A stretch of DNA of 53,828 nucleotides from a virus, in IMG/VR virus record IMGVR_UViG_3300037325_000128, positions 1-53,828 of that record. One strand, given 5' to 3'. Position numbers and translations under genes: made by a program. Each line of letters opens with the position of its first letter. Positions within the stretch are counted from its first letter, which is position 1. The notes under the pieces are model-generated. The model did no database searches, was not told where the DNA came from, and was given only the letters and a program-made list of their open reading frames with translations. Positions 1 through 53,828 of this stretch are shown piece after piece.

Positions 1-1019
1 TCGCCTGGTACGCCATTCTTATTTACTGTGATACCATTTAGTTCAAGTAGATCCGCAAATTCTTTGCCACTGTATCTTTCTTTGGTTAAATCTATAGTCA
101 TCATGTGACATTGCGTACTGCCGCTAACAATATCAACCCCGGCGTCTAAAAATGTCTGTGCCATCGCATGAGCATTAATACGAATCCGGCGGGCATACAG
201 TTCAAATTCTGGCTGTAAGGCCTCGTAAAAACACTGTGCCTTAGCAGCAATAATATGCATTAGTGGCCCACCCTGGGTACCAGGAAATACAGCAGAATTT
301 AATTGCCTACTATACGCAGGGTCATCCCAAAGGATGATTCCACCACGAGGACCACGAAGACCTTTGTGTGTTGTTGAAGTCACCACATCGGCATGCGGAA
401 ATGGACTTGGATATTGTCCACCGGCAATTAACCCGGAATAATGGGCGATATCTGCCAGAAATATTGCGCCAACACTGTCTGCAATTTCTCGGAACCTAGC
501 CCAGTCTATTACCTGACTATATGCACTGGCACCTGCAATTACCATTTTAGGTTTGATAAAGGTAACCATTTCTGCTACTGCGTCGTAATCAATAAATCCC
601 CTGTAATCGACGCCATAGCTAACCTGAGTGAACCAGGCACCACTAACATTGACACCAGAACCGTGACTTAAATGGCCACCACTCGATAAGTCCATACCAA
701 CGATAACATCACCCGGAGTAAGGAATGCTTTAAATACAGCCAAGTTTGCATTGGCGCCAGAATGTGGCTGGACATTAGCATAGCCGCAATTGAAAAGCTC
801 AGTGGCATAATCAATAGCCAGTGTCTCGATATCATCTACATATTCACAGCCATTATAGTAACGTTTGCCGGGCAGGCCTTCGGCGTACTTGTTGGTAAAA
901 ATGCTACCACAAAGATCCATTACGGCCTGACTGGTAAAGTTTTCACTTGCGATTAGTTCAATCATGGTATCTTGCCTGTTTTTTTCTTGCTCTAAAATAA
1001 GTTTAAGTTTGTCTAGCAT
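1..1019 (-). CDS. glyA: Serine hydroxymethyltransferase, C-terminus cut by window edge
   Basis: PLP enzyme interconverting serine + THF and glycine + 5,10-methylene-THF. About 339 N-terminal residues are visible of a usual 410-420. Seen: ELIASENF near the start, [33 protein letters not shown] and the PLP-lysine segment [13 protein letters not shown] (lysine of STHK). Start ATG at 1017-1019. AT-rich composition and a late-type box (GATAAATA) upstream at 1058-1065 suggest it belongs to the phage rather than the host. A phage SHMT could supply one-carbon units for dTMP or modified-base synthesis (inference). Family assignment is very secure. Confidence 0.95.
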
Positions 1020-1057
1020 AATTAAGTTACCAGTGTTGTGTCACAATATCTACACAA

Positions 1058-1065
1058 TATTTATC
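1058..1065 (-). promoter_or_regulatory. Late-type promoter box GATAAATA before glyA
   Basis: On the minus strand GATAAATA, one base off the T4 late -10 consensus TATAAATA. It lies 38 nt before the glyA ATG, so a leader of about 30 nt is predicted. Confidence 0.5.
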
Positions 1066-1137
1066 AAAATTATCTATGTAGATCCTGCATATATACTCGC
1101 CGCAAGTTTTGACTAATACACTGATAATTTTAATCTT

Positions 1138-1395
1138 TTATTTGGTTGCATTGTTAACAAGGTTCTGAGCAATTTCACGTGTATACTCCCTTGCCATTCT
1201 GATTACAGCTGGTGTCCTTCCCTTAACATTGTGTGTCATCAGCCATAAATCGGTGTTGTCTCCACAATTGGTAACAAACCACTCCCATGTGAAGTTCTCA
1301 GGGCGGTATTTCAAGTTGGTAAACGTAGCAAAGCGCCCCGCGACATTAGCGTAGCAGACGTTCGCCACCTCAAAACATTTACATTTACTGATCAT
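1138..1395 (-). CDS. Hypothetical protein, 85 aa
   Basis: Function not recognised. Start ATG at 1393-1395 preceded by GAAAG, a weak ribosome binding site. Residues 1-30 hold CKCFEVANVCY; the middle is rich in aromatics (FTWEWFVTN). No signal peptide or membrane segment. Same strand and spacing as neighbouring small phage genes. Confidence 0.6.
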   Translation of the reverse strand: MISKCKCFEVANVCYANVAGRFATFTNLKYRPENFTWEWFVTNCGDNTDLWLMTHNVKGRTPAVIRMAREYTREIAQNLVNNATK

Positions 1396-1471
1396 TATGA
1401 CTTTCTATATAGTTGCCAGCCTTACACTGGTCTTGCCCGTACTTTTTGAACCTTCATCAGTTCAAGTTTTG

Positions 1472-1499
1472 AGTCGCGTGTCTTGGGTGGGGCGCGACT
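1472..1499. terminator. Hairpin in the 1396-1518 gap, possible terminator
   Basis: AGTCGCG at 1472-1478 pairs with CGCGACT at 1493-1499 around a 14-nt loop. It lies just downstream of the 44-aa gene that ends at 1519. No clear U-run follows, so the terminator role is tentative. The rest of 1396-1518 shows nothing recognisable. Confidence 0.35.
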
Positions 1500-1518
1500 A
1501 TACACCTTTCGGTATAGA

Positions 1519-1653
1519 CTATTCTTTCTCTCGGTGCTTGATGTCTTGTTTCTGTGCTTGACGTTCAGATTTCCAAAACCCTCTTTTCCAGTCCCTGAGG
1601 TGTTTCCACCATTGTGGAGGCGCGGTCAGATTGCCTTTTTTTACGTTCGCCAT
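1519..1653 (-). CDS. Small basic Trp-rich phage protein, 44 aa
   Basis: Starts MANVKKG and contains PPQWWKHLRDWKR followed by a lysine/glutamine-rich helix ending KHREKE. It resembles short basic WWKHLR-type proteins I recall from other phages; no function known. No strong ribosome binding site. It lies downstream of the 48-aa gene at 1768-1914 and of a structured intergenic segment. Confidence 0.65.
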   Translation of the reverse strand: MANVKKGNLTAPPQWWKHLRDWKRGFWKSERQAQKQDIKHREKE

Positions 1654-1667
1654 ATTGTTATTTAGTA

Positions 1668-1763
1668 ACTCTCTGTCGGTCTTGAACCAACCACCGGTAG
1701 TGTTTCAGGCATGCTTGCAGGACCCTACGCAATACGCAACCAGTGCATCCCCATTCCGAGAGT
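1668..1763 (-). other. Structured, tRNA-like intergenic segment
   Basis: A 96-nt segment between two small genes. On the minus strand 5' ACTCTC pairs with 3' GAGAGT. Directly inside the 3' strand is a perfect T-arm-like hairpin (GTTGG, loop TTCAAGA, CCGAC). No convincing D-arm or anticodon arm can be folded, and no CCA follows. It could be a decayed tRNA or a small structured RNA. Confidence 0.3.
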
Positions 1764-1767
1764 ATCA

Positions 1768-1914
1768 TTAGATGGCACGTATCACTTTAAGCCATCGTTT
1801 AAAGTCTTTATGATGCCATAGGCCAATCTTGACCCATTCGTAGACTTTATCGATTGGTATGTCTGCAATATCTTTATCGGATGTTGCAGCATGATAGATT
1901 ATAGATGCTTTCAT
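1768..1914 (-). CDS. Hypothetical protein, 48 aa
   Basis: Starts MKASIIYHAATSDKD, contains DIPIDKVYEWVK and ends RWLKVIRAI. A GGAG ribosome binding site lies 5 nt before the ATG (1912-1914), which makes it a convincing gene despite its size. It is the first clear ORF after the promoter at 2195-2223. Function unknown. Confidence 0.7.
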   Translation of the reverse strand: MKASIIYHAATSDKDIADIPIDKVYEWVKIGLWHHKDFKRWLKVIRAI

Positions 1915-1934
1915 ATGTACTCCGGTATATTAAA

Positions 1935-2034
1935 AGTTTCTTGGAGGAGTCGAAACCTCCCTTCCAGATTTAAGCAAGGCGGTGCGCCATTTAGCAAAGA
2001 GATGTTACCAGCGCTCCTAACTAACACAGAAACT
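1935..2034 (-). other. Structured noncoding segment with tRNA-like ends
   Basis: The ends pair perfectly over 7 bp (AGTTTCT at 2034-2028, AGAAACT at 1941-1935). Near the 3' end is a 5-bp hairpin GGAGG/CCTCC (1943-1960) with an 8-nt loop TTTCGACT, one base longer than a normal T-loop. A GCT sits in a TTGCTAA loop-like context. Together these recall a serine-type tRNA, but the anticodon stem does not close well. It lies in the 1915-2194 stretch after a promoter, which otherwise holds only a 12-codon ORF with a good RBS. Confidence 0.3.
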
Positions 2035-2194
2035 TATAGCAATCAATTGAAAGATACTGTAGTGCTCTTGGCAAATGTCCGCCGAATTACTACAAATCTC
2101 TTCCGATGCAAGAGAAGTCGACGAACATATTTCCTTGCACAGAAATAAGTTATCTCGACAATTGCCTGCTATAAATTCCCTACTGCAAGCCACT

Positions 2195-2223
2195 ATTGTA
2201 TAGATGGATCGTTGTTGCGTCAA
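2195..2223 (-). promoter_or_regulatory. Sigma70-type promoter (TTGACG-17-TACAAT)
   Basis: -35 TTGACG at 2223-2218, 17-bp spacer, -10 TACAAT at 2200-2195. Predicted to transcribe the structured segment 1935-2034 and the small genes at 1914 and 1653. It overlaps the 3' end of the gene at 2220-2405. Confidence 0.55.
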
Positions 2224-2405
2224 CTTCTATCTCTTGCTACAACATACTTGTAATCTTTTGGCATACACCAAGATGGTGGGAATCCGCCGTCAGACACCCT
2301 TACGCTTAACCCCTCGAGTTGGTGGATGTTTTTGAGGAAAACATCCAGGTCACCATTGGTTGCAAGTAATCCTTCAGCTTCTTTAATAAGTTCTGATAGC
2401 AGCAT
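2220..2405 (-). CDS. Hypothetical protein, 61 aa
   Basis: The start is placed at MLLSELIKEAEG because AAGGG precedes that ATG (2403-2405); a longer frame runs to 2459 without an RBS. The N-terminal helix LLSELIKEAEGLLATNGDLDV resembles short phage proteins of the LSELI...GD type that I recall from T4-like phages. Function unknown. Confidence 0.7.
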   Translation of the reverse strand: MLLSELIKEAEGLLATNGDLDVFLKNIHQLEGLSVRVSDGGFPPSWCMPKDYKYVVARDRS

Positions 2406-2455
2406 TATATACCCTTTAAGTAAATTATGTTTTCGACAATTGCACAGCGAACATT

Positions 2456-2668
2456 TCACGTGGCATTTTTCTGTTCCTTCTCTCGCTTTGGTTTCGGGAA
2501 GTAAGCTTCGGCAAGCTCATCGGTGATAGAACTCATGAACTGAATTAATTCATCTGGCCTCGTATGACCTGCTACAAAGAATTTTTTGATAGCCTGATCA
2601 CTGTTGCGAGTTATAGCAATGGTAGCGTTGGATTCGGCGATTGTCACTTCATACTTGTATTTTGTCAT
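2456..2668 (-). CDS. Hypothetical protein, 70 aa
   Basis: Starts MTKYKYEVTIAESNAT, then a helical region with SSITDELAEAYF and a Lys/Glu-rich tail. The ATG (2666-2668) has no ribosome binding site and lies 12 nt from a -10-like TATTAT, so the mRNA leader would be very short. Function unknown. Confidence 0.65.
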   Translation of the reverse strand: MTKYKYEVTIAESNATIAITRNSDQAIKKFFVAGHTRPDELIQFMSSITDELAEAYFPKPKREKEQKNAT

Positions 2669-2680
2669 TAATATATATGT

Positions 2681-2709
2681 ATAATACTATAGTACCGAGT
2701 CACTGTCTA
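2681..2709 (-). promoter_or_regulatory. Sigma70-type promoter (TAGACA-17-TATTAT)
   Basis: -35 TAGACA at 2709-2704, spacer 17, -10 TATTAT at 2686-2681. It overlaps the end of the upstream gene and would start mRNA about 6 nt before the ATG at 2668. Confidence 0.4.
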
Positions 2710-2935
2710 CTGGCTGGATCAGCCTAAGTGCTAGTAGTCGAGTCTGATATTCTTTCATGGTCCATCCGCATCGGACTAGTATTTTCTTTGCACCAAACAA
2801 GGATCCATAATTCATATTATGTGTCCGGATCGTTTCCAAAACCTGGTCAAATGGTCTCTGCTTCAGTATCCTAAATGTTTCACTCTCCGATGCGAGTGTT
2901 GCTCTACTGATTTTTGATACTCGCCTAGAGTCCAT
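2687..2935 (-). CDS. ETF/PF small-protein family, copy 3 (82 aa)
   Basis: Member of a family repeated five times in this window. Shared features: ETFRILKQRPFDQV near residues 19-32 and a C-terminal GWTMKEYQ. The start is uncertain: the ATG at 2935 overlaps the upstream paralogue by about 70 nt in another frame and lacks a good RBS. Function unknown; clustering with copies 1 and 2 implies tandem duplication. Confidence 0.65.
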   Translation of the reverse strand: MDSRRVSKISRATLASESETFRILKQRPFDQVLETIRTHNMNYGSLFGAKKILVRCGWTMKEYQTRLLALRLIQPVDSDSVL

Positions 2936-3123
2936 CTTGCCTTCTTTAATATAGAGTTTGCTTGTTCAGATACCATTGATTTTACAAATTGATCATGGAC
3001 ATAGTCAAGTGTTGCATAAGCCAAATGATCACATGAAAGATTGATTATTTCTCTTCGAACATCATGGAATGGCCATCTACGCAAAGCGTTGAATGTTTCG
3101 TCGGCACTACCACTCATGGTCAT
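2863..3123 (-). CDS. ETF/PF small-protein family, copy 2 (86 aa)
   Basis: Contains DETFNALRRWPFHDV and later ARWTLGEYQ, matching the other copies. The start is placed at the ATG beginning MTMSGSADETF (3123), preceded by GAAAGAAG; a longer frame reaches 3156. Overlaps copy 1 by about 17 nt. Function unknown. Confidence 0.65.
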   Translation of the reverse strand: MTMSGSADETFNALRRWPFHDVRREIINLSCDHLAYATLDYVHDQFVKSMVSEQANSILKKARWTLGEYQKSVEQHSHRRVKHLGY

Positions 3124-3295
3124 CAATTCTTCTTTCAAACTCAGCAAGATATTCATCTTCGCCCCATCCAGATGATTTCAGAAAAGCTATAATATCCTTG
3201 ACGGCACCCGGCGTGCGTGCCATGGTAGCTATCTGTGCTGATACGCTTTTATAAGGCACTTGCCTTAGTTTCTTAAATGTGTCGTCTTCAGTCAT
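3107..3295 (-). CDS. ETF/PF small-protein family, copy 1 (62 aa)
   Basis: Begins MTEDDTFKKLRQVPYKSV and ends with GWGEDEYLAEFERR. The start at 3295 is chosen because another copy (27669-27800) also begins MTEEDTF; an ATG at 3337 would add 14 residues. Contains PGAVKDIIAFLKSSGW, a helix seen in many small phage proteins. Function unknown. Confidence 0.65.
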   Translation of the reverse strand: MTEDDTFKKLRQVPYKSVSAQIATMARTPGAVKDIIAFLKSSGWGEDEYLAEFERRIDDHEW

Positions 3296-3391
3296 TATTA
3301 ATGATACTCGCGATGGTAGTGACCTATTGTACGGCATGACTCCAGTACCTGTCCTTTGGTCTTTACGTGCATTGCGCCACTACCCTCGGAC

Positions 3392-3682
3392 CTATCCCCT
3401 ATGTATATGAACTCGGCAGTCGGGATAATGCAGCTTGAATAACGATGCATCTTCGATCGATGGAATTTCTACGGGATAGTAGAATATCTTGTTAGATACC
3501 CCATTAGTGTATCCGGTTCCTGAACTAGAAGAGTGACTGGAACTCCAGCCCATTGACATACCTCGAGTTTCGAACCATAACCTTAGTTCATGGATACCAC
3601 GATCAGGCCCCCAGTACTTAGTAGGTATACCTATCTGTATAGATATCATCTGATCAACAGGAGGTTCACAATCTGTTTGCAT
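3392..3682 (-). CDS. Hypothetical protein with C-terminal DAxLFKL motif, 96 aa
   Basis: Contains IHELRLWFETRGMSMGW, a Ser-rich stretch, then YYPVEIPSIEDASLFKLHYP. The ending (beta strand, acidic-Ala, FKL) recurs in many small proteins here and in T4-like phages. ATG at 3680-3682 preceded by AAAGAG. Function unknown. Confidence 0.65.
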   Translation of the reverse strand: MQTDCEPPVDQMISIQIGIPTKYWGPDRGIHELRLWFETRGMSMGWSSSHSSSSGTGYTNGVSNKIFYYPVEIPSIEDASLFKLHYPDCRVHIHRG

Positions 3683-3828
3683 CTCTTTATTTTATTAAAA
3701 TACAACTACATCACTATATATAGACGGTGTATACCATTTAGCGGTAGATTTACGTTCTTCGGGAACAGTAAAGGATTTACCCGATTAAATATACTCTGTT
3801 TGATTATCCAAGATGTAATTGAAAAATA

Positions 3829-3914
3829 TGGTGCCGGAGACGGGATTCGAACCCGTATGCCCTTGCGGACGGCAGATTTTAAGTCTGCTGTGTAAACCGT
3901 TCCACCACTCCGGC
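3829..3914 (-). tRNA. tRNA-Leu (UAA), CCA encoded
   Basis: 86 nt on the minus strand. Acceptor GCCGGAG pairs with CTCCGGC, discriminator A, genomic CCA at 3831-3829. Anticodon loop ACTTAAAA context gives TAA. Long variable arm (CCGTCCGCAAGGGCAT) as expected for Leu. T-arm GGGTTCGAATCCC. Confidence 0.95.
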
Positions 3915-4057
3915 AGTATAACCCTAATTATAACTGATTATGTCAGTTTGCGCAACCTATCTAACATCAATTAATTGAAAAGCACCTTAGTGGATCCGGG
4001 TGCAAAGTTTTCCAAAGGTATAATATCTCCAACTTTTTATTTACCTGAGTCGACTAT

Positions 4058-4306
4058 TCAGTCTTTCTTCTTAGGTCCAAAATGCTCCACCAAGGCTGTG
4101 CTGCTAGAATGTTGACCGATCTGTGTCAGGTGTCGGCAACATTCTAGCAAAATCAGCTCGGCAAACTCGGTATTAAACAATTCATTCCACGAAACGTGAC
4201 CGGGCTCCCAAATTTGTCCAGTCACTTTAGATCGAGTTGGAGCAACATACCTATTACATGCAGCCACTCCGGCTTGTCCGATAAGCTCTGTAATTTGTTC
4301 GTTCAC
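4058..4306 (-). CDS. Hypothetical phage protein, 82 aa
   Basis: Starts MNEQITELIGQAGV and contains FAELILLECCRHL, a signature I recall from small proteins of many T4-like phages (FAELIxxEC). Ends GPKKKD. Function unknown. Lies between a tRNA gene and the lipoprotein gene. Confidence 0.75.
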   Translation of the reverse strand: MNEQITELIGQAGVAACNRYVAPTRSKVTGQIWEPGHVSWNELFNTEFAELILLECCRHLTQIGQHSSSTALVEHFGPKKKD

Positions 4307-4336
4307 AGTGTTTTTCTCGATGATTTGATCTCGTTT

Positions 4337-4744
4337 TCACTTAGTTATAGCTTTCAATGCATCCACATCGCCCTTGAAGTCGATATCGGGGATAATAGAC
4401 TGCGGGCGGAAGATCACACGGTAATGGTACGCATTCGCTTCTTTAGCTTCAGTCTGTTCGGCAAAGAACGTGACATTGTCCGACAGCCCCAAAAAATGCT
4501 TCTTGTAGGTGTCCTTACTAGTCTTGCAGGTTACAGTAAGTTTTCCTGTCGGATCTGTATTTCCCAAGCTGCATCTACCTTCTACCGAAAGGATGTAATC
4601 CCCCGTAATGCCGTTATAGAATACCACGCGCCGATCAATTTCGAATTCGTCTGCTGCTTTCGACAAGTTACGGGATACTGTATCGGCGCTATTACAACCA
4701 ATAAGAAAGACTGATGCAAGGGAGGTAATGACAAGTTTGATCAT
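4337..4744 (-). CDS. Phage beta-sandwich lipoprotein, 135 aa
   Basis: Signal peptide with lipobox: hydrophobic LVITSLASVF then LIGC, cysteine about residue 17. The mature part (ADTVSRNLSKAADEFEI, RRVVFYNGITGDYIL, GLSDNVTFFAEQ, ending RPQSIIPDIDF) matches the beta-sandwich lipoprotein family I know from diverse phages. Membrane-anchored; role uncertain, possibly superinfection exclusion (inference). RBS GAGAAACAAT. Its PQSIIPDI tail recurs at the end of the lysozyme at 6971-7528. Confidence 0.85.
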   Translation of the reverse strand: MIKLVITSLASVFLIGCNSADTVSRNLSKAADEFEIDRRVVFYNGITGDYILSVEGRCSLGNTDPTGKLTVTCKTSKDTYKKHFLGLSDNVTFFAEQTEAKEANAYHYRVIFRPQSIIPDIDFKGDVDALKAITK

Positions 4745-4839
4745 ATTGTTTCTCAGAAAATATTAATTTGTGTTGCTACTTGAATATATAAGGTAAGTGT
4801 GAGCCAGGGCAGTGTAAAGTTGAACACCACATATCATTG

Positions 4840-5142
4840 TTATTCGTAACCCATTTTTTCCATAACGGGGGAAACAAACCTTGCGACCTGCTCGCGAATA
4901 GGTCGACTAGAGTCGATGTCGAACTGAGTTACGAGACTGCCTTGCCGATCAGTTTCTAGACGACCTAGCGCAATAGCCCTGCCTAGTTTTCGATCAAAGA
5001 CCTCTTTGCGACTGCAATATGCAGAAGCAATCTTTACAGCAGAATTGCCCACCATACAGAATGCTACAGTGGCGCCTCCACGTGGGTCACTCACTTGGTC
5101 ATAGCTATTAAGTTGACGGAAGTGCATAAACATAGTTTTCAT
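4840..5142 (-). CDS. Conserved phage hypothetical protein, 100 aa
   Basis: Contains DPRGGATVAFCMVGN, then a second half with CSRKEVFDRKLGRAIALGRL. I recall this pattern (R-G-G-A-T-x-A, C-x-x-x-D/E-x-F, G-R-x-x-A-x-G-R-L) from small phage proteins of unknown function. Promoter at 5226-5254. Confidence 0.75.
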   Translation of the reverse strand: MKTMFMHFRQLNSYDQVSDPRGGATVAFCMVGNSAVKIASAYCSRKEVFDRKLGRAIALGRLETDRQGSLVTQFDIDSSRPIREQVARFVSPVMEKMGYE

Positions 5143-5225
5143 AATAATCCTTTAGTTAAAAATAAAAAGACGGGCTTATCAACTTAGCCTGTCCGGATAA
5201 CTCACTACCTTCTTACGGAATACAT

Positions 5226-5254
5226 ATTATACTTTAACTAGATGGCACAGTCAA
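5226..5254 (-). promoter_or_regulatory. Sigma70-type promoter (TTGACT-17-TATAAT)
   Basis: -35 TTGACT at 5254-5249, 17-bp spacer, perfect -10 TATAAT at 5231-5226. Predicted to drive 5142 leftwards through the lipoprotein and tRNA-Leu. Confidence 0.7.
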
Positions 5255-5342
5255 CAGAGTAGTGTGTAGTTGCTTAATTGTATATCAATTTGATATAGAT
5301 TTTATAAGAACAAATTGGTCCATTAATCATCATCGAGTTACT

Positions 5343-5636
5343 TTAGTCATACAACTTCGGATAGAGAGCCGAGTGAAACTCCTGGCGTGTCCATTGATGT
5401 TTGGCAAAACTGTCGTCTCGTTGTCGCATTATCTCATCATTGGTGCCGTAGTGATCATATGAGACAAATGAGTAGAAGTTAGGTATGTACGGTGTCGACT
5501 TGGTAGCATACCATATAGATAGTAAGTCTCGGTCTACTTCGGAGAAAGGGCTCCTACGCAGAAGTCTGTATGTGTCTTCTTCGGTCATTTTCGGCATCTC
5601 ACTATGTAGGTACTTGATGGCGTCAAACAGGCTCAT
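5343..5636 (-). CDS. ETF/PF small-protein family, copy 4 (97 aa)
   Basis: Starts MSLFDAIKYLHSEMPKM, then the family core TEEDTYRLLRRSPFSEV and a C-terminal QWTRQEFHSAL. The start at 5636 overlaps the upstream stop by 14 nt, a normal coupling; the frame could extend to 5738. Longer than the other copies through an insert around YIPNFYSFVSYD. Function unknown. Confidence 0.65.
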   Translation of the reverse strand: MSLFDAIKYLHSEMPKMTEEDTYRLLRRSPFSEVDRDLLSIWYATKSTPYIPNFYSFVSYDHYGTNDEIMRQRDDSFAKHQWTRQEFHSALYPKLYD

Positions 5637-5910
5637 CGTATCTTCGAATGCAATCACGAAGTAATTCAGTAAGTATCCGGGTATACTCCAGGTGTTGTCG
5701 ATGTGGGTAGAATGCTGAACTGTTAATCCAACCGGCAACCACAGCGTCTTTTTCGACAGGCCATCGGTCTGGCCAGACCAAAGTCTCTGCGTTGGCTAAT
5801 TCTCGCCAGCTTCTAAACCAATCCATGATTATAGCATCGGGTAATACCATTAGCGCAGCCTTGTCGTGAATATCTGGCACAGGGTACCGTAATACCGAAA
5901 AAACTGACAT
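5623..5910 (-). CDS. Hypothetical protein, 95 aa
   Basis: Starts MSVFSVLRYPVPDIHDKAAL; contains MDWFRSWRELANAETLVWPDRW and FYPHRQHLEYTRILTELLRD. The start overlaps the upstream stop in a TGATG arrangement, indicating translational coupling. Function unknown. Confidence 0.65.
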   Translation of the reverse strand: MSVFSVLRYPVPDIHDKAALMVLPDAIIMDWFRSWRELANAETLVWPDRWPVEKDAVVAGWINSSAFYPHRQHLEYTRILTELLRDCIRRYDEPV

Positions 5911-6167
5911 CAGGTCAATTCATATCCCAGAGCTACCAGCATTGTATCGCACCATGCCTGGCTGATAGGGTCTAGCGGGCCCTCTCCTTTGTAGCCCTCG
6001 CACCAGTTAAGGAAGTCCGGAAAATCACTGTGCATTCCACCATTTCGGATTCTTACCCGCGGAGTCTTCTCGATAAATGCCACACGGTTGGAAATTTTCT
6101 CGATGTCACTGCCTGCCAGTATTCTTACAGCGGCATCTTCGATATATATCCACGGACTTATTTTCAT
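5910..6167 (-). CDS. Hypothetical protein, 85 aa
   Basis: Starts MKISPWIYIEDAAVRIL and ends WCDTMLVALGYELT. RBS AGGAAAAATC before the ATG. First gene of a coupled group (6167 to 5343) behind the promoter at 6189-6216. Function unknown. Confidence 0.7.
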   Translation of the reverse strand: MKISPWIYIEDAAVRILAGSDIEKISNRVAFIEKTPRVRIRNGGMHSDFPDFLNWCEGYKGEGPLDPISQAWCDTMLVALGYELT

Positions 6168-6188
6168 ACGATTTTTCCTAGTTAGTAC

Positions 6189-6216
6189 ATTATAGCAAAA
6201 GATAGCAGTTAGTCAA
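6189..6216 (-). promoter_or_regulatory. Sigma70-type promoter (TTGACT-16-TATAAT)
   Basis: -35 TTGACT at 6216-6211, 16-bp spacer ending TTGC, -10 TATAAT at 6194-6189. Drives 6167 to 5343. Confidence 0.7.
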
Positions 6217-6286
6217 CTATGGTTAAGGTGTTTGGCAACAAGTCGTATAGAGAATTTCATACAAACTCATCACACTCTATACTATT

Positions 6287-6913
6287 TCACTTCTTTAACT
6301 TGTTGCGAGCAGGATAGTATGGTTTGAAGAAACGATGGCCTCCGATCTCTGCCACCTGTGTGTATTGCCTTGACCAACGAGGATACTTGTATCCCTTAGC
6401 TCGCATAACCCGATCTGCAATGTAGTGAGTTGCACCATCGGTGGGGTCTGCTACCTTGCCGGCAAGCACCATCTGTGCCACATCCACAGACCTTGCCCAT
6501 GACTCGTTATCAATGGTATTCTTTTGTCGCGGCTCAATATACGGGCTCTTCGCTGCTGCCCTAAGAGCGGGGTTGTTGTTAAATATGCTGTACTGCATAG
6601 GAGCAAGCACTACGTCGCACACAGACTTCTTTACAGCACGATTTACAGCACTGTAGGCCACAGCAATCTTGCCGTTACGTGGCTCGCCTCGGGCTTCTCC
6701 GTAGATCATCGTAGCCAGACACTTTTGTTCCGCTAGAAACTTTTTATTTGGTTGTTTATGTGGAAATTTTATTTCTTGTACAATTTCTTGTACAACTTTT
6801 TGTACAACTTTTTGTATAGTATAATCGATTTTCTCCAAATTAGGAACTATGGGTTGGTATTCTACTGCCGCAAACGGAAGTGCCAAAAGAAGAATTAGTT
6901 TTTTTGTACTCAT
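6287..6913 (-). CDS. SleB-like cell wall hydrolase, 208 aa, N-terminal signal/anchor
   Basis: The N-terminus MSTKKLILLLALPFAAV is a signal or anchor sequence, followed by a repetitive IVQKVVQKVVQEIVQEI helix (perhaps coiled coil). The catalytic domain matches the SleB/cell wall hydrolase family: CLATMIYGEARGEP with the expected Glu, AYSAVNRA, PMQYS, and DGATHYIAD. Likely cleaves peptidoglycan in the periplasm during lysis. The start at 6913 is preferred because an ATG at 6928 lies inside the promoter; the chosen ATG is 6 nt from the -10, so the mRNA may be leaderless. Confidence 0.85.
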   Translation of the reverse strand: MSTKKLILLLALPFAAVEYQPIVPNLEKIDYTIQKVVQKVVQEIVQEIKFPHKQPNKKFLAEQKCLATMIYGEARGEPRNGKIAVAYSAVNRAVKKSVCDVVLAPMQYSIFNNNPALRAAAKSPYIEPRQKNTIDNESWARSVDVAQMVLAGKVADPTDGATHYIADRVMRAKGYKYPRWSRQYTQVAEIGGHRFFKPYYPARNKLKK

Positions 6914-6919
6914 GTGCTT

Positions 6920-6948
6920 ATTATGCACAGAGTAGGAATATACGTCAA
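6920..6948 (-). promoter_or_regulatory. Sigma70-type promoter 6 nt before an ATG
   Basis: -35 TTGACG at 6948-6943, 17-bp spacer, -10 CATAAT at 6925-6920. The ATG of the hydrolase gene (6913) follows after 6 nt, at the expected transcription start. Confidence 0.55.
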
Positions 6949-6970
6949 CCGGAAGTATCCTGCCTAATTC

Positions 6971-7528
6971 TTACTTTACAATGTCGGGGATGATTGACTG
7001 CGGATTGGAGATCACGCGGGCGCGTTCAAGACAGTGACCCCCGTATCCCAAGTAGGCAGCCTGGAATGCACAGTCGCTTTTCTCAGGCTGACCTGCATAG
7101 CCCGCTCCTGGCAAGCCGGCCCAGGTGCGCCGCGCCGCCGCAACTGCCCCGGACAGGTCGCCGCACTGGATTCGTACTAATGAGCCGGTCTGGCGCAGTA
7201 GTTCGACGGCGGCCCGGTCTTGGCTGGCCGGTGAAAAGTCGGGTAAGCGCAGGTCTTTTTTGAGTCCGCGCCATGTGCCGACGATGATTTGATACCGGCC
7301 CGCAGCAGTGCTCCGGCAGCCGGGCTGCAACCCGGCTCCCCTGCACTGCTGATCGGTCAGGAACACGCCGGGCCATTCTTTGGAGTCGAACGGGTGATCC
7401 GCGAAGCTGGCAATTGTGTGGCTGTAGGCGTAGCACACACGGTACGGTTCGGTCTCGCGCTCGGTTCCCTCTGCCCATGCGATCGCGGACAGCAAGGCCC
7501 GCATGTTTTGATCTGGGTCAATGGTCAT
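6971..7528 (-). CDS. Lambda R-type lysozyme (GH104), GC-rich, foreign-looking
   Basis: Endolysin cleaving the glycan strand. Seen: LLSAIAWAEGT with the catalytic Glu about residue 18, YSHTIASFADHP, STAAGRYQIIVGTW and SPASQDRAAVELL, all aligning with lambda R in order. 185 aa, slightly longer than lambda R (158). Composition is far more GC-rich than all phage neighbours, implying recent acquisition from a GC-rich bacterium or phage. The last 11 residues (NPQSIIPDIVK) match the tail of the lipoprotein at 4337-4744. Confidence 0.93.
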   Translation of the reverse strand: MTIDPDQNMRALLSAIAWAEGTERETEPYRVCYAYSHTIASFADHPFDSKEWPGVFLTDQQCRGAGLQPGCRSTAAGRYQIIVGTWRGLKKDLRLPDFSPASQDRAAVELLRQTGSLVRIQCGDLSGAVAAARRTWAGLPGAGYAGQPEKSDCAFQAAYLGYGGHCLERARVISNPQSIIPDIVK

Positions 7529-7619
7529 ACTGGCTTGTTCCTTCGCTTGTGTTCCTGATACAATCTAGATATAGTGAAAGTTGATAGTCACGCTCGAGCA
7601 ATTCATAATATTCATCCAC
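7518..7619 (-). CDS. Possible 33-aa protein with GTG start
   Basis: GTG at 7617-7619 preceded by AAGG; reads VDEYYELLERDYQLSLYLD and ends overlapping the lysozyme ATG. Amino-acid composition is protein-like and the spacing suggests coupling, but the start is weak. The rest of 7620-7730 shows nothing. Confidence 0.4.
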   Translation of the reverse strand: MDEYYELLERDYQLSLYLDCIRNTSEGTSQYDH

Positions 7620-7730
7620 ATGGCCTTGCTACGACTGGCGCCGTATGCAAAGGACTATATCACAAAATCGATGCTACTATCTGTAAATTTCTCTGCAGGC
7701 TTTTAAAGAAATTCACCTTTAAAACACAAA

Positions 7731-7807
7731 TGGTGCGCTGGGTGGGATTCTAACCCACGATCAAGGCATTATGAGTACCCTGCTTTAGGACACTAAGCTA
7801 CCAGCGC
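7731..7807 (-). tRNA. tRNA with CAU anticodon (Met or Ile2), CCA encoded
   Basis: 77 nt. Acceptor GCGCTGG pairs with CCAGCGC; discriminator A and CCA at 7733-7731. D-arm GCTT/AAGC, anticodon loop CTCATAA, T-arm GTGGG/CCCAC with TTAGAAT loop (T in place of the usual C at 56). Whether it is elongator Met or lysidine-modified Ile cannot be told by eye. Confidence 0.92.
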
Positions 7808-7818
7808 TTTGTTCTAAT

Positions 7819-8176
7819 TCATTTGTTCATTGCGTTTTCTATTTCGCGTGTAATTTCGTCTTCAGCATCCGAAAGAATCTGCTCAAGTTTGGAAAAACGT
7901 GTAAGCTGCACAAGCTCTTTCGCCTTTTCACTCACATGCTCGTCGTATTTGGAAACAAGACGATCCCACATTTCTTGAGCGGTTTTACAGAAGTTTACCG
8001 GCACGCCATTAATAGTAAGTTGAACTACTACATGGGCACTGTTGAGTGGTACATTTGGCAGGTTAAAGTGGTCTTGCAGGTCGGCGCGGTGCAGCCGCGC
8101 GAGTCATTGCTTCGATAAGCATGATGGCCGGCATTGTTCGGTCGGTGCAGTTCACGATTTCTGATGTAAAATTCAT
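7819..8176 (-). pseudogene. Frame-disrupted small gene (about 118 aa if repaired)
   Basis: The 5' part starts at ATG 8176 with a strong GGAGCTTAACT RBS and reads MNFTSEIVNCTDRTMPAIM, LIEAMT. The 3' part, in another frame, reads LQDHFNLPNVPLNS, VQLTINGVPVNFCKT and on to EIENAMNK. The two join between about 8063 and 8106 if one base is lost or gained. Either a mutation, a sequencing error or (less likely) programmed frameshifting. Confidence 0.65.
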
Positions 8177-8198
8177 AGTTAAGCTCCGGATATAAGAT

Positions 8199-8414
8199 TT
8201 AGTCAGTAGAGAGAAGTTTTTCTTTTTTCAAATAGTAAGCCAGCAGCTTACTCTGAACTTGGTCGGCGACACTTGCATGATTATATACGGGGTCTTCGGC
8301 GAAGCGCAGTGGGGAGTCGACCCATGCTCTCCTTACCATAAACGCTTTTACAGCGGCACGGTGTATTTTTTGTGCAGGATTAAATTGCACGGTTGCAGTT
8401 TTGCTAAGAATCAT
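8199..8414 (-). CDS. Hypothetical protein, 71 aa
   Basis: Starts MILSKTATVQFNPAQKIHRAAV; contains PLRFAEDPVYNHASVADQVQSKLLAYYLKKEK. No recognised domain. A TATAAT-like element lies at 8457-8462 on the minus strand but without a good -35. Function unknown. Confidence 0.6.
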   Translation of the reverse strand: MILSKTATVQFNPAQKIHRAAVKAFMVRRAWVDSPLRFAEDPVYNHASVADQVQSKLLAYYLKKEKLLSTD

Positions 8415-8510
8415 AATTAAACACCATATAAAGCTTTGTTGCTATGTCGAGTCTTATTATACTATAAGTTAGTAATGAACGCTGGCATGTCTCATAGGAT
8501 GGATGCTTAA

Positions 8511-8777
8511 TTATTCCTTTAAGAGTTCGTAAGTGACATCGGTATGCCCTTCAGTTACATTGATTACCGTGTTGTTCACGGTGATTGACAAGGCTTTTGA
8601 TAGATCGGGGCTTCACATTGACATTGAGGTGCCCTGACCAGTCAGAACTCTCAGCACCGCGAGCTAAGATATAAGAAAATGTGCGCAGTGGCCCACCAGA
8701 CTATCCTCATATACTTGCCTATAGCCGGTGGTGTGGTCTACATAGACAATTTGATGCACTTCGTAATGTTTGGTCAT
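8511..8777 (-). pseudogene. Gene with two compensating frameshifts (about 88 aa if repaired)
   Basis: The 5' third reads MTKHYEVHQIVYVDHTTGYRQ. The middle continues in another frame as GGPLRTFSYILARGAESSDW, GHLNVNV. The 3' third returns to the first frame as DLSKALSITVNNTVINVTEG, ending YELLKE (TAA at 8511). The sum of the two shifts is a multiple of three. No single frame is open throughout. Confidence 0.6.
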
Positions 8778-8802
8778 TGAATTGGCTGATATTTTATGTG
8801 AT

Positions 8803-8877
8803 TGGTCCGGCGTAGAGGAATCGAACCCCTATTGATAGCTTAGAAGGCTACTGTTCTGTCCGTTGAACTAACGCCAG
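8803..8877 (-). tRNA. tRNA-Arg (UCU), CCA encoded
   Basis: 75 nt. Acceptor CTGGCGT pairs with ACGCCGG (one G-T), discriminator A, CCA at 8805-8803. D-arm GTTC/GAAC, anticodon stem GTAGC/GCTAT with loop CTTCTAA (anticodon TCT), T-arm AGGGG/CCTCT with TTCGATT. Confidence 0.95.
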
Positions 8878-8881
8878 GTAT

Positions 8882-8980
8882 TTAGATGGACCAGCCGGAA
8901 TAAACTGGAATGTATACAGTGGCCCACATATGCCAGCCGTGTGCAAAGTTGATTAAAAAGCTGTTAACAATATCTTTCAT
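8882..8980 (-). CDS. Small protein, 32 aa
   Basis: Reads MKDIVNSFLINFAHGWHMW and ends VYSGWSI. Strong AAGGAT RBS 5 nt before the ATG and a good promoter upstream. Aromatic-rich; function unknown. Confidence 0.6.
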   Translation of the reverse strand: MKDIVNSFLINFAHGWHMWATVYIPVYSGWSI

Positions 8981-8997
8981 ACTTATCCTTTTTGCTA

Positions 8998-9026
8998 ATT
9001 ATAGCAGTCTATTATCTAATTGTCAA
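8998..9026 (-). promoter_or_regulatory. Sigma70-type promoter (TTGACA-17-TATAAT)
   Basis: Consensus -35 TTGACA at 9026-9021, 17-bp spacer ending TGC, consensus -10 TATAAT at 9003-8998. Drives the 32-aa gene and tRNA-Arg leftwards. Confidence 0.75.
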
Positions 9027-9034
9027 GCTATTTA

Positions 9035-9220
9035 CTAAATTACTAGATAGTAAATGACATTCGTTATCAGCGCAGGCATAGTAGAAGCTGCGAGAGCCAC
9101 AACAATCAATACTACCAACGGAAGGGAGGTGACACCGAATGCATTTTCCACCAGATGGGAAAACAAAAGATAAAATCCCATAAAAACCAAAATCATCAGC
9201 AACGTCACGAGTACTGTCAT
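9035..9220 (-). CDS. Small membrane protein, 61 aa
   Basis: Two hydrophobic segments, LVTLLMILVFMGFYLLF (residues 3-20) and LPLVVLIVVALAASTMP (33-50), joined by a short loop SHLVENAFGV. Likely an inner-membrane hairpin protein; size would suit a holin or imm-type protein, but nothing proves it. Confidence 0.7.
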   Translation of the reverse strand: MTVLVTLLMILVFMGFYLLFSHLVENAFGVTSLPLVVLIVVALAASTMPALITNVIYYLVI

Positions 9221-9254
9221 TTTTATATCTCTGGTTAGATAAGTTGAATTTAAA

Positions 9255-9467
9255 TCAGCACAGAAATATGTTAAAGTTTTCCACTAGTCTGTCCGCTAGA
9301 TCGGAATATTCCATAGAGATCGGGTCTTCTCTCATCATTTCTTCTCGAAGAGACAGAAAAGATTGTCTTCGGGTGACTGGAATAGAGTACCAGTCACCGT
9401 TTGCGTCCTTTACCAGCACATTAGATTCTTCAAATTCGGTAATCATGTAATTTACATTTGTTTCCAT
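9255..9467 (-). CDS. Hypothetical protein, 70 aa
   Basis: METNVNYMITEFEESNVLV, then DANGDWYSIPVTRRQSF and an acidic helical C-terminus. Overlaps the upstream stop by 16 nt. Function unknown. Confidence 0.65.
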   Translation of the reverse strand: METNVNYMITEFEESNVLVKDANGDWYSIPVTRRQSFLSLREEMMREDPISMEYSDLADRLVENFNIFLC

Positions 9468-9706
9468 ACAGGAAAAGTTTCATTTTTCGGCGAAAGTTTC
9501 TTAAGATAATCGAGTTCTAAAAACCTTCTCAGCCCTTTTACTGATATCTGATACCCGGTCCTAAAATAATTAAATTGATTAGGTGACCTAATCGTTAGCG
9601 GTCTAAGTTCACCTGTTACTTTGACCGAGTACAATTCTTGTGTTTTCGTATTCCAAAAACATCCAGAATATCGAGTAGACACATACTCTTTTGGGAGAGA
9701 AATCAT
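9452..9706 (-). CDS. Hypothetical phage protein, 84 aa
   Basis: Contains YSGCFWNTKTQELYSVKV, PNQFNYFRTGYQISVKGLRRF. The arrangement (G-x-F-W-N-T...L-Y-S-x-K, then G-Y-x-x-S-x-x-G) is reminiscent of small phage DNA-binding or homing-endonuclease-associated domains, but I cannot assign it. ATG directly abuts the upstream stop. Confidence 0.65.
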   Translation of the reverse strand: MISLPKEYVSTRYSGCFWNTKTQELYSVKVTGELRPLTIRSPNQFNYFRTGYQISVKGLRRFLELDYLKKLSPKNETFPVWKQM

Positions 9707-9865
9707 TTAGTACCATTCGCGTTTGATAGCATACTCCGGATTGCTCTCTGCATATTTTTCTTTTAGCTCGTCATAGAGAGCATTGGCTTCTTTTACGCTA
9801 AAAATAACACGATCTTCGATGGTTTTGCAACCATGTAAGACAATAACATGCCAAGACTTCATCAT
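9707..9865 (-). CDS. Hypothetical protein, 52 aa
   Basis: Starts MMKSWHVIVLHGCKT, then IEDRVIFSVKEANALYDELK and ends KREWY. Good RBS AAAGGAAAT. First gene of the coupled group 9865-9255 behind the promoter at 9886-9914. Function unknown. Confidence 0.7.
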   Translation of the reverse strand: MMKSWHVIVLHGCKTIEDRVIFSVKEANALYDELKEKYAESNPEYAIKREWY

Positions 9866-9885
9866 ATATTTCCTTTGTTATACAA

Positions 9886-9914
9886 ATTATAGCAGGACTC
9901 TAGCTCAGAGTCAA
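9886..9914 (-). promoter_or_regulatory. Sigma70-type promoter (TTGACT-17-TATAAT)
   Basis: -35 TTGACT at 9914-9909, 17-bp spacer ending TGC, -10 TATAAT at 9891-9886. Drives 9865 to 9035. Confidence 0.75.
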
Positions 9915-9917
9915 CAT

Positions 9918-10289
9918 TTAATGCAAGGTATGATTGGAGTCCGGATCCAATTCCTCGGAATTCTCTACGCTCTCTGCGCAATTTTTCAAACTTTCTGCAA
10001 GATGCTCGAAATATTCTCGCAAGTTTCGTTCTTGCCGCAGCATCATTCGAATGATATTTCTGGCATGATCAGATGTGAGATCTTGAATCAACAACATCTC
10101 ACCTTCCTTTGTAGTCCACAGCTCGTCGGGAAATTCCATACCATCAAATGCAATATAGGTTTTTATTTCAATCCAACGAACTTCTATACAGTTATCCGTT
10201 GTTGAGAATTCAACATAGTTTTTCTCATCGGGATACAGAGTTTTAGCAAATTCGCGTGCGGATACTAAGTCAGTAAATGTTTTCTTCAT
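9918..10289 (-). CDS. Hypothetical protein, 123 aa
   Basis: N-terminal half with FTDLVSAREFAKTLYPDEKN and VEFSTTDNCIEVRWIEIK; C-terminal half a charged helix (RMMLRQERNLREYFEHLAES) ending NHTLH. Function unknown; no RBS evident. Confidence 0.65.
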   Translation of the reverse strand: MKKTFTDLVSAREFAKTLYPDEKNYVEFSTTDNCIEVRWIEIKTYIAFDGMEFPDELWTTKEGEMLLIQDLTSDHARNIIRMMLRQERNLREYFEHLAESLKNCAESVENSEELDPDSNHTLH

Positions 10290-10292
10290 TTG

Positions 10293-10484
10293 TTATTTTC
10301 TATATTTTATTTGATCTCGGATATAGTCTGCATAGTACTCTATGCGTTCGGCATTTAAGTGACCACCGGCATCGTACATACCCCCTAGAGATATATTACC
10401 GTTCGAGTCGTAATATACTTCGGGCAACTCGTCGACTTCCTCAATTTCAGTTATCGAGGATTCTGCTAATTTTTCTTCTGCCAT
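10293..10484 (-). CDS. Acidic hypothetical protein, 63 aa
   Basis: Acidic N-terminus (EEKLAESSITEIEEVDELPE), then YYDSNGNISLGGMYDAGGH and AERIEYYADYIRDQIKYRK. Four nucleotides separate it from the next gene. Function unknown. Confidence 0.6.
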   Translation of the reverse strand: MAEEKLAESSITEIEEVDELPEVYYDSNGNISLGGMYDAGGHLNAERIEYYADYIRDQIKYRK

Positions 10485-10551
10485 ATTTTGTTATATTAGA
10501 TGTTTGTGTGTAAGTTTATATGTATATAGATGTATACACAAGATTCTGACC

Positions 10552-10616
10552 TAGGATTACTGTGTAGGATTGCTGTCTAGGATTACTGTCTAGGATTGCT
10601 GTCTAGGATTGCTGAC
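10552..10616. repeat. Tandem repeat island A: five 13-bp units
   Basis: Five consecutive units of consensus TAGGATT(A/G)CTGTC on the plus strand. Located in the 10485-10630 gap just downstream of the secreted protein gene. Shares the core TAGG(A/T)TTNCT with islands at 35301-35401 and 36079-36111. Confidence 0.9.
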
Positions 10617-10630
10617 CTGGCTTCAGAAAT

Positions 10631-11080
10631 TCAAGTTTTTGACGAACATAGGATGGAACTAACAGGCGAGGACTTTGGTAAGGTGACTACACTACTAGCA
10701 TCGTCTATCAAATATTCAAAAACTACGACAGGTTTACTATTATCTAACGGCTTTGACTGAATAAAGAAGAAGTCATAAAGGGTTGTAGATAATCCGGACT
10801 TACATTCTATTGCTATAACTTTTACCTGACTTCTTGCTAGGAATGATTCACCGTTAACGTGAATTTTACTCAGTGTGCTCGAGGATATCAATATAGAACC
10901 CACATTAATCTTTACCTTCCCATCCATCGAACTTATAAGACTAGATGCATCGTAAAACACCTCTATGTCTTGATATTTCATTTTGAGAATTGGCACCCAG
11001 TTGTCCGGGATGTCTTTGGAAGACGAATGAAAACTTGCTGTTATAAGTAAAGATGCAAGAATTGCAGTAAAAATATTCAT
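10631..11080 (-). CDS. Secreted protein, surface-adhesin E-like, 149 aa
   Basis: Signal peptide MNIFTAILASLLITASF, no lipobox. The mature part begins W.. V with EVFYDASSLISS, later VKVIAIECKSG and VVVFEYLIDD, which fits the surface-adhesin protein E-like fold (W, YDxxSl, a later single Cys). The ATG lies 5 nt from a late box, so the mRNA is predicted leaderless. Probably exported to the periplasm late in infection; role unknown. Confidence 0.65.
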   Translation of the reverse strand: MNIFTAILASLLITASFHSSSKDIPDNWVPILKMKYQDIEVFYDASSLISSMDGKVKINVGSILISSSTLSKIHVNGESFLARSQVKVIAIECKSGLSTTLYDFFFIQSKPLDNSKPVVVFEYLIDDASSVVTLPKSSPVSSILCSSKT

Positions 11081-11085
11081 ACACT

Positions 11086-11093
11086 TATTTATC
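11086..11093 (-). promoter_or_regulatory. Late-type box GATAAATA, 5 nt before ATG
   Basis: GATAAATA then AGTGT then ATG (11080). T4 late transcription starts about 6-7 nt after this box, that is at the ATG. The rest of 11094-11290 holds no convincing gene; an open stretch without start ends VVAK at about 11200. Confidence 0.6.
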
Positions 11094-11290
11094 GATCCAC
11101 AATAGAAATAAAGGGAAACTTCGATATAATTGGGGTGATTTCGGCTGTAGTATTAACAGCAGTATAAGCCAATAGAATAATTTTTCCCACTACTTTGCAA
11201 CTACGGGTGATATTCTATCGCGAATATCACAAATCATCGATTCTTTAATGTAGAAATTTTCATATACTACGTAAGTTTTCGGCGTATTCT

Positions 11291-11608
11291 TTATGGGACG
11301 GGAGGATTCACCTTTATTGTAATTCGGATAGTATTCTTGTCGTCTAGCAATTTTTCTTCTGCTAGCTCTTCCTCTGTACGAGCACGCCTAATCTTAACAT
11401 CCCTCATGCCAAGCCTAAAGGTAAGACATGCCTCTGGCTCCATTTCTATTACCATCTTTTTATTAGAATATTTTCCGTCGTCAGGTTTAACGAGACTAAC
11501 ATCTTCGACGATATTGTATTCACCTTCGTCAAGCCTACTTAATACATTGCGAAATTTACCTTCGCTATCATGACTAAAAGTGAATGTGTAATTAATTTTG
11601 TCTGTCAT
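11291..11608 (-). CDS. Hypothetical protein, 105 aa
   Basis: Beta-rich: INYTFTFSHDSEGKF, IVEDVSLVKPDDGK, VIEMEPEACLTFRLG, ending IRITIKVNPPVP. The segment EPEACLTFRL resembles the DAxxFKL tail family. One nucleotide from the upstream gene. Function unknown. Confidence 0.65.
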   Translation of the reverse strand: MTDKINYTFTFSHDSEGKFRNVLSRLDEGEYNIVEDVSLVKPDDGKYSNKKMVIEMEPEACLTFRLGMRDVKIRRARTEEELAEEKLLDDKNTIRITIKVNPPVP

Positions 11609-11609
11609 T

Positions 11610-11819
11610 TCAATTCCCTGGTAATTCCATACACCTTACGCAGGGTACAGTTAGTTTTAGTGCTATTGCCTGTTGTCTGTCCATCTTTGCATAGAATATG
11701 TAAGTAACGCCGGTCCCAGCAAATTGGAAAGATTCGTAGTAGGTTGATATTCCTTCTTTCTGTATATAACTATTGAACTCTCCGGGCGACCCGGTAATAC
11801 TTATTAGATGCGGAGTCAT
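11610..11819 (-). CDS. Small protein of the DAxxFKL tail family, 69 aa
   Basis: Contains FNSYIQKEGISTYYESF and ends with TYIFYAKMDRQQAIALKLTVP, the beta-strand plus x-A-x-x-L-K-L signature shared by many neighbours. Overlaps the upstream gene by 4 nt (ATGA). Function unknown. Confidence 0.65.
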   Translation of the reverse strand: MTPHLISITGSPGEFNSYIQKEGISTYYESFQFAGTGVTYIFYAKMDRQQAIALKLTVPCVRCMELPGN

Positions 11820-12022
11820 CCTTGAGTGTACTCTGACTGATGTGCTATCTGGTGTCTTAATTTAATTGCCAATGCAGACTCCGGCGTCACTATGACTCCG
11901 ATTATGACCTTGCGTGTACCGTTTCCTGAATTGTGAGATGCGGCGAATATGCTTTGTGCTCGAAGCCAATCGATCTCTCTGTCGTGTGCCTCTTCGTCCA
12001 CATAATAGACCAATTTAATCAT
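11816..12022 (-). CDS. Small protein of the DAxxFKL tail family, 68 aa
   Basis: MIKLVYYVDEEAHDREIDWL, then KVIIGVIVTPESALAIKLRH, the same C-terminal signature as its downstream neighbour, suggesting tandem duplication and divergence. Function unknown. Confidence 0.65.
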   Translation of the reverse strand: MIKLVYYVDEEAHDREIDWLRAQSIFAASHNSGNGTRKVIIGVIVTPESALAIKLRHQIAHQSEYTQG

Positions 12023-12068
12023 ACATCAATTTAACATAGTTCTGCTAGCATAGCAATAGGTAGCTAAT

Positions 12069-12311
12069 TTAGAAATTAATTTCTAAACCGAAAGTTATAT
12101 CTACTGGGCTAAATTTTAGAATAATGATCAGTTTACATTCCTCTGATGGATAAAATAATAAACCAGCAAGCCCATGCCCGTGGCGGTCAGGGCGAAATGT
12201 ATGAGTCACAATGCCTTTATCAACTGCCCACACAAGATTCTCTATTTTACATACTTTATAAGGTTCTACTAAAATTTCCCAGCGACTAGCTTTATTATCT
12301 TTTCCAGACAT
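12069..12311 (-). CDS. Hypothetical protein, 80 aa
   Basis: MSGKDNKASRWEILVEPYKV, VTHTFRPDRHGHGLAGLLF, ending KFSPVDITFGLEINF. Overlaps the upstream gene by 17 nt. The tail is a diverged form of the family signature. Function unknown. Confidence 0.6.
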   Translation of the reverse strand: MSGKDNKASRWEILVEPYKVCKIENLVWAVDKGIVTHTFRPDRHGHGLAGLLFYPSEECKLIIILKFSPVDITFGLEINF

Positions 12312-12495
12312 TATCTTTTCCTAGTGTTAATGTTAGTAAAAGTTCCGTAGCTTCGTCTACGTTTACTGCGTGGAAGATAAATCGAGGACGTCGACTCGTA
12401 TTCATCGTACAGCTGGATATAATATTCGGCAGCGGTACGAAGTTTTCTATTTTGAATTTGCAATCGTCAGGGACAAGCACATTTAGAGATACCAT
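12295..12495 (-). CDS. Small protein of the DAxxFKL tail family, 66 aa
   Basis: MVSLNVLVPDDCKFKIENF, then RFIFHAVNVDEATELLLTLT. The ATG (12493-12495) is 7 nt from a consensus -10 and has no RBS: predicted leaderless. First gene of the group 12495-11291. Function unknown. Confidence 0.65.
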   Translation of the reverse strand: MVSLNVLVPDDCKFKIENFVPLPNIISSCTMNTSRRPRFIFHAVNVDEATELLLTLTLGKDNVWKR

Positions 12496-12502
12496 TTGTG
12501 CA

Positions 12503-12531
12503 ATTATAGCATTACTTACATCCTATGTCAA
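12503..12531 (-). promoter_or_regulatory. Sigma70-type promoter 7 nt before an ATG
   Basis: -35 TTGACA at 12531-12526, 17-bp spacer ending TGC, -10 TATAAT at 12508-12503, then TGCACAA and ATG. The -35 overlaps the stop codon of the upstream gene. Confidence 0.75.
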
Positions 12532-12830
12532 TGGTCACGCGGCGTTATAAATAAGGAATCTTTAATTTGAAACTCTTCATTTAAGCATAAATGGGCTGTC
12601 ATGCATGTGTCCCATTGTACCAGAATGTTCCTGGATACTATAAGAAATAATGTTAGTGCTTCGGCATCGAAGATGTACTCCGAAACCTTACATGTTATTC
12701 TTCCGTATGGCCATGCTGGTCTTTCTATAAGCGTCCATAGTCTGCCACAGCTTGCGTTTCTGTCGAGTATTCTGAATTCCTCAATGGTAATTAGTATATC
12801 GTTTTTAAGGATAACACTAATTTGTTCCAC
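12528..12830 (-). CDS. Hypothetical protein, 100 aa, GTG start
   Basis: GTG at 12830 is chosen because AGGAATGTA precedes it and it follows the upstream stop; the frame could open at 12884. Reads MEQISVILKNDILITIEEF, IERPAWPYGRITCKVSEYIF, DAEALTLFLIV, again the acidic-Ala tail signature. Function unknown. Confidence 0.6.
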   Translation of the reverse strand: MEQISVILKNDILITIEEFRILDRNASCGRLWTLIERPAWPYGRITCKVSEYIFDAEALTLFLIVSRNILVQWDTCMTAHLCLNEEFQIKDSLFITPRDH

Positions 12831-12837
12831 TACATTC

Positions 12838-13227
12838 CTACCCTGTATTAAGCCCGTCTCCAGGGGCAGTCCACAGTGGACCAATGGATACGTGGCCGTA
12901 GGTTATTACAGGAGCAGTAGATACAGTGTTGTCGTCAAATCTGAAACTTAAATGCCCGGCCCTGTCGTGGTTGTGAAGGAAATTATCTGTGACCATTACC
13001 ATGAATGTAGCAAGCTCTTTGTTAACGAGTATAACATTTCTAATTGTAAATTGCACACTTCCCAGGTTTTTCGGATACCAACTTACAGACACAATCCTGT
13101 CTAAATTGTCTCCGGTTATTTTAAAGAAGCTAGGAACACCGCTTGTTATGATGATCCCTACTTTCTCGGATCCATTATATGGACTCCCTGGTAGTGCAAC
13201 AATAGAAGTGATTATGGGTACAGACAT
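12838..13227 (-). CDS. Ig/IPT-like beta protein, 129 aa
   Basis: Reads as a beta-sandwich: GVPSFFKITGDNLDRIVSVS, FTIRNVILVNKELATFMVMV, GHLSFRFDDN. The pattern (V-x-x-F-x-I-x-G-x-N-L) is typical of IPT/TIG or Ig-like domains found on phage virion decorations. Late box 4 nt before its ATG. Likely a late virion-associated protein (inference). Confidence 0.5.
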   Translation of the reverse strand: MSVPIITSIVALPGSPYNGSEKVGIIITSGVPSFFKITGDNLDRIVSVSWYPKNLGSVQFTIRNVILVNKELATFMVMVTDNFLHNHDRAGHLSFRFDDNTVSTAPVITYGHVSIGPLWTAPGDGLNTG

Positions 13228-13231
13228 ACAC

Positions 13232-13239
13232 TATTTATC
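13232..13239 (-). promoter_or_regulatory. Late-type box GATAAATA, 4 nt before ATG
   Basis: GATAAATA, GTGT, ATG (13227). No RBS is possible in this spacing, so leaderless translation is predicted. Confidence 0.55.
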
Positions 13240-13347
13240 GTCCGTGCCAGTCATTTAGCTTATCAGATATAGATGAAATACACACTGACTGGAAATAGAT
13301 CGCCTGGTCAACTTTACATGGTAAATAAGTCATAACTTAATATAAAA

Positions 13348-14397
13348 ATGGCACAAACAGTATACTTCCTGACAGATAACTTAGCAGACCCATGCCCTTC
13401 TGTATTTATAAACAAGACATTCGAGTCACCAGGTTCCGAGCTTACTGAACCAATAATATTTAGAATGGCACAGTTGTCTACCACTAAGTTCTTCTATGTA
13501 CTCCTTACAGACAGGGATTTTAATTTTTCAAAGTTCGACTTCTCGTACAGACCAGAACCATGGAGCCAGTCTTTAGTGCATGTATGGGACAATAATCCTG
13601 CAGTAAAATTATTCAATAAGTCATTGGTACTATCAGATCCCTCTGCTTATACAGACATGTCATTTATTAATGGAAAATACAAATTTATAAACATAGAATG
13701 TGGAGAATTCCGTCAGAAACCGGCCGACATCATATTCCTTAGTTATGATGAAAATAATGCAGAAATTAACTTCACACGACTAAGTGCCAAGTTTCCCAGG
13801 GTAAAACATGTTCGCGGCATACAAGGAATATTTAATGCCCACCTTGCAGCCGCGCAGGCGGCCACCACTCGGATGTTTTATTTAGTGGATGCCGATGCCG
13901 AAGTAGCAGATAGTTTTGATTTTAGTTTTCTCCCCGATATACATAATGTCCAATTCTCTCACGTTTGGCACTCTAAAAATCCTGTAAATGATCTGGAATA
14001 TGGTTACGGAGGAATAAAATTGTTCATGAGAGATGCTCTTTTAACCTACAAGGAAGATCCCATAGATTTTACCACAAGTGTTTCTGCTGGATTAAAAGTG
14101 ATAAATGAAATTAGTAACATCACTCGATATAACATAAACGAATTTTCCACCTGGAAGAGTGCGTTTAGGGAATGTGCCAAACTAGCATCCAGGAGTATTA
14201 ATAATCAGAGTGACCCGGAAACAACAAGTCGACTCGAAACTTGGTGCAAGGCCGGGGTCGATCGAGACTATGGCAAATTTGCGATAGCCGGTGCAATAGC
14301 AGGTCGCAAATACGGAAATGCTAATGCTACTGATATTGTAGCATTAGCATTTATTAATGACTTTGAATGGCTAAGAACACAGTTCGATCAGCAATGA
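13348..14397 (+). CDS. Phage glycosyltransferase-like protein, 349 aa
   Basis: One of only two plus-strand genes. Contains TRMFYLVDADAEVADSFDF, with a DAD-type motif resembling the DxD of GT-A glycosyltransferases, NPVNDLEYGYGGIKLF, NITRYNINEFSTWKSAFREC and NDFEWL. I recall this protein type from T4-like cyanophages, annotated as putative glycosyltransferase. No RBS; TTAATATAAAAATG precedes the start. Ends 10 nt inside the convergent gene. Confidence 0.7.
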   Translation: MAQTVYFLTDNLADPCPSVFINKTFESPGSELTEPIIFRMAQLSTTKFFYVLLTDRDFNFSKFDFSYRPEPWSQSLVHVWDNNPAVKLFNKSLVLSDPSAYTDMSFINGKYKFINIECGEFRQKPADIIFLSYDENNAEINFTRLSAKFPRVKHVRGIQGIFNAHLAAAQAATTRMFYLVDADAEVADSFDFSFLPDIHNVQFSHVWHSKNPVNDLEYGYGGIKLFMRDALLTYKEDPIDFTTSVSAGLKVINEISNITRYNINEFSTWKSAFRECAKLASRSINNQSDPETTSRLETWCKAGVDRDYGKFAIAGAIAGRKYGNANATDIVALAFINDFEWLRTQFDQQ

Positions 14398-14723
14398 GGG
14401 CCTAAGAATAGCTCGACTAACTCGTTTACGTCTTCTTCGAGTTTATCTGTATCGATAAAAACCCTTACGTCCTTCATCCTTTTAAAACTATTTTCCATAG
14501 TTTCCCAATTTGCATTCTTGTTTAAAGGTATAGGATGAGATATTTCTGTACCATGCAGCTCTACTATATTACCATCATGGTATTGAACGAGAATTTGATC
14601 AATATATTTTACAGGTATTTCGTTAGCATCTATTTCCTTAACTATCCTGTCGAAAACAGATGCCCTAGAAATTCTACTAGTAGATTTATTCATGTTAAAA
14701 CTGGTTATGATTTTCTTGCTCAT
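14388..14723 (-). CDS. Conserved T4-like phage protein, 111 aa
   Basis: Starts MSKKIITSFNMNKSTSR; contains DANEIPVKYIDQILVQYHDG and FKRMKDVRVFIDTDKLEEDV. From memory a widely conserved unknown of T4-like aquatic phages. AGGAG RBS and TATAAATA late box upstream. Function unknown. Confidence 0.8.
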   Translation of the reverse strand: MSKKIITSFNMNKSTSRISRASVFDRIVKEIDANEIPVKYIDQILVQYHDGNIVELHGTEISHPIPLNKNANWETMENSFKRMKDVRVFIDTDKLEEDVNELVELFLGPHC

Positions 14724-14742
14724 ACATATCTCCTATATGTAT

Positions 14743-14750
14743 TATTTATA
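14743..14750 (-). promoter_or_regulatory. T4 late promoter TATAAATA
   Basis: Perfect T4 late box, 19 nt before the ATG at 14723, with an AGGAG RBS in between: a conventional leader, unlike several other late starts here. Confidence 0.75.
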
Positions 14751-14753
14751 CAA

Positions 14754-14779
14754 AAACAGCTCGGTTGACCGAGCTGTTT
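14754..14779. terminator. Bidirectional terminator hairpin
   Basis: AAACAGCTCGG, loop TTGA, CCGAGCTGTTT: an 11-bp perfect stem flanked by A and T runs. Downstream of the 258-aa gene on the minus strand. Confidence 0.85.
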
Positions 14780-14790
14780 AGTTTATAGTA

Positions 14791-15567
14791 TTAAGAAGTT
14801 TTGACTTCTTTTCTGGCTGCATCTCTTAAAATTTTCGCGTTTATCTTATCAGTAAGAGCAGTCGAGGCTTTGTCAACTTTTAATTGAGCTGCTTTTTCTC
14901 GATCCCGTTCTCTCCGCTTGATCCGCCTTTCATCCATTCTTTGCTCTTTAATATCTTCTGCCATTGCCGGGCGGCCAGGCCCCGGCTTTAGTTCAGGTGC
15001 AAGATTATAGGCTTCTTCCCGCTTAGATAGCGCATCTTTTTCAAGCTGTTCTGCCACTAGAATCAAGGACTTTGCAATAGCATTCGGATCTTGCATCCTC
15101 GAAGCCAAATCCTCCGCCGTAAATACTTTTTCTGCCTGTGTACGAGTGTCTTCGACGGCAGGAGTGCCCTTATTGGGTTCGTCGCGTTGACGAATATATT
15201 CATCAACTTTTTTATCTATGGTCGCATTAATAAGGGCCAAAGGAACCGCCTGTCCGGGTAACGGCAACATAGTAACGTTGGTTACAGGCTCTTTCCTCAA
15301 ATGCCCTCGCTGATGAAGTGCGGATAAGCAGTTGAGTCCATCCGGAAATGTTCTGCGATTTAAGACTTCGTAAAAGTCGTTGGTTTCAACTGCTTCCTTC
15401 GAGTTTAAGCATTGCATAAGATAATCATGATAGCTATCAGGTAGCCGCTCGGTTTCTACAATCAAGCATGAATTCTCGTCATTTGGTAATTTTCTAAATA
15501 CTACAGCAACCCGCACACCGGTGTTTGCCAGCTGACCGGCATGTTTTTTTAATCCTTCGATAGCCAT
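14791..15567 (-). CDS. Conserved T4-like phage protein, 258 aa
   Basis: Starts MAIEGLKKHAGQLANTGVRV; the N-terminal domain (about 1-115) includes SYHDYLMQCLNS, FYEVLNRRTFPDG and VTMLPLPGQAVPLAL. The C-terminal half is charged and helical (GPGRPAMAEDI, KRRERDREKAAQ), probably coiled coil. From memory a conserved unknown of T4-like phages. Forms a pair with 15586-15861. Confidence 0.75.
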   Translation of the reverse strand: MAIEGLKKHAGQLANTGVRVAVVFRKLPNDENSCLIVETERLPDSYHDYLMQCLNSKEAVETNDFYEVLNRRTFPDGLNCLSALHQRGHLRKEPVTNVTMLPLPGQAVPLALINATIDKKVDEYIRQRDEPNKGTPAVEDTRTQAEKVFTAEDLASRMQDPNAIAKSLILVAEQLEKDALSKREEAYNLAPELKPGPGRPAMAEDIKEQRMDERRIKRRERDREKAAQLKVDKASTALTDKINAKILRDAARKEVKTS

Positions 15568-15585
15568 ATAATCCCCTATTCCTAT

Positions 15586-15861
15586 TTACAGTGTTACTGT
15601 TTCTGCTGTCTTGGATTCTTCCGCCTTTTGCGCATCCTCTACATATTTTAAGAATTCACTAAGCTTATTAAAGACGCCTCCCACCTGAGCTAACTCTGAC
15701 GCCTGGAATGCGCCGCGCCTAGATGCCAGGTCCACTACTCTGGATAGCAATTGCAGATCTGCAATGGACAGTTGAACTGGTGCCGTGAACGCAGTCGATT
15801 CCGTTTCACTTGTGGTGCTGATATCGGTGACTTCTTGTGTTTTTACTGTTGCGTTTGTCAT
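15586..15861 (-). CDS. Conserved T4-like phage protein, 91 aa
   Basis: The start at MTNATVKTQEV (15861) is chosen for its GGAGATTAC RBS; the frame reaches 15891. Thr/Ser-rich N-terminus, then LSIADLQLLSRVVDLASRRGAFQA, VGGVFNKLSEFLKYV. This RGAF...VG...L..FL pattern is common in T4-like phages. Function unknown. Confidence 0.75.
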   Translation of the reverse strand: MTNATVKTQEVTDISTTSETESTAFTAPVQLSIADLQLLSRVVDLASRRGAFQASELAQVGGVFNKLSEFLKYVEDAQKAEESKTAETVTL

Positions 15862-15904
15862 GTAATCTCCGTTTGAAAAATAGTTAAGCATTATCTGCTA
15901 ATTT

Positions 15905-15912
15905 TATTTATC
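15905..15912 (-). promoter_or_regulatory. Late-type box GATAAATA
   Basis: Lies 44 nt before the ATG at 15861; mRNA leader about 37 nt with a good RBS. Drives the 91-aa and 258-aa genes as a late pair. Confidence 0.6.
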
Positions 15913-15984
15913 TTTCAGTCAATGATATTGGTAGAATATTGGTAACGAAATGCCAGATAAAATACAGTTTTAATGCCTTACATC

Positions 15985-16017
15985 AAAAGAAAAGGAGCTT
16001 AACGCTCCTTTTCTTTT
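15985..16017. terminator. Terminator hairpin after the HNH gene
   Basis: AAAAGAAAAGGAGC pairs over 14 bp with GCTCCTTTTCTTTT around loop TTAAC; flanking A and T runs make it work in both directions. Confidence 0.85.
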
Positions 16018-16053
16018 TAAAGTTCACTACTTGTATCTCCATTGGTTGCCCAG

Positions 16054-16647
16054 TTAGTTTTTCGGCCCGTGTTTGTCCGGCTGGGCAGTAATTCGAATCA
16101 TATCCTCAGGCCAATCTACATAGTATTTCCACTCTTCATCCTTGAAACTAATGGGGAAATTCTTTCTTTTAGCTAAAATATCATAGTAGTTCGGCTTGTA
16201 AGGCTTATTTCTGGGAAGAATCGTATCGTCTGCACCCTTATCGCTGTTACACGTTTTGCAAGAAGTAGTTACATTGAGCCAGTTAGTTTTTCCACCTAAA
16301 GACCTCGGGATGACGTGATCTAACGTAAGATCATTCAGATGACATTTTCCGGCCTGAGATTTACATTTACGGGTGGTCTGTAGCTGACATGTAAAATTGT
16401 CGCGCATGTACACATTGGCCCGGCTATACTTTAGTCCTTTGGTCCACTTAACTTGCTCTGCCATTATAATGATAGATGGAACTTTTATTTCTAGATGCTG
16501 CGACCGGACCACCCACTCATCATATTCTTTCAAAATTTTAGCTTTATCCAAAAACACAAGTCGTAGTGCGACGTACCATGATACCACAGAAAGTGGTACA
16601 CTAGTCATGGGCTGCCCGTCAGCGTTAAGGAGTAAAACATCGCTCAT
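16054..16647 (-). CDS. HNH endonuclease, 197 aa
   Basis: The C-terminal half carries an HNH domain: zinc-type cysteines CQLQ...CKSQ and CKTCN, with LTLDHVIPRSLGGKTNWLNV giving the catalytic His and central Asn. The N-terminal 80 residues (VLLLNADGQPMTSVPLSVVSWYVALRL split across two strands) match free-standing bacterial/phage HNH proteins rather than intron-homing ones. Likely a Mg-dependent nuclease acting on DNA. Promoter at 16699-16727, terminator downstream. Confidence 0.9.
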   Translation of the reverse strand: MSDVLLLNADGQPMTSVPLSVVSWYVALRLVFLDKAKILKEYDEWVVRSQHLEIKVPSIIIMAEQVKWTKGLKYSRANVYMRDNFTCQLQTTRKCKSQAGKCHLNDLTLDHVIPRSLGGKTNWLNVTTSCKTCNSDKGADDTILPRNKPYKPNYYDILAKRKNFPISFKDEEWKYYVDWPEDMIRITAQPDKHGPKN

Positions 16648-16698
16648 TTTTAAAGTTTCTTATACATAGTGTGTAATAAGGGATCATGTGTATTTATT

Positions 16699-16727
16699 AT
16701 TTTACAGGGTTTGATATACATTGTCAA
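16699..16727 (-). promoter_or_regulatory. Sigma70-type promoter (TTGACA-17-TAAAAT)
   Basis: -35 TTGACA at 16727-16722, 17-bp spacer, -10 TAAAAT at 16704-16699. Drives the HNH gene. Confidence 0.6.
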
Positions 16728-16731
16728 GCAA

Positions 16732-16992
16732 CTAAGTAATAATTTCCAGGTAATCCCGAAAATAATGCGGAACTCCTCTGAGTCTCAGAGCAGTAGCATC
16801 CTCTTGCATTTCAAATTCTACCCTAAGTGTTCCCTGTAAAATCAGGTGTTGCCATTTTGGCACATATCCTGTTTTGTATTTTACTTGATTATCGCATGTT
16901 CCGTCTACCCAGTCTTTGAAGAAAAGTTCAATAATTTTATGTTTTTCTATATCTACAGATTCTTTTATTCTAAATATTACGGAAGAAGTCAT
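16732..16992 (-). CDS. Small protein of the DAxxFKL tail family, 86 aa
   Basis: MTSSVIFRIKESVDIEKHKI, FKDWVDGTC, then LRVEFEMQEDATALRLRGVP, the family tail. The ATG is 5 nt from a late box with no RBS. Function unknown. Confidence 0.65.
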   Translation of the reverse strand: MTSSVIFRIKESVDIEKHKIIELFFKDWVDGTCDNQVKYKTGYVPKWQHLILQGTLRVEFEMQEDATALRLRGVPHYFRDYLEIIT

Positions 16993-16997
16993 GCATC

Positions 16998-17005
16998 TAT
17001 TTATC
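16998..17005 (-). promoter_or_regulatory. Late-type box GATAAATA, 5 nt before ATG
   Basis: GATAAATA, GATGC, ATG (16992). Leaderless transcript predicted. Confidence 0.6.
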
Positions 17006-17098
17006 CATGCACTGCTGGTACTTCATGAGTTTATTTTTTTACAGGTTTTCCCGTCTCTCGAGCATTTTAACCATGTGCAGTACGTACACCGTTAAAGC

Positions 17099-17137
17099 GG
17101 GCAGTAGATTCGCCTTTTTTTGACGAATCTACTGCCC
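17099..17137. terminator. Large hairpin after the VWA gene
   Basis: GGGCAGTAGATTCG pairs perfectly over 14 bp with CGAATCTACTGCCC around an 11-nt loop containing seven T. Starts 3 nt after the stop of the VWA gene. Transcription terminator or mRNA 3'-end protector. Confidence 0.8.
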
Positions 17138-17139
17138 TG

Positions 17140-18342
17140 TTATTTACGTTTGTTCTGCGGACTGTGGTCGTCTGGCTCGTACCATGCGGTCATCCCGAAC
17201 GGCGCGATAAGTCGATGTGCAGCGTCACCATGAATCAGAAACAAAGTGTCGCAGTACAGTTCGTCCCCCCAGCTGCCGCAAGGATATCCATCTGTCATCA
17301 TAATGAATCGTTCTGGCACGATGTCATTCTCCTTCATGAAATCCCAGTTACACGTGAAATCAGTACCACCTCCGCCCTTAATTTCGTATTCATCAACCTC
17401 GTCGATATTTTCCGGAGTAAACTTTGCGTAGTTATATACTCTGGTATCAAAGCACCAGACTTCCAACTCATAGTCACCGAACTGCTCCATGATACCTTTT
17501 GTTTCACTCAGTAAGTCACGAAGCATGCCTTCGCTCATCGAGCCCGAACAGTCGATAGATACGGCAGCTTTCACCTTGACGTCTTCTTTTGTCGCTGGCA
17601 GATAGATACCGCTGGACTGCGACTTTCTGGAACATCGACTCCATGTATAGTCGTTCTTAATCATAGACTGAATTTTCATGTTAAGGATCTCTCGCCAGTC
17701 CATCTGTGGCTCAGTCAGGTCCTGAATCATGCGTCTTACGCCAGCAGGCGTATTTCCGGCGCCAGCGGCGTTTGCTGCCTGCATAACGGCATTTCGAATC
17801 TCGTCTGACAGGATACGGCGCGCCTCCTCGTCCAAGGGCTCGCCCTTGCCATCACCTGGTTCCAAGTGAACGTCGAATTCTGGCCAGTTTTGATCAGGAT
17901 CTTTCTCCAACAACTCGTACACTTCTTCGGCAAACATGCCTTTGTATTTAGGATTAAAACATGCCTGCACACCCGAAGTCTTCGGGTCAGGTAGCTTGCC
18001 GATATTGTGCTCGTGCAGCTCATAGTTGATTACATAGTCTGCCGCGGCATTCCACAACTTAGGCTTTCGGCTGCCTCGGCGGCTCATGTGGTCATAAACG
18101 CAGTGCTCGACCTCATGTGCAACAAGGAAGATTGTTTCCGGTTTAGTCAGCTTGGAAATGAAGTTGCGGTCATAGTAGAAGTACCGACCGTCGGTTGCAG
18201 CAGTATTGCACCACTCATCGTCAGTAGCATCTCGCAAGATAAGCCGAGTCGCTAGTGTACCCCAGAATGGTTGATGTAGCAGCAGAGAGATTCTGGCACG
18301 GGTAAGTTGTTCGAGTACTGATTCAGGTGAGTTATTTGCCAT
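17140..18342 (-). CDS. VWA-domain protein with metallopeptidase-like N-terminus, 400 aa
   Basis: N-terminal half (about 1-250): LVAHEVEHCVYDHMSRR has HEVEH, an HExxH zinc-protease-like motif, followed by NAAADYVIN. This matches the VWA-like/DUF2201-type proteins partnered with MoxR ATPases. C-terminal VWA domain: MIDAS motif DCSGSMS at about 270 and GGGGTDF later. Such pairs act as chaperone/metal-insertion machines in bacteria; the phage role is unknown. RBS AAAGGAAAAC; promoter 18389-18417. The MoxR partner is 0.5 kb upstream. Confidence 0.88.
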   Translation of the reverse strand: MANNSPESVLEQLTRARISLLLHQPFWGTLATRLILRDATDDEWCNTAATDGRYFYYDRNFISKLTKPETIFLVAHEVEHCVYDHMSRRGSRKPKLWNAAADYVINYELHEHNIGKLPDPKTSGVQACFNPKYKGMFAEEVYELLEKDPDQNWPEFDVHLEPGDGKGEPLDEEARRILSDEIRNAVMQAANAAGAGNTPAGVRRMIQDLTEPQMDWREILNMKIQSMIKNDYTWSRCSRKSQSSGIYLPATKEDVKVKAAVSIDCSGSMSEGMLRDLLSETKGIMEQFGDYELEVWCFDTRVYNYAKFTPENIDEVDEYEIKGGGGTDFTCNWDFMKENDIVPERFIMMTDGYPCGSWGDELYCDTLFLIHGDAAHRLIAPFGMTAWYEPDDHSPQNKRK

Positions 18343-18388
18343 AGTTTTCCTTTAAATGTCAATTGCACGTTCGTATGTACATGTTTGT

Positions 18389-18417
18389 ATTATAGCTGCA
18401 AATAGCGTAACTGTCAC
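18389..18417 (-). promoter_or_regulatory. Sigma70-type promoter (GTGACA-17-TATAAT)
   Basis: -35 GTGACA at 18417-18412, 17-bp spacer, -10 TATAAT at 18394-18389. Drives the VWA gene with a 40-nt leader. Confidence 0.6.
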
Positions 18418-18421
18418 TTGG

Positions 18422-18664
18422 TTATACTAGAGTATTTGAAAATGTAAGTGCCTCATCTAGCGATCCATTGAATATTTTTTCTCGATGATTATCTAGTAAC
18501 TCGATTCGATTTACATATGTCAGTGGTTCGCCGAAAGGAGTTTCGGCAGGACCGACATGTGTAGATTGGTATCGCAGTATACCTTTTATCTTTTCAGAAT
18601 TGCGATTTGCAAATTTTTCCAGAACATTGTAGTTATGATAGGTGATTAGTGTATATCTTGACAT
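18422..18664 (-). CDS. Hypothetical protein, 80 aa
   Basis: MSRYTLITYHNYNVLEKF, then TYVNRIELLDNHREKIFNGS and LDEALTFSNTLV. The ATG (18662-18664) lies 6 nt from a consensus -10 and has no RBS: one of the best leaderless candidates. Inserted between MoxR and VWA genes. Function unknown. Confidence 0.65.
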   Translation of the reverse strand: MSRYTLITYHNYNVLEKFANRNSEKIKGILRYQSTHVGPAETPFGEPLTYVNRIELLDNHREKIFNGSLDEALTFSNTLV

Positions 18665-18670
18665 GCTTGT

Positions 18671-18699
18671 ATTATAGCTGGTTCTAATATGAATGTCAA
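18671..18699 (-). promoter_or_regulatory. Consensus sigma70 promoter 6 nt before an ATG
   Basis: TTGACA (18699-18694), 17-bp spacer, TATAAT (18676-18671), ACAAGC, ATG. Confidence 0.8.
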
Positions 18700-18810
18700 C
18701 ATGAAATTAAGTGGCAACAGCTTGCCAGATACAAGCATCGTTGCCGCAGTTCCATATTTTAATATATCCATTATTTCTCATATGATTGTATTAGGTGCCA
18801 TAGAATGCAG

Positions 18811-18835
18811 AAAAGCCCGCAACTTGCGGGCTTTT
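18811..18835. terminator. Terminator hairpin after MoxR gene
   Basis: AAAAGCCCGC, loop AACTT, GCGGGCTTTT: 10-bp GC-rich stem with A and T flanks. The surrounding 18700-18871 gap holds only a 24-codon ORF (18707-18781) without RBS. Confidence 0.9.
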
Positions 18836-18871
18836 GTCTTTGCTTATTGACCCTTACGGCCTAATAAAATC

Positions 18872-19969
18872 CTAGTCTTCCAAGATATACTTACCATACT
18901 TCTCATGGAAAGTCTTGAACTGCTTGAGCTCACGGTGGTTGATAGGCAGCTGATAATCTCGAAGCGCTGTCTTAGCACCCAACACAATCATCTCAGTATG
19001 GAAATTACTCATCATGAACTCGAAGAAATAATCCACACACTTATGCCATTCTGCCATGTCATATCCGTCTTCTTTGCTCTTTGCCCGAGCAACCCACTCT
19101 TGTAGAGTGTAACACATGGCGATCGACAAGGAATACATGGCGCTCAAGTCTTTAACGTTCAGGTCCTTTACCTTGCCAGTCAGTACATCTTCCGGCTTAG
19201 GCATACGTGATGCAACTTTACGGTGTGCAGAGAACTCAATTGCCAATCCATCTCCTACAGTTCCAGCCACTAGTGCAGTATTCATCGAATCGCTCATCTC
19301 ATCGCTGATCAACTGGCTCACGAACACCCACGAACGAGGAGTAGCAAACGCCTTGCTCGGGCTCTTGGGATCAAAGTCGAACAACTTTTGTTTGTGGTGA
19401 CTCAAAAAGCCGACCACGTCCGGGTGAATACGTGCGCCAATTGCCCACTTTTGCCAGTCTTCGAAGTTCGAACTCATCTCGATGTGAACCAAACGGTTTG
19501 CCAATGGACTCGGCATACGGTATGTAACACCTTTGTCGCTGTCTCGGTTACCTGCACACACCATGCTCACTCCCTTTGGGAGATGATATTCGCCGACCCG
19601 GCGGTTGAGAATCAGCTGATATGCTGCGGCTTGCACACTTGGAGCGGCAGCGTTGATCTCATCTAGGAACAGGATTGCATTAGACAGGTAGGTATCAGTC
19701 GGCAAGTCAGCGGGCTGAGCCCACTTCATGCTCTTGGTCGCTGGGTCAAAGTATGGAATACCTTTAATGTCAGTAGGCTCCAACAACAGCAAACGCATGT
19801 CAATTACTGGCCTGTCGGTTTCTCTGCCGATTTCTGCAATCAGTTCAGATTTACCAATACCGGGAGGTCCCCAGATCATTGCGGGACGACCAACCTTCAT
19901 ACAGCGGGTCAAGAGTGTTCGGACATCGCGGGGACGTTCGACGCGGTGATTATCATGTGTTACTGCCAT
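18872..19969 (-). CDS. MoxR-family AAA+ ATPase, 365 aa
   Basis: Walker A GPPGIGKSEL (about residues 36-45), Walker B ILFLDEINAA (about 98-107), sensor-like CAGNRDSD and PSPLANRLVHIEM. RPVIDMRLLLLEPTDIKGIPY is typical of MoxR/CbbQ-like ATPases. Expected to work with the VWA protein at 17140-18342 in ATP-driven remodelling or activation of a target protein in the cytoplasm. RBS GGAGAAAACGC. Promoter 20008-20036 and a strong terminator make it monocistronic. Confidence 0.93.
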   Translation of the reverse strand: MAVTHDNHRVERPRDVRTLLTRCMKVGRPAMIWGPPGIGKSELIAEIGRETDRPVIDMRLLLLEPTDIKGIPYFDPATKSMKWAQPADLPTDTYLSNAILFLDEINAAAPSVQAAAYQLILNRRVGEYHLPKGVSMVCAGNRDSDKGVTYRMPSPLANRLVHIEMSSNFEDWQKWAIGARIHPDVVGFLSHHKQKLFDFDPKSPSKAFATPRSWVFVSQLISDEMSDSMNTALVAGTVGDGLAIEFSAHRKVASRMPKPEDVLTGKVKDLNVKDLSAMYSLSIAMCYTLQEWVARAKSKEDGYDMAEWHKCVDYFFEFMMSNFHTEMIVLGAKTALRDYQLPINHRELKQFKTFHEKYGKYILED

Positions 19970-20007
19970 TTTGCGTTTTCTCCAGGGTTAAAAGTTGCTA
20001 TGTATGT

Positions 20008-20036
20008 ATTATGCAATACATGTCTGATCCTGTCAA
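20008..20036 (-). promoter_or_regulatory. Sigma70-type promoter (TTGACA-17-CATAAT)
   Basis: -35 TTGACA at 20036-20031, 17-bp spacer, -10 CATAAT at 20013-20008. Drives the MoxR gene. Confidence 0.65.
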
Positions 20037-20081
20037 CTGATGTCATTTTTTCTCATATAGCTCTTTTGCCTATGCAGAAAG

Positions 20082-20112
20082 ATGCTGTATCGATAATCCG
20101 GTGATACAGTAT
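20082..20112. terminator. Hairpin downstream of 20116 gene
   Basis: CTGTATC at 20085-20091 pairs with GATACAG at 20103-20109, extendable by three weaker pairs; 11-nt loop. No strong U-run. Confidence 0.45.
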
Positions 20113-20115
20113 TAG

Positions 20116-20337
20116 TCATCTTGCGTGACCGTAATATTTGATTAAGGTATCGATTGCATGCAGGTATGCCTGATTATTGGTATAATCCTCTTCATGCATA
20201 TATTCACCCTTCTTAACATGCTTCTTCAAGAAATTCTTAATCAGTTTCTTAGACTCCTTTAAAGTTGCCAACGTGATTGCGTCGGCAACCTCATACGACA
20301 AGCTAATTCCTTCAATACTATCAGCCTTTTTACTCAT
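20116..20337 (-). CDS. Hypothetical phage protein, 73 aa
   Basis: MSKKADSIEGISLSYEVADA, then a Lys-rich helix (KESKKLIKNFLKKHVKKG) and HEEDYTNNQAYLHAIDTLIKYYG. Good RBS GGAGATTGAT. From memory similar to small T4-like phage proteins. Function unknown. Confidence 0.75.
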   Translation of the reverse strand: MSKKADSIEGISLSYEVADAITLATLKESKKLIKNFLKKHVKKGEYMHEEDYTNNQAYLHAIDTLIKYYGHAR

Positions 20338-20338
20338 A

Positions 20339-20575
20339 TCAATCTCCTAAGTCACAAAAATAGTTATAGTTACAGTTGGGGCAATGCATATAGATGTATC
20401 TTTCCGAACAGTACTCCTCGTTATCCACTCCGTCCACTTCGTCTGCATCGTCATGAATCCAAAGCTGTTTTAATTCCCTTGCTTTATCCCCGTCAATAGA
20501 CATGTGATTCTGTTTAGTGCAATGCAAGATTTCTACGTCTGCAGGCAAGTTTGGATATCTGCACCTATCATTCAT
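20339..20575 (-). CDS. Small possible zinc-binding protein, 78 aa
   Basis: Ends HCPNCNYNYFCDLGD, a CxxC plus Cys arrangement that could bind a metal; MNDRCRYPNLPADVEILHC at the start. RBS AGGAATAGAG. Function unknown. Confidence 0.65.
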   Translation of the reverse strand: MNDRCRYPNLPADVEILHCTKQNHMSIDGDKARELKQLWIHDDADEVDGVDNEEYCSERYIYMHCPNCNYNYFCDLGD

Positions 20576-20583
20576 CTCTATTC

Positions 20584-20922
20584 CTATTTAATTTTACCAG
20601 CCAGCACGTCCCACATTAACTTAGATTCCGCTTCTTTGATGAAGGTGGGCCAGATTACACTTAATTTATGTTCGTCGACCTCTGTGTAGCCCTTCTTAAG
20701 CTTAGACTGAACTAGTTTGTCCAGGTCTATCCCGGTAACACCGGCCTTAAATTGCATTGCCTTACCTCTGGCCGCCCAAAAGATGCAGCAATACTGATTC
20801 CAGTGCTGTGGTGTCCACTCCCACGGGCGTGTGCGTTTAGGTGACGGCCTGAGGAAATATCCCCATATTTTGTCAGATGTTCCTTCGGTGTTCCATCCAA
20901 TAAAGATAAACTGTTGACTCAT
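20584..20922 (-). CDS. WGR-like small protein, 112 aa
   Basis: FIFIGWNTEGTSDKIWGYF, NQYCCIFWAARGKAMQFK and KLKKGYTEVD recall the WGR fold (W-x-R/G-x-G... KGY) that binds DNA ends in PARP-like proteins. The match is by eye only. ATGA overlap with the upstream gene. Confidence 0.5.
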   Translation of the reverse strand: MSQQFIFIGWNTEGTSDKIWGYFLRPSPKRTRPWEWTPQHWNQYCCIFWAARGKAMQFKAGVTGIDLDKLVQSKLKKGYTEVDEHKLSVIWPTFIKEAESKLMWDVLAGKIK

Positions 20923-21572
20923 CGTTTTCCCTTTAGTACGTTAGACATCTGATCCATTTCCATCTCATTAACTTGGCACTGGAGACCGGGCCAGTCTGCG
21001 ATAAATATGCTCCCGTGGAATCCCCACCATTCGTTACGGCCGCCGCCTGTGCCGGTATGGATTCTTAATCCCTCTAGTAACGAGGTTGTGGGGTATTCTC
21101 CTGTATATCTGGGCGATCGACTAAGACTACCTTCTATACGGAATTCGAACCCAGGATAGCCCATGGGCTCGGGAGGAGGGTCTTCACTGATATACCAGTT
21201 TCGTCTAACGCCACCCTCGGGGCAACAGTGAGTGTTAGAAACCAATTTGCTATATCGAACCTGAGTAAATTCCAAATTTGTATACTTATCATCGTCGAAG
21301 AATTTCCCCGCCCAGTGGGGTGTTGTTAAATGCTTGGAATTTAAGGCAGCGAACAGTGTTTTCTGATTCGTTAATAACCATGGCAAGATATCTCCCATAT
21401 GAGCGAGTCTTGCCTTTTCCGTAGTAAGCCAGGCATTGAATTTGTCACCCTCATTTTTTCGTTTCTCTTCTTTCCTTCGGGCATTCGAAAGAATCCTAAT
21501 GTGATTTTTGTATTTTTTATCACATTCAAAGAGTAGCCCAGTATGAGGACATTTGTTTACAATTAGCTTCAT
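20919..21572 (-). CDS. Hypothetical protein with N-terminal C...H finger-like motif, 217 aa
   Basis: Starts MKLIVNKCPHTGLLFECDKKY, KNHIRIL, a C/H pattern similar to the N-termini of conserved T4-like phage proteins; then Arg/Lys/Glu helix, and a Gly/aromatic-rich C-terminus (GTGGGRNEWWGFHGSIF). Function unknown. ATGA overlap with the upstream gene. Confidence 0.7.
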   Translation of the reverse strand: MKLIVNKCPHTGLLFECDKKYKNHIRILSNARRKEEKRKNEGDKFNAWLTTEKARLAHMGDILPWLLTNQKTLFAALNSKHLTTPHWAGKFFDDDKYTNLEFTQVRYSKLVSNTHCCPEGGVRRNWYISEDPPPEPMGYPGFEFRIEGSLSRSPRYTGEYPTTSLLEGLRIHTGTGGGRNEWWGFHGSIFIADWPGLQCQVNEMEMDQMSNVLKGKR

Positions 21573-21937
21573 TTGAGCTTTCCGTCGATTTCATTAAGTC
21601 GGATCTGCAGTGTGTCTCTTTCTGCCAGAAGTCGTCTACGTTCAGCATTAGTCTCCTTGCTAATAAGAGGAATATCCATATTCACATATTCTATATCTCC
21701 GCCAGCACCACATGACCAGAACCCTGGAAGATCAACAGCATATTCTATAACATCCGCTAGCTTGCCTCTTACCGTCCCCAGCTCAGGGCGGTGGCCAAAG
21801 CCACCGAAGTCAGCATTCAGCGTTTCGCCAAATATCAGCCAGGCGCCCATTGTATCCAGTGTGTACATGTTTAACAAATGAGAACCACCGATAGACTCGG
21901 TCGTAAAATAGTTAATTCGTTCTTCAGTGCTTTTCAT
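21569..21937 (-). CDS. Hypothetical protein, 122 aa
   Basis: Contains GGSHLLNMYTLDTMGAWLIF, GFGHRPELGTVRGKLADVIE and a C-terminal coiled-coil-like AERRRLLAERDTLQIRLNEI. First gene of the coupled group 21937-20584. Function unknown. Confidence 0.7.
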   Translation of the reverse strand: MKSTEERINYFTTESIGGSHLLNMYTLDTMGAWLIFGETLNADFGGFGHRPELGTVRGKLADVIEYAVDLPGFWSCGAGGDIEYVNMDIPLISKETNAERRRLLAERDTLQIRLNEIDGKLK

Positions 21938-21960
21938 TAGTGTGATCCCGGGTTAAGTGG

Positions 21961-21993
21961 ATAAAGGTAGCAGACAAGTCTTGCTACCTTTAT
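21961..21993. terminator. Terminator hairpin overlapping a promoter -10
   Basis: ATAAAGGTAGCA pairs over 12 bp with TGCTACCTTTAT around a 9-nt loop, downstream of the membrane protein gene at 22027. Its right arm overlaps the -10 of the next promoter. Confidence 0.7.
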
Positions 21994-22020
21994 TATATCA
22001 CAGATTTATTTTACAATCAA
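21992..22020 (-). promoter_or_regulatory. Sigma70-type promoter (TTGATT-17-TATAAT)
   Basis: -35 TTGATT at 22020-22015, 17-bp spacer, -10 TATAAT at 21997-21992. Drives the group 21937-20116. Confidence 0.6.
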
Positions 22021-22026
22021 CTGATA

Positions 22027-22626
22027 TCAGATAATAATGGTTGCGCCAATGATCATCGAAAGTCCTGATACTGCGATCATTATCCAGACTGCAAGCCATT
22101 CACCGTCATTCACTAACTGTCTAAATCCCTGTGGAACACGAATCATGCGAGTTCCCTTAAACATTCCGAATAGATAGCTGTATTGTACTTCCTTAAACTC
22201 CTTCGTAAACAATCGTTTGTAGATCGCCCGAGCAGCAATCTGCCCGACAATAATAAAGAATAGACCTATGAACAGATTTGCAATCGATGCGCCGGCCACT
22301 TTCCAAATAATCAATGCTGCTGTTATTTTGCCTGCATCTGTTGCTAGAAATTCGTTAACAGTAACACCCAATTCTCTGGCAGCGAGACTCATTGCCTTTG
22401 CAAAGCCTTCGGCAGCCGCGCCTGCTTGTTGACCCCATGTTGCAGCAAGAGTCACCATGGCACCGACTCCCTCGGTGTTTGCAACCTCAGACACTTTCTT
22501 TGCAGCAACAGCTCTCAATTCGGCAATTTGTGCCTCATTTAAACCGCTTACATCAAAAGATGTCGTTGCTGCAAAACTCGTAGAACAGAGTGTCAGTACC
22601 ATCGCAATCAAAATTTTATAAAACAT
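22027..22626 (-). CDS. Exported membrane protein, 199 aa
   Basis: Signal peptide (KILIAMVLTLCSTSFAAT), an Ala-rich helical region (about 25-95), then hydrophobic segments IIWKVAGASIANLFIGLFFI (about 110-130) and WLAVWIMIAVSGLSMIIG near the C-terminus, with a basic loop between. Predicted inner-membrane protein. Upstream of it lies an AAA+ ATPase, with which it may pair (inference). Function unknown. Confidence 0.75.
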   Translation of the reverse strand: MFYKILIAMVLTLCSTSFAATTSFDVSGLNEAQIAELRAVAAKKVSEVANTEGVGAMVTLAATWGQQAGAAAEGFAKAMSLAARELGVTVNEFLATDAGKITAALIIWKVAGASIANLFIGLFFIIVGQIAARAIYKRLFTKEFKEVQYSYLFGMFKGTRMIRVPQGFRQLVNDGEWLAVWIMIAVSGLSMIIGATIII

Positions 22627-22651
22627 AATTTTTCCTTATTTAGAGTTTGGT

Positions 22652-23740
22652 TTAAAATGCGCTTAACCAGTTGTACGCAGGCCTGCCTCTGCTAAGATCT
22701 TCACGTGTAAATACTACGACCGCAGTGTCAGGCTTACCTTCGTTGATTATATAAGTAAAAGTCCCGGCTTCGGGATCAATTTTCGTCAGCTGTGTTGGTG
22801 TCACTTCTATCTCGATACTGTCTGTATCGTCATTCGATGGGTCTAGATCAATCCATACCTTGATAGCATCGTGTGCAACAGGATTACCATGGATTACCGT
22901 AGGAGAGAATTGTCGTGTTGTCAATTCCTTACCCTCCATATATACCTTAACATCATGTCGGATGCTACCCGCATCAAACGGCTTTGCATTCAACATGTCC
23001 AGCGCCTGATTTGGCGTCTCGTTGTACCGATTCATTTCCTCGACTAGTGCTTTGAGCATGTCGAAGTTGAAAGAATCAAACATCATTCTCAGTCGAACAA
23101 TTTGTTCGATGTGAGTTTTGTCATTCAATGTATCGAAACAATATTCACGAATAAAATCAGCATCCAATCCTTTGTAATCAATCATATAGAAGATACGGCC
23201 TGGGCGGTTTCGCATATGCTGATTCACTTTGTACTTATCGTTGACAGTCAGTACAAATAATTTCTTGGTAGGGTATACTCCGTCCAGCAAAGTCAACGTA
23301 GCTGCTTGTTGCTCGTCGTCGAATACTTTTTCAAACTCGTCGAACACAATCACACATGGTTCGTCGATTGATTGGATGAATGTATTGAACGAGTCGCCGC
23401 AAAATGGTGTGTTAATAACCAGTGTGGAGATGCCCTGAGTGGCAGCTTGCTGACTAATCAGCTTGGCCAGCATAGTCTTACCACTGCCCTTCTCTCCATT
23501 TAGCAACACACCGGTAGCATTGGGCCGCGAATGGAAAGTATTCAGAATTCGGCCTGCTTGGTTTCCCGTCTTTCCGTAAATCTTGCCAGAAATTTCAAAA
23601 TCAGTAATGGGTTTTAGATAAAACCCACGAATAGGATTAGCCCCGACTGTATAGGTGCCTACGGGCAGATTCTTACGAATATCATACGCCCCTTCTGCTG
23701 TGGGCCAGAGTAGTTCGCCGTCTTTCAAATAAAAGCTCAT
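22652..23740 (-). CDS. AAA+ ATPase, 362 aa
   Basis: Walker A LNGEKGSGKTMLAK (about 98-111), Walker B CVIVFDEFEKVF (about 148-160), an Arg-finger region RNRPGRIFYMIDYKG. The N-terminal part (MSFYLKDGELLWPTAEGAYD) and the C-terminal beta-rich domain (EIEVTPTQLTKI) are not recognised. Resembles FtsH/BCS1-like AAA proteins of large phages. ATP-driven protein or nucleic-acid remodelling; target unknown. Confidence 0.85.
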   Translation of the reverse strand: MSFYLKDGELLWPTAEGAYDIRKNLPVGTYTVGANPIRGFYLKPITDFEISGKIYGKTGNQAGRILNTFHSRPNATGVLLNGEKGSGKTMLAKLISQQAATQGISTLVINTPFCGDSFNTFIQSIDEPCVIVFDEFEKVFDDEQQAATLTLLDGVYPTKKLFVLTVNDKYKVNQHMRNRPGRIFYMIDYKGLDADFIREYCFDTLNDKTHIEQIVRLRMMFDSFNFDMLKALVEEMNRYNETPNQALDMLNAKPFDAGSIRHDVKVYMEGKELTTRQFSPTVIHGNPVAHDAIKVWIDLDPSNDDTDSIEIEVTPTQLTKIDPEAGTFTYIINEGKPDTAVVVFTREDLSRGRPAYNWLSAF

Positions 23741-23752
23741 TGTATTATTTCT

Positions 23753-24229
23753 TTAAAGTGTAGTTACTGTAGAATCGGGCAACCACAGTGTGACAGGAAT
23801 TGTCATAGTTTGTTCGATAATTTCCCGAATAATTTCCCAATTACCGCCGCCTCTTGCAGCACCTATTAGCGGAACATGCATTACATTATGCATTGAATCT
23901 GCGTATTGTGTCAACTGACTATTAATCTGTGAGAAGCAAGTTTCGATTGCATCATAGCTAACCTGACGTTGGCCGTGACCATATGTGCCCTGAGTAATTG
24001 CATTCCATATAACTAGATCCGAGGTGACAGGAACTGGATAAGCAACTCCTAGTATCAGGCCATATTCTTCGTGCTGTTTGCGGTAGGTCTGATATGCAGT
24101 TGGATATGTTTCCTTGACTGCAACTGCGACGCCAGATCCCATTACCCCTTGTGCATTACACCCATGCACAATATGTCCACGGGTCACGTGCAAGAGATTG
24201 CCAAGTTTAGTTTCAATCTTAATACTCAT
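23753..24229 (-). CDS. Macro-domain protein, 158 aa
   Basis: Single macro domain: GHIVHGCNAQGVMGSGVAVA (ADP-ribose binding Asn and Gly-rich loop), PLIGAARGGGNWEII (second phosphate loop). Size and motifs resemble the TARG1/ALC1-like branch. Would bind or hydrolyse ADP-ribose derivatives in the cytoplasm. It could reverse ADP-ribosylation by host defence toxins or process NAD-derived products (inference). ATGA overlap with the membrane protein gene. Confidence 0.9.
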   Translation of the reverse strand: MSIKIETKLGNLLHVTRGHIVHGCNAQGVMGSGVAVAVKETYPTAYQTYRKQHEEYGLILGVAYPVPVTSDLVIWNAITQGTYGHGQRQVSYDAIETCFSQINSQLTQYADSMHNVMHVPLIGAARGGGNWEIIREIIEQTMTIPVTLWLPDSTVTTL

Positions 24230-24675
24230 TTGTTACCTTTATCTGAAATAGAAACACCGACACAATATTTTTCAGTGAAGCTCTTGTATGCATGGACTAT
24301 AAAGCCATGGTTTGTGGAATCTTTATTTCTAGCAATCGAACTAACACCATTGCCAAATTCTGCTATCATGTTAACTAGGATAACGATCGAGAATCCCACT
24401 GTAAATACAGCTATAAAGAATATTGTGAAGGCGCCTATCTGGGACATTATCCATGTTCCGTATACTATGCTAAATACCAGGCCCATTATAAGATCAGATA
24501 TCGGAAATAGAAACGCAACAGAAAATGCAATAATAAGCACCAGTGATACAAACCCAAGCATAACACTCTGAGTATATGAGCATAAATCAGTGTTGTCTTC
24601 CCATGGGCGGAGGTTGCCATACACAGTTGCAATTCTGTAATGCCAAGACTGTCGGTTAAATTCTAATGTCTTCAT
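24226..24675 (-). CDS. Membrane protein, 149 aa
   Basis: Hydrophobic segments VMLGFVSLVLIIAFSVAFLF (about 34-54), LIMGLVFSIVYGTWIM (58-75) and IFFIAVFTVGFSIVILVNMI (80-102), with soluble N- and C-termini. Coupled to the macro-domain gene. Inner-membrane protein of unknown function. Confidence 0.75.
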   Translation of the reverse strand: MKTLEFNRQSWHYRIATVYGNLRPWEDNTDLCSYTQSVMLGFVSLVLIIAFSVAFLFPISDLIMGLVFSIVYGTWIMSQIGAFTIFFIAVFTVGFSIVILVNMIAEFGNGVSSIARNKDSTNHGFIVHAYKSFTEKYCVGVSISDKGNK

Positions 24676-24720
24676 TTTAGCCCTTTAAGTTTATTTATTA
24701 CGTCTTGCATGGCGTACATG

Positions 24721-24855
24721 TCATGGCACGGCATCGCTGCGGCATCCCGGTACTTCCGACCACTGCTTGGCATTGTTCGCAACGATGGCAAGTACCAGAC
24801 TACTCATCAAAATAAGCCACAGCCCCACATAGTAGTATAAAGCCAGAGTAATCAT
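24721..24855 (-). CDS. Small membrane protein, 44 aa
   Basis: MITLALYYYVGLWLILMSSL continuing VLAIVANN: one transmembrane helix, then a short polar tail. The ATG overlaps the upstream stop (TAATG), indicating coupling. Function unknown. Confidence 0.6.
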   Translation of the reverse strand: MITLALYYYVGLWLILMSSLVLAIVANNAKQWSEVPGCRSDAVP

Positions 24856-25919
24856 TATTCATCTCGTTCTGCATTCTCAGCAGCAAGGATCTTCAGCACA
24901 GTATTTGCCAGGACTGTGTGCCCCAGATGATCCGAACCCTGTCCGCCGCCACGTGTCTGCTTGGACCAGTGCTTGCGAGTATGGCCCATATAGCTGTTGA
25001 CCCAGGCTACAGTAAGTGCTTCCTTGATAAACGATGCAAGCCCGTCCCAGTCATTACTATCTACATATTCCGCAACGTGGAAGTCGACATTGATCAACCC
25101 AAACACACTTGAGGAGTTATTGAATACACGCATCCATCGTGCAGCCAGACATGTATCATTATAATCGTAGTCGTTCGCATATAACGTCCTATATGTGAAA
25201 TTGCTCATAGGGGTGCCAGCAAGCTCCTTTTGCTTTTTCTCTATTTCTGCCTTTTCAGCCTGTTTCCTTGCAATCAATTCTGATATCGAGTGCTCGACCT
25301 CTTTAAAATAGGTATGTGTGTAGCGGTTGCCATGGCCGCACTGGCCCAACTCCTCGCCTACGTATTCCTCAACATACCATGTATCCATTATGCTGCGGAA
25401 AATATCACAATGCACTATAATATGAGTTACTTGACGAAATGTATCCTCTTGCTTTATTTTGGCAGCAAGGCGATTCATTTCAAAAATCTGTGAATTTGTA
25501 AGCGATTCTCCTTCGGTCCGCTTTCGCTCAAGTTCGCCGAGATCGGCGCCATCCTGATCCCAGTGATACAAATGCTGGATACCCAACCGTGACTCATTAT
25601 CAGCTTTGAATAACCGATCAATGTCAAAATTTCCCCTGTTTACTTCCATATCATGGACAGAATTTGGGCCTTGCCCAAATTCGTACAACTGGTTACGAAT
25701 TTCTTCCAGAACAATATTTAGACCAAATCCGAAACAGTCTTCGACGCCGCCGTAGTCGTCGTATTTTCCGTAAAAGGGAATCGGGCAGACATCATAGAAT
25801 GCATTGCTATAGCACAGGGAGGTACCATCCCTGCTTTTCAGCAGCATAAAGACTACAACATCAGTACCCGAAGTGATGTGCAGATTCGATATAGCGCATG
25901 TTCCGTTCCAACTTCCCAT
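24855..25919 (-). CDS. Hypothetical protein, 354 aa
   Basis: Starts MGSWNGTCAISNLHITSGTD, includes YGKYDDYGGVEDCFGFGLN, a long charged helix (ARKQAEKAEIEKKQKELAG) and C-terminal YMGHTRKHWSKQTRGGGQGS. Reminiscent of conserved large-phage unknowns beginning MGSWNxTC, from memory. Overlaps its upstream gene by 1 nt and the 44-aa gene downstream. Function unknown. Confidence 0.75.
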   Translation of the reverse strand: MGSWNGTCAISNLHITSGTDVVVFMLLKSRDGTSLCYSNAFYDVCPIPFYGKYDDYGGVEDCFGFGLNIVLEEIRNQLYEFGQGPNSVHDMEVNRGNFDIDRLFKADNESRLGIQHLYHWDQDGADLGELERKRTEGESLTNSQIFEMNRLAAKIKQEDTFRQVTHIIVHCDIFRSIMDTWYVEEYVGEELGQCGHGNRYTHTYFKEVEHSISELIARKQAEKAEIEKKQKELAGTPMSNFTYRTLYANDYDYNDTCLAARWMRVFNNSSSVFGLINVDFHVAEYVDSNDWDGLASFIKEALTVAWVNSYMGHTRKHWSKQTRGGGQGSDHLGHTVLANTVLKILAAENAERDE

Positions 25920-26236
25920 TACTTATTCTCCTTAAATTTTTCAGACAAGCGTTGAAATTCAGCCAAATCCCGGGCCTCTACTGCTACCCTGTAAGAGTTT
26001 TCTTCTTTAACTCGTTTGTCTTGCTCTGCATCGGTTTCTAGCCGATCGACTAAAATTCGATATCCAGGGGTAGATTCATATTTTTCAAACCCATACTCGC
26101 TGTAGTCCAATCGGGCCGATGGCCCGTACTCTTTGACCCAGGCATCGACTGTGGTTTTTAAGGACTCTAGTGTTGTGTCAAATGTATACACCGACAAGAT
26201 GTTTGCATTTTCGGTAATGGTCAATTTTTTAGTCAT
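25919..26236 (-). CDS. Hypothetical phage protein, 105 aa
   Basis: MTKKLTITENANILSVYTF, YGFEKYESTPGYRILVDRLETD, then a charged helix. The segment ESTPGYRILVDRLETDAE resembles small T4-like phage proteins I recall. Function unknown. Confidence 0.7.
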   Translation of the reverse strand: MTKKLTITENANILSVYTFDTTLESLKTTVDAWVKEYGPSARLDYSEYGFEKYESTPGYRILVDRLETDAEQDKRVKEENSYRVAVEARDLAEFQRLSEKFKENK

Positions 26237-26272
26237 ACATTATAATTCACAGTTTAAACTTCCGGACAATGC

Positions 26273-26575
26273 TTATTCATTGGGGAATTCATCCATGATT
26301 GATTTGCTACGCCGCTGCTCGGTGGCGGCCCTACCTTGCTTGCTCCAGGAATAATCCTCCGGAAGCTTATCACTCACCCCCGGTTTTCCGACTGAGTTAG
26401 GATTCTGCGACACAAACGTAACATATGCGAAGTCGGGATTTTTACGCAAGACTTCGACAAAAGAGAGTGCTCCCGTCATTTCGTTCATTTCGAAGTGCTT
26501 CTGCTCGGGACAGAATTTTTCTCCCGTAATATTAACCCAATATACCATAAAACCAATAAGTTTATTTTTATCCAT
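26273..26575 (-). CDS. Hypothetical protein, 100 aa, leaderless candidate
   Basis: MDKNKLIGFMVYWVNITGEK; middle FVEVLRKNPDFAYVTFVSQNP; C-terminus basic (KQGRAATEQRRSKS). The pattern (F-V-x-x-L-R... T-F-V-S-Q-N) is common in phage proteins of unknown role. The ATG lies 5 nt from a -10 element. Confidence 0.7.
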   Translation of the reverse strand: MDKNKLIGFMVYWVNITGEKFCPEQKHFEMNEMTGALSFVEVLRKNPDFAYVTFVSQNPNSVGKPGVSDKLPEDYSWSKQGRAATEQRRSKSIMDEFPNE

Positions 26576-26580
26576 ACTAT

Positions 26581-26609
26581 ATTGTAGTGTTATGTTAAAT
26601 AAGAGTCAA
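26581..26609 (-). promoter_or_regulatory. Sigma70-type promoter 5 nt before an ATG
   Basis: TTGACT (26609-26604), 17-bp spacer, TACAAT (26586-26581), ATAGT, ATG (26575). Confidence 0.55.
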
Positions 26610-26620
26610 ATGACTGTCGG

Positions 26621-27403
26621 TTATTTTACACTGCCGATGTTGCAATCTAGCAAAGACTCCAGTTGGCCTACGCACTTTATCAACATGTCTCGATGTCTTG
26701 TTGTCCAGATAATATCGGCATAGTCGGTTGTTTTTTCCGGGTATTTTTTAGCCTGACCAGGAACTATCCCCATAATTTCCGAAATAATGTCGTCGGCCAT
26801 TTTATCCAGATCGGGGTCTGGAATATACGGCATGTATTCCCACACGTCATTTTTGTCAATTGCTTCAGTTAGGAAGCGTGTCCATGCTTTGACAAAATTA
26901 ATTGCAATCTGTAAAAACCACTTCGGAGTATTATCGTTAAGATGATAGATATCGCTGTAGGCCATACTAAGTGGGTATGGGCGCAAGTGATGCTCGTAAA
27001 AACCGGGGTCGTCCTGTCGGCGCACAGCTTGCATGTTGACTAAATTGCTATATAGAGCTTGCTCGGTAAATGCAGAGTCGTCGATATCAAAGACTTTGTA
27101 CATTTCGCAGCACTTTTCTAGATATGCTAGATCTTCTGGCAAGACGGCCGCATTAAACCTGACTGCATAATCTTTTTCCTTTTGGTGACACTGTTGGATC
27201 AAAATGTCCCATTCCTCGGGAGTCATCGAGGGGTACTCGGTAATAGGTAAACCAGCACCGTCTACGATCATCCCAGACGAATTATCGACATCATATCCAT
27301 TGCCGATCGTAAATAACAGATGATCCAGCAGTCTTGCAACTGTCGGATAGATACTTGCATATTCGCAGAGGTGACGATTGGTAAAATTATGAATGTTGGC
27401 CAT
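26621..27403 (-). CDS. Hypothetical protein, 260 aa
   Basis: Start at MANIHNFTNRHLCEYASIYP (27403), with GAAAGAACTC before it and 17-nt overlap with the upstream gene; the frame runs open to 27520. Mostly helical, with PSMTPEEWDILIQQCHQKEK and KWFLQIAINFVKAWTRFL. Similar unknowns exist in large phages, from memory. Function unknown. Confidence 0.75.
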   Translation of the reverse strand: MANIHNFTNRHLCEYASIYPTVARLLDHLLFTIGNGYDVDNSSGMIVDGAGLPITEYPSMTPEEWDILIQQCHQKEKDYAVRFNAAVLPEDLAYLEKCCEMYKVFDIDDSAFTEQALYSNLVNMQAVRRQDDPGFYEHHLRPYPLSMAYSDIYHLNDNTPKWFLQIAINFVKAWTRFLTEAIDKNDVWEYMPYIPDPDLDKMADDIISEIMGIVPGQAKKYPEKTTDYADIIWTTRHRDMLIKCVGQLESLLDCNIGSVK

Positions 27404-27590
27404 GAGTTCTTTCGTTGCGCTCGAGTGATTGACTATATTCAGCGGCAACGGATTCCAGCGCCTTAGCAAGCGTCTTACCTGTTGTGCCGACATATTGTAC
27501 ACCGTCTTTCCAATGTGCATATAAGGAAATCCCTTCGGCCTTTCCGGTATAGAATGAATGGATTTTTTCGTCTGTTTGTTCTTTGGTCAT
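27387..27590 (-). CDS. Hypothetical protein, 67 aa
   Basis: Start placed at MTKEQTDEKIHSFYTGKAEG (27590). Contains SLYAHWKDGVQYVGTTGKTL and ALESVAAEYSQSLERNERT: a small alpha/beta protein with a YVGTTGxTL turn seen in other phage proteins. Function unknown. Confidence 0.65.
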   Translation of the reverse strand: MTKEQTDEKIHSFYTGKAEGISLYAHWKDGVQYVGTTGKTLAKALESVAAEYSQSLERNERTHGQHS

Positions 27591-27668
27591 GATAATATAT
27601 AAAGTTTCCCGCGAGCGCTGTGCCGATGTCATTCCACTATCCATGTATCGTATGTCCAGTGGTATTTA

Positions 27669-27800
27669 TTAAAAAATCGTTGGCTGCTTCCAAGGACATC
27701 CAACAGGCTCTTTTTCGCTCTCTGACATAAGAACAACTATCTTATGCACCTCAAGAAACGGCGTTCGAACCAAGGAGTTAAATGTATCTTCTTCAGTCAT
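27669..27800 (-). CDS. ETF/PF small-protein family, copy 5, short (43 aa)
   Basis: MTEEDTFNSLVRTPFLEVHK matches the start of the other copies, but the protein ends after CPWKQPTIF without the C-terminal W-x-x-x-E-Y/F segment, so it is truncated or minimal. Own promoter at 27819-27847. Confidence 0.6.
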   Translation of the reverse strand: MTEEDTFNSLVRTPFLEVHKIVVLMSESEKEPVGCPWKQPTIF

Positions 27801-27818
27801 AAAAAGGTGTTGTACATG

Positions 27819-27847
27819 ATTATAGCGTACAACCATCTTTTAGTCTA
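27819..27847 (-). promoter_or_regulatory. Sigma70-type promoter (TAGACT-17-TATAAT)
   Basis: -35 TAGACT at 27847-27842, 17-bp spacer ending GC, -10 TATAAT at 27824-27819. Drives 27800 to 26621. Confidence 0.65.
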
Positions 27848-27910
27848 CAGGTATAGTACTCGAGTTAAGCGAATTATGTCATTTACCGAGGACTAGTTGC
27901 CTGCTAGCGT

Positions 27911-28195
27911 CTATCGGTGAATGTGAGGGGTTGGTATATTTCCTCTAATAAATTCCCAACTACCAAATTCTTTCATTGCACGACTATATTCCCCGACTGG
28001 CTTTCCAATCCAGTACTTACCCAGTATATCCGATGCCTTGCACCATTTGGCATTGTTTTCCGGTTTGCCTGAGTAAGGATTCTCGAATGAATAATGATCG
28101 CTGTGGCCGCCCGACATTGAGACAATCTGCAATGGTCTACACCAGTCAGATGGCAGGATTATATCGGCATCTTCTAAAATACTGATACTCTTCAT
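27911..28195 (-). CDS. Conserved T4-like phage protein, 94 aa
   Basis: DWCRPLQIVSMSGGHSDHYS, NPYSGKPENNAKWCKA, ILGKYWIGKPVGEY, WEFIRGNIP. This order (CRPL, SGG-SDH, YSG...NN-KW, W-G-K) is one I recall from T4-like cyanophage unknowns. Function unknown. Confidence 0.75.
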   Translation of the reverse strand: MKSISILEDADIILPSDWCRPLQIVSMSGGHSDHYSFENPYSGKPENNAKWCKASDILGKYWIGKPVGEYSRAMKEFGSWEFIRGNIPTPHIHR

Positions 28196-28248
28196 ATTAT
28201 CCTTGTCTATTTTTTAATCGTTCCATGCACTCTGTCAGAGTACACGTA

Positions 28249-29442
28249 TCACCCTTTGATGCAGATAATCTGTTTTAGTGTTTCCACTACATCCACAAGG
28301 TCAGTTTGTGCAGCCATGACTTGGTCAATGTCCTTGTACGCACCCGGAATTTCATCGATCACATCGGCGTCTTTGCGGCATTCTACACCAGCGGTCTGCT
28401 TTTCCAAATCCAGCGAGGTAAAAAGTTTCTTAGCCTGGTTACGGCTCATTTTACGACCAGCGCCGTGGCTACACGAACAATAGGATCCTTGGTTACCTTT
28501 CCCACGCACAATGAAGGACTTCGCACCCATTGACCCAGGTATAATTCCCATCTGTCCAAGTTTCGCAGATACCGCACCCTTCCTGGTTATCCACATTTCT
28601 TCATTGTTGTGTTCTTCCCACGACGTGAAGTTATGATGACAGTTTACAACTTCGCCAATCGTAATCATCTGAGGAAACTTGTTCTTTAAAACAGCAAGTA
28701 CCAGATTCATCATGGTGTCGCGATTAAATCGCGCATAGTCTTGTGCCCAGTACATAGCCTCGATATATGCATCAAATTCTGCCGTACCTTCGTCTAACCA
28801 TGCCAAATCTTTATCCGCTAGCCCCCAGCCGCGAACAGCAGCCTGCTTCTTAGCCAACTCGATTGCCACAGTACCGATTTGATTACCAATGCCGCGAGAT
28901 CCCGAATGCAACATTACCCAGACACGATCTTCTAAGTCCAAGCAGATTTCGATGAAGTGATTGCCTCCACCCAGTGTTCCAATCTGGCGACCGATTCGTT
29001 TTTCGTCAGTGCGTCCAAGTTTTGCCTTCATAGCTAGCTTGTCCCATCGCTCCATCGTCTTGCGCAAATTCTTACGTAGAACATCGGCATACGGGCCGGA
29101 GACTGACGGTATTCCTGCCTTATGCTCGTTGAAGCCTACGGGAATATCTCTCTCAATCTGATTACGTAGGGAATACAGAGACTCTGGAAGATCATTCGCA
29201 GTAAGATTAGTCATGACTGCGCACATACCACAGCCGATATCCACACCCACGGCTGCCGGTATGATTGCATTACGAGTTGGAATTACCGAACCCACAGTTG
29301 CACCTTTACCAATATGAACATCTGGCATGATAGCCATATGTCCTGATAGTATTGGTAACTGGGAGATATTAATAATCTGCTCTAGAGCAGATTCCTCAAC
29401 TTCCATGTCTCCCACCCACATTTTTACATTCTCAATTTCCAT
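28249..29442 (-). CDS. rtcB: RtcB RNA ligase, 397 aa
   Basis: GTP- and Mn-dependent ligase joining RNA 2',3'-cyclic phosphate or 3'-phosphate to 5'-OH ends. Seen: MPDVHIGKGATVGSV, VGVDIGCGM (metal Cys), LGGGNHFIEI, LHSGSRGIGNQIG, and SCSHGAGRKMSR with the guanylated His. Full length. RBS AAAGGTAAG. In phages it probably repairs tRNAs cut by host anticodon nucleases (inference). The 57-aa gene 5 nt upstream may be its partner. Confidence 0.96.
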   Translation of the reverse strand: MEIENVKMWVGDMEVEESALEQIINISQLPILSGHMAIMPDVHIGKGATVGSVIPTRNAIIPAAVGVDIGCGMCAVMTNLTANDLPESLYSLRNQIERDIPVGFNEHKAGIPSVSGPYADVLRKNLRKTMERWDKLAMKAKLGRTDEKRIGRQIGTLGGGNHFIEICLDLEDRVWVMLHSGSRGIGNQIGTVAIELAKKQAAVRGWGLADKDLAWLDEGTAEFDAYIEAMYWAQDYARFNRDTMMNLVLAVLKNKFPQMITIGEVVNCHHNFTSWEEHNNEEMWITRKGAVSAKLGQMGIIPGSMGAKSFIVRGKGNQGSYCSCSHGAGRKMSRNQAKKLFTSLDLEKQTAGVECRKDADVIDEIPGAYKDIDQVMAAQTDLVDVVETLKQIICIKG

Positions 29443-29446
29443 AATC

Positions 29447-29620
29447 TTACCTTTGTTCGATTTGTTCCGACATCTCGGCCATCATTCCCAGCATTTGTTC
29501 GGCAAATTCCTTCCATTCTTCCAAGTCTGTAAACGGAATGGCAACGACATTATTAATATGGAGATATAATCCATCATCCTCGACGGAAAATAACAACTCC
29601 TTTTTATTCGGTGTAATCAT
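29447..29620 (-). CDS. Small acidic protein upstream of rtcB, 57 aa
   Basis: MITPNKKELLFSVEDDGLYL, NNVVAIPFTDLEEWKEFAEQ, then a Met/Glu-rich helix. Stop 5 nt before the rtcB start, so cotranscribed. Function unknown. Confidence 0.6.
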   Translation of the reverse strand: MITPNKKELLFSVEDDGLYLHINNVVAIPFTDLEEWKEFAEQMLGMMAEMSEQIEQR

Positions 29621-29623
29621 GAT

Positions 29624-29746
29624 TTATATGCTTAAGGTTTTTCCAGTTTTTAGGCACCAAGCGACCACATCCTCAGTGGGAATCAAGCACATCTCTCCGC
29701 TGTGCTTTTTCACCGGCTTTAATGCGGGACTCGGGTCTAGTATCAT
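29624..29746 (-). CDS. Hypothetical protein, 40 aa
   Basis: MILDPSPALKPVKKHSGEMC, then LIPTEDVVAWCLKTGKTLSI. Weak RBS (GTGAAAATT) but protein-like and 4 nt from the next gene. Function unknown. Confidence 0.5.
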   Translation of the reverse strand: MILDPSPALKPVKKHSGEMCLIPTEDVVAWCLKTGKTLSI

Positions 29747-29787
29747 AATTTTCACATAATCTATCAACCGTTACAGATTCATCTGCT

Positions 29788-30654
29788 CTACTTAACAGTG
29801 TTCTTGACAGAATTGCTGAGGCGTTTAGATAATTTATTCTGACCAGAGATAAGAATCGAAGTTATGTCTTGACTGAGGTCTGTCTTAACATCTGCAGGAA
29901 GGGTCCAATCTTCGAACATATTCTCATGTTTACTTACAATTGAGTTGATAAGTAATACCCAATCCCTGCCATCAAGGTTTGATCTCCGAATGATGTCAAT
30001 TGTAAGTTGTCTAATAAGATGCGGCCATTCTTTAAATATTGCGCGGGTTTCGGTCTTAGTCGACAACGATTGTATATTTTTCAAAAGTACAACAAAATTA
30101 GATTTATTGTAGTCTACCATCGTTTGCCAGAACCGGAAAGAAGATTTGAGTATGATAATATCCTCGATATGATTTTGCAAAAACTTAATGTTAATACCTA
30201 AGAGTTTATGTAATACATCACGGGAAATTACCGGCCTAAAATCAGTATTATCATATACCCACTCTGGATTTTTAAGAAAAATATCGGCCTGGCTGGCGCT
30301 AGATAGCTTATTGAATATATCGATCCGTATGTACTTCATAAAATCAACCGAAAGAATAGATAAGTAGTCTCTAATATGGAGCTGATGCAGTTCTGCATCA
30401 GCTATTGGATATCTATCTGCATATCCAATTAGATTCCCTTGATATAGCGTTACCATGGCCACACGCTCTTTAAGAGAAAAATTCTCGGGATTTATGATCC
30501 CTTCGTAGAATTTAAAATCAGAAGATAGCAATGAAAATTTATCATACACAGAAAGATTATCAAAGGAAAACAAGTGAGTTTTAACTCTGACCAGTTTACC
30601 GATGTCAATGCACTTACTTAAAATACCCATTTCTCTGACAGATTTGCATGCCAT
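29788..30654 (-). CDS. Hypothetical helical protein, 288 aa
   Basis: Helical throughout: SFDNLSVYDKFSLLSSDFKF, FSLKERVAMVTLYQGNL, IFLKNPEWVYDNTDFRPVIS. The stretches KNPEWVYD and FKEWPHLI suggest repeated helical units, not proven. One base separates it from the phosphoesterase gene. Function unknown. Confidence 0.7.
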   Translation of the reverse strand: MACKSVREMGILSKCIDIGKLVRVKTHLFSFDNLSVYDKFSLLSSDFKFYEGIINPENFSLKERVAMVTLYQGNLIGYADRYPIADAELHQLHIRDYLSILSVDFMKYIRIDIFNKLSSASQADIFLKNPEWVYDNTDFRPVISRDVLHKLLGINIKFLQNHIEDIIILKSSFRFWQTMVDYNKSNFVVLLKNIQSLSTKTETRAIFKEWPHLIRQLTIDIIRRSNLDGRDWVLLINSIVSKHENMFEDWTLPADVKTDLSQDITSILISGQNKLSKRLSNSVKNTVK

Positions 30655-30655
30655 G

Positions 30656-31435
30656 TTATATTTCCAATATTAGATTTGGGTTAAACGCAACGTTAATAGA
30701 ACGGTTCCAGTATCCGTAGGGATTACATACTACGCGAGTTTCATTAATAACATAATCAAACGGCTGATGAATGTGACCATGTACCCACAGTTTCACATCA
30801 GTGAACCACCCGATAAAAGCTTCTTTATCGGCGAAGTAGCAATGGTCGAGGAGACCTCGGTCGTCTCCCCTACGTATAGGGTTACCAGGGCTATGGTGTG
30901 TCATAATTACAGTAGGTCCATCAAATTGAACTGCAAGACTTACTTCAAGAAAATCCATAAATTTCTTATGTTCGTTGGCAATAAACTCTGGCGTCACATT
31001 GCGACCGTTTAATTTAATAACCTGGTAATCGATCATTTCATTTAGGGCAGTATTCATGACAAACAAATTTCCGTTGTCAAAGCTAGTCCACATTGTACCA
31101 CCTAAAAATCTTACACCGTCCAGGATCCTAGAATCATTATGTAAGAAGTGAAAGTTTTTCGGGCCACTCTCTTCGAACTCTTGCCACTTCTTAATAACAC
31201 TGAAAAATTCCTGATCATAAAATTCATGATTTCCGCATATACGTAGTACGTATTTGAAGTGCTTACACACCTCTTCAATGAATTCGTGATCCATAGTAGC
31301 AACATCGATATCTCCTGCAAGCAACAGTGTCGTTTCTTTATTGCTACCATCTGTTTCCTTGATGGAATTGAAAATGTGGTCGAACATATGCTCCCTACAT
31401 TCTAAATGCAAATCTGACCATAGTTTTATTTTCAT
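30656..31435 (-). CDS. Calcineurin-like metallophosphoesterase, 259 aa
   Basis: All family motifs in order: WSDLHLE (DxH), LLAGDID (GDxx), CGNHEFYD (GNHE), MTHHSPGN, WVHGHIHQPFDY (GHxH). Start at MKIKLWSDLHLE (31435), overlapping the upstream stop. Dinuclear-metal phosphohydrolase; substrate unknown, possibly nucleotides or RNA ends given rtcB nearby (inference). Confidence 0.92.
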   Translation of the reverse strand: MKIKLWSDLHLECREHMFDHIFNSIKETDGSNKETTLLLAGDIDVATMDHEFIEEVCKHFKYVLRICGNHEFYDQEFFSVIKKWQEFEESGPKNFHFLHNDSRILDGVRFLGGTMWTSFDNGNLFVMNTALNEMIDYQVIKLNGRNVTPEFIANEHKKFMDFLEVSLAVQFDGPTVIMTHHSPGNPIRRGDDRGLLDHCYFADKEAFIGWFTDVKLWVHGHIHQPFDYVINETRVVCNPYGYWNRSINVAFNPNLILEI

Positions 31436-31890
31436 ATTATCAGTCCTTTTCGTTTTCTTCTTGCAATTTCCCATTTGTACTGCTTAGTCGAATATTTTTG
31501 ACCATCTATCCAAAATTCTTTAGGCCCAGACGAGCTTATAACCGCAGGACCATCTAGCCTGTGTAATAGTCCATTTTCGTACCATGTTTCATTTTTATTA
31601 TAGATCATCGCCGCGCCGCCTATGCGATGCGGTCGACCATGTTTGAACCACATTACACAATTGTAGTGCCCACTGGTATAAGCTGGTCCGGAAATTCTGT
31701 GAATTTCACCTGAGGGATTATAGTAGATTATATCAAACTTATTTTTATTCTTTACATTAAGAAGTGTACCCCATATGGAATACGCCCACTGAATATTTTC
31801 GCGCCAGGGCGCTGGTGGAGCGTCAGCAGGTCTTATTTGCCTATCTAAAGTTAGCTCATCATATAATGCATCGATGGAATTGTCAGACAT
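31432..31890 (-). CDS. MORN-like repeat protein, 152 aa, leaderless candidate
   Basis: Three imperfect repeats of G-x-x-H-R-x-x-G-P-A type: EIHRISGPAY, RPHRIGGAAM, LLHRLDGPAV, each followed by a W/Y-containing strand. Similar repeat proteins occur in large phages. ATG 5 nt from a consensus -10, no RBS. Function unknown, possibly a structural or binding scaffold. Confidence 0.75.
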   Translation of the reverse strand: MSDNSIDALYDELTLDRQIRPADAPPAPWRENIQWAYSIWGTLLNVKNKNKFDIIYYNPSGEIHRISGPAYTSGHYNCVMWFKHGRPHRIGGAAMIYNKNETWYENGLLHRLDGPAVISSSGPKEFWIDGQKYSTKQYKWEIARRKRKGLII

Positions 31891-31895
31891 GCTAC

Positions 31896-31923
31896 ATTAT
31901 AGCACATTAGTTTAGTTAGTCAA
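31896..31923 (-). promoter_or_regulatory. Sigma70-type promoter 5 nt before an ATG
   Basis: TTGACT (31923-31918), 16-bp spacer ending TGC, TATAAT (31901-31896), GTAGC, ATG (31890). Drives 31890 to 29788 and perhaps rtcB. Confidence 0.75.
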
Positions 31924-32257
31924 TCTGTGAACAGACTTCTAGGAATCGTTCTATCCCGCCGTGTAATTTTACCATGACCGAATCCATTTCCGAAAATAAA
32001 ACAATGCTGCTCTTGGCAATGAAATACGGGTATTGCATTCTAGACATTGCCATCTGATGTCTCGACATTATGGTGTCGGGCAACTCAAACACATAAGGAG
32101 TGAATATATTCCTTATGACTAAGAAACCGTTCTTAGTTAGCCTAAGACTTGTTTGATGATAGAATATTTTTTCATTCATTTCACAGTCGTTTAAAGATAT
32201 TGATTTGTCGAAATTATTTCTAACTTCTGAAAAGATTGCAATCTTGAGTGGGTTCAT
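31916..32257 (-). CDS. Conserved T4-like phage protein, 113 aa, leaderless candidate
   Basis: MNPLKIAIFSEVRNNFDKSI, MNEKIFYHQTSLRLTKNGF, FSEMDSVMVKLHGGIERFL. The start at 32257 is fixed by the TATAAATA box 5 nt upstream; the open frame to 32407 would overlap the upstream gene. From memory a conserved unknown in T4-like phages. Confidence 0.75.
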   Translation of the reverse strand: MNPLKIAIFSEVRNNFDKSISLNDCEMNEKIFYHQTSLRLTKNGFLVIRNIFTPYVFELPDTIMSRHQMAMSRMQYPYFIAKSSIVLFSEMDSVMVKLHGGIERFLEVCSQID

Positions 32258-32262
32258 GCATA

Positions 32263-32270
32263 TATTTATA
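32263..32270 (-). promoter_or_regulatory. T4 late box TATAAATA, 5 nt before ATG
   Basis: TATAAATA, TATGC, ATG (32257). Perfect T4 late consensus; no room for an RBS. Overlaps the 3' end of the gene at 32266. Confidence 0.75.
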
Positions 32271-32493
32271 CAAGCCAGCGAAAGATTCCCACTATGTTTA
32301 TTACCACGAAGAACCATAACTGATGTTCTATTTCTGGCGGAGTAGTTGTGTGCCGAATAATATATAATGTGGCAAAATTTGATGCAAGGAATAGTATATA
32401 TGCCCAACCGCTTATTGGTAAGTTTAGGGCCAGCATTGTGGAAGCCAAGATGGCACCCCAGAACGATATTAGGCCAAGTAGTTTTCTTAGCAT
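32266..32493 (-). CDS. Membrane protein, 75 aa
   Basis: Three hydrophobic stretches: LLGLISFWGAILASTMLAL, GWAYILFLASNFATLYII, LWFFVVINIVGIF. Divergent from the plus-strand peptidase gene. Inner-membrane protein of unknown function. Confidence 0.7.
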   Translation of the reverse strand: MLRKLLGLISFWGAILASTMLALNLPISGWAYILFLASNFATLYIIRHTTTPPEIEHQLWFFVVINIVGIFRWLV

Positions 32494-32498
32494 TATGT

Positions 32499-32506
32499 GA
32501 TAAATA
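32499..32506 (+). promoter_or_regulatory. Late-type box GATAAATA on plus strand, 5 nt before ATG
   Basis: GATAAATA, GCATT, ATG (32512). The same 5-nt spacing as on the minus strand, supporting a genuine signal. Confidence 0.65.
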
Positions 32507-32511
32507 GCATT

Positions 32512-32880
32512 ATGAAATTAATTGAATTTGTACAAGACCACATGGTAACACATCTACTGTCCCTGTGTAAGTCTGAATTGAACATACAAGACTTACCGCC
32601 AATAGAGCTTATTGATACCGACCACACGGTTGGTGGCAGCACATCCTTTGGATTATTTGACGGTGAAAAAATACAGGTAATAACTCTCGGTAGACATCAG
32701 ATGGATATAATGAGAACACTCGCCCACGAACTAGTTCACTGGAAGCAGCAGCAAGAAGGCATGGAGCTGAACGGGGAAGACGGGAGCGAAATAGAAAACC
32801 AAGCAAACGCAATTGCAGCAGTTATAATGAGGAAATTTGGTAAAAAATATCCCCATTATTTCGTTAGCTCCTTGCCTTAG
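32512..32880 (+). CDS. Small HExxH metallopeptidase-like protein, 122 aa
   Basis: LAHELVHWKQQQEG gives an HELVH zinc motif (about residues 69-73), with a downstream Glu-rich EIENQANAIAAV helix that could supply the third ligand. Start at MKLIEFVQDHM, fixed by the late box. Resembles small zincin-like proteins of T4-like phages. Second plus-strand gene of the window. Late expression suggests a maturation or lysis role (inference). Confidence 0.75.
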   Translation: MKLIEFVQDHMVTHLLSLCKSELNIQDLPPIELIDTDHTVGGSTSFGLFDGEKIQVITLGRHQMDIMRTLAHELVHWKQQQEGMELNGEDGSEIENQANAIAAVIMRKFGKKYPHYFVSSLP

Positions 32881-33173
32881 TCCTCTTCTTGGGTAAGTGG
32901 ATCGCCACTTACAAGTTTATAAACTTCAAACTCTTCTGTTTTGAACTGTTTATTTAATCTTTCTGCCAGATTAAAAGCATGTCCTGAATTGCTAAAACTG
33001 CACTTCCTATATTTCGGCCCCGGATACGATATTAAGTGATTCACCGTACGAATATTTATCGGCTTACTTTGGTAAAAAACTGCATAAATAGCGTCTGCTT
33101 CTAAAATTTGCTCTGCTTTGTAGGTCTTAGAATTTAAGTTTTCTAAAATAACATTAGGTTTGGGTCTGGCCAT
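32877..33173 (-). CDS. Hypothetical protein, 98 aa
   Basis: MARPKPNVILENLNSKTYKA, ILEADAIYAVFYQSKPINIR, YPGPKYRKCSFSNSGHAFNL, FEVYKL. RBS GGAGATATAG. The middle (PGPKYxxxSFxNSGHAxNLAxRLN) recalls conserved T4-like unknowns. Overlaps the convergent gene by 4 nt. Confidence 0.75.
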   Translation of the reverse strand: MARPKPNVILENLNSKTYKAEQILEADAIYAVFYQSKPINIRTVNHLISYPGPKYRKCSFSNSGHAFNLAERLNKQFKTEEFEVYKLVSGDPLTQEED

Positions 33174-33200
33174 TTTCTATATCTCCAATAAATATGCATA

Positions 33201-33208
33201 TATTTATC
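33201..33208 (-). promoter_or_regulatory. Late-type box GATAAATA
   Basis: 27 nt before the ATG at 33173, with an RBS in between. The box is half of an inverted repeat (ATAAATAT, GCAT, ATATTTAT). Confidence 0.55.
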
Positions 33209-33237
33209 AAAAATCTAGTTATAATGTAATGATATTA

Positions 33238-33507
33238 CTAGTGTCGAAGCATTTCAATCATTATCTCTTTATTTATATCTTCGATTATATCGGATGAGAT
33301 TTTATCATCTGAAAGTCTTTGTACAGAATTATATGCCCACACCGTGCCGAGATCAGAAGTTTCTGCATGCTTGCCGTATTTGTAGAGCATTTTGTAAACA
33401 CGAAGATTGCAGTCTTTGACAAAGTTGCCTGTAGATCCGACGGGTCGTACATAAATTACTTTACTCTCATACTCATACTCTGCATATCCAATTGCTTTAT
33501 ACTTCAT
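33238..33507 (-). CDS. Hypothetical protein, 89 aa
   Basis: MKYKAIGYAEYEYESKVIYV, RVYKMLYKYGKHAETSDLGT, VWAYNSVQRL, ending with an IDE-rich helix. ATGA overlap with the upstream gene. Function unknown. Confidence 0.65.
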   Translation of the reverse strand: MKYKAIGYAEYEYESKVIYVRPVGSTGNFVKDCNLRVYKMLYKYGKHAETSDLGTVWAYNSVQRLSDDKISSDIIEDINKEIMIEMLRH

Positions 33508-33992
33508 TTCTTTTCTTTTCTTAACTTAGACAGGGCACTGCGCATTTCCATTTCAGTACTGAACGGCCCAGCATATTCATACAGATTCAGTGTTGATAAT
33601 TTTGGACAAAACGCAGGCATCCAGTTTTTAGTAAAGTTTAAGCAGTAATACCCAGCACCATAAAACACGTCACTTGTGGGTTTCTTACTGTATAACGGTA
33701 GTGAGTTTCCTTTTATAATAACCTCGTGTGGTCTATCGAATTCAACAGGAAACCCATTAATGAAGTATTTCTTACCTGCCTCCATTCCCTCGACAGATTC
33801 CACCATATTTCCAAAAATGTTTTCCTGAAAAAATCCGTTTACTTCTTTCCTGCTTAAGAACTGTATCTTCTGTCCTTTAGACATAAGGATATACTGATTT
33901 CTACTTTCTGTTAGCAATCCAATTCTTGTATCATCTGTGTCACCTATGACTAGCCAGCTTGTTTCGGTAATCGGTTTCAATTTTACAGTCAT
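33504..33992 (-). CDS. Conserved T4-like phage protein, 162 aa
   Basis: MTVKLKPITETSWLVIGDTD, RKEVNGFFQENIFGNMVE, INGFPVEFDRPHEV, AGYYCLNFTKNWMPAFCPKL, LNLYEYAGPFSTEMEM. I recall near-identical segments from T4-like cyanophages and pelagiphages. Function unknown. Late box at 34136-34143. Confidence 0.85.
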   Translation of the reverse strand: MTVKLKPITETSWLVIGDTDDTRIGLLTESRNQYILMSKGQKIQFLSRKEVNGFFQENIFGNMVESVEGMEAGKKYFINGFPVEFDRPHEVIIKGNSLPLYSKKPTSDVFYGAGYYCLNFTKNWMPAFCPKLSTLNLYEYAGPFSTEMEMRSALSKLRKEKK

Positions 33993-34134
33993 ATTATTTT
34001 TATTACTTCCATGTTAGTATATTTTTATAGTGTACATGAATACCTCATTGGTATACAGGCAGGGTTACTGCTAGTTCGGTAGGCCAGTTTTATACACTTC
34101 CTATAAGTCTCTACGAATCTTCGAGCATGTCTTT

Positions 34135-35175
34135 TTATTTATCCGGTGCATATTTAGATTTCATCATGGGCATGAAGTCTGTGGAGTTATTACCGATTTT
34201 TTTAAGATCCCATTTTCCGCAAAACTTCATAAATCCAAACCCGATTTCCACTGCTGGGATATTTTTTCTCCCAAGCTCCGTTGCAATGATTGCCAGGCTT
34301 TCCTCTTTAATGTCTGCCGGTATTAATGAGAGATCGATAAGGGATCGGTTTCTTTCGTACTGCTCCTTAACTCTATGCTCGGCATTGTTGTGGTCAACCC
34401 ATTTCTGTAGCATAAAATTATTCCAATCGTAGCCTTTAGACTTGTCCCCATATGCTTCGCGAATACCAATTTTGTCCTTTGTTCCTTTTTCTCGAACACC
34501 CGGGTATGCACTGAAGATATTATCAACACTATCGCCTCGAATACATTTTAAGAACAATGCGTATTCATACCACTGATCTTCACAGACATAGTCGGGGTCA
34601 GGCTTTCCTACTTTGATCTTGGCATTGGATCCAATGGTAAACGATAAGCGCTTTCCGTCGTCGTCGAAAATGCCGTCGCGCCTAATTTGAATGTCTTTAA
34701 TGGGATCATACAGCATCACGTTAGGATGGCGGAGCAATTGGAAAAAGTCTGAATCTGAACTGATAAGTACGTGTTTGTCGTCGGGATGAGCTTCGATGAA
34801 TATTGAAATCATATCATCTGCCTCTGCTTTGGGGTTTTTAAGAACTGTTATATTTGTCTTCTGCGACAAATACAGCGCAAGGTCGTCAAACGCCTCTACT
34901 AGAATAGAGTGATTCTCCTGTTCTGTCTGGGTTTGTTGTGCAAACGCCACCTTACGGTTAGCCTTATACGCGGGATAAACATCCTTGCGCCACGACCTGC
35001 CTTCCATATAAAACACAGTATGGGTACCGCCCCATTTGTTATATTCTTTTTTCATGCTGTAGAGAATCATGTGTAGTGCCATACCGATCATGCTGTCTAT
35101 GCCTAACTTGGGGTTGGTCATGTTGGCTTGACGATGAAATAGGTTGTGCCCATCTGTGTGAATAAAAGTATGCAT
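34135..35175 (-). CDS. RNase H / 5'-3' exonuclease (T4 Rnh-like), 346 aa, leaderless candidate
   Basis: FEN-like nuclease that removes RNA primers from lagging-strand fragments. N-terminal FIHTDGHNLFHRQ carries the first metal Asp; MEGRSWRKDVYPAYKANRK is the helical-arch region; KAEADDMISIF and VLISSDSDFFQLL carry the acidic metal cluster; IRGDSVDNI is the H3TH-type region. The start is firm because DGHNLF must be near the N-terminus, yet the ATG lies 6 nt from a consensus -10 with no RBS. Confidence 0.92.
   Translation of the reverse strand: MHTFIHTDGHNLFHRQANMTNPKLGIDSMIGMALHMILYSMKKEYNKWGGTHTVFYMEGRSWRKDVYPAYKANRKVAFAQQTQTEQENHSILVEAFDDLALYLSQKTNITVLKNPKAEADDMISIFIEAHPDDKHVLISSDSDFFQLLRHPNVMLYDPIKDIQIRRDGIFDDDGKRLSFTIGSNAKIKVGKPDPDYVCEDQWYEYALFLKCIRGDSVDNIFSAYPGVREKGTKDKIGIREAYGDKSKGYDWNNFMLQKWVDHNNAEHRVKEQYERNRSLIDLSLIPADIKEESLAIIATELGRKNIPAVEIGFGFMKFCGKWDLKKIGNNSTDFMPMMKSKYAPDK
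34136..34143 (-). promoter_or_regulatory. Late-type box GATAAATA at end of RNase H-like gene
   Basis: Predicted start near 34129, giving a 137-nt leader for 33992. The 33993-34130 stretch shows no other gene. Confidence 0.5.
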
Positions 35176-35181
35176 ATAGAT

Positions 35182-35210
35182 ATTATAGTTGATGTGAGTG
35201 TTAATGTCAA
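35182..35210 (-). promoter_or_regulatory. Consensus sigma70 promoter 6 nt before an ATG
   Basis: TTGACA (35210-35205), 17-bp spacer, TATAAT (35187-35182), ATCTAT, ATG (35175). Confidence 0.8.
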
Positions 35211-35300
35211 TTGGTATATGTCGGTTGACTTTAGCGATGGCCCAGCTATACTGACATCAGCGCGGTGTCAACAAAACATTGCAGGAAATATTCCTGTAAT

Positions 35301-35401
35301 AGCAGAATTTCTATAGGATTTCTATCCTAGCAGGATTTCTGTAGGATTTCTGTAGGATTTCTGTAGGATTTCTATAGGATTTCTATTAAAGCAGAATTTC
35401 T
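35301..35401. repeat. Tandem repeat island B: 11-bp units with flanking repeats
   Basis: Units of (G/A)TAGGATTTCT at 35313, 35341, 35352, 35363 and 35374, plus two 17-bp variants. AGCAGAATTTCT flanks both ends (35301-35312 and 35390-35401). Inside, TAGGAT-TTCT-ATCCTA can form a hairpin; just left, CAGGAA-ATA-TTCCTG (35282-35296) is another. Lies immediately after the stop of the 210-aa gene. Confidence 0.9.
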
Positions 35402-35403
35402 GC

Positions 35404-36036
35404 TTAACTATAACCTTTTCTGCCACCGCCGATGTGTTTCGATTCGGCTCCCCAGCGTTTCACTGCATCTAAATTGGCTTCCGAATCAGATGTGAAATTT
35501 CCTGTGCCGTCGAATTCCTCCATGGCAACATTCCTGCAGAGTTCCATGAACCATTGGTTGACGATATTGTCGGGGGTGGCCCCGACATATCCCTCTGTAT
35601 TGAGCTTATCGACGAAATACTCATTCCAATCTAGTTCAAAACTCCCCTCCAGAGATGATTTCTGAGTAAAGTCCATCTTTACTACATTAATCCACGGCTC
35701 CTTTTTTGCTGTGGCCAAAGCTTTGTCATAAGCTAACCCTGATATTTTTCCATATACTCTGTCTAGCTCTAGTGTAACAAGGGCTTTTTGATCCACATCA
35801 ACAATGAGTTCTGCTAGTGCCCTGTCATACTCCTCTTTGGTTATTCTTTTCCAGAAGAAATTTAGGTCCAGTATTTTTTCCTCGTATTCCTCAGGCCTAT
35901 ATTCGTCTTTTCTAATCTCGAGTATTTTTAGATACCTGTCAAAATCTTCTAACTCATATTCTGCTTTTGCGATTTCTCGACTCTTGCCGGCAAGACCCCA
36001 GTGGCCCGGTAAAGTTCCGAATGGTAATTTTAGCAT
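35404..36036 (-). CDS. Conserved phage protein with helical repeats, 210 aa
   Basis: Starts MLKLPFGTLPGHWGLAGKSR; two similar helical hairpins, LDLNFFWKRITKEEYDRALA and LELDRVYGKISGLAYDKALA. The C-terminal part has NIVNQWFMELCRNVA and a Gly-rich end. Probably a late virion or assembly protein (inference from the late box and T4-like resemblance). RBS AGGAAAT. Repeat island C is in its leader and island B after its stop. Confidence 0.65.
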   Translation of the reverse strand: MLKLPFGTLPGHWGLAGKSREIAKAEYELEDFDRYLKILEIRKDEYRPEEYEEKILDLNFFWKRITKEEYDRALAELIVDVDQKALVTLELDRVYGKISGLAYDKALATAKKEPWINVVKMDFTQKSSLEGSFELDWNEYFVDKLNTEGYVGATPDNIVNQWFMELCRNVAMEEFDGTGNFTSDSEANLDAVKRWGAESKHIGGGRKGYS

Positions 36037-36078
36037 ATATATATATTTCCTGTTTTTAAATGTTAGGTTGGTATTTTT

Positions 36079-36111
36079 ATCTAGGTTTTCTATCTAGGTT
36101 TTCTATCTAGG
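36079..36111. repeat. Tandem repeat island C: 13-bp units
   Basis: ATCTAGGTTTTCT twice plus ATCTAGG, followed by a hairpin AAACC-AAATCT-GGTTT (36112-36127). Core TCTAGG(A/T)TT relates it to islands A and B. Lies between a late box and the ATG of the 210-aa gene. Confidence 0.8.
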
Positions 36112-36165
36112 AAACCAAATCTGGTTTGGAAATCTAACTAGAGTATTCTTTAAATTTTATATGGG

Positions 36166-36173
36166 TATTTATC
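36166..36173 (-). promoter_or_regulatory. Late-type box GATAAATA
   Basis: 130 nt before the ATG at 36036, overlapping the stop of the gene to the right. The leader would contain repeat island C. Confidence 0.5.
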
Positions 36174-36447
36174 CGTGTATAAGTTTAAAGGCTACTGCAT
36201 CGTCTTCGCGCTCGAATATCCATTCTGATGTCCACGTCTCTAGGGTATGTGGCTCGAAATAATCACTAACAAAAAATCTACCCTTACTATCATGTCGTTG
36301 ACACCAAAGCTTTAGACCATGTGTACCCACTCTTGTCGGTCCAATCTTAACAGAGAACCAATTTGCTCTGGAGTTTTTTCTTTTATTCCAATATTTCATG
36401 ATGCAAGGCTGGCGTTCGGTAAACTTCCACGAAAAGAGTGTCCACAT
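36169..36447 (-). CDS. Small protein of the DAxxFKL tail family, 92 aa
   Basis: MKYWNKRKNSRANWFSVKIG, THGLKLWCQRHDSKGRFFVS, DYFEPHTLETWTSEWIFERE, DDAVAFKLIHG. The clearest example of the family tail (W-I-F-E-x-x-D-D-A-V-A-F-K-L). Start uncertain: ATG at 36447 or 36399; no RBS at either. Function unknown. Confidence 0.7.
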   Translation of the reverse strand: MWTLFSWKFTERQPCIMKYWNKRKNSRANWFSVKIGPTRVGTHGLKLWCQRHDSKGRFFVSDYFEPHTLETWTSEWIFEREDDAVAFKLIHG

Positions 36448-36504
36448 TGTAACAAGATTATGGATGTGGGTAATTACGGAAGATACCACGGGGATAAGTG
36501 CAAA

Positions 36505-37377
36505 TTACGCCAGGTTTGCGAATAAGTGCATTTGCATGTTCATTTTAAAACCGTGTTTCATACAATAGTTGCCGACATATTCGTGGTTTCGGGCAATAGC
36601 TGCCATGTCGAGTAATCCAGGTTCAAAGAAATTAATCTTCTCATCCACTGTGCTTCTTTCTGCCATTGTGATTGTACCTTTTTCGGCACGCAACAGTTTG
36701 ATCTTCTGTGGGAAGGAATTATATATATTCATTGGACTACAGTATATAACTTTTCCTGTAGTTCTTTTCCATTCGTGTGCCCAGTCTGGTACTTCATTGT
36801 ACGGACTATCTGCATCTGAGCTCATCACAAATTTTAAACAATCTGCACGTTCGAGTATAGTCTTGGACGGCTTAAAATACTTTGTTGCTTTGCCGGACTT
36901 CTCTGCACATTTGGGCGAGCATACCAATGTAACACCCTCAGGTACAGTCGTGTCCGGAATACCATTCGACTCCACCTGAACTGCCTTGTAGTCGCCAAGT
37001 TGTCGACTCATAAACTCGCTTATATTATCTTGTAACAAAGGTTCGCCACCTGTCATTACTAATACGATCCCGGAATGTAGTGGCCTGCCGGCGGATGATA
37101 TGGCCCATTCGGGTAATACAACATCCTTCCTCGAGGCACGAATAGTTTCTATTACTTTGGATTCAATCTCTTGATATGTCATCCAGTCGCCGTCGTCAAA
37201 GAAAGTGTCACAAAAGCTACATGTGAGATTGCATTTTGCAAGTCGAATAAACACTGCTGGCATGCCAGCGTACGGCCCTTCGCCTTGTAATGTATAGAAC
37301 ATACTAGTGACAAACAAGCTACCAGAAGGGGCCTCTTTGAAAAACTTTTTACCAATCAGCTCATTCGTACCAAACAT
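36505..37377 (-). CDS. queE: QueE, 7-carboxy-7-deazaguanine synthase, 290 aa
   Basis: Radical-SAM enzyme converting 6-carboxytetrahydropterin to 7-carboxy-7-deazaguanine. FYTLQGEGPYAGMPAVFIRL precedes the iron-sulfur motif CNLTCSFCD (CxxxCxxC); MTGGEPLLQ is the SAM-binding GGEP. The C-terminal part includes VCSPKCAEKSGKATKYF, as in QueE. Somewhat longer than bacterial QueE. Own promoter at 37410-37438 and AAGGAATAAT RBS. Works with QueD and the DpdA-like enzyme. Confidence 0.93.
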   Translation of the reverse strand: MFGTNELIGKKFFKEAPSGSLFVTSMFYTLQGEGPYAGMPAVFIRLAKCNLTCSFCDTFFDDGDWMTYQEIESKVIETIRASRKDVVLPEWAISSAGRPLHSGIVLVMTGGEPLLQDNISEFMSRQLGDYKAVQVESNGIPDTTVPEGVTLVCSPKCAEKSGKATKYFKPSKTILERADCLKFVMSSDADSPYNEVPDWAHEWKRTTGKVIYCSPMNIYNSFPQKIKLLRAEKGTITMAERSTVDEKINFFEPGLLDMAAIARNHEYVGNYCMKHGFKMNMQMHLFANLA

Positions 37378-37409
37378 ATTATTCCTTAGATTGTTTTAAT
37401 TTTCATACT

Positions 37410-37438
37410 ATTTTAGACGCTTGCAAGAGATATGTCAA
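37410..37438 (-). promoter_or_regulatory. Sigma70-type promoter (TTGACA-17-TAAAAT)
   Basis: -35 TTGACA at 37438-37433, 17-bp spacer, -10 TAAAAT at 37415-37410. Drives queE. Confidence 0.65.
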
Positions 37439-37470
37439 CTTTCCTACAACATCGGTGTTGAGGTACCCCA

Positions 37471-37578
37471 TTACCCGTTTCTCTGATCCCATGCATGAAT
37501 GAATTTTGACAGACGTTTCATCTTATCTTGTTTTGCTCTTTCCAGACATTCCTCTTGATGTTTATTTATTTGTTTCAT
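37471..37578 (-). CDS. Small basic protein, 35 aa
   Basis: MKQINKHQEECLERAKQDKM, then KRLSKFIHAWDQRNG. ATG overlaps the end of the epimerase gene; GGGAAAG lies before it. Helical and charged; function unknown. Confidence 0.5.
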   Translation of the reverse strand: MKQINKHQEECLERAKQDKMKRLSKFIHAWDQRNG

Positions 37579-38497
37579 ATTTTCTTTCCCAATTCCATGC
37601 ATGAAATATCATGTCTTCTATACTGTATTTAGGCTTCCAATCTAGGACTCTATGTGCTTTCGTGATATCTGCTCTAAGACACACAGGATCGCCCTCTCTT
37701 GCTTCATGCTCAACTATACGCGGATGCAACCCAATAACTGCTTCGGCTGTTTGAATGATCTTCATTGTGCTTACGCCTGCTTTGCCGCCTCCCAGATTAA
37801 TAACTTCGCCAGCGCCACCGCCGAGTAAGTAATCTATACCAGACGAATACGCAGTTGCTATATCCTGAACATGTACATAATCCCTTACGGCATTACCATA
37901 TACAGTAGTCACACTAGCATCTAATATATTTCTGCAAACAGTGGGTATTAAGTGTGCATACGGCCGTCTGAAATAACCACACTTGCCACTGGGGTCAGCA
38001 CCAGATATGTTGAATAATCTAAATATTAGATAATTAATGCCGTATGCCCTGGCATAATCTTTAATCATTAATTCCCCAACTACTTTAGTGGACGCATATG
38101 CGTTGACGGGGCTGTATGGTAAATCTTCTTTAAGTAGCGACTCGGTTTGATTGCCGTATATATTTCCTGTGCTACTAAAAATAATATTCTTTATTCCAGA
38201 CCTAACCATGGCATCCATCATAGTTTTCATTTTTATGACATTGTTTTCGTAGTATGTACTAGGACTGTGTAAGCTGGGCTGCACAGTAGCCTCGGCAGCA
38301 TTATGTATTACAAGATCAAATTTAATACGATTATAGCTTAAAAACTCAGCATAGTCTGCGTTGATTAGGGTAGCGGGAAGACTCCTGTCCCTTATTGAGT
38401 GATCTACTACAGTTACGGTGTGCCCTATTGCGTTTAATTCAAACACCAGCTGAGTTCCTATAAATCCACAACCACCAGTTATAAGTACGTTACTCAT
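37562..38497 (-). CDS. NAD-dependent sugar epimerase/dehydratase (GalE-like), 311 aa
   Basis: Extended SDR: NAD motif GGCGFIGTQL at the N-terminus, FSSTGNIYG with the catalytic Ser/Thr, YASTKVVGE with the YxxxK pair, and C-terminal RADITKAHRVLDWKPKYSIE typical of UDP-glucose 4-epimerase-like enzymes. Would interconvert nucleotide sugars in the cytoplasm; substrate not predictable. Overlaps the upstream gene by 4 nt. Part of the sugar cassette with 40737-43569. Confidence 0.9.
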   Translation of the reverse strand: MSNVLITGGCGFIGTQLVFELNAIGHTVTVVDHSIRDRSLPATLINADYAEFLSYNRIKFDLVIHNAAEATVQPSLHSPSTYYENNVIKMKTMMDAMVRSGIKNIIFSSTGNIYGNQTESLLKEDLPYSPVNAYASTKVVGELMIKDYARAYGINYLIFRLFNISGADPSGKCGYFRRPYAHLIPTVCRNILDASVTTVYGNAVRDYVHVQDIATAYSSGIDYLLGGGAGEVINLGGGKAGVSTMKIIQTAEAVIGLHPRIVEHEAREGDPVCLRADITKAHRVLDWKPKYSIEDMIFHAWNWERKYETNK

Positions 38498-38817
38498 ATT
38501 CCTCCAATCCCTACTAACTGTTCAACGAGCTTATAATGGTCGTAGGCTTCTTTCAATGATGGAAACTTGGCCTGCAACTCTTCGTTGGGAGCTAGTATTG
38601 CTAGCCTTTTTTCAATTTCTGCTAGTCTTCCCATCACCTTTAACATATCCTCATTTTGTTTTAAGTCTAAGTTATTTGCTGACCATGCGGACGACCCCAT
38701 CGAAGATATACCGATACCGATATTACTTGATGTAGTGATATTACTCGATATACTCTTATTATTTGATATATTGCATGCGTCGGTCGGTGTGGTTACTACA
38801 GCGGGTGTGTTAGTCAT
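38494..38817 (-). CDS. Conserved phage protein, Ser/Asn-rich N-terminus, 107 aa
   Basis: Low-complexity N-terminus (NKSISSNITTSSNIGIGI), then LAEIEKRLAILAPNEELQAKF and SLKEAYDHYKLVEQL. The ending (E-x-R-L-x-I-L-x-P-N-x-E-L ... L-K-E-A-Y) is common to small phage proteins of unknown function. Confidence 0.7.
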   Translation of the reverse strand: MTNTPAVVTTPTDACNISNNKSISSNITTSSNIGIGISSMGSSAWSANNLDLKQNEDMLKVMGRLAEIEKRLAILAPNEELQAKFPSLKEAYDHYKLVEQLVGIGGI

Positions 38818-38818
38818 G

Positions 38819-39151
38819 TTATATTATAAATTTTATTTTAAAAAACAGAGCATCATCGGCGTCTATGAAGGCTATATAGAATGTGTTAGTCTCTGACCAG
38901 GTTGCTGGCTCGGATCCTGCGAGTACTATAGAGACTTTACCATTGCAATTATCATCTAGCCAGGCTAGAATTTCTGAATATTGCTGAACATCTACTCTGC
39001 ATGTTACTACCGTATTAAATCCCGGGCCAAACTTGAGTCTTAGATGTTCAGGTTCTTTATTTTCTTTTTTAACATATTTTGTTTCATCGGGCTTAGATGG
39101 TCGTAGAAAGTTATACCATTTAGATGATCTAATTCGTGTTGAAAACATATG
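38819..39151 (-). CDS. Small protein of the DAxxFKL tail family, start uncertain
   Basis: Core LRLKFGPGFNTVVTCRVDVQ, then LAWLDDNCNGKVSIVLAG and TFYIAFIDADDALFFKIKF. The first ATG (39151) would overlap the deformylase gene by 110 nt in another frame, so the true start may be a non-ATG codon near 39040. Function unknown. Confidence 0.55.
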   Translation of the reverse strand, partial: HMFSTRIRSSKWYNFLRPSKPDETKYVKKENKEPEHLRLKFGPGFNTVVTCRVDVQQYSEILAWLDDNCNGKVSIVLAGSEPATWSETNTFYIAFIDADDALFFKIKFII

Positions 39152-39558
39152 GCATCCAATCCATCTAAGTACAGCGTAAATAAGTTGCCGTCTTCGTCCA
39201 ACGCCGACACTGTAACTTTGTCTGACCTCTCTACCATGGCAAAGATTTTTGGAAAACTCAGGCAACCTTCTTTCCATTTAACACTACCGGTTCCTACCAC
39301 AATTTCTGGATTTATAAAGCAGTGTCGGCGCTGGCCACTTTCAGATGTATCCATAACAAATATACGCAGTGGTACTCCTACCTGATTGGCTGATAAGCCA
39401 ACACCATTACTATTGTACATCGTGATAAACATATTCTGAATAAGTTTCTTAATTTCCTCTGTAATTTCTGTCACAGGATCACATACAGTTTTTAAGAACT
39501 TATCCGGATATATTCTGATATCTAGTAACTCAGGGGTGGGGAGGTTAATCTGGCTCAT
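39040..39558 (-). CDS. def: Peptide deformylase, 172 aa
   Basis: Removes the N-formyl group from nascent proteins. All three motifs: GVGLSANQVG, EGCLSFP (metal Cys) and CFQHELDHLNG (HExxH). Start at MSQINLPTPELL (39558), overlapping the queD stop. Phage deformylases are known from marine T4-like phages. Confidence 0.95.
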   Translation of the reverse strand: MSQINLPTPELLDIRIYPDKFLKTVCDPVTEITEEIKKLIQNMFITMYNSNGVGLSANQVGVPLRIFVMDTSESGQRRHCFINPEIVVGTGSVKWKEGCLSFPKIFAMVERSDKVTVSALDEDGNLFTLYLDGLDAICFQHELDHLNGITFYDHLSPMKQNMLKKKIKNLNI

Positions 39559-39895
39559 ATACGAGGGTGGCGCCGTTTTCCCCGTCCTCACTTACTTGAA
39601 CTGCAATTTTTCTTCCGGGGTATTTGTTGGATATGTAATCAATTAGGTCCTCAGCTAACATTTCACAGCTCTTATAGTCTACCTGTAATGTAGCTGCTGA
39701 ATACAAAGCCTCCAGTTCTCTTTTGAAGAGAATAAACTCAATATCTCTGTCATTATGAAACACATCGATATCAACCCTAAAGTGAAAAATGTGCCTATGG
39801 GGATGAGCCAAAAATTCTACACCCTCTGGCGCATTCGGATACCGATGTATACCTTCTTTCTGAAATGTTACAAAAATTTTCCTAGAGTTAATCAT
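39545..39895 (-). CDS. queD: QueD-like 6-carboxytetrahydropterin synthase, 116 aa
   Basis: LAHPHRHIFHFRVDIDVFH carries the zinc histidines, EFILFKRELEAL matches the helix after the first strand, and SCEMLAEDLIDYI followed by VQVSEDGENGATLVY corresponds to the second half of QueD. About the length of bacterial QueD. Makes the precursor for QueE. The match is by motif order and neighbours; a short pterin-synthase-like variant is possible. Confidence 0.8.
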   Translation of the reverse strand: MINSRKIFVTFQKEGIHRYPNAPEGVEFLAHPHRHIFHFRVDIDVFHNDRDIEFILFKRELEALYSAATLQVDYKSCEMLAEDLIDYISNKYPGRKIAVQVSEDGENGATLVYEPD

Positions 39896-40735
39896 TTATT
39901 CGCCTTTGACCTTTTTTGTCGACTTTACAGGCTTGCTCAGTGGATCTTCGGTAGCCCCATCAGCATACGCCTCGGCAGCGTCGACGGGTGCCGATATAGC
40001 CTTAATAACATCATCGGGATCCGATTTCAGAGATGACCCAGATAACGCGTCGAGCCCGAGTTCGGTAGAATTTAGATTCGGTGTATCTACCCTAGGTGCA
40101 GCTAGCACCACAGCTACATTGGCTCTAGGCTGAATCACTACAGCAACTTTTTCTGTGACAGACAACGATTTAACTGCTGATGGTGCGTTAATAATCATAT
40201 CATCCCCATACTCTTTCCAATGGGTGAATCGGTTACTATCAGTAACTTCATGATGGTTCAAGCACCATACTCCCGGATTAGTTTCTCCAAAGTTACTATC
40301 GTCGATTTTTATCGTAAGATTAATACTGGATGTCTGAACGCAGGGAATAGGCACAGCAAGCATAGGGATGAAATTCCTGGATTTCCAGATGCCGGGATTG
40401 AGAACTTTAAGAACATCATAGTGCTTGTGCGCCGGATAATCTAGTGTTACTAGAAATCCTCTATCTAGCAGAGAATGGATTTGCTTTTCCCAGTCGGACG
40501 CAAAGGTATCGCCTACCATATACACATCGTTTCTTAGTTCTAGCGAATCAAATGATCTGCTGCAACCGATGAAGATATGTGATGCCTTGTGCTCTCTGGC
40601 TAATTCTTCCACGATCGAAGTTTCCTGAAGACCACGAACGAATAGTGTTTTCTTTCCAAACGCAGTTGTATGCTCGATTTCAGGACCAATGAAGAAGTCT
40701 GCTTCCTCGTAACCTTTTCTTACAAATGTTTCCAT
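39896..40735 (-). CDS. Unknown protein linked to queD, 279 aa
   Basis: Residues 1-190: ADFFIGPEIEHTTAFGKKTL, REHKASHIFIGCSRSFDS, DRGFLVTLDYPAHKHYDVLK, NPGVWCLNHHEVTDSNRFTH. The last 80 residues are low complexity, Ala/Pro/Asp-rich, ending KSTKKVKGE. I recall relatives next to queD/queE genes in T4-like aquatic phages, which suggests a role in 7-deazaguanine metabolism, but no enzyme family is evident. RBS AAGGAAATAAT. Confidence 0.7.
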   Translation of the reverse strand: METFVRKGYEEADFFIGPEIEHTTAFGKKTLFVRGLQETSIVEELAREHKASHIFIGCSRSFDSLELRNDVYMVGDTFASDWEKQIHSLLDRGFLVTLDYPAHKHYDVLKVLNPGIWKSRNFIPMLAVPIPCVQTSSINLTIKIDDSNFGETNPGVWCLNHHEVTDSNRFTHWKEYGDDMIINAPSAVKSLSVTEKVAVVIQPRANVAVVLAAPRVDTPNLNSTELGLDALSGSSLKSDPDDVIKAISAPVDAAEAYADGATEDPLSKPVKSTKKVKGE

Positions 40736-40736
40736 A

Positions 40737-41804
40737 TTATTTCCTTAGTAATTGTGCTACCAGATTAGTAGCTGTGAAGTATTTCTTTAGCAGATGAGGT
40801 GCTAATGTATGCTGAACATCAAAATGCAGACTATCGTAGTTATCCATAATGGATCTGATGCTGGCTACAATTTGATGCTTATGTGTTAAGTAACTAGCGA
40901 ATGATTCGGTCCATGTATCGGGATATAAATATTTCCCCTCATACATTTCTGTATAACTTAGTCTATTAGGCAAGTATGGATATACACCGAGTAACGCACC
41001 CTCAAACGGACTTATCCCCAGTGTTTCCTGTTGATTAGCAGACCATAATAATTTTGACTTAGCTAGCAACATATGATATTCTGTCTTTGACAACTTTCGA
41101 TCCTGACATATAACAAATTGATATTCGGGCATTGCTGCTGCAAGATCTCTAAATATCTCAGGTTGTTTCTCAGGAGCCAGTCTGTGCGGGAATATAATTA
41201 TGTTTTCTTTCTTAGTATGATTATATCGAAGAAAGAGCTCAGGCATATATTCCATGGGCCATCCTGTTATGCCGACTTTTCCAGATGTCATGTCAGTACC
41301 TAGTACACTACCAAATAGTTGACTATGAAATTCTGTTGCGAACCAATTGTAGTCACATGCATGGAAAATAGCTGTTTCGGTAGAATAAGTCCATTTCTTA
41401 TCCTTGATTAATCTGCCTAAGAAATCATGCTTATCATAGCTGCCTGCATGCCATAATGCGTGTATTTCCACCGGAATACCTAACAATTCGCTCATATATT
41501 TGAGCTGAAGTATGCCAGTATGCCATGCATCTGTAAACAGGAATTTATCACCAGGTTTTACATCGTTTGTGAACCTACGTGCAATATCGTTTATTTGGTT
41601 GTTCTTATAGATATTAGTTGCTTGGAAATTCAGGAAGGCACCGGGTGAAGCCTCTATAGATTCTCCACCACCGGATATGTTAATAATTTCTACATCCACA
41701 TTTGCTTTAATTGCTTCTTTTCGAAGTAACGCAGGTATATGACTCTTCCACTCACATGTATACCGAGTCGGCACAGACTCTAAATCTATAACAAATATTT
41801 TCAT
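40737..41804 (-). CDS. Glycosyltransferase-like protein, 355 aa
   Basis: GT-B-like layout: N-terminal MKIFVIDLESVPTRYTCEW; C-terminal NIIIFPHRLAPEKQPEIFRD, YQFVICQDRKLSKTEYHML and LGISPFEGALLGVYPYLPNR, resembling the nucleotide-sugar binding half of GT4-type enzymes. ATGA overlap with the dehydrogenase gene. The acceptor could be DNA, a virion protein or a cell glycan. Confidence 0.7.
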   Translation of the reverse strand: MKIFVIDLESVPTRYTCEWKSHIPALLRKEAIKANVDVEIINISGGGESIEASPGAFLNFQATNIYKNNQINDIARRFTNDVKPGDKFLFTDAWHTGILQLKYMSELLGIPVEIHALWHAGSYDKHDFLGRLIKDKKWTYSTETAIFHACDYNWFATEFHSQLFGSVLGTDMTSGKVGITGWPMEYMPELFLRYNHTKKENIIIFPHRLAPEKQPEIFRDLAAAMPEYQFVICQDRKLSKTEYHMLLAKSKLLWSANQQETLGISPFEGALLGVYPYLPNRLSYTEMYEGKYLYPDTWTESFASYLTHKHQIVASIRSIMDNYDSLHFDVQHTLAPHLLKKYFTATNLVAQLLRK

Positions 41805-42709
41805 TTTTTCCACTCTACATATCCTCTTGCATACCCAGCTGGTCGAGATACTCCCTCCTCGAAGGCTAGCTTTATCTCGGATTCCCTGTCATAAGACTTT
41901 GTCCACAGGCTACTGGTTTCTAGTTCATTGTATTTTATAAGCTCCACTGCACTAACCATCATATCGTAAAATCTATGATTTCTGGGACTAGGGAACTTAA
42001 TATCCACTGCATTCCACAGAAACTGTCCAAATGTCAGCGTCGCCCCGGGGTGCTTCTCTGCTGCCAAGACAATTTTAGCACGTTCTTCATATAAGTTCAA
42101 GTTTAGATACTCTGGCTTTTCCGAGACATCGATAACGTATTTAAATTTTCTGCCAAGCAGTTCATTCGCACTTATTAGTTCTGCATTTTCCTGCATGCTC
42201 CAGAAGTCCTTATTTGCACCGCCAACCACAAATACTTTATTTTTACATCTGCGCTCAATTGTGGTATAGATAACAGTTGCTAAAAACCCAGATCCTAACA
42301 ATAGTATATCATCTTTACTTGTCACATCTTCTAGCAGACTTTCTGCAATGTTCATTGCACATGCAACGGGTTCTACTATGTATTTAGGATTTGCATCAGG
42401 CACCTTAACAAACATTCTGTCTTTGCAATTATAGTAATCGGCGAATGCGGGCTCTCCCCTGGTAGCAACATAGTCACCCTCTTTGATGCCCGATATATTT
42501 TTTCCAATCTTCGTAACTACGCCCAGGCTCTCATGCCCCTGTATGGTCTTAGGCAACAATTGAAACGTACCACAGTACATATCAAGGTCTGACCTGCACA
42601 TACCAGTGAATATAGACTTGACTTCAATCTCGTCCGGAGTGATTTCTGGCTTTTTCCACTCTTCTTCGTATATATCCCGTTTACCGCCTGTGTAAAAAAG
42701 TCTTGTCAT
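41801..42709 (-). CDS. Zinc-type alcohol/sugar dehydrogenase (MDR), 302 aa
   Basis: GroES-like domain with MCRSDLDMYCGTF (catalytic zinc Cys), IQGHESLGVVTKIGKNISGI and GDYVATRGE; Rossmann half with LLGSGFLATVIYT. Shorter than typical MDR enzymes (about 340). No structural-zinc cysteine cluster visible. Probably oxidises or reduces a sugar or polyol with NAD(P); substrate unknown. Shares one base with the next gene (TAATG type). Confidence 0.85.
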   Translation of the reverse strand: MTRLFYTGGKRDIYEEEWKKPEITPDEIEVKSIFTGMCRSDLDMYCGTFQLLPKTIQGHESLGVVTKIGKNISGIKEGDYVATRGEPAFADYYNCKDRMFVKVPDANPKYIVEPVACAMNIAESLLEDVTSKDDILLLGSGFLATVIYTTIERRCKNKVFVVGGANKDFWSMQENAELISANELLGRKFKYVIDVSEKPEYLNLNLYEERAKIVLAAEKHPGATLTFGQFLWNAVDIKFPSPRNHRFYDMMVSAVELIKYNELETSSLWTKSYDRESEIKLAFEEGVSRPAGYARGYVEWKK

Positions 42710-43569
42710 TAAAAATTCTCCAGGAAGGCATGAATATCAGTATCTAAAATCATAGAAGCTTTTTCTTCTTTCATCATTGTACCATATGCTTCTGCGGGGC
42801 ATAGTCCAAATTCCCATTCGTATGTGGTGCCGTCATCGAAGAACAGAGTAATTGACTGCTTGTCGTACCCCTCTTTCCATGATGCTATCAGTCTGACAGA
42901 TATATTATCGATATTAGTAATAGCGGATGCACAGTCGTCGACATTATATCTTCCGGCTTCATTTACCGAACCGTAATCTGTTGACCCAATTGTATTAAGT
43001 GACCATCTGCGATAAGAGGATTGTCTCCAGCTGACCTCTGCCATTTTCTTAGCCCCAAACATTTTTGCACCGAATGTATATAAATGGGGCATCAAGTCAC
43101 TACTAACTCCGGAGAATGAAAATCTAGAATCAGTGAACCATGATCCAGGGTTTGGTACTCTGTTCTTATTCAGCCACATAATGTCGACCCCAATTACCGT
43201 ACGCTCTTTAAGTAGTGTAATAATATCGCCATAGTTATCCCTATACAAGTTATTCTTTACTAAATGAAACTTTGTATTTTGAAAATCATCCATGAGATCA
43301 TGCCAGTCCCGTAGCGACCCCACTCCGGGCTTTTCAACGAATATGCGCTTGGTTCTGTGAACCGCAAGCTTTCTTGCGATTGGTTCGTGTGTATAATTCG
43401 GAGTACATATTACTGCGATATCATATGATACTCGCACTTCATCTATGTTTTTGTATTTTACATTAGGCACAGTAGTATCTAATATGTCTACTTCATACCC
43501 TAGTTTCTTTAATTCCGGATAATATACATTCGCACCAATTCCGCCTAATCCTACTAATAGTGCCTTCAT
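42709..43569 (-). CDS. Gfo/Idh/MocA-family oxidoreductase, 286 aa
   Basis: N-terminal NAD motif VGLGGIGANVYYPEL, ICTPNYTHEPIARKL, and VEKPGVGSLRDW with the EKP lysine. C-terminal domain beta-rich, VSWRQSSYRRWSLN. Typical of sugar or inositol dehydrogenases acting on nucleotide sugars or polyols. Second redox enzyme of the cassette. Confidence 0.88.
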   Translation of the reverse strand: MKALLVGLGGIGANVYYPELKKLGYEVDILDTTVPNVKYKNIDEVRVSYDIAVICTPNYTHEPIARKLAVHRTKRIFVEKPGVGSLRDWHDLMDDFQNTKFHLVKNNLYRDNYGDIITLLKERTVIGVDIMWLNKNRVPNPGSWFTDSRFSFSGVSSDLMPHLYTFGAKMFGAKKMAEVSWRQSSYRRWSLNTIGSTDYGSVNEAGRYNVDDCASAITNIDNISVRLIASWKEGYDKQSITLFFDDGTTYEWEFGLCPAEAYGTMMKEEKASMILDTDIHAFLENF

Positions 43570-43859
43570 TGTGTACCTCCGGCGCGGGTTAAAAACAACA
43601 TTATTTCTTTGTCCAGTTCTGCTCGTATCATGTCAGACACAAGAGAATCTAATTCCCAGTCCCGATTACTCCAGACACAAGGCCTTGTTTTGAGTCTCCG
43701 AATTACTTCATCCTGTTTCTCTTGGTCATCCATCTCAGATGTAGATTTACATTTGGCTGTGTATCCGTCTAGTGAATGAAATAGATCTAGTGATCTTCCG
43801 ATGGTTATATTCCGCGGCCCTAGTTCTTCTTTAAATTTCGGAATTTTCATATTAATCAT
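43566..43859 (-). CDS. Hypothetical protein, 97 aa
   Basis: MINMKIPKFKEELGPRNITI, RRLKTRPCVWSNRDWELDSL, ending LTRAGGTQ. ATGA overlaps on both sides put it firmly in the operon. Function unknown. Confidence 0.65.
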   Translation of the reverse strand: MINMKIPKFKEELGPRNITIGRSLDLFHSLDGYTAKCKSTSEMDDQEKQDEVIRRLKTRPCVWSNRDWELDSLVSDMIRAELDKEIMLFLTRAGGTQ

Positions 43860-44110
43860 TCGTGACCTTTAATAACATACACAAGTAACTCGGGGCCATC
43901 TACCACCACGGTTTGTGACGGATATACTAAAAATCCTGTTGTACATCGGGAACCATGGCCGACTAAGCGTCGCACACGTAACATTTTGTCTGTTATTTTC
44001 AGGACACAACAAATGTGCAATATATTATTCCGAGCCACTGCTAATTTCGACGACTCTGTTATAATATTACCTAACGCATCTGTATGTAGTATTTCTTCCT
44101 TATCTGACAT
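43856..44110 (-). CDS. Hypothetical protein, 84 aa
   Basis: Start at MSDKEEILHTDALGNIITES (44110), overlapping the upstream stop by 11 nt; the frame opens at 44176. RVRRLVGHGSRCTTGF and VVVDGPELLVYVIKG indicate a small beta protein. Function unknown. Confidence 0.65.
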   Translation of the reverse strand: MSDKEEILHTDALGNIITESSKLAVARNNILHICCVLKITDKMLRVRRLVGHGSRCTTGFLVYPSQTVVVDGPELLVYVIKGHE

Positions 44111-44396
44111 AGTTAATCTGCCGAATAAGATCATCTCCCAACCAGTGAGATGATAACTCATTATTATCTTCTTCAAGCAATTTTAACATTTTATGAAATT
44201 CGTCTAATGTTATTTCTCTGCCGTCTGTAATTGTTTCACCCAAACGTCGCTGAGTCACTTCTGTAAAGTCATCGCTGACGTTACCGGAATTTCGCATTGT
44301 AACTTCATCATACGCATGATCTACTGATTCTGCTTCAATTGCATACTTGTGACGAAATGTAACAATTGTATCTATTACGAATAATTTTTTAGTCAT
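44100..44396 (-). CDS. Conserved phage protein, 98 aa
   Basis: MTKKLFVIDTIVTFRHKYAI, EAESVDHAYDEVTMRNSG, REITLDEFHKML. The N-terminal strand-helix (LFVIDTI...RY.IEAES.DHA.DEV) is a pattern I recall in T4-like phage proteins. ATGA overlap with the upstream gene. Function unknown. Confidence 0.75.
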   Translation of the reverse strand: MTKKLFVIDTIVTFRHKYAIEAESVDHAYDEVTMRNSGNVSDDFTEVTQRRLGETITDGREITLDEFHKMLKLLEEDNNELSSHWLGDDLIRQINYVR

Positions 44397-44758
44397 ACTT
44401 TCAGTTTCTTCGTCATATTAAGAATTCTATTCCACTTTTCCTCAGGTGAGGTACCCTTGTCTAGTAATCCAACAACAGATTGCACCTCGTCGTCTGGGAT
44501 CAGGAAATAAATATCTGCATACGTACTGTCAAAGTCCGAATCAGCATCGTGGCTATACCACGTGTGGCTACTAACACGATCGAACATGTCGGTGTAGGCT
44601 TCCCGGTTGCCGCCGCCACATCTGGTATGAACTACAATAAAATTATCTTCTACATACACGTCCCTAAATCGCCCAAACTCCGATGACGGCATACCCAGTA
44701 ACTGCAATAATTGAGCAGAACTAGGATTTTCCCCGTTAACCATATCATAAATACTCAT
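44393..44758 (-). CDS. Hypothetical protein, 121 aa
   Basis: YDMVNGENPSSAQLLQLLGM, VVHTRCGGGNREAYTDMFDR, then an acidic YSHDADSDFDSTYADIYFLI. The RCGGGNR turn and the acidic strand resemble conserved T4-like unknowns. RBS AGGAATATAAT. Function unknown. Confidence 0.7.
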   Translation of the reverse strand: MSIYDMVNGENPSSAQLLQLLGMPSSEFGRFRDVYVEDNFIVVHTRCGGGNREAYTDMFDRVSSHTWYSHDADSDFDSTYADIYFLIPDDEVQSVVGLLDKGTSPEEKWNRILNMTKKLKV

Positions 44759-44759
44759 A

Positions 44760-45182
44760 TTATATTCCTGTTAATTTATTTACAAGTGCCTCTTGTTCCG
44801 CCCATTCTAGTTCCTGCTGCACTCTAATTTTGTAATAATCTCTGATCATATTTCTATTTTTCCAAATGAAATCTTCGTACTTTCTCAGGCCATTGCAGGG
44901 GCAACCGTCGACAAACAATTTCCCATCTACCTCAGAGAAATATATGAAATCATCCTCGTAGTTAATAACTACGCCCTCAGGATCTCCTTTCTTCTCTTCA
45001 GTACAGTTATCGACCATAGATTGATAATCATCTTCATCATAGCTGTCTCGCAGATTGTTTGGTGCATAGTGATCTCTTCCGCAGTTGCATGATATGTTAG
45101 ACCCGCCGGCAACAGTTGCAGATCTTACAAACATTTTAGACGGGCGCTTTTCATTCTCTGCGTAAGTTCTATTGCCTGCCAT
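44760..45182 (-). CDS. Hypothetical protein with Cys motifs, 140 aa
   Basis: NISCNCGRDHYAPNN near residues 29-43 and VDGCPCNGLRKYEDFIWKN near 92-110 could bind metal. RBS AAAGG. Function unknown. Confidence 0.65.
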   Translation of the reverse strand: MAGNRTYAENEKRPSKMFVRSATVAGGSNISCNCGRDHYAPNNLRDSYDEDDYQSMVDNCTEEKKGDPEGVVINYEDDFIYFSEVDGKLFVDGCPCNGLRKYEDFIWKNRNMIRDYYKIRVQQELEWAEQEALVNKLTGI

Positions 45183-45202
45183 TATAAATATGCCTTTCTG
45201 GT

Positions 45203-45424
45203 TTATACTTCAAATTCCCTTGCTTCCTCGAAAGACCTATGAAACCCCGAGGCGTTCGCGTGGCCGCCCCCTCCGTACATCTGTGCAATTTCGGACACAT
45301 TTATCGATCCCGGCTCAGAACGTAGCCCAAACTCTCTGTGAGTTGGTTTATCGTAATAGTATGCTGCAAACGGCTCCCCTTTTGCAAGAAGACTACACAT
45401 ATCCGAGCCATACTGATATGTCAC
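45203..45424 (-). CDS. Stand-alone DHHA1-like domain, 73 aa
   Basis: LLAKGEPFAAYYYDKPTHRE, GLRSEPGSINVSEIAQMYGG, GGHANASGF match the C-terminal RNA/nucleotide-binding half of DHH phosphoesterases such as NrnA (LRS...DVSEIA...GGGGHxxAAGF). The catalytic DHH half is absent; the upstream gene does not supply it. Possibly a truncated enzyme or a binding-only module. Confidence 0.75.
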   Translation of the reverse strand: MTYQYGSDMCSLLAKGEPFAAYYYDKPTHREFGLRSEPGSINVSEIAQMYGGGGHANASGFHRSFEEAREFEV

Positions 45425-45747
45425 GTTTGCACAGGGAACATTGTATCCATTCCTTCTCTACCCGCCCCTAGGTGTATTAGATGGGCTTCGTGTAATTCAG
45501 ATGCTGCATCTCCGTAGGTAATAGGATACTCACTTAAATTTCTCATTTTTCTATATCTAACCGCATTTAGTTTACCAGTGTGTCTTTGTGGGCGTTGATA
45601 TCTAGGGTCCATATCGATCATGATAGCATGAGATAAAATCATTACATTAAGCATTCCATACATATAGTCTCCTCCTGATAAACAGTTTCGTTGGATGGCT
45701 ATACAGTTTTCCAACGAAGACAACTTTTTCTGTAAGTCACTGTTCAT
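45421..45747 (-). CDS. Hypothetical protein, 108 aa
   Basis: MNSDLQKKLSSLENCIAIQR, GMLNVMILSHAIMIDMDPRY, YGDAASELHEAHLIHLGAGR. Helical; no catalytic motif recognised. Overlaps both the transglycosylase gene and the DHHA1 gene. Function unknown. Confidence 0.65.
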   Translation of the reverse strand: MNSDLQKKLSSLENCIAIQRNCLSGGDYMYGMLNVMILSHAIMIDMDPRYQRPQRHTGKLNAVRYRKMRNLSEYPITYGDAASELHEAHLIHLGAGREGMDTMFPVQT

Positions 45748-47329
45748 CGTCTAACATGTGATCTAGTTCCACAAGCTTCTCATCTGTCTCCGCATTTCGA
45801 CTGTCTGCCATTTGATCTTGATCTACTTGTACTTCTCCGATAGAATCCCAGTCAAATAATGCATTGCTAGTATCTTTCGATTTTACTTCTTGTCCAGTAC
45901 CTCCGAAGCTTATAGATTCTAAGAACGGATAATAATCTTCAATCATTTTTCTAGGATCGGGATTACTAGGATCAAACAGTTTCTCAACAAAATCGTTAAA
46001 AAACAATATAGTACTCGGCACATATTCACTAACTTCGTTGGCAGAAGAATTACCTTTCTGTCTTGTCCAGTCTGTGTACTTTATGTCTCGAGTAGCATAT
46101 TCCACGTCGGACAGTCGATTTATTTCTTGCACAGCCTGGATGTGATTATATACGTTATGTGCCATATACAATGCATATGAGAAAGAATCCCAGCTTGTTC
46201 TTCCCTCTTTTTTCATCTTGTTCTTATCTCCGTGACCCAACACACAGATATCACCCGCTACGAGTCTATCCATGATCGGACTCTGCCACGGCATAGCCAA
46301 CTGGGAACCTTTTAAGTCCTTACAGTCTACACCGCTATCCATAGAGTACGTTAGGCGTTTAGAGCTAAATGTATTGTAGGTATATGTAAGTCCGTATGCA
46401 GTTGCAACAAACGGACTAGCAGCGTCAAACGATACTCTGATATTTGGATTGTCATGCTTGCGTAATTCTCGCATTATGGATGTCAGGAAACACGCCCAGT
46501 CTAATCTGCCAATCCCGAGGAAGTGAATCCAGTCTTTATCCTTTAACGCATCTAGTTCTCTGAGATCTAAGATACGGTTTAGTACAGAAGGCATATGCTT
46601 CATGTTAATACCGGCGAACGCATACCCCTCTAGCGTTCTGTCTACGTCATGACCCATGGCCTCGACGCATGAAGGAATGCTGTAAGGAATAACCTGATCA
46701 AACCATATTTTAGAATTCTCGGGTGTACTACCAGACAGGACATTTAGAAATTTTGTAGCACCCGGCTTACGATTTTTGACAAAATACTCTAGATTGTGGA
46801 GTGTAATATCAATTGTGTCTTCAAACTTCTTTAGCCCTGTCTTCTTGGCGAACCTTGCATCTGCTGCGAATGCAGGCACATCCAGCGTCATGCTCCAATC
46901 AGCAGTATGCTCCAGCCATCTTAGAATTTGTTCTCTTAGAGCATCTCCCTCCGGACCTTTAATTGTTGCCCAATCTAGTTTTAGCACTCCGGTTGCGATT
47001 TGAAACCCACCCGAGTCTCCCAGGATCATAGAAGTACTCCTGTTCCTGTTCTGTACCATAGGGTCTGTTGCATTTGCCTTGTCCAGTTTTAATTGTGCAT
47101 GACCGGCAGAAAACAAGCCCCATTTGTAGTAATAGTAAGCCTTTTCTGGATCCAGAAAATTCATCCCTTCATGCCCATTTTCAAACTTTGCAGGAAGTGG
47201 GCGTCCGGCATAGCCTGGCGTTGCATCCATTTTGCCTAGCTGAATGGTGTAAAATGAGCTAATAGCGGGCAGATATACTGCCCAATTGCCTGCTTCGTGT
47301 CGTTCTGTAAAATTAACTCTGTTATTCAT
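45737..47329 (-). CDS. dpdA: DpdA-like DNA 7-deazaguanine transglycosylase, 530 aa
   Basis: TGT-fold enzyme. ILGDSGGFQIATG (about 102-114) carries the D-S-G-G-F-Q hallmark, LEGYAFAGINM a Gly-rich substrate loop, and VSFDAASPFVATAYG (about 299-313) a second Asp corresponding to the TGT nucleophile region. Longer than bacterial tRNA TGT (about 375) and without its usual Cys/His zinc cluster that I can see, matching phage DpdA proteins that insert 7-deazaguanines into DNA. It follows the clamp genes in the same operon. Acting on tRNA cannot be excluded from sequence alone. Confidence 0.85.
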   Translation of the reverse strand: MNNRVNFTERHEAGNWAVYLPAISSFYTIQLGKMDATPGYAGRPLPAKFENGHEGMNFLDPEKAYYYYKWGLFSAGHAQLKLDKANATDPMVQNRNRSTSMILGDSGGFQIATGVLKLDWATIKGPEGDALREQILRWLEHTADWSMTLDVPAFAADARFAKKTGLKKFEDTIDITLHNLEYFVKNRKPGATKFLNVLSGSTPENSKIWFDQVIPYSIPSCVEAMGHDVDRTLEGYAFAGINMKHMPSVLNRILDLRELDALKDKDWIHFLGIGRLDWACFLTSIMRELRKHDNPNIRVSFDAASPFVATAYGLTYTYNTFSSKRLTYSMDSGVDCKDLKGSQLAMPWQSPIMDRLVAGDICVLGHGDKNKMKKEGRTSWDSFSYALYMAHNVYNHIQAVQEINRLSDVEYATRDIKYTDWTRQKGNSSANEVSEYVPSTILFFNDFVEKLFDPSNPDPRKMIEDYYPFLESISFGGTGQEVKSKDTSNALFDWDSIGEVQVDQDQMADSRNAETDEKLVELDHMLDDEQ

Positions 47330-47576
47330 ATTCGTCCGTGTTTCTATAACCGATGTCGACCAGAAATTTCTCTAACTTCACAGGGTCTTCGCTCATTTCT
47401 TTAATAAAATTGTCCCGCCAAGGTTTCATTTCCGGATCTGCAAAGGAAACTTCCGCTCCACTCGGCCAGCGATTCCTGTTTGCCTTTGCAGTAGCCAGAT
47501 CACGCAAGGTATGAAAATCGGGATACTTCAGTGCAAGGAACACTGTTTCGACATCCTGTGCAGATGCGTCAATCAA
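47322..47576 (-). CDS. Hypothetical protein between clamp and DpdA, 84 aa
   Basis: ASAQDVETVFLALKYPDFHT, KANRNRWPSGAEVSF, MSEDPVKLEKFLVDIGY. Position next to the clamp recalls the gp44/gp62 clamp-loader order of T4, but the protein is far too short for either. Small overlaps on both sides. Confidence 0.65.
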   Translation of the reverse strand: MIDASAQDVETVFLALKYPDFHTLRDLATAKANRNRWPSGAEVSFADPEMKPWRDNFIKEMSEDPVKLEKFLVDIGYRNTDEYE

Positions 47577-48316
47577 GCCTTGCCTGCCGGAAGGATGTAG
47601 GAATATTTGCCGATGCCGCTGTCGATTTCTATCATCAGTGCACCCATATCAGAGAACTTCATAGTTGTTGTGGACGCTGTCTCGCTTAGTTTTAGGATTC
47701 CCAGTACCTGGGACAACGGCCATGACCACTGGTGCTTCAATGTTCCAGTTACATTACTAGCAAATGGAAGTGTGGTCCTGTCTGTGGGTCCAGTTCCGAC
47801 ATTAAACTTTAATGTACCAGCGTCCACGCTTACTACAAATCGCTTTTCAAAACCACCAAGGACTCCCTGCATATATGATAACTCTGCAATCTTTTTCTTT
47901 TCGGGAGTAACAGTTACATTCCATGTGGCACCTTTGAACGGTGGAACTTTTACTTGCTCATTGATCATAGACTCGCTCATGAATCGATAATTAGCAGTAT
48001 GTCCTTCGCCGCTAGAGAATTTAATTTCCGAAGGCACATCTACGCCGCTTCGATTTTCAGTAGTAACTGCTACCGACGCCGTACTGCCCGAGAATACAGG
48101 AAAGTCGATATATCCTTTCAGTACAGGAATCCGAGACAGTCCCACTGTTGCTTGTATACCTTCAATTGGACTATACATTTCTCCAAAAATGATTACAGTA
48201 TTGTCTGCATCTTTTGTTTCAATCTTTGCAGTAGCTGCGCTACCAATCACTTTTACCATATCAATAAAGCCTAGACCTGCTGTGTGCTTAACGATGTCTT
48301 TTAGAGAATCTAACAT
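47573..48316 (-). CDS. Sliding clamp (T4 gp45-like), 247 aa
   Basis: Starts MLDSLKDIVKHTAGLGFIDM; two similar beta-rich halves, with a clamp-like GAMLIEIDSGIGKYSYILPA C-terminus. Length near gp45 (228 aa), and genomic context (polymerase upstream) fits. Tethers the polymerase to DNA and in T4 also activates late transcription, matching the late boxes here. AAAGGAAT RBS; own promoter at 48369-48397. Confidence 0.85.
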   Translation of the reverse strand: MLDSLKDIVKHTAGLGFIDMVKVIGSAATAKIETKDADNTVIIFGEMYSPIEGIQATVGLSRIPVLKGYIDFPVFSGSTASVAVTTENRSGVDVPSEIKFSSGEGHTANYRFMSESMINEQVKVPPFKGATWNVTVTPEKKKIAELSYMQGVLGGFEKRFVVSVDAGTLKFNVGTGPTDRTTLPFASNVTGTLKHQWSWPLSQVLGILKLSETASTTTMKFSDMGALMIEIDSGIGKYSYILPAGKA

Positions 48317-48368
48317 TTATATATTCCTTTAATTTTAAATACAGTGACGCATAGTTGCGGTATGGCAA

Positions 48369-48397
48369 ATTATAACAAATTGTTCATCAAAAGTCAA
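48369..48397 (-). promoter_or_regulatory. Sigma70-type promoter (TTGACT-17-TATAAT)
   Basis: -35 TTGACT at 48397-48392, 17-bp spacer, -10 TATAAT at 48374-48369, just after the polymerase stop. Drives the clamp gene and the long operon to its left. Confidence 0.75.
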
Positions 48398-48399
48398 TA

Positions 48400-51354
48400 T
48401 CAGATTGCACTGAAATCAAACAATGTTGCCAGGTGTGCATGTTCTTTTTGTGTTTTGCTTAGATCCCACGACAGTACGCCCAATAAGTTCTTTACCTTCT
48501 TATCTACGATACCCGCCATCATATCGTCGCTTGCAAACGGTAGTCTTAAAAACCATTCGGGTAAGTGAACTTCGTCCACTGGGTATGCAATACTAGTCAG
48601 TGTATTATCCGGCGTTTGCTTCAGCTTGCACACAATAATTTTTTGACCGTCAATGATGCGCATTGCATGTTGATCCTGATTAATTACTTTCAATGTATTC
48701 CACGCAAGGCTTGCTTTGACGTGACCTGGCATAGTCAGTCCTCCTGTAACTTGATTCTTTAATTTCTGCCTCATATGTTCCTCTTCTTTCTCTCGGTAAA
48801 ACGTCAGTTTATTAACTGCCTTGGGAGTACCTTGTTTCCACGGTTTAAGATCCTCGAACTTTTCTTTAAAAAGTCTAATTTTCTCTATAACTAAAATTTC
48901 TCCCTTGTCTGTTAATGTGTCCATCAAAATTTCCGATAAAAATTGCTGTACAAACTTAGGAGTATCAGCACGCTTTAGGTCCAGCCCTATAGCCTTAACT
49001 TTTCCGGGCTTCGCGCCAATGTCTAGTCTGAAACCATCTTTATCAAACATTAAGCAAGCATATCTTTTCTTGGACATCCAAATACCGGATTCGGAAATAG
49101 TTTCTCTGGAACTGGCAATAACTCCGGCCGATCTTTTGATCGGAACGTTGAGCCCAGTCAACAGGAATTCTGGAAATGTAGCTGACACTGCTTTCGCGAG
49201 TGCATTATAGGTATCAATTATACTTTCTTTAGTCCACTCGACCTCACCCCTGTCAATTTCTTCCCTGAGAATAGGATATGCAGAAAAATAACAGGAATCT
49301 GTATCTCCGTACACAATCGACTTACCATAATGATCGTATTCTCCTGTAATCATTTCGTTAGTCTTAGCAGCCATGTGCTTGGTAATTGTTCTACCAGTTA
49401 GTGTTGTGGACTGTCCTAGTCTCTGATCAAAAAATCTGCTGCCTGCATTCAACAACGCTCCGTAAGTAGAATTTAGGTTAATTTTTTTAACCAACTGCCT
49501 TTTATCCCAAAATCCAACAATACGTTTCAAATCTTTCTGATTTTTAAGGATAGCCTTCCCATCCTTAACCATAAGGTTATGTTGATTCATATACTGAATC
49601 ACCCGTTTCTTAGATCCCTCTTCTATCAGATCTCTTAATTTTTTTGGTTTATAAGCATCGTGCTCCAAATACGGATTTGACTTCAGTTCTGCATCACTAA
49701 TGTCTGTATTAGTAAACAAACTATCAGGCACCAAAACTCCACTAATTTTGGGATTGTCTTCCAAGTCTTGGTAGTTTCCCATAATAGATTGGAGAGTTTT
49801 ACGCTCACTGTACCACCGTGTGAGTAGTGAAGGTATAATACCCTCTACATCTGTTTTGAAGATAGTCCCATTTGCACTTATACACCAGGGCTGACCACTT
49901 TCAAATATCAGGCCGTGGAGTTCTTTACCAGTGACTTCGAATGAATTACCATCTTCCATATCAAGTGTCAGCTTGATACCGATATCTTGGCTATAGAAAT
50001 GTTCCATTTCCACTGCATTAAATTTATCATTCCACCATGATGCAAATGTATACTTCGCCCCCTTTGCCATCCAAAGCGCAATTTCGTGATTAGTTTGATC
50101 GAGTCTTAGCTGACCCACAATTGTTTCCGGGCTCATGTTAAGTGTACGGATGACAGATGGATACAGAGACTTCATGTCAGTTGATGCAATCCATCTGTGG
50201 AAGCCCTTCTTAGGAGTTGCAACCCAACCTCCCGCTGCCCGGACTGAGGTATCGTCTCTTGCAGTTCGTTTTTTATCAGGTACTACTAAATTTTTACTAT
50301 GTGCTTCCATAAGGACGTTTTGATCAGTCACAGCAACAGCCCCCATGGTTGTCTGTATTAGCACACAGCTAGAGTGTGCAATAGAGTTCGCAAGTTCAAT
50401 AAAATCTAGTTTCTTATCTAACTGATCCAGCAGGCGAGTATCCTGGATGTTGTATTCTAAGAACTTCTTGAAATCATCGTTATATAGTTCGTCTAGCGTA
50501 CCATCATATTGTACTTTAGTTTCGGCTAGTTCGATTTCAGCAATTGCATTAAGTGCGTAGCTATGACGTTCCTCGTAGTTATACTTTTTGTAAAGCTGGA
50601 GGTAATCTATATGTACTCTCCCAATCAGATCATATGTTAATTGCGCCTTGCCGCCCCTGTCATACTCTCGGGGTTTGGGTTCTTGATCCCATAAACACAG
50701 CTTCCTGGCTTCATGTTTGCCTAGCACCTTCTTAACTCGATTGACAACATAGGGAATATCGTATGCTTCGCTATTCCATCCACTTAGGGCATCTGCATCT
50801 TCGATTACGTCGATGAATGCTTTAAGCATTTCGCCTTCGGTTCTGAATAATATTGTGTTACCGACCTCTGCAGCGATAACTTCTGCTTCATCCCACGAAA
50901 GCGTCTCAGGGGGCAATGCTAGACAAATTAGCTCGTCTATCCATTGCAGGTGTACAGATATGGATGTAATATAATTGTTTGCGTCAGCAGCGTCCGACCA
51001 TCCTAATTCTTTGTCAAAACTAGTCTCGATGTCGAAAAATGCAATGTGTAAAGCAGGTGATTCGCCCGAACGATAATTTTGTTCGAAACAACGAAAAATA
51101 GGATCAATATCTGTTTCCCATTTTCTGACATTGTGTGATATAGATTTTACTAATTTTTGTTTTTCTGCATAAGACCCGGGTGTTATCTTTTTTACAGAAT
51201 CTCCGTAGATGGACTTAAATGATCCTTTTGGGTCATTTATAAAAAAATGATAGTCTGGTTGAAATTCTCGATAAACACGATTACCATTAACTCGTTCGAC
51301 TATTTTAATTACTTCTGAGGACCCGCCTCGCTTGAAGAACGCATCTACGAACAT
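48400..51354 (-). CDS. DNA polymerase, family B (T4 gp43-like), 984 aa
   Basis: Replicative polymerase with proofreading. Exo I FFDIETS (about 106-112), Exo II SGWNSEAYDIPYV (about 191-203), Exo III YNIQDT (about 301), motif A STDMKSLYPSVIRTLN (about 391-406), motif B KKINLNSTYGALLNAG (about 623-638), motif C YGDTDS (about 682-687). The C-terminus LATLFDFSAI looks like a clamp-binding peptide. Slightly longer than T4 gp43 (898 aa). Stop and start overlap with the DsbA-like gene. Confidence 0.98.
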   Translation of the reverse strand: MFVDAFFKRGGSSEVIKIVERVNGNRVYREFQPDYHFFINDPKGSFKSIYGDSVKKITPGSYAEKQKLVKSISHNVRKWETDIDPIFRCFEQNYRSGESPALHIAFFDIETSFDKELGWSDAADANNYITSISVHLQWIDELICLALPPETLSWDEAEVIAAEVGNTILFRTEGEMLKAFIDVIEDADALSGWNSEAYDIPYVVNRVKKVLGKHEARKLCLWDQEPKPREYDRGGKAQLTYDLIGRVHIDYLQLYKKYNYEERHSYALNAIAEIELAETKVQYDGTLDELYNDDFKKFLEYNIQDTRLLDQLDKKLDFIELANSIAHSSCVLIQTTMGAVAVTDQNVLMEAHSKNLVVPDKKRTARDDTSVRAAGGWVATPKKGFHRWIASTDMKSLYPSVIRTLNMSPETIVGQLRLDQTNHEIALWMAKGAKYTFASWWNDKFNAVEMEHFYSQDIGIKLTLDMEDGNSFEVTGKELHGLIFESGQPWCISANGTIFKTDVEGIIPSLLTRWYSERKTLQSIMGNYQDLEDNPKISGVLVPDSLFTNTDISDAELKSNPYLEHDAYKPKKLRDLIEEGSKKRVIQYMNQHNLMVKDGKAILKNQKDLKRIVGFWDKRQLVKKINLNSTYGALLNAGSRFFDQRLGQSTTLTGRTITKHMAAKTNEMITGEYDHYGKSIVYGDTDSCYFSAYPILREEIDRGEVEWTKESIIDTYNALAKAVSATFPEFLLTGLNVPIKRSAGVIASSRETISESGIWMSKKRYACLMFDKDGFRLDIGAKPGKVKAIGLDLKRADTPKFVQQFLSEILMDTLTDKGEILVIEKIRLFKEKFEDLKPWKQGTPKAVNKLTFYREKEEEHMRQKLKNQVTGGLTMPGHVKASLAWNTLKVINQDQHAMRIIDGQKIIVCKLKQTPDNTLTSIAYPVDEVHLPEWFLRLPFASDDMMAGIVDKKVKNLLGVLSWDLSKTQKEHAHLATLFDFSAI

Positions 51355-51605
51355 TAACCTAGACCCCCGGCTTTATATAGTTCGTCCAATTCATCAAATG
51401 CTTCTCGGGCGTCGTTCATCTTGTTTTTCTGGACCATCTTGATCAGCTTGTTTAATTGAGCCGGCTTAACATCTAGCTCGTCTGCAATAGCTTTTACAGT
51501 ATCACTTAACCCTCCCCTCAAGTCTTCACATTCTTGTAATACCTGAACTCCGTCTGCTACTAATTGCTTTAGTCTTGCAATATTTTCTGATGATAAATTA
51601 GCCAT
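51354..51605 (-). CDS. DsbA-like late-transcription DNA-binding protein, 83 aa
   Basis: The C-terminal half VKAIADELDVKPAQLNKLIK, then REAFDELDELYKAG, matches the pattern of T4 DsbA, a dsDNA-binding protein acting at late promoters (ADELGV...FN-L-...VELY). RBS GGAGAACC. Position before the polymerase is shared, from memory, with other T4-like phages. Assignment moderate because the protein is short. Confidence 0.7.
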   Translation of the reverse strand: MANLSSENIARLKQLVADGVQVLQECEDLRGGLSDTVKAIADELDVKPAQLNKLIKMVQKNKMNDAREAFDELDELYKAGGLG

Positions 51606-51628
51606 GGTTCTCCTTAATCTTATATGTA

Positions 51629-51657
51629 ATGTTATAGGTATATGGTACGAAAGTCAA
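51629..51657 (-). promoter_or_regulatory. Possible sigma70-type promoter (TTGACT-17-TAACAT)
   Basis: -35 TTGACT at 51657-51652; -10 either TAACAT at 51634-51629 (spacer 17) or TATAAC at 51636-51631 (spacer 15). Would drive the DsbA-like and polymerase genes. Confidence 0.5.
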
Positions 51658-51730
51658 CGACTTCTGAGAGAAATTCAAATTGACCAATAAGTGATATTAC
51701 CCTGTCCCTGGATAATATTTAGTACAGAGA

Positions 51731-52282
51731 TTATGTAGATGTAAATAATTTCATTTGAAGGTTCAAAATATTTTTCATCGTCTCAGACTTCTCGTCGAAG
51801 AAATATTTAAACCTGTCAACTGTGGTGGCTTGTGGCAAGTGTACCTTGGCCGTAATATCCGATCCGGCTCTTTCGGTAACTCGGAGATTATGCTTCTTAG
51901 CAAGGTGCTGAATTTTCTTATTCTCGCTTATGCAATGCATGAACATACTTTCGATGCCATTCATTTTTGCCCACTCTATTGCAGATCCCATAAGTTTGTC
52001 TGCTATTCCTTTTCCTTGCCGGTCCGAATCTACGCTTACTGCCAACTCCCATGTGGTACCGTGGTCTATTGCCAAATGGCAAAATCCTACAATTTTCCCA
52101 CTATCTTTGGCAGTAAACATCACATGCTTTTCGGGATTATACAGCATGGACAGAATTATTGCATCTATTGTATAATCGGACACATTGGTGCCAAACCTGG
52201 TATACTTGTCACTTGACTGTAAATTTTTCAAATGATGGGAATATTCTTTTAGGTATCGAGTACCCGTATGTTTGATAATCAT
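51731..52282 (-). CDS. GNAT-family acetyltransferase, 183 aa
   Basis: Acetyl-CoA loop DSDRQGKGIADKLMGSAIEW (R/QGxGxA) at about 99-118, preceded by strand TWELAVSVD and followed by MFMHCISENKKIQHLAKKHN. Substrate unknown; may modify a host or phage protein. Its start is near AGGTTAAAT. Confidence 0.9.
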   Translation of the reverse strand: MIIKHTGTRYLKEYSHHLKNLQSSDKYTRFGTNVSDYTIDAIILSMLYNPEKHVMFTAKDSGKIVGFCHLAIDHGTTWELAVSVDSDRQGKGIADKLMGSAIEWAKMNGIESMFMHCISENKKIQHLAKKHNLRVTERAGSDITAKVHLPQATTVDRFKYFFDEKSETMKNILNLQMKLFTST

Positions 52283-52334
52283 ATTTAACCTAATTAGGGA
52301 GACTTATATAATGTTTTTCTGTGGCGGGCCGATG

Positions 52335-52778
52335 CTAACCTATCACATCGTGATTCATTATCGTCTGCTCGATATGAGCTTGCACCTGCAGGTATTCACG
52401 CAACAGCGTATAAGCGTGATCACCTCGAAGTTCACCCCATACCAATGCTTGATCAGGTGTCATAGTCATATATTCGCTTGCATGATCGTATGCAATAAGT
52501 GCCAATGCTGCACCACGCGCCGCCCGCGAATCTGGCCCCGCCAGCGTGGCGGCCGTCGCCGCACTCCATGCCGCACTCCTTTCCGCGATATATTCCGCAT
52601 CCCTTGCCGAACTCCTTGTTTCGGTCCGCGCCGCACTCCATGCTGCATTTCTTCTCACATGCCATGAGTCATTTCTTCTCATATCCCGGACAGCTTTAAA
52701 TATAGCATGATGATTATTGAAGTCAACCAAAACCTTATCTATGTGTGCCGCGTTGGGTAAGTGGCTCCATGCTGTCAT
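52335..52778 (-). CDS. Ala-rich repeat protein, duplicate 1, 147 aa
   Basis: Conserved ends MTAWSHLPNAAHIDKVLVD and ALIAYDHASEYMTMTPDQAL, VWGELRGDHAYTLLREYLQ. The middle (about 35-90) is rich in Ala, Arg, Ser and Trp (NAAWSAARTETRSSARDAEY), a kind of helical repeat typical of phage moron-like proteins. Overlaps its upstream paralogue by 4 nt. Function unknown. Confidence 0.75.
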   Translation of the reverse strand: MTAWSHLPNAAHIDKVLVDFNNHHAIFKAVRDMRRNDSWHVRRNAAWSAARTETRSSARDAEYIAERSAAWSAATAATLAGPDSRAARGAALALIAYDHASEYMTMTPDQALVWGELRGDHAYTLLREYLQVQAHIEQTIMNHDVIG

Positions 52779-53164
52779 GTGATAGTTTCTAGTCGTGTCT
52801 GAGCAATTTGCACTCGTATCTGCAAGTAAGGACGGAGTAGTACATATACAGGATCACCACTAAGTTCACCCCATACCTGTGCTTGATTCGGAGTCATAGT
52901 CATATATTCGTCTGCATGATCGTATGCAATGAGTGCCAATATAGCAGTTCTGGCTGCGGACCTAGATGATACCATTGGCACGTCCCATGCCGAACCCCAT
53001 GCCGAACCCCTTTCTGCCTGTGCATGACAAGCCGCTGATGCTGTGGCCCATGCAATGCTATCAGCAGTATCCCATACATTACCGAACTCAATAGGATGAA
53101 TCTTTAAGTCAACCAAGACTTGGTCGATGTGTGCCGCGTTGGGCAGGTGGCTCCAAGCTGTCAT
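52775..53164 (-). CDS. Ala-rich repeat protein, duplicate 2, 129 aa
   Basis: The start at MTAWSHLPNAAHIDQVLVD (53164) matches its paralogue exactly; the longer frame begins inside the promoter. Shares LIAYDHADEYMTMTPNQAQV, WGELSGDPVYVLLRPYLQ. The middle region differs and is shorter. Function unknown. Confidence 0.75.
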   Translation of the reverse strand: MTAWSHLPNAAHIDQVLVDLKIHPIEFGNVWDTADSIAWATASAACHAQAERGSAWGSAWDVPMVSSRSAARTAILALIAYDHADEYMTMTPNQAQVWGELSGDPVYVLLRPYLQIRVQIAQTRLETIT

Positions 53165-53189
53165 ATAATTTCCAATCGTACTATGTACT

Positions 53190-53218
53190 ATTATAGTCGG
53201 GATTGGGGTCAGGGTCAA
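53190..53218 (-). promoter_or_regulatory. Sigma70-type promoter (TTGACC-17-TATAAT)
   Basis: -35 TTGACC at 53218-53213, 17-bp spacer, -10 TATAAT at 53195-53190; drives the duplicated gene pair. It is the last phage-like element before the GC-rich segment. Confidence 0.65.
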
Positions 53219-53272
53219 CCGGTTGTTTCGCCGACGTGCTTACACATAACGCACCACAGCATGCGCCGAAGC
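53219..53272. other. Junction between phage-like and bacterial-like DNA
   Basis: Left of about 53219 the DNA is AT-rich phage; right of it GC-rich isc operon. The 54-bp stretch contains a 15-codon minus-strand ORF (MLWCVMCKHVGETTG) but no integrase site, tRNA end or inverted repeat that I can see. In bacteria iscA normally follows iscU here; it is missing. Confidence 0.6.
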
Positions 53273-53659
53273 TCAGTGGGTGTGTTTCTTGCGGTAGTCG
53301 TCCACCGCCGCCTTAATGGCGTCTTCAGCCAAGATGGAGCAGTGAATCTTCACTGGTGGCAAGGCCAACTCTTCGGCAATTTCGCTGTTTTTAAGTGCCG
53401 CCGCCTGATCCAGCGTTTTGCCTTTGACCCACTCTGTCACCAGCGAGCTCGACGCGATAGCCGAACCGCAGCCATAGGTCTTGAAGCGCGCATCTTCGAT
53501 GACGCCGCTGATCGGGTTCACCTTGATTTGCAGCTTCATCACGTCGCCGCAGGCAGGTGCCCCCACCATGCCAGTGCCAACAGACTCATCTCCCTTGTCG
53601 AACGAGCCGACGTTGCGGGGGTTTTCGTAATGGTCCACCACTTTTTCACTATACGCCAT
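53273..53659 (-). CDS. iscU: IscU iron-sulfur cluster scaffold, 128 aa
   Basis: Scaffold for Fe-S assembly, receives sulfur from IscS. Complete: MAYSEKVVDHYENPRNVGSF, GAPACGDVMK, KTYGCGSAIA and IHCSILAEDA supply the three Cys ligands; LPPVK is the HscA-binding motif. Start at 53659 with GGAGAAAAT RBS. GC-rich and proteobacterial in sequence, unlike all phage genes to the left. Confidence 0.98.
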   Translation of the reverse strand: MAYSEKVVDHYENPRNVGSFDKGDESVGTGMVGAPACGDVMKLQIKVNPISGVIEDARFKTYGCGSAIASSSLVTEWVKGKTLDQAAALKNSEIAEELALPPVKIHCSILAEDAIKAAVDDYRKKHTH

Positions 53660-53670
53660 AATTTTCTCCT

Positions 53671-53828
53671 TTAATGAGCCGCCCACTGGATTGTGGACAA
53701 GTCTATACCGTCTTTGAACATTTCCCACAGGGGAGACAACTCGCGCAGCTTCGCCACGTTCTCTTTGATCGTACCAACAGCGTAATCAATTTCTTCTTCG
53801 GTGGTCCAGCGGCCAAGCGTCATGCGCA
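53671..53828 (-). CDS. iscS: Cysteine desulfurase IscS, C-terminal end only
   Basis: Only the last about 52 residues are in the window: [36 protein letters not shown] and QWAAH at the C-terminus, the conserved IscS ending. It precedes iscU by 11 nt, the normal isc operon order. The PLP lysine and catalytic loop lie outside the window. Confidence 0.95.

Follow-up and report, generated by a model that had tools for sequence, protein, structure and literature searches.

We describe a phage locus in which a glycosyltransferase gene (GT) is embedded among genes for the synthesis of 7-deazaguanine and its insertion into DNA. The window analyzed is the whole of a 53.8-kb virus record of the linear class. 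Our preferred reading, which we consider probable, is that the locus directs a DNA hypermodification: DpdA would insert a deazaguanine, and the GT would glycosylate it with a sugar nucleotide tailored by phage enzymes. This reading draws on gene families and folds, operon order, a near-exclusive co-occurrence with deazaguanine genes, recurrence in unrelated phages and the swapping of tailoring genes, all of which were observed.

Genes of the locus

The first-pass annotation had placed four sugar genes, encoding Gfo, MDR, GT and SDR products, in this region. All four are open reading frames on the minus strand, with families backed by Pfam or fold, and they lie among the following genes:

51354-48400, minus strand: DNA polymerase B
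48316-47573, minus strand: clamp-position gene
45737..47329, minus strand: putative DpdA-like DNA-guanine transglycosylase, 530 aa (fold match of the AlphaFold model to tRNA-guanine transglycosylase)
42709..43569, minus strand: Gfo/Idh/MocA oxidoreductase (Gfo), 286 aa, putative sugar dehydrogenase (PF01408)
41801..42709, minus strand: MDR zinc-type dehydrogenase (MDR), 302 aa (PF08240)
40737..41813, minus strand: GT4-type GT-B glycosyltransferase (GT), 358 aa, cassette core gene (AlphaFold model and EX7E motif)
39896..40735, minus strand: h279, conserved protein of unknown function, 279 aa (alignment)
39545..39895, minus strand: QueD-like protein (phrog_17812)
39040..39591, minus strand: peptide deformylase, passenger or accessory, start uncertain (PF01327, E 6e-53)
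37562..38497, minus strand: GalE-like SDR (SDR), 311 aa, optional sugar-nucleotide epimerase (PF01370)
36505..37377, minus strand: QueE, 7-carboxy-7-deazaguanine synthase (phrog_2076)
35175-34135, minus strand: 5'-3' exonuclease

Along the minus strand, DNA polymerase B, the clamp-position gene, dpdA and several small ORFs precede a tight operon of Gfo, MDR, GT, h279, the QueD-like gene and peptide deformylase, which is followed by small ORFs, SDR, queE and the exonuclease. Three cassette genes overlap by a few bases, as had been described: Gfo and MDR share 1 base, and MDR and GT share 4 or 13, depending on whether GT starts at ATG 41804 or GTG 41813. The proposed four-gene cassette survives in part, since Gfo, MDR and GT form a tight operon but SDR is not contiguous with them, lying 2.2 kb downstream and adjoining queE. 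Conversely, the gene first called queD, thought to lie outside the cassette, is inside it, between GT and SDR. No phage DNA near-identical to the window was found.

A GT4-type glycosyltransferase

Leaving formal family placement aside, the predicted GT resembles a working GT4 enzyme. Its AlphaFold model (pLDDT 85) returned 146 PDB matches below 1e-3 with Foldseek, the top ones all GT-B; BshA was the best (E 4e-10), MshA and glycogen synthase were also recovered, and the closest folds, including BshA, MshA and SenB, are GT4 enzymes with small-molecule acceptors. The EX7E motif (E263/E271) is invariant in 21 sequences and is present in phages PA5oct, Phosso, ACP17 and X1, with Asp replacing the first Glu in BUCT-ZZ01 and the second in PhiXhv. 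At normal thresholds no Pfam family matched the window GT, which scored 14.3 bits against a Glycos_transf_1 cut-off of 26.4; its distant BUCT-ZZ01 homolog clears that cut-off (26.5 vs 26.4 bits). Searches of PDB sequences gave no match with the GT profile and chance matches only, all with E >0.5, with the single sequence. A QTMAN-type enzyme was considered and rejected, no family of that type being among the Pfam matches, and T4 glycosyltransferases are absent among the 50 PDB matches listed for the GT, the closest of which are GT4 enzymes. BshA and MshA are like the phage GT in fold and EX7E motif, but their identity to it is 11-14%, and they differ in gene context and act on small acceptors.

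Since its closest folds act on small molecules, the GT could glycosylate a free base or another metabolite. We think it unlikely, though, that the GT and sugar enzymes serve the deazaguanine pathway by modifying a free base, nucleotide or other small molecule instead of DNA. A purine phosphoribosyltransferase-like gene, present in the BUCT-ZZ01 cluster and near GT in 54 of 91 non-redundant loci, would suit such an acceptor but fits equally well with salvage of guanine freed by DpdA. DpdA would, moreover, have to accommodate a glycosylated free base, and the DNA hypermodifying glycosyltransferases of T4 act after replication.

DpdA, QueE and a QueD-like protein

The dpdA product is a putative DNA-guanine transglycosylase, an assignment supported by fold: its model, of moderate confidence (pLDDT 65), has only four PDB matches below 1e-3, all of them tRNA-guanine transglycosylases (E 1e-4 to 5e-4), and it has no match to the Pfam TGT family. 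The protein carries DSGG at 105 and FDAASP at 301, and is 50% identical to the GT-adjacent protein of PA5oct. The naming of queE likewise holds, with a match to phrog_2076 (E 9e-48) and a radical-SAM motif, CNLTCSFC (CX3CX2C); cut-offs of NCBIfam equivalogs were not reached.

The supposed queD (39545-39895) is not a canonical QueD. None of 14 members matches Pfam PTPS, and their alignment lacks both the catalytic Cys and the Asp-His, which the canonical phage QueD set keeps as C33 and D75-H76; the QueD assignment is thereby rejected. His17/His33/His35, Glu78 and Glu103 are invariant, and by eye they might correspond to the QueD zinc triad and substrate Glu. The protein matches phrog_17812 (E 2e-34), and hhalign aligns it weakly and locally with canonical QueD (43% over 43 columns); a search of PDB sequences gave nothing useful. 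Of 32 related records, 27 encode a canonical PTPS at another site. Some phages that have no such GT, Cellulophaga phage phiST among them, likewise encode the QueD-like protein. The first approximately 170 aa of h279 are conserved, and its gene adjoins MDR, GT or the QueD-like gene; it is found in 58/73 and 31/33 GT loci of two IMG/VR sets, and of the named phages the PA5oct group and ACP17 alone have it.

Which base is made

FolE was detected in 29 of 32 records; the FolE and canonical QueD needed by the pathway of the window are placed beyond the fragment or at other sites in relatives. QueC exceeded its cut-off in 3 of 32, and was full-length only in PhiXhv-12. As QueC is generally absent, the pathway likely stops at 7-carboxy-7-deazaguanine (CDG), and DpdA probably inserts a base of the CDG level unless the host supplies QueC. 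Cui et al. in 2023 reportedly described dCDG, dDG and a decarboxylase, DpdL, which is said to remove the CDG carboxylate; phages of this dCDG/dDG type are said to carry FolE-QueD-QueE without QueC, as window-type loci do. One of them, phiST, has a relative of the QueD-like protein but no GT match.

CDG carries a carboxylate and no hydroxyl, and the source of a hydroxyl or amine to take the sugar is the main chemical gap in our preferred reading. Should the QueD-like protein remove the carboxylate, no obvious handle for a sugar would be left, which also counts against it.

Glycosylation of 5-hydroxymethylcytosine is the classic form of phage DNA glycosylation, and the GT might act on another DNA base of this sort, such as a 5-hydroxymethyl-pyrimidine, its linkage to deazaguanine genes reflecting a shared base-modification island. 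A gene of the thymidylate synthase family, which includes hydroxymethylases, is indeed present in 13 of 34 records. It is missing from the other 21, however, among them ACP17, X1 and the contig of locus L113, so a 5-hydroxymethyl-pyrimidine is disfavored as a general acceptor, and we judge this reading highly improbable.

Co-occurrence with deazaguanine genes

A tie between the sugar genes and the deazaguanine system had been suggested from their position; co-occurrence and recurrence in unrelated lineages now support it strongly. IMG/VR relatives were sampled as the best 80 per profile search, and 10 kb to either side of each were scored with profiles. A dpdA, queE or QueD-like gene lay within 10 kb at 105 of 106 GT loci, the exception being a 4.7-kb fragment. 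Deazaguanine genes were equally close at all 79 Gfo loci and at 77 of 79 MDR loci, where Gfo stood alongside in every case (79/79); the two MDR exceptions are a 5.4-kb fragment and a 245-kb contig (L187) with dpdA and GT elsewhere. A common occurrence of the cassette in phages lacking dpdA/queE had been named at first pass as what would refute deazaguanine glycosylation; the cassette was found without the system only on short fragments. Nearly all MDR or Gfo loci without GT end at a contig edge. These IMG/VR loci share one replication-gene backbone and count as about one lineage, not as independent cases.

Among GT loci with both flanks available (n=52), QueE was found in 51, the QueD-like gene in 51 and DpdA in 49, and FolE lay near 62 of the 91 non-redundant GT loci. 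The six loci nearest to the window keep the order DpdA-Gfo-MDR-GT-h279-QueDlike-QueE, and two of them, L113 and L117, read DpdA-Gfo-MDR-GT-h279-QueDlike-SDR-QueE. Bacterial GT homologs lie on three contigs, two of which have a deazaguanine gene beside GT (DpdA in L273, a QueD-like gene in L274), the third being a 4.6-kb fragment.

Recurrence in unrelated phages

Five unrelated lineages have a deazaguanine gene within 0-2 bp of GT; they are represented by the Pseudomonas phage PA5oct/Paride group, Sinorhizobium phage Phosso, Acidovorax phage ACP17, Xanthomonas phage X1 and Synechococcus phage BUCT-ZZ01. QueE is detectable in 265 of 50,697 phage records, and a placement test gave p 0.002-0.004 per lineage and a Fisher combined value of about 6e-9, rough figures that assume uniform placement. 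PA5oct and about ten sisters have dpdA-GT-QueDlike...QueE, with FolE-QueD elsewhere. Beside or near GT, ACP17, X1 and BUCT-ZZ01 encode another type of transglycosylase-like protein, which carries DSGG and SYDSTTH motifs. PhiXhv-12 has a distant GT relative and, 0.6 kb away from it, a Gat-QueC fusion (annotated as an aminotransferase); a PIG-L deacetylase is also nearby.

The cultured phage PA5oct holds nearly the whole gene set. A linked Gfo-MDR-h279 triad occurs at 250.9-253.1 kb, 25 kb from dpdA-GT, in which Gfo is without the EKP lysine and MDR without the zinc Cys and His; because these catalytic residues have been lost, the two copies may be inactive. MDR was not found in Phosso, ACP17, X1 or BUCT-ZZ01. 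These absences, and the degenerate PA5oct pair, weigh against our preferred reading. Passages of an earlier survey report a deazaguanine system in PA5oct, and in those passages a glycosyltransferase is not mentioned with it (PMC7824862).

Virion glycosylation, held at first to be the simpler alternative, has become less likely given the deazaguanine linkage. Sugar and GT clusters of jumbo phages and cyanophages have been interpreted as surface polysaccharide systems (PMC7824862). That the genes studied here are in this block by chance and have virion proteins or host surface polysaccharide as their glycosylation targets is nevertheless very unlikely: co-occurrence with dpdA/queE is near total, GT directly adjoins a deazaguanine gene in the five lineages above, and the neighbors of the locus are replication genes (DNA polymerase, 5'-3' exonuclease), not structural genes.

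Interchangeable sugar-tailoring genes

The Gfo protein scored 32.6 bits against PF01408 (cut-off 24), with the EKP lysine at K80; EKP, Asp158 and His162 are conserved in viral relatives except for the EKP of PA5oct. Its best PDB relative is DgpA (E 7e-9), a sugar C3-dehydrogenase. The MDR protein scored 40.8 bits against PF08240 (cut-off 23.5), and Cys38, His59, Glu60 and Glu113 are invariant in 6 relatives, C38, H59 and E60 being zinc ligands. The SDR matched PF01370 (E 2e-45) and UDP-glucose 4-epimerase in the PDB (E 5e-59) and has YASTK at 134; it reached 231 bits against the GalE equivalog TIGR01179, under the cut-off of 262.3, and is hence called GalE-like only. Its membership in the conserved set, assumed at the outset, is loose, for only two of the six closest relatives, L113 and L117, have a strong cassette-side match, which holds the same position.

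GT, DpdA, QueE and the QueD-like protein form a constant set, and the tailoring genes swap repeatedly. Most GT loci are without Gfo/MDR. Across the 52 loci with both flanks, the sugar enzymes are variously Gfo/MDR, a DegT-like aminotransferase fragment, a UDP-sugar dehydrogenase or another SDR, and 18 loci have none; directly 3' of GT, genes other than those of the window include DegT aminotransferase-like genes (22/91 loci), UDP-sugar dehydrogenase genes and SDR genes. On the GT tree, presence of Gfo/MDR changes at least 11 times, six of these changes being forced by starred branches. Swapping around a constant GT is what one would expect if the transferase stayed the same while its sugar suppliers were exchanged.

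It is also possible, if quite unlikely, that Gfo and MDR act not on a sugar but on the deazaguanine side chain, for example by oxidizing and reducing it to create the hydroxyl for GT. Such a role would supply the otherwise missing handle, and it would agree with the location of Gfo/MDR between dpdA and GT, their linkage to the h279 and QueD-like genes, and the PA5oct triad set apart from GT. Against it, both families work mostly on sugars and alcohols, DgpA acts on a sugar, the slot beside GT holds clear nucleotide-sugar enzymes in other loci, and GT mostly occurs without the pair.

A model for deazaguanine glycosylation

For the preferred reading of DNA hypermodification, we infer the acceptor, the sugar, the bond, the order of steps and a protective purpose. 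FolE, QueD and QueE would make the 7-deazaguanine base, likely ending at CDG, and the QueD-like protein would probably rework its side chain. DpdA would then exchange guanine in DNA for this base, and GT would add a sugar to the deazaguanine, most likely once the base is in DNA. Together, Gfo and MDR may tailor the sugar nucleotide by redox steps, e.g., oxidizing and then reducing a single carbon, and an epimer could come from the GalE-like SDR. We give about an even chance to the broader proposal that glycosylated 7-deazaguanine occurs in the DNA of several unrelated phage lineages, with a swappable module varying the sugar by phage.

To our knowledge, a sugar attached to a purine-type base of DNA has not been described before, and a literature search of partial coverage, which leaves novelty unproven, found no report of glycosylated 7-deazaguanine DNA. 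The DpdA phages 9g, CAjan and nt-1 share the FolE/QueD/QueE pathway and the base-inserting transglycosylase, but the paper on them describes no glycosyltransferase (PMC6884629); window-type loci differ in generally lacking QueC and in having the GT and sugar enzymes as fixed components. T4, with glucosyl-hmC, and Shewanella phage Thanatos, with a pentose on cytosine (PMC12838424), likewise protect their DNA by glycosylating a base, although their acceptor is a pyrimidine and the one proposed here a 7-deazapurine. A sugar on a nucleic-acid 7-deazaguanine derivative is also found in the mannosyl- and galactosyl-queuosine of animal tRNA, made by QTMAN and QTGAL (PMC12518689), where, unlike in the proposed DNA modification, the substrate is tRNA and the sugar sits on the cyclopentene diol of queuosine.

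As cultured phages carry the GT, the glycosylation idea is directly testable. If correct, it would provide a DNA counterpart of mannosyl- and galactosyl-queuosine in tRNA and a new chemical class in DNA, a sugar on a deazapurine, and it would account for the fixed GT in the deazaguanine clusters of ACP17, X1, Phosso and BUCT-ZZ01, as well as in those of cultured jumbo phages such as the PA5oct/Paride group. The turnover of sugar enzymes around that GT suggests an arms race centered on the sugar.

Sugar-related genes lie near the GT4-type glycosyltransferase gene (GT) in other phages (L-numbers denote loci of relatives, with local coordinates). A DegT-like protein of 193 aa, about half the usual length, is encoded at L050:6441-7022 and at 21 other loci, mostly immediately after GT, and a single deazaguanine cluster of Synechococcus phage BUCT-ZZ01 contains two distinct GT-B type glycosyltransferase genes:

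L275:5007-6350 and L275:7998-9164, GT-B type glycosyltransferases

In PA5oct, the genes for the Gfo/Idh/MocA oxidoreductase, the MDR dehydrogenase and the conserved 279-aa protein h279 are still one linked unit (L280:2870-5147), with degenerate catalytic and nucleotide-binding residues. A run in Xanthomonas phage PhiXhv-12 looks like a further deazaguanine hypermodification cluster; its Gat-QueC is annotated as an aminotransferase.

L271:1447-9852, Leu/Phe-tRNA transferase-like, GNAT, Gat-QueC, PIG-L deacetylase and GT

The deazaguanine clusters of several phages enclose a peptide deformylase gene:

window 39040-39591
L276:4341-4922
L040:9212-9745, deformylase-like by sequence

Elsewhere, the window encodes proteins common to many large phages:

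28249-29442, RtcB RNA ligase
17140-19969, MoxR-like ATPase with VWA/metallopeptidase partner

MetK (12) and a member of the IMPDH/GMP reductase family (4) are also recurrent in these deazaguanine clusters, as is a purine phosphoribosyltransferase-like gene (PF00156; 54 of 91 non-redundant GT loci), for example:

L020:15090-15623
L275:3090-3551, BUCT-ZZ01

Its product perhaps salvages guanine freed by the transglycosylase DpdA.
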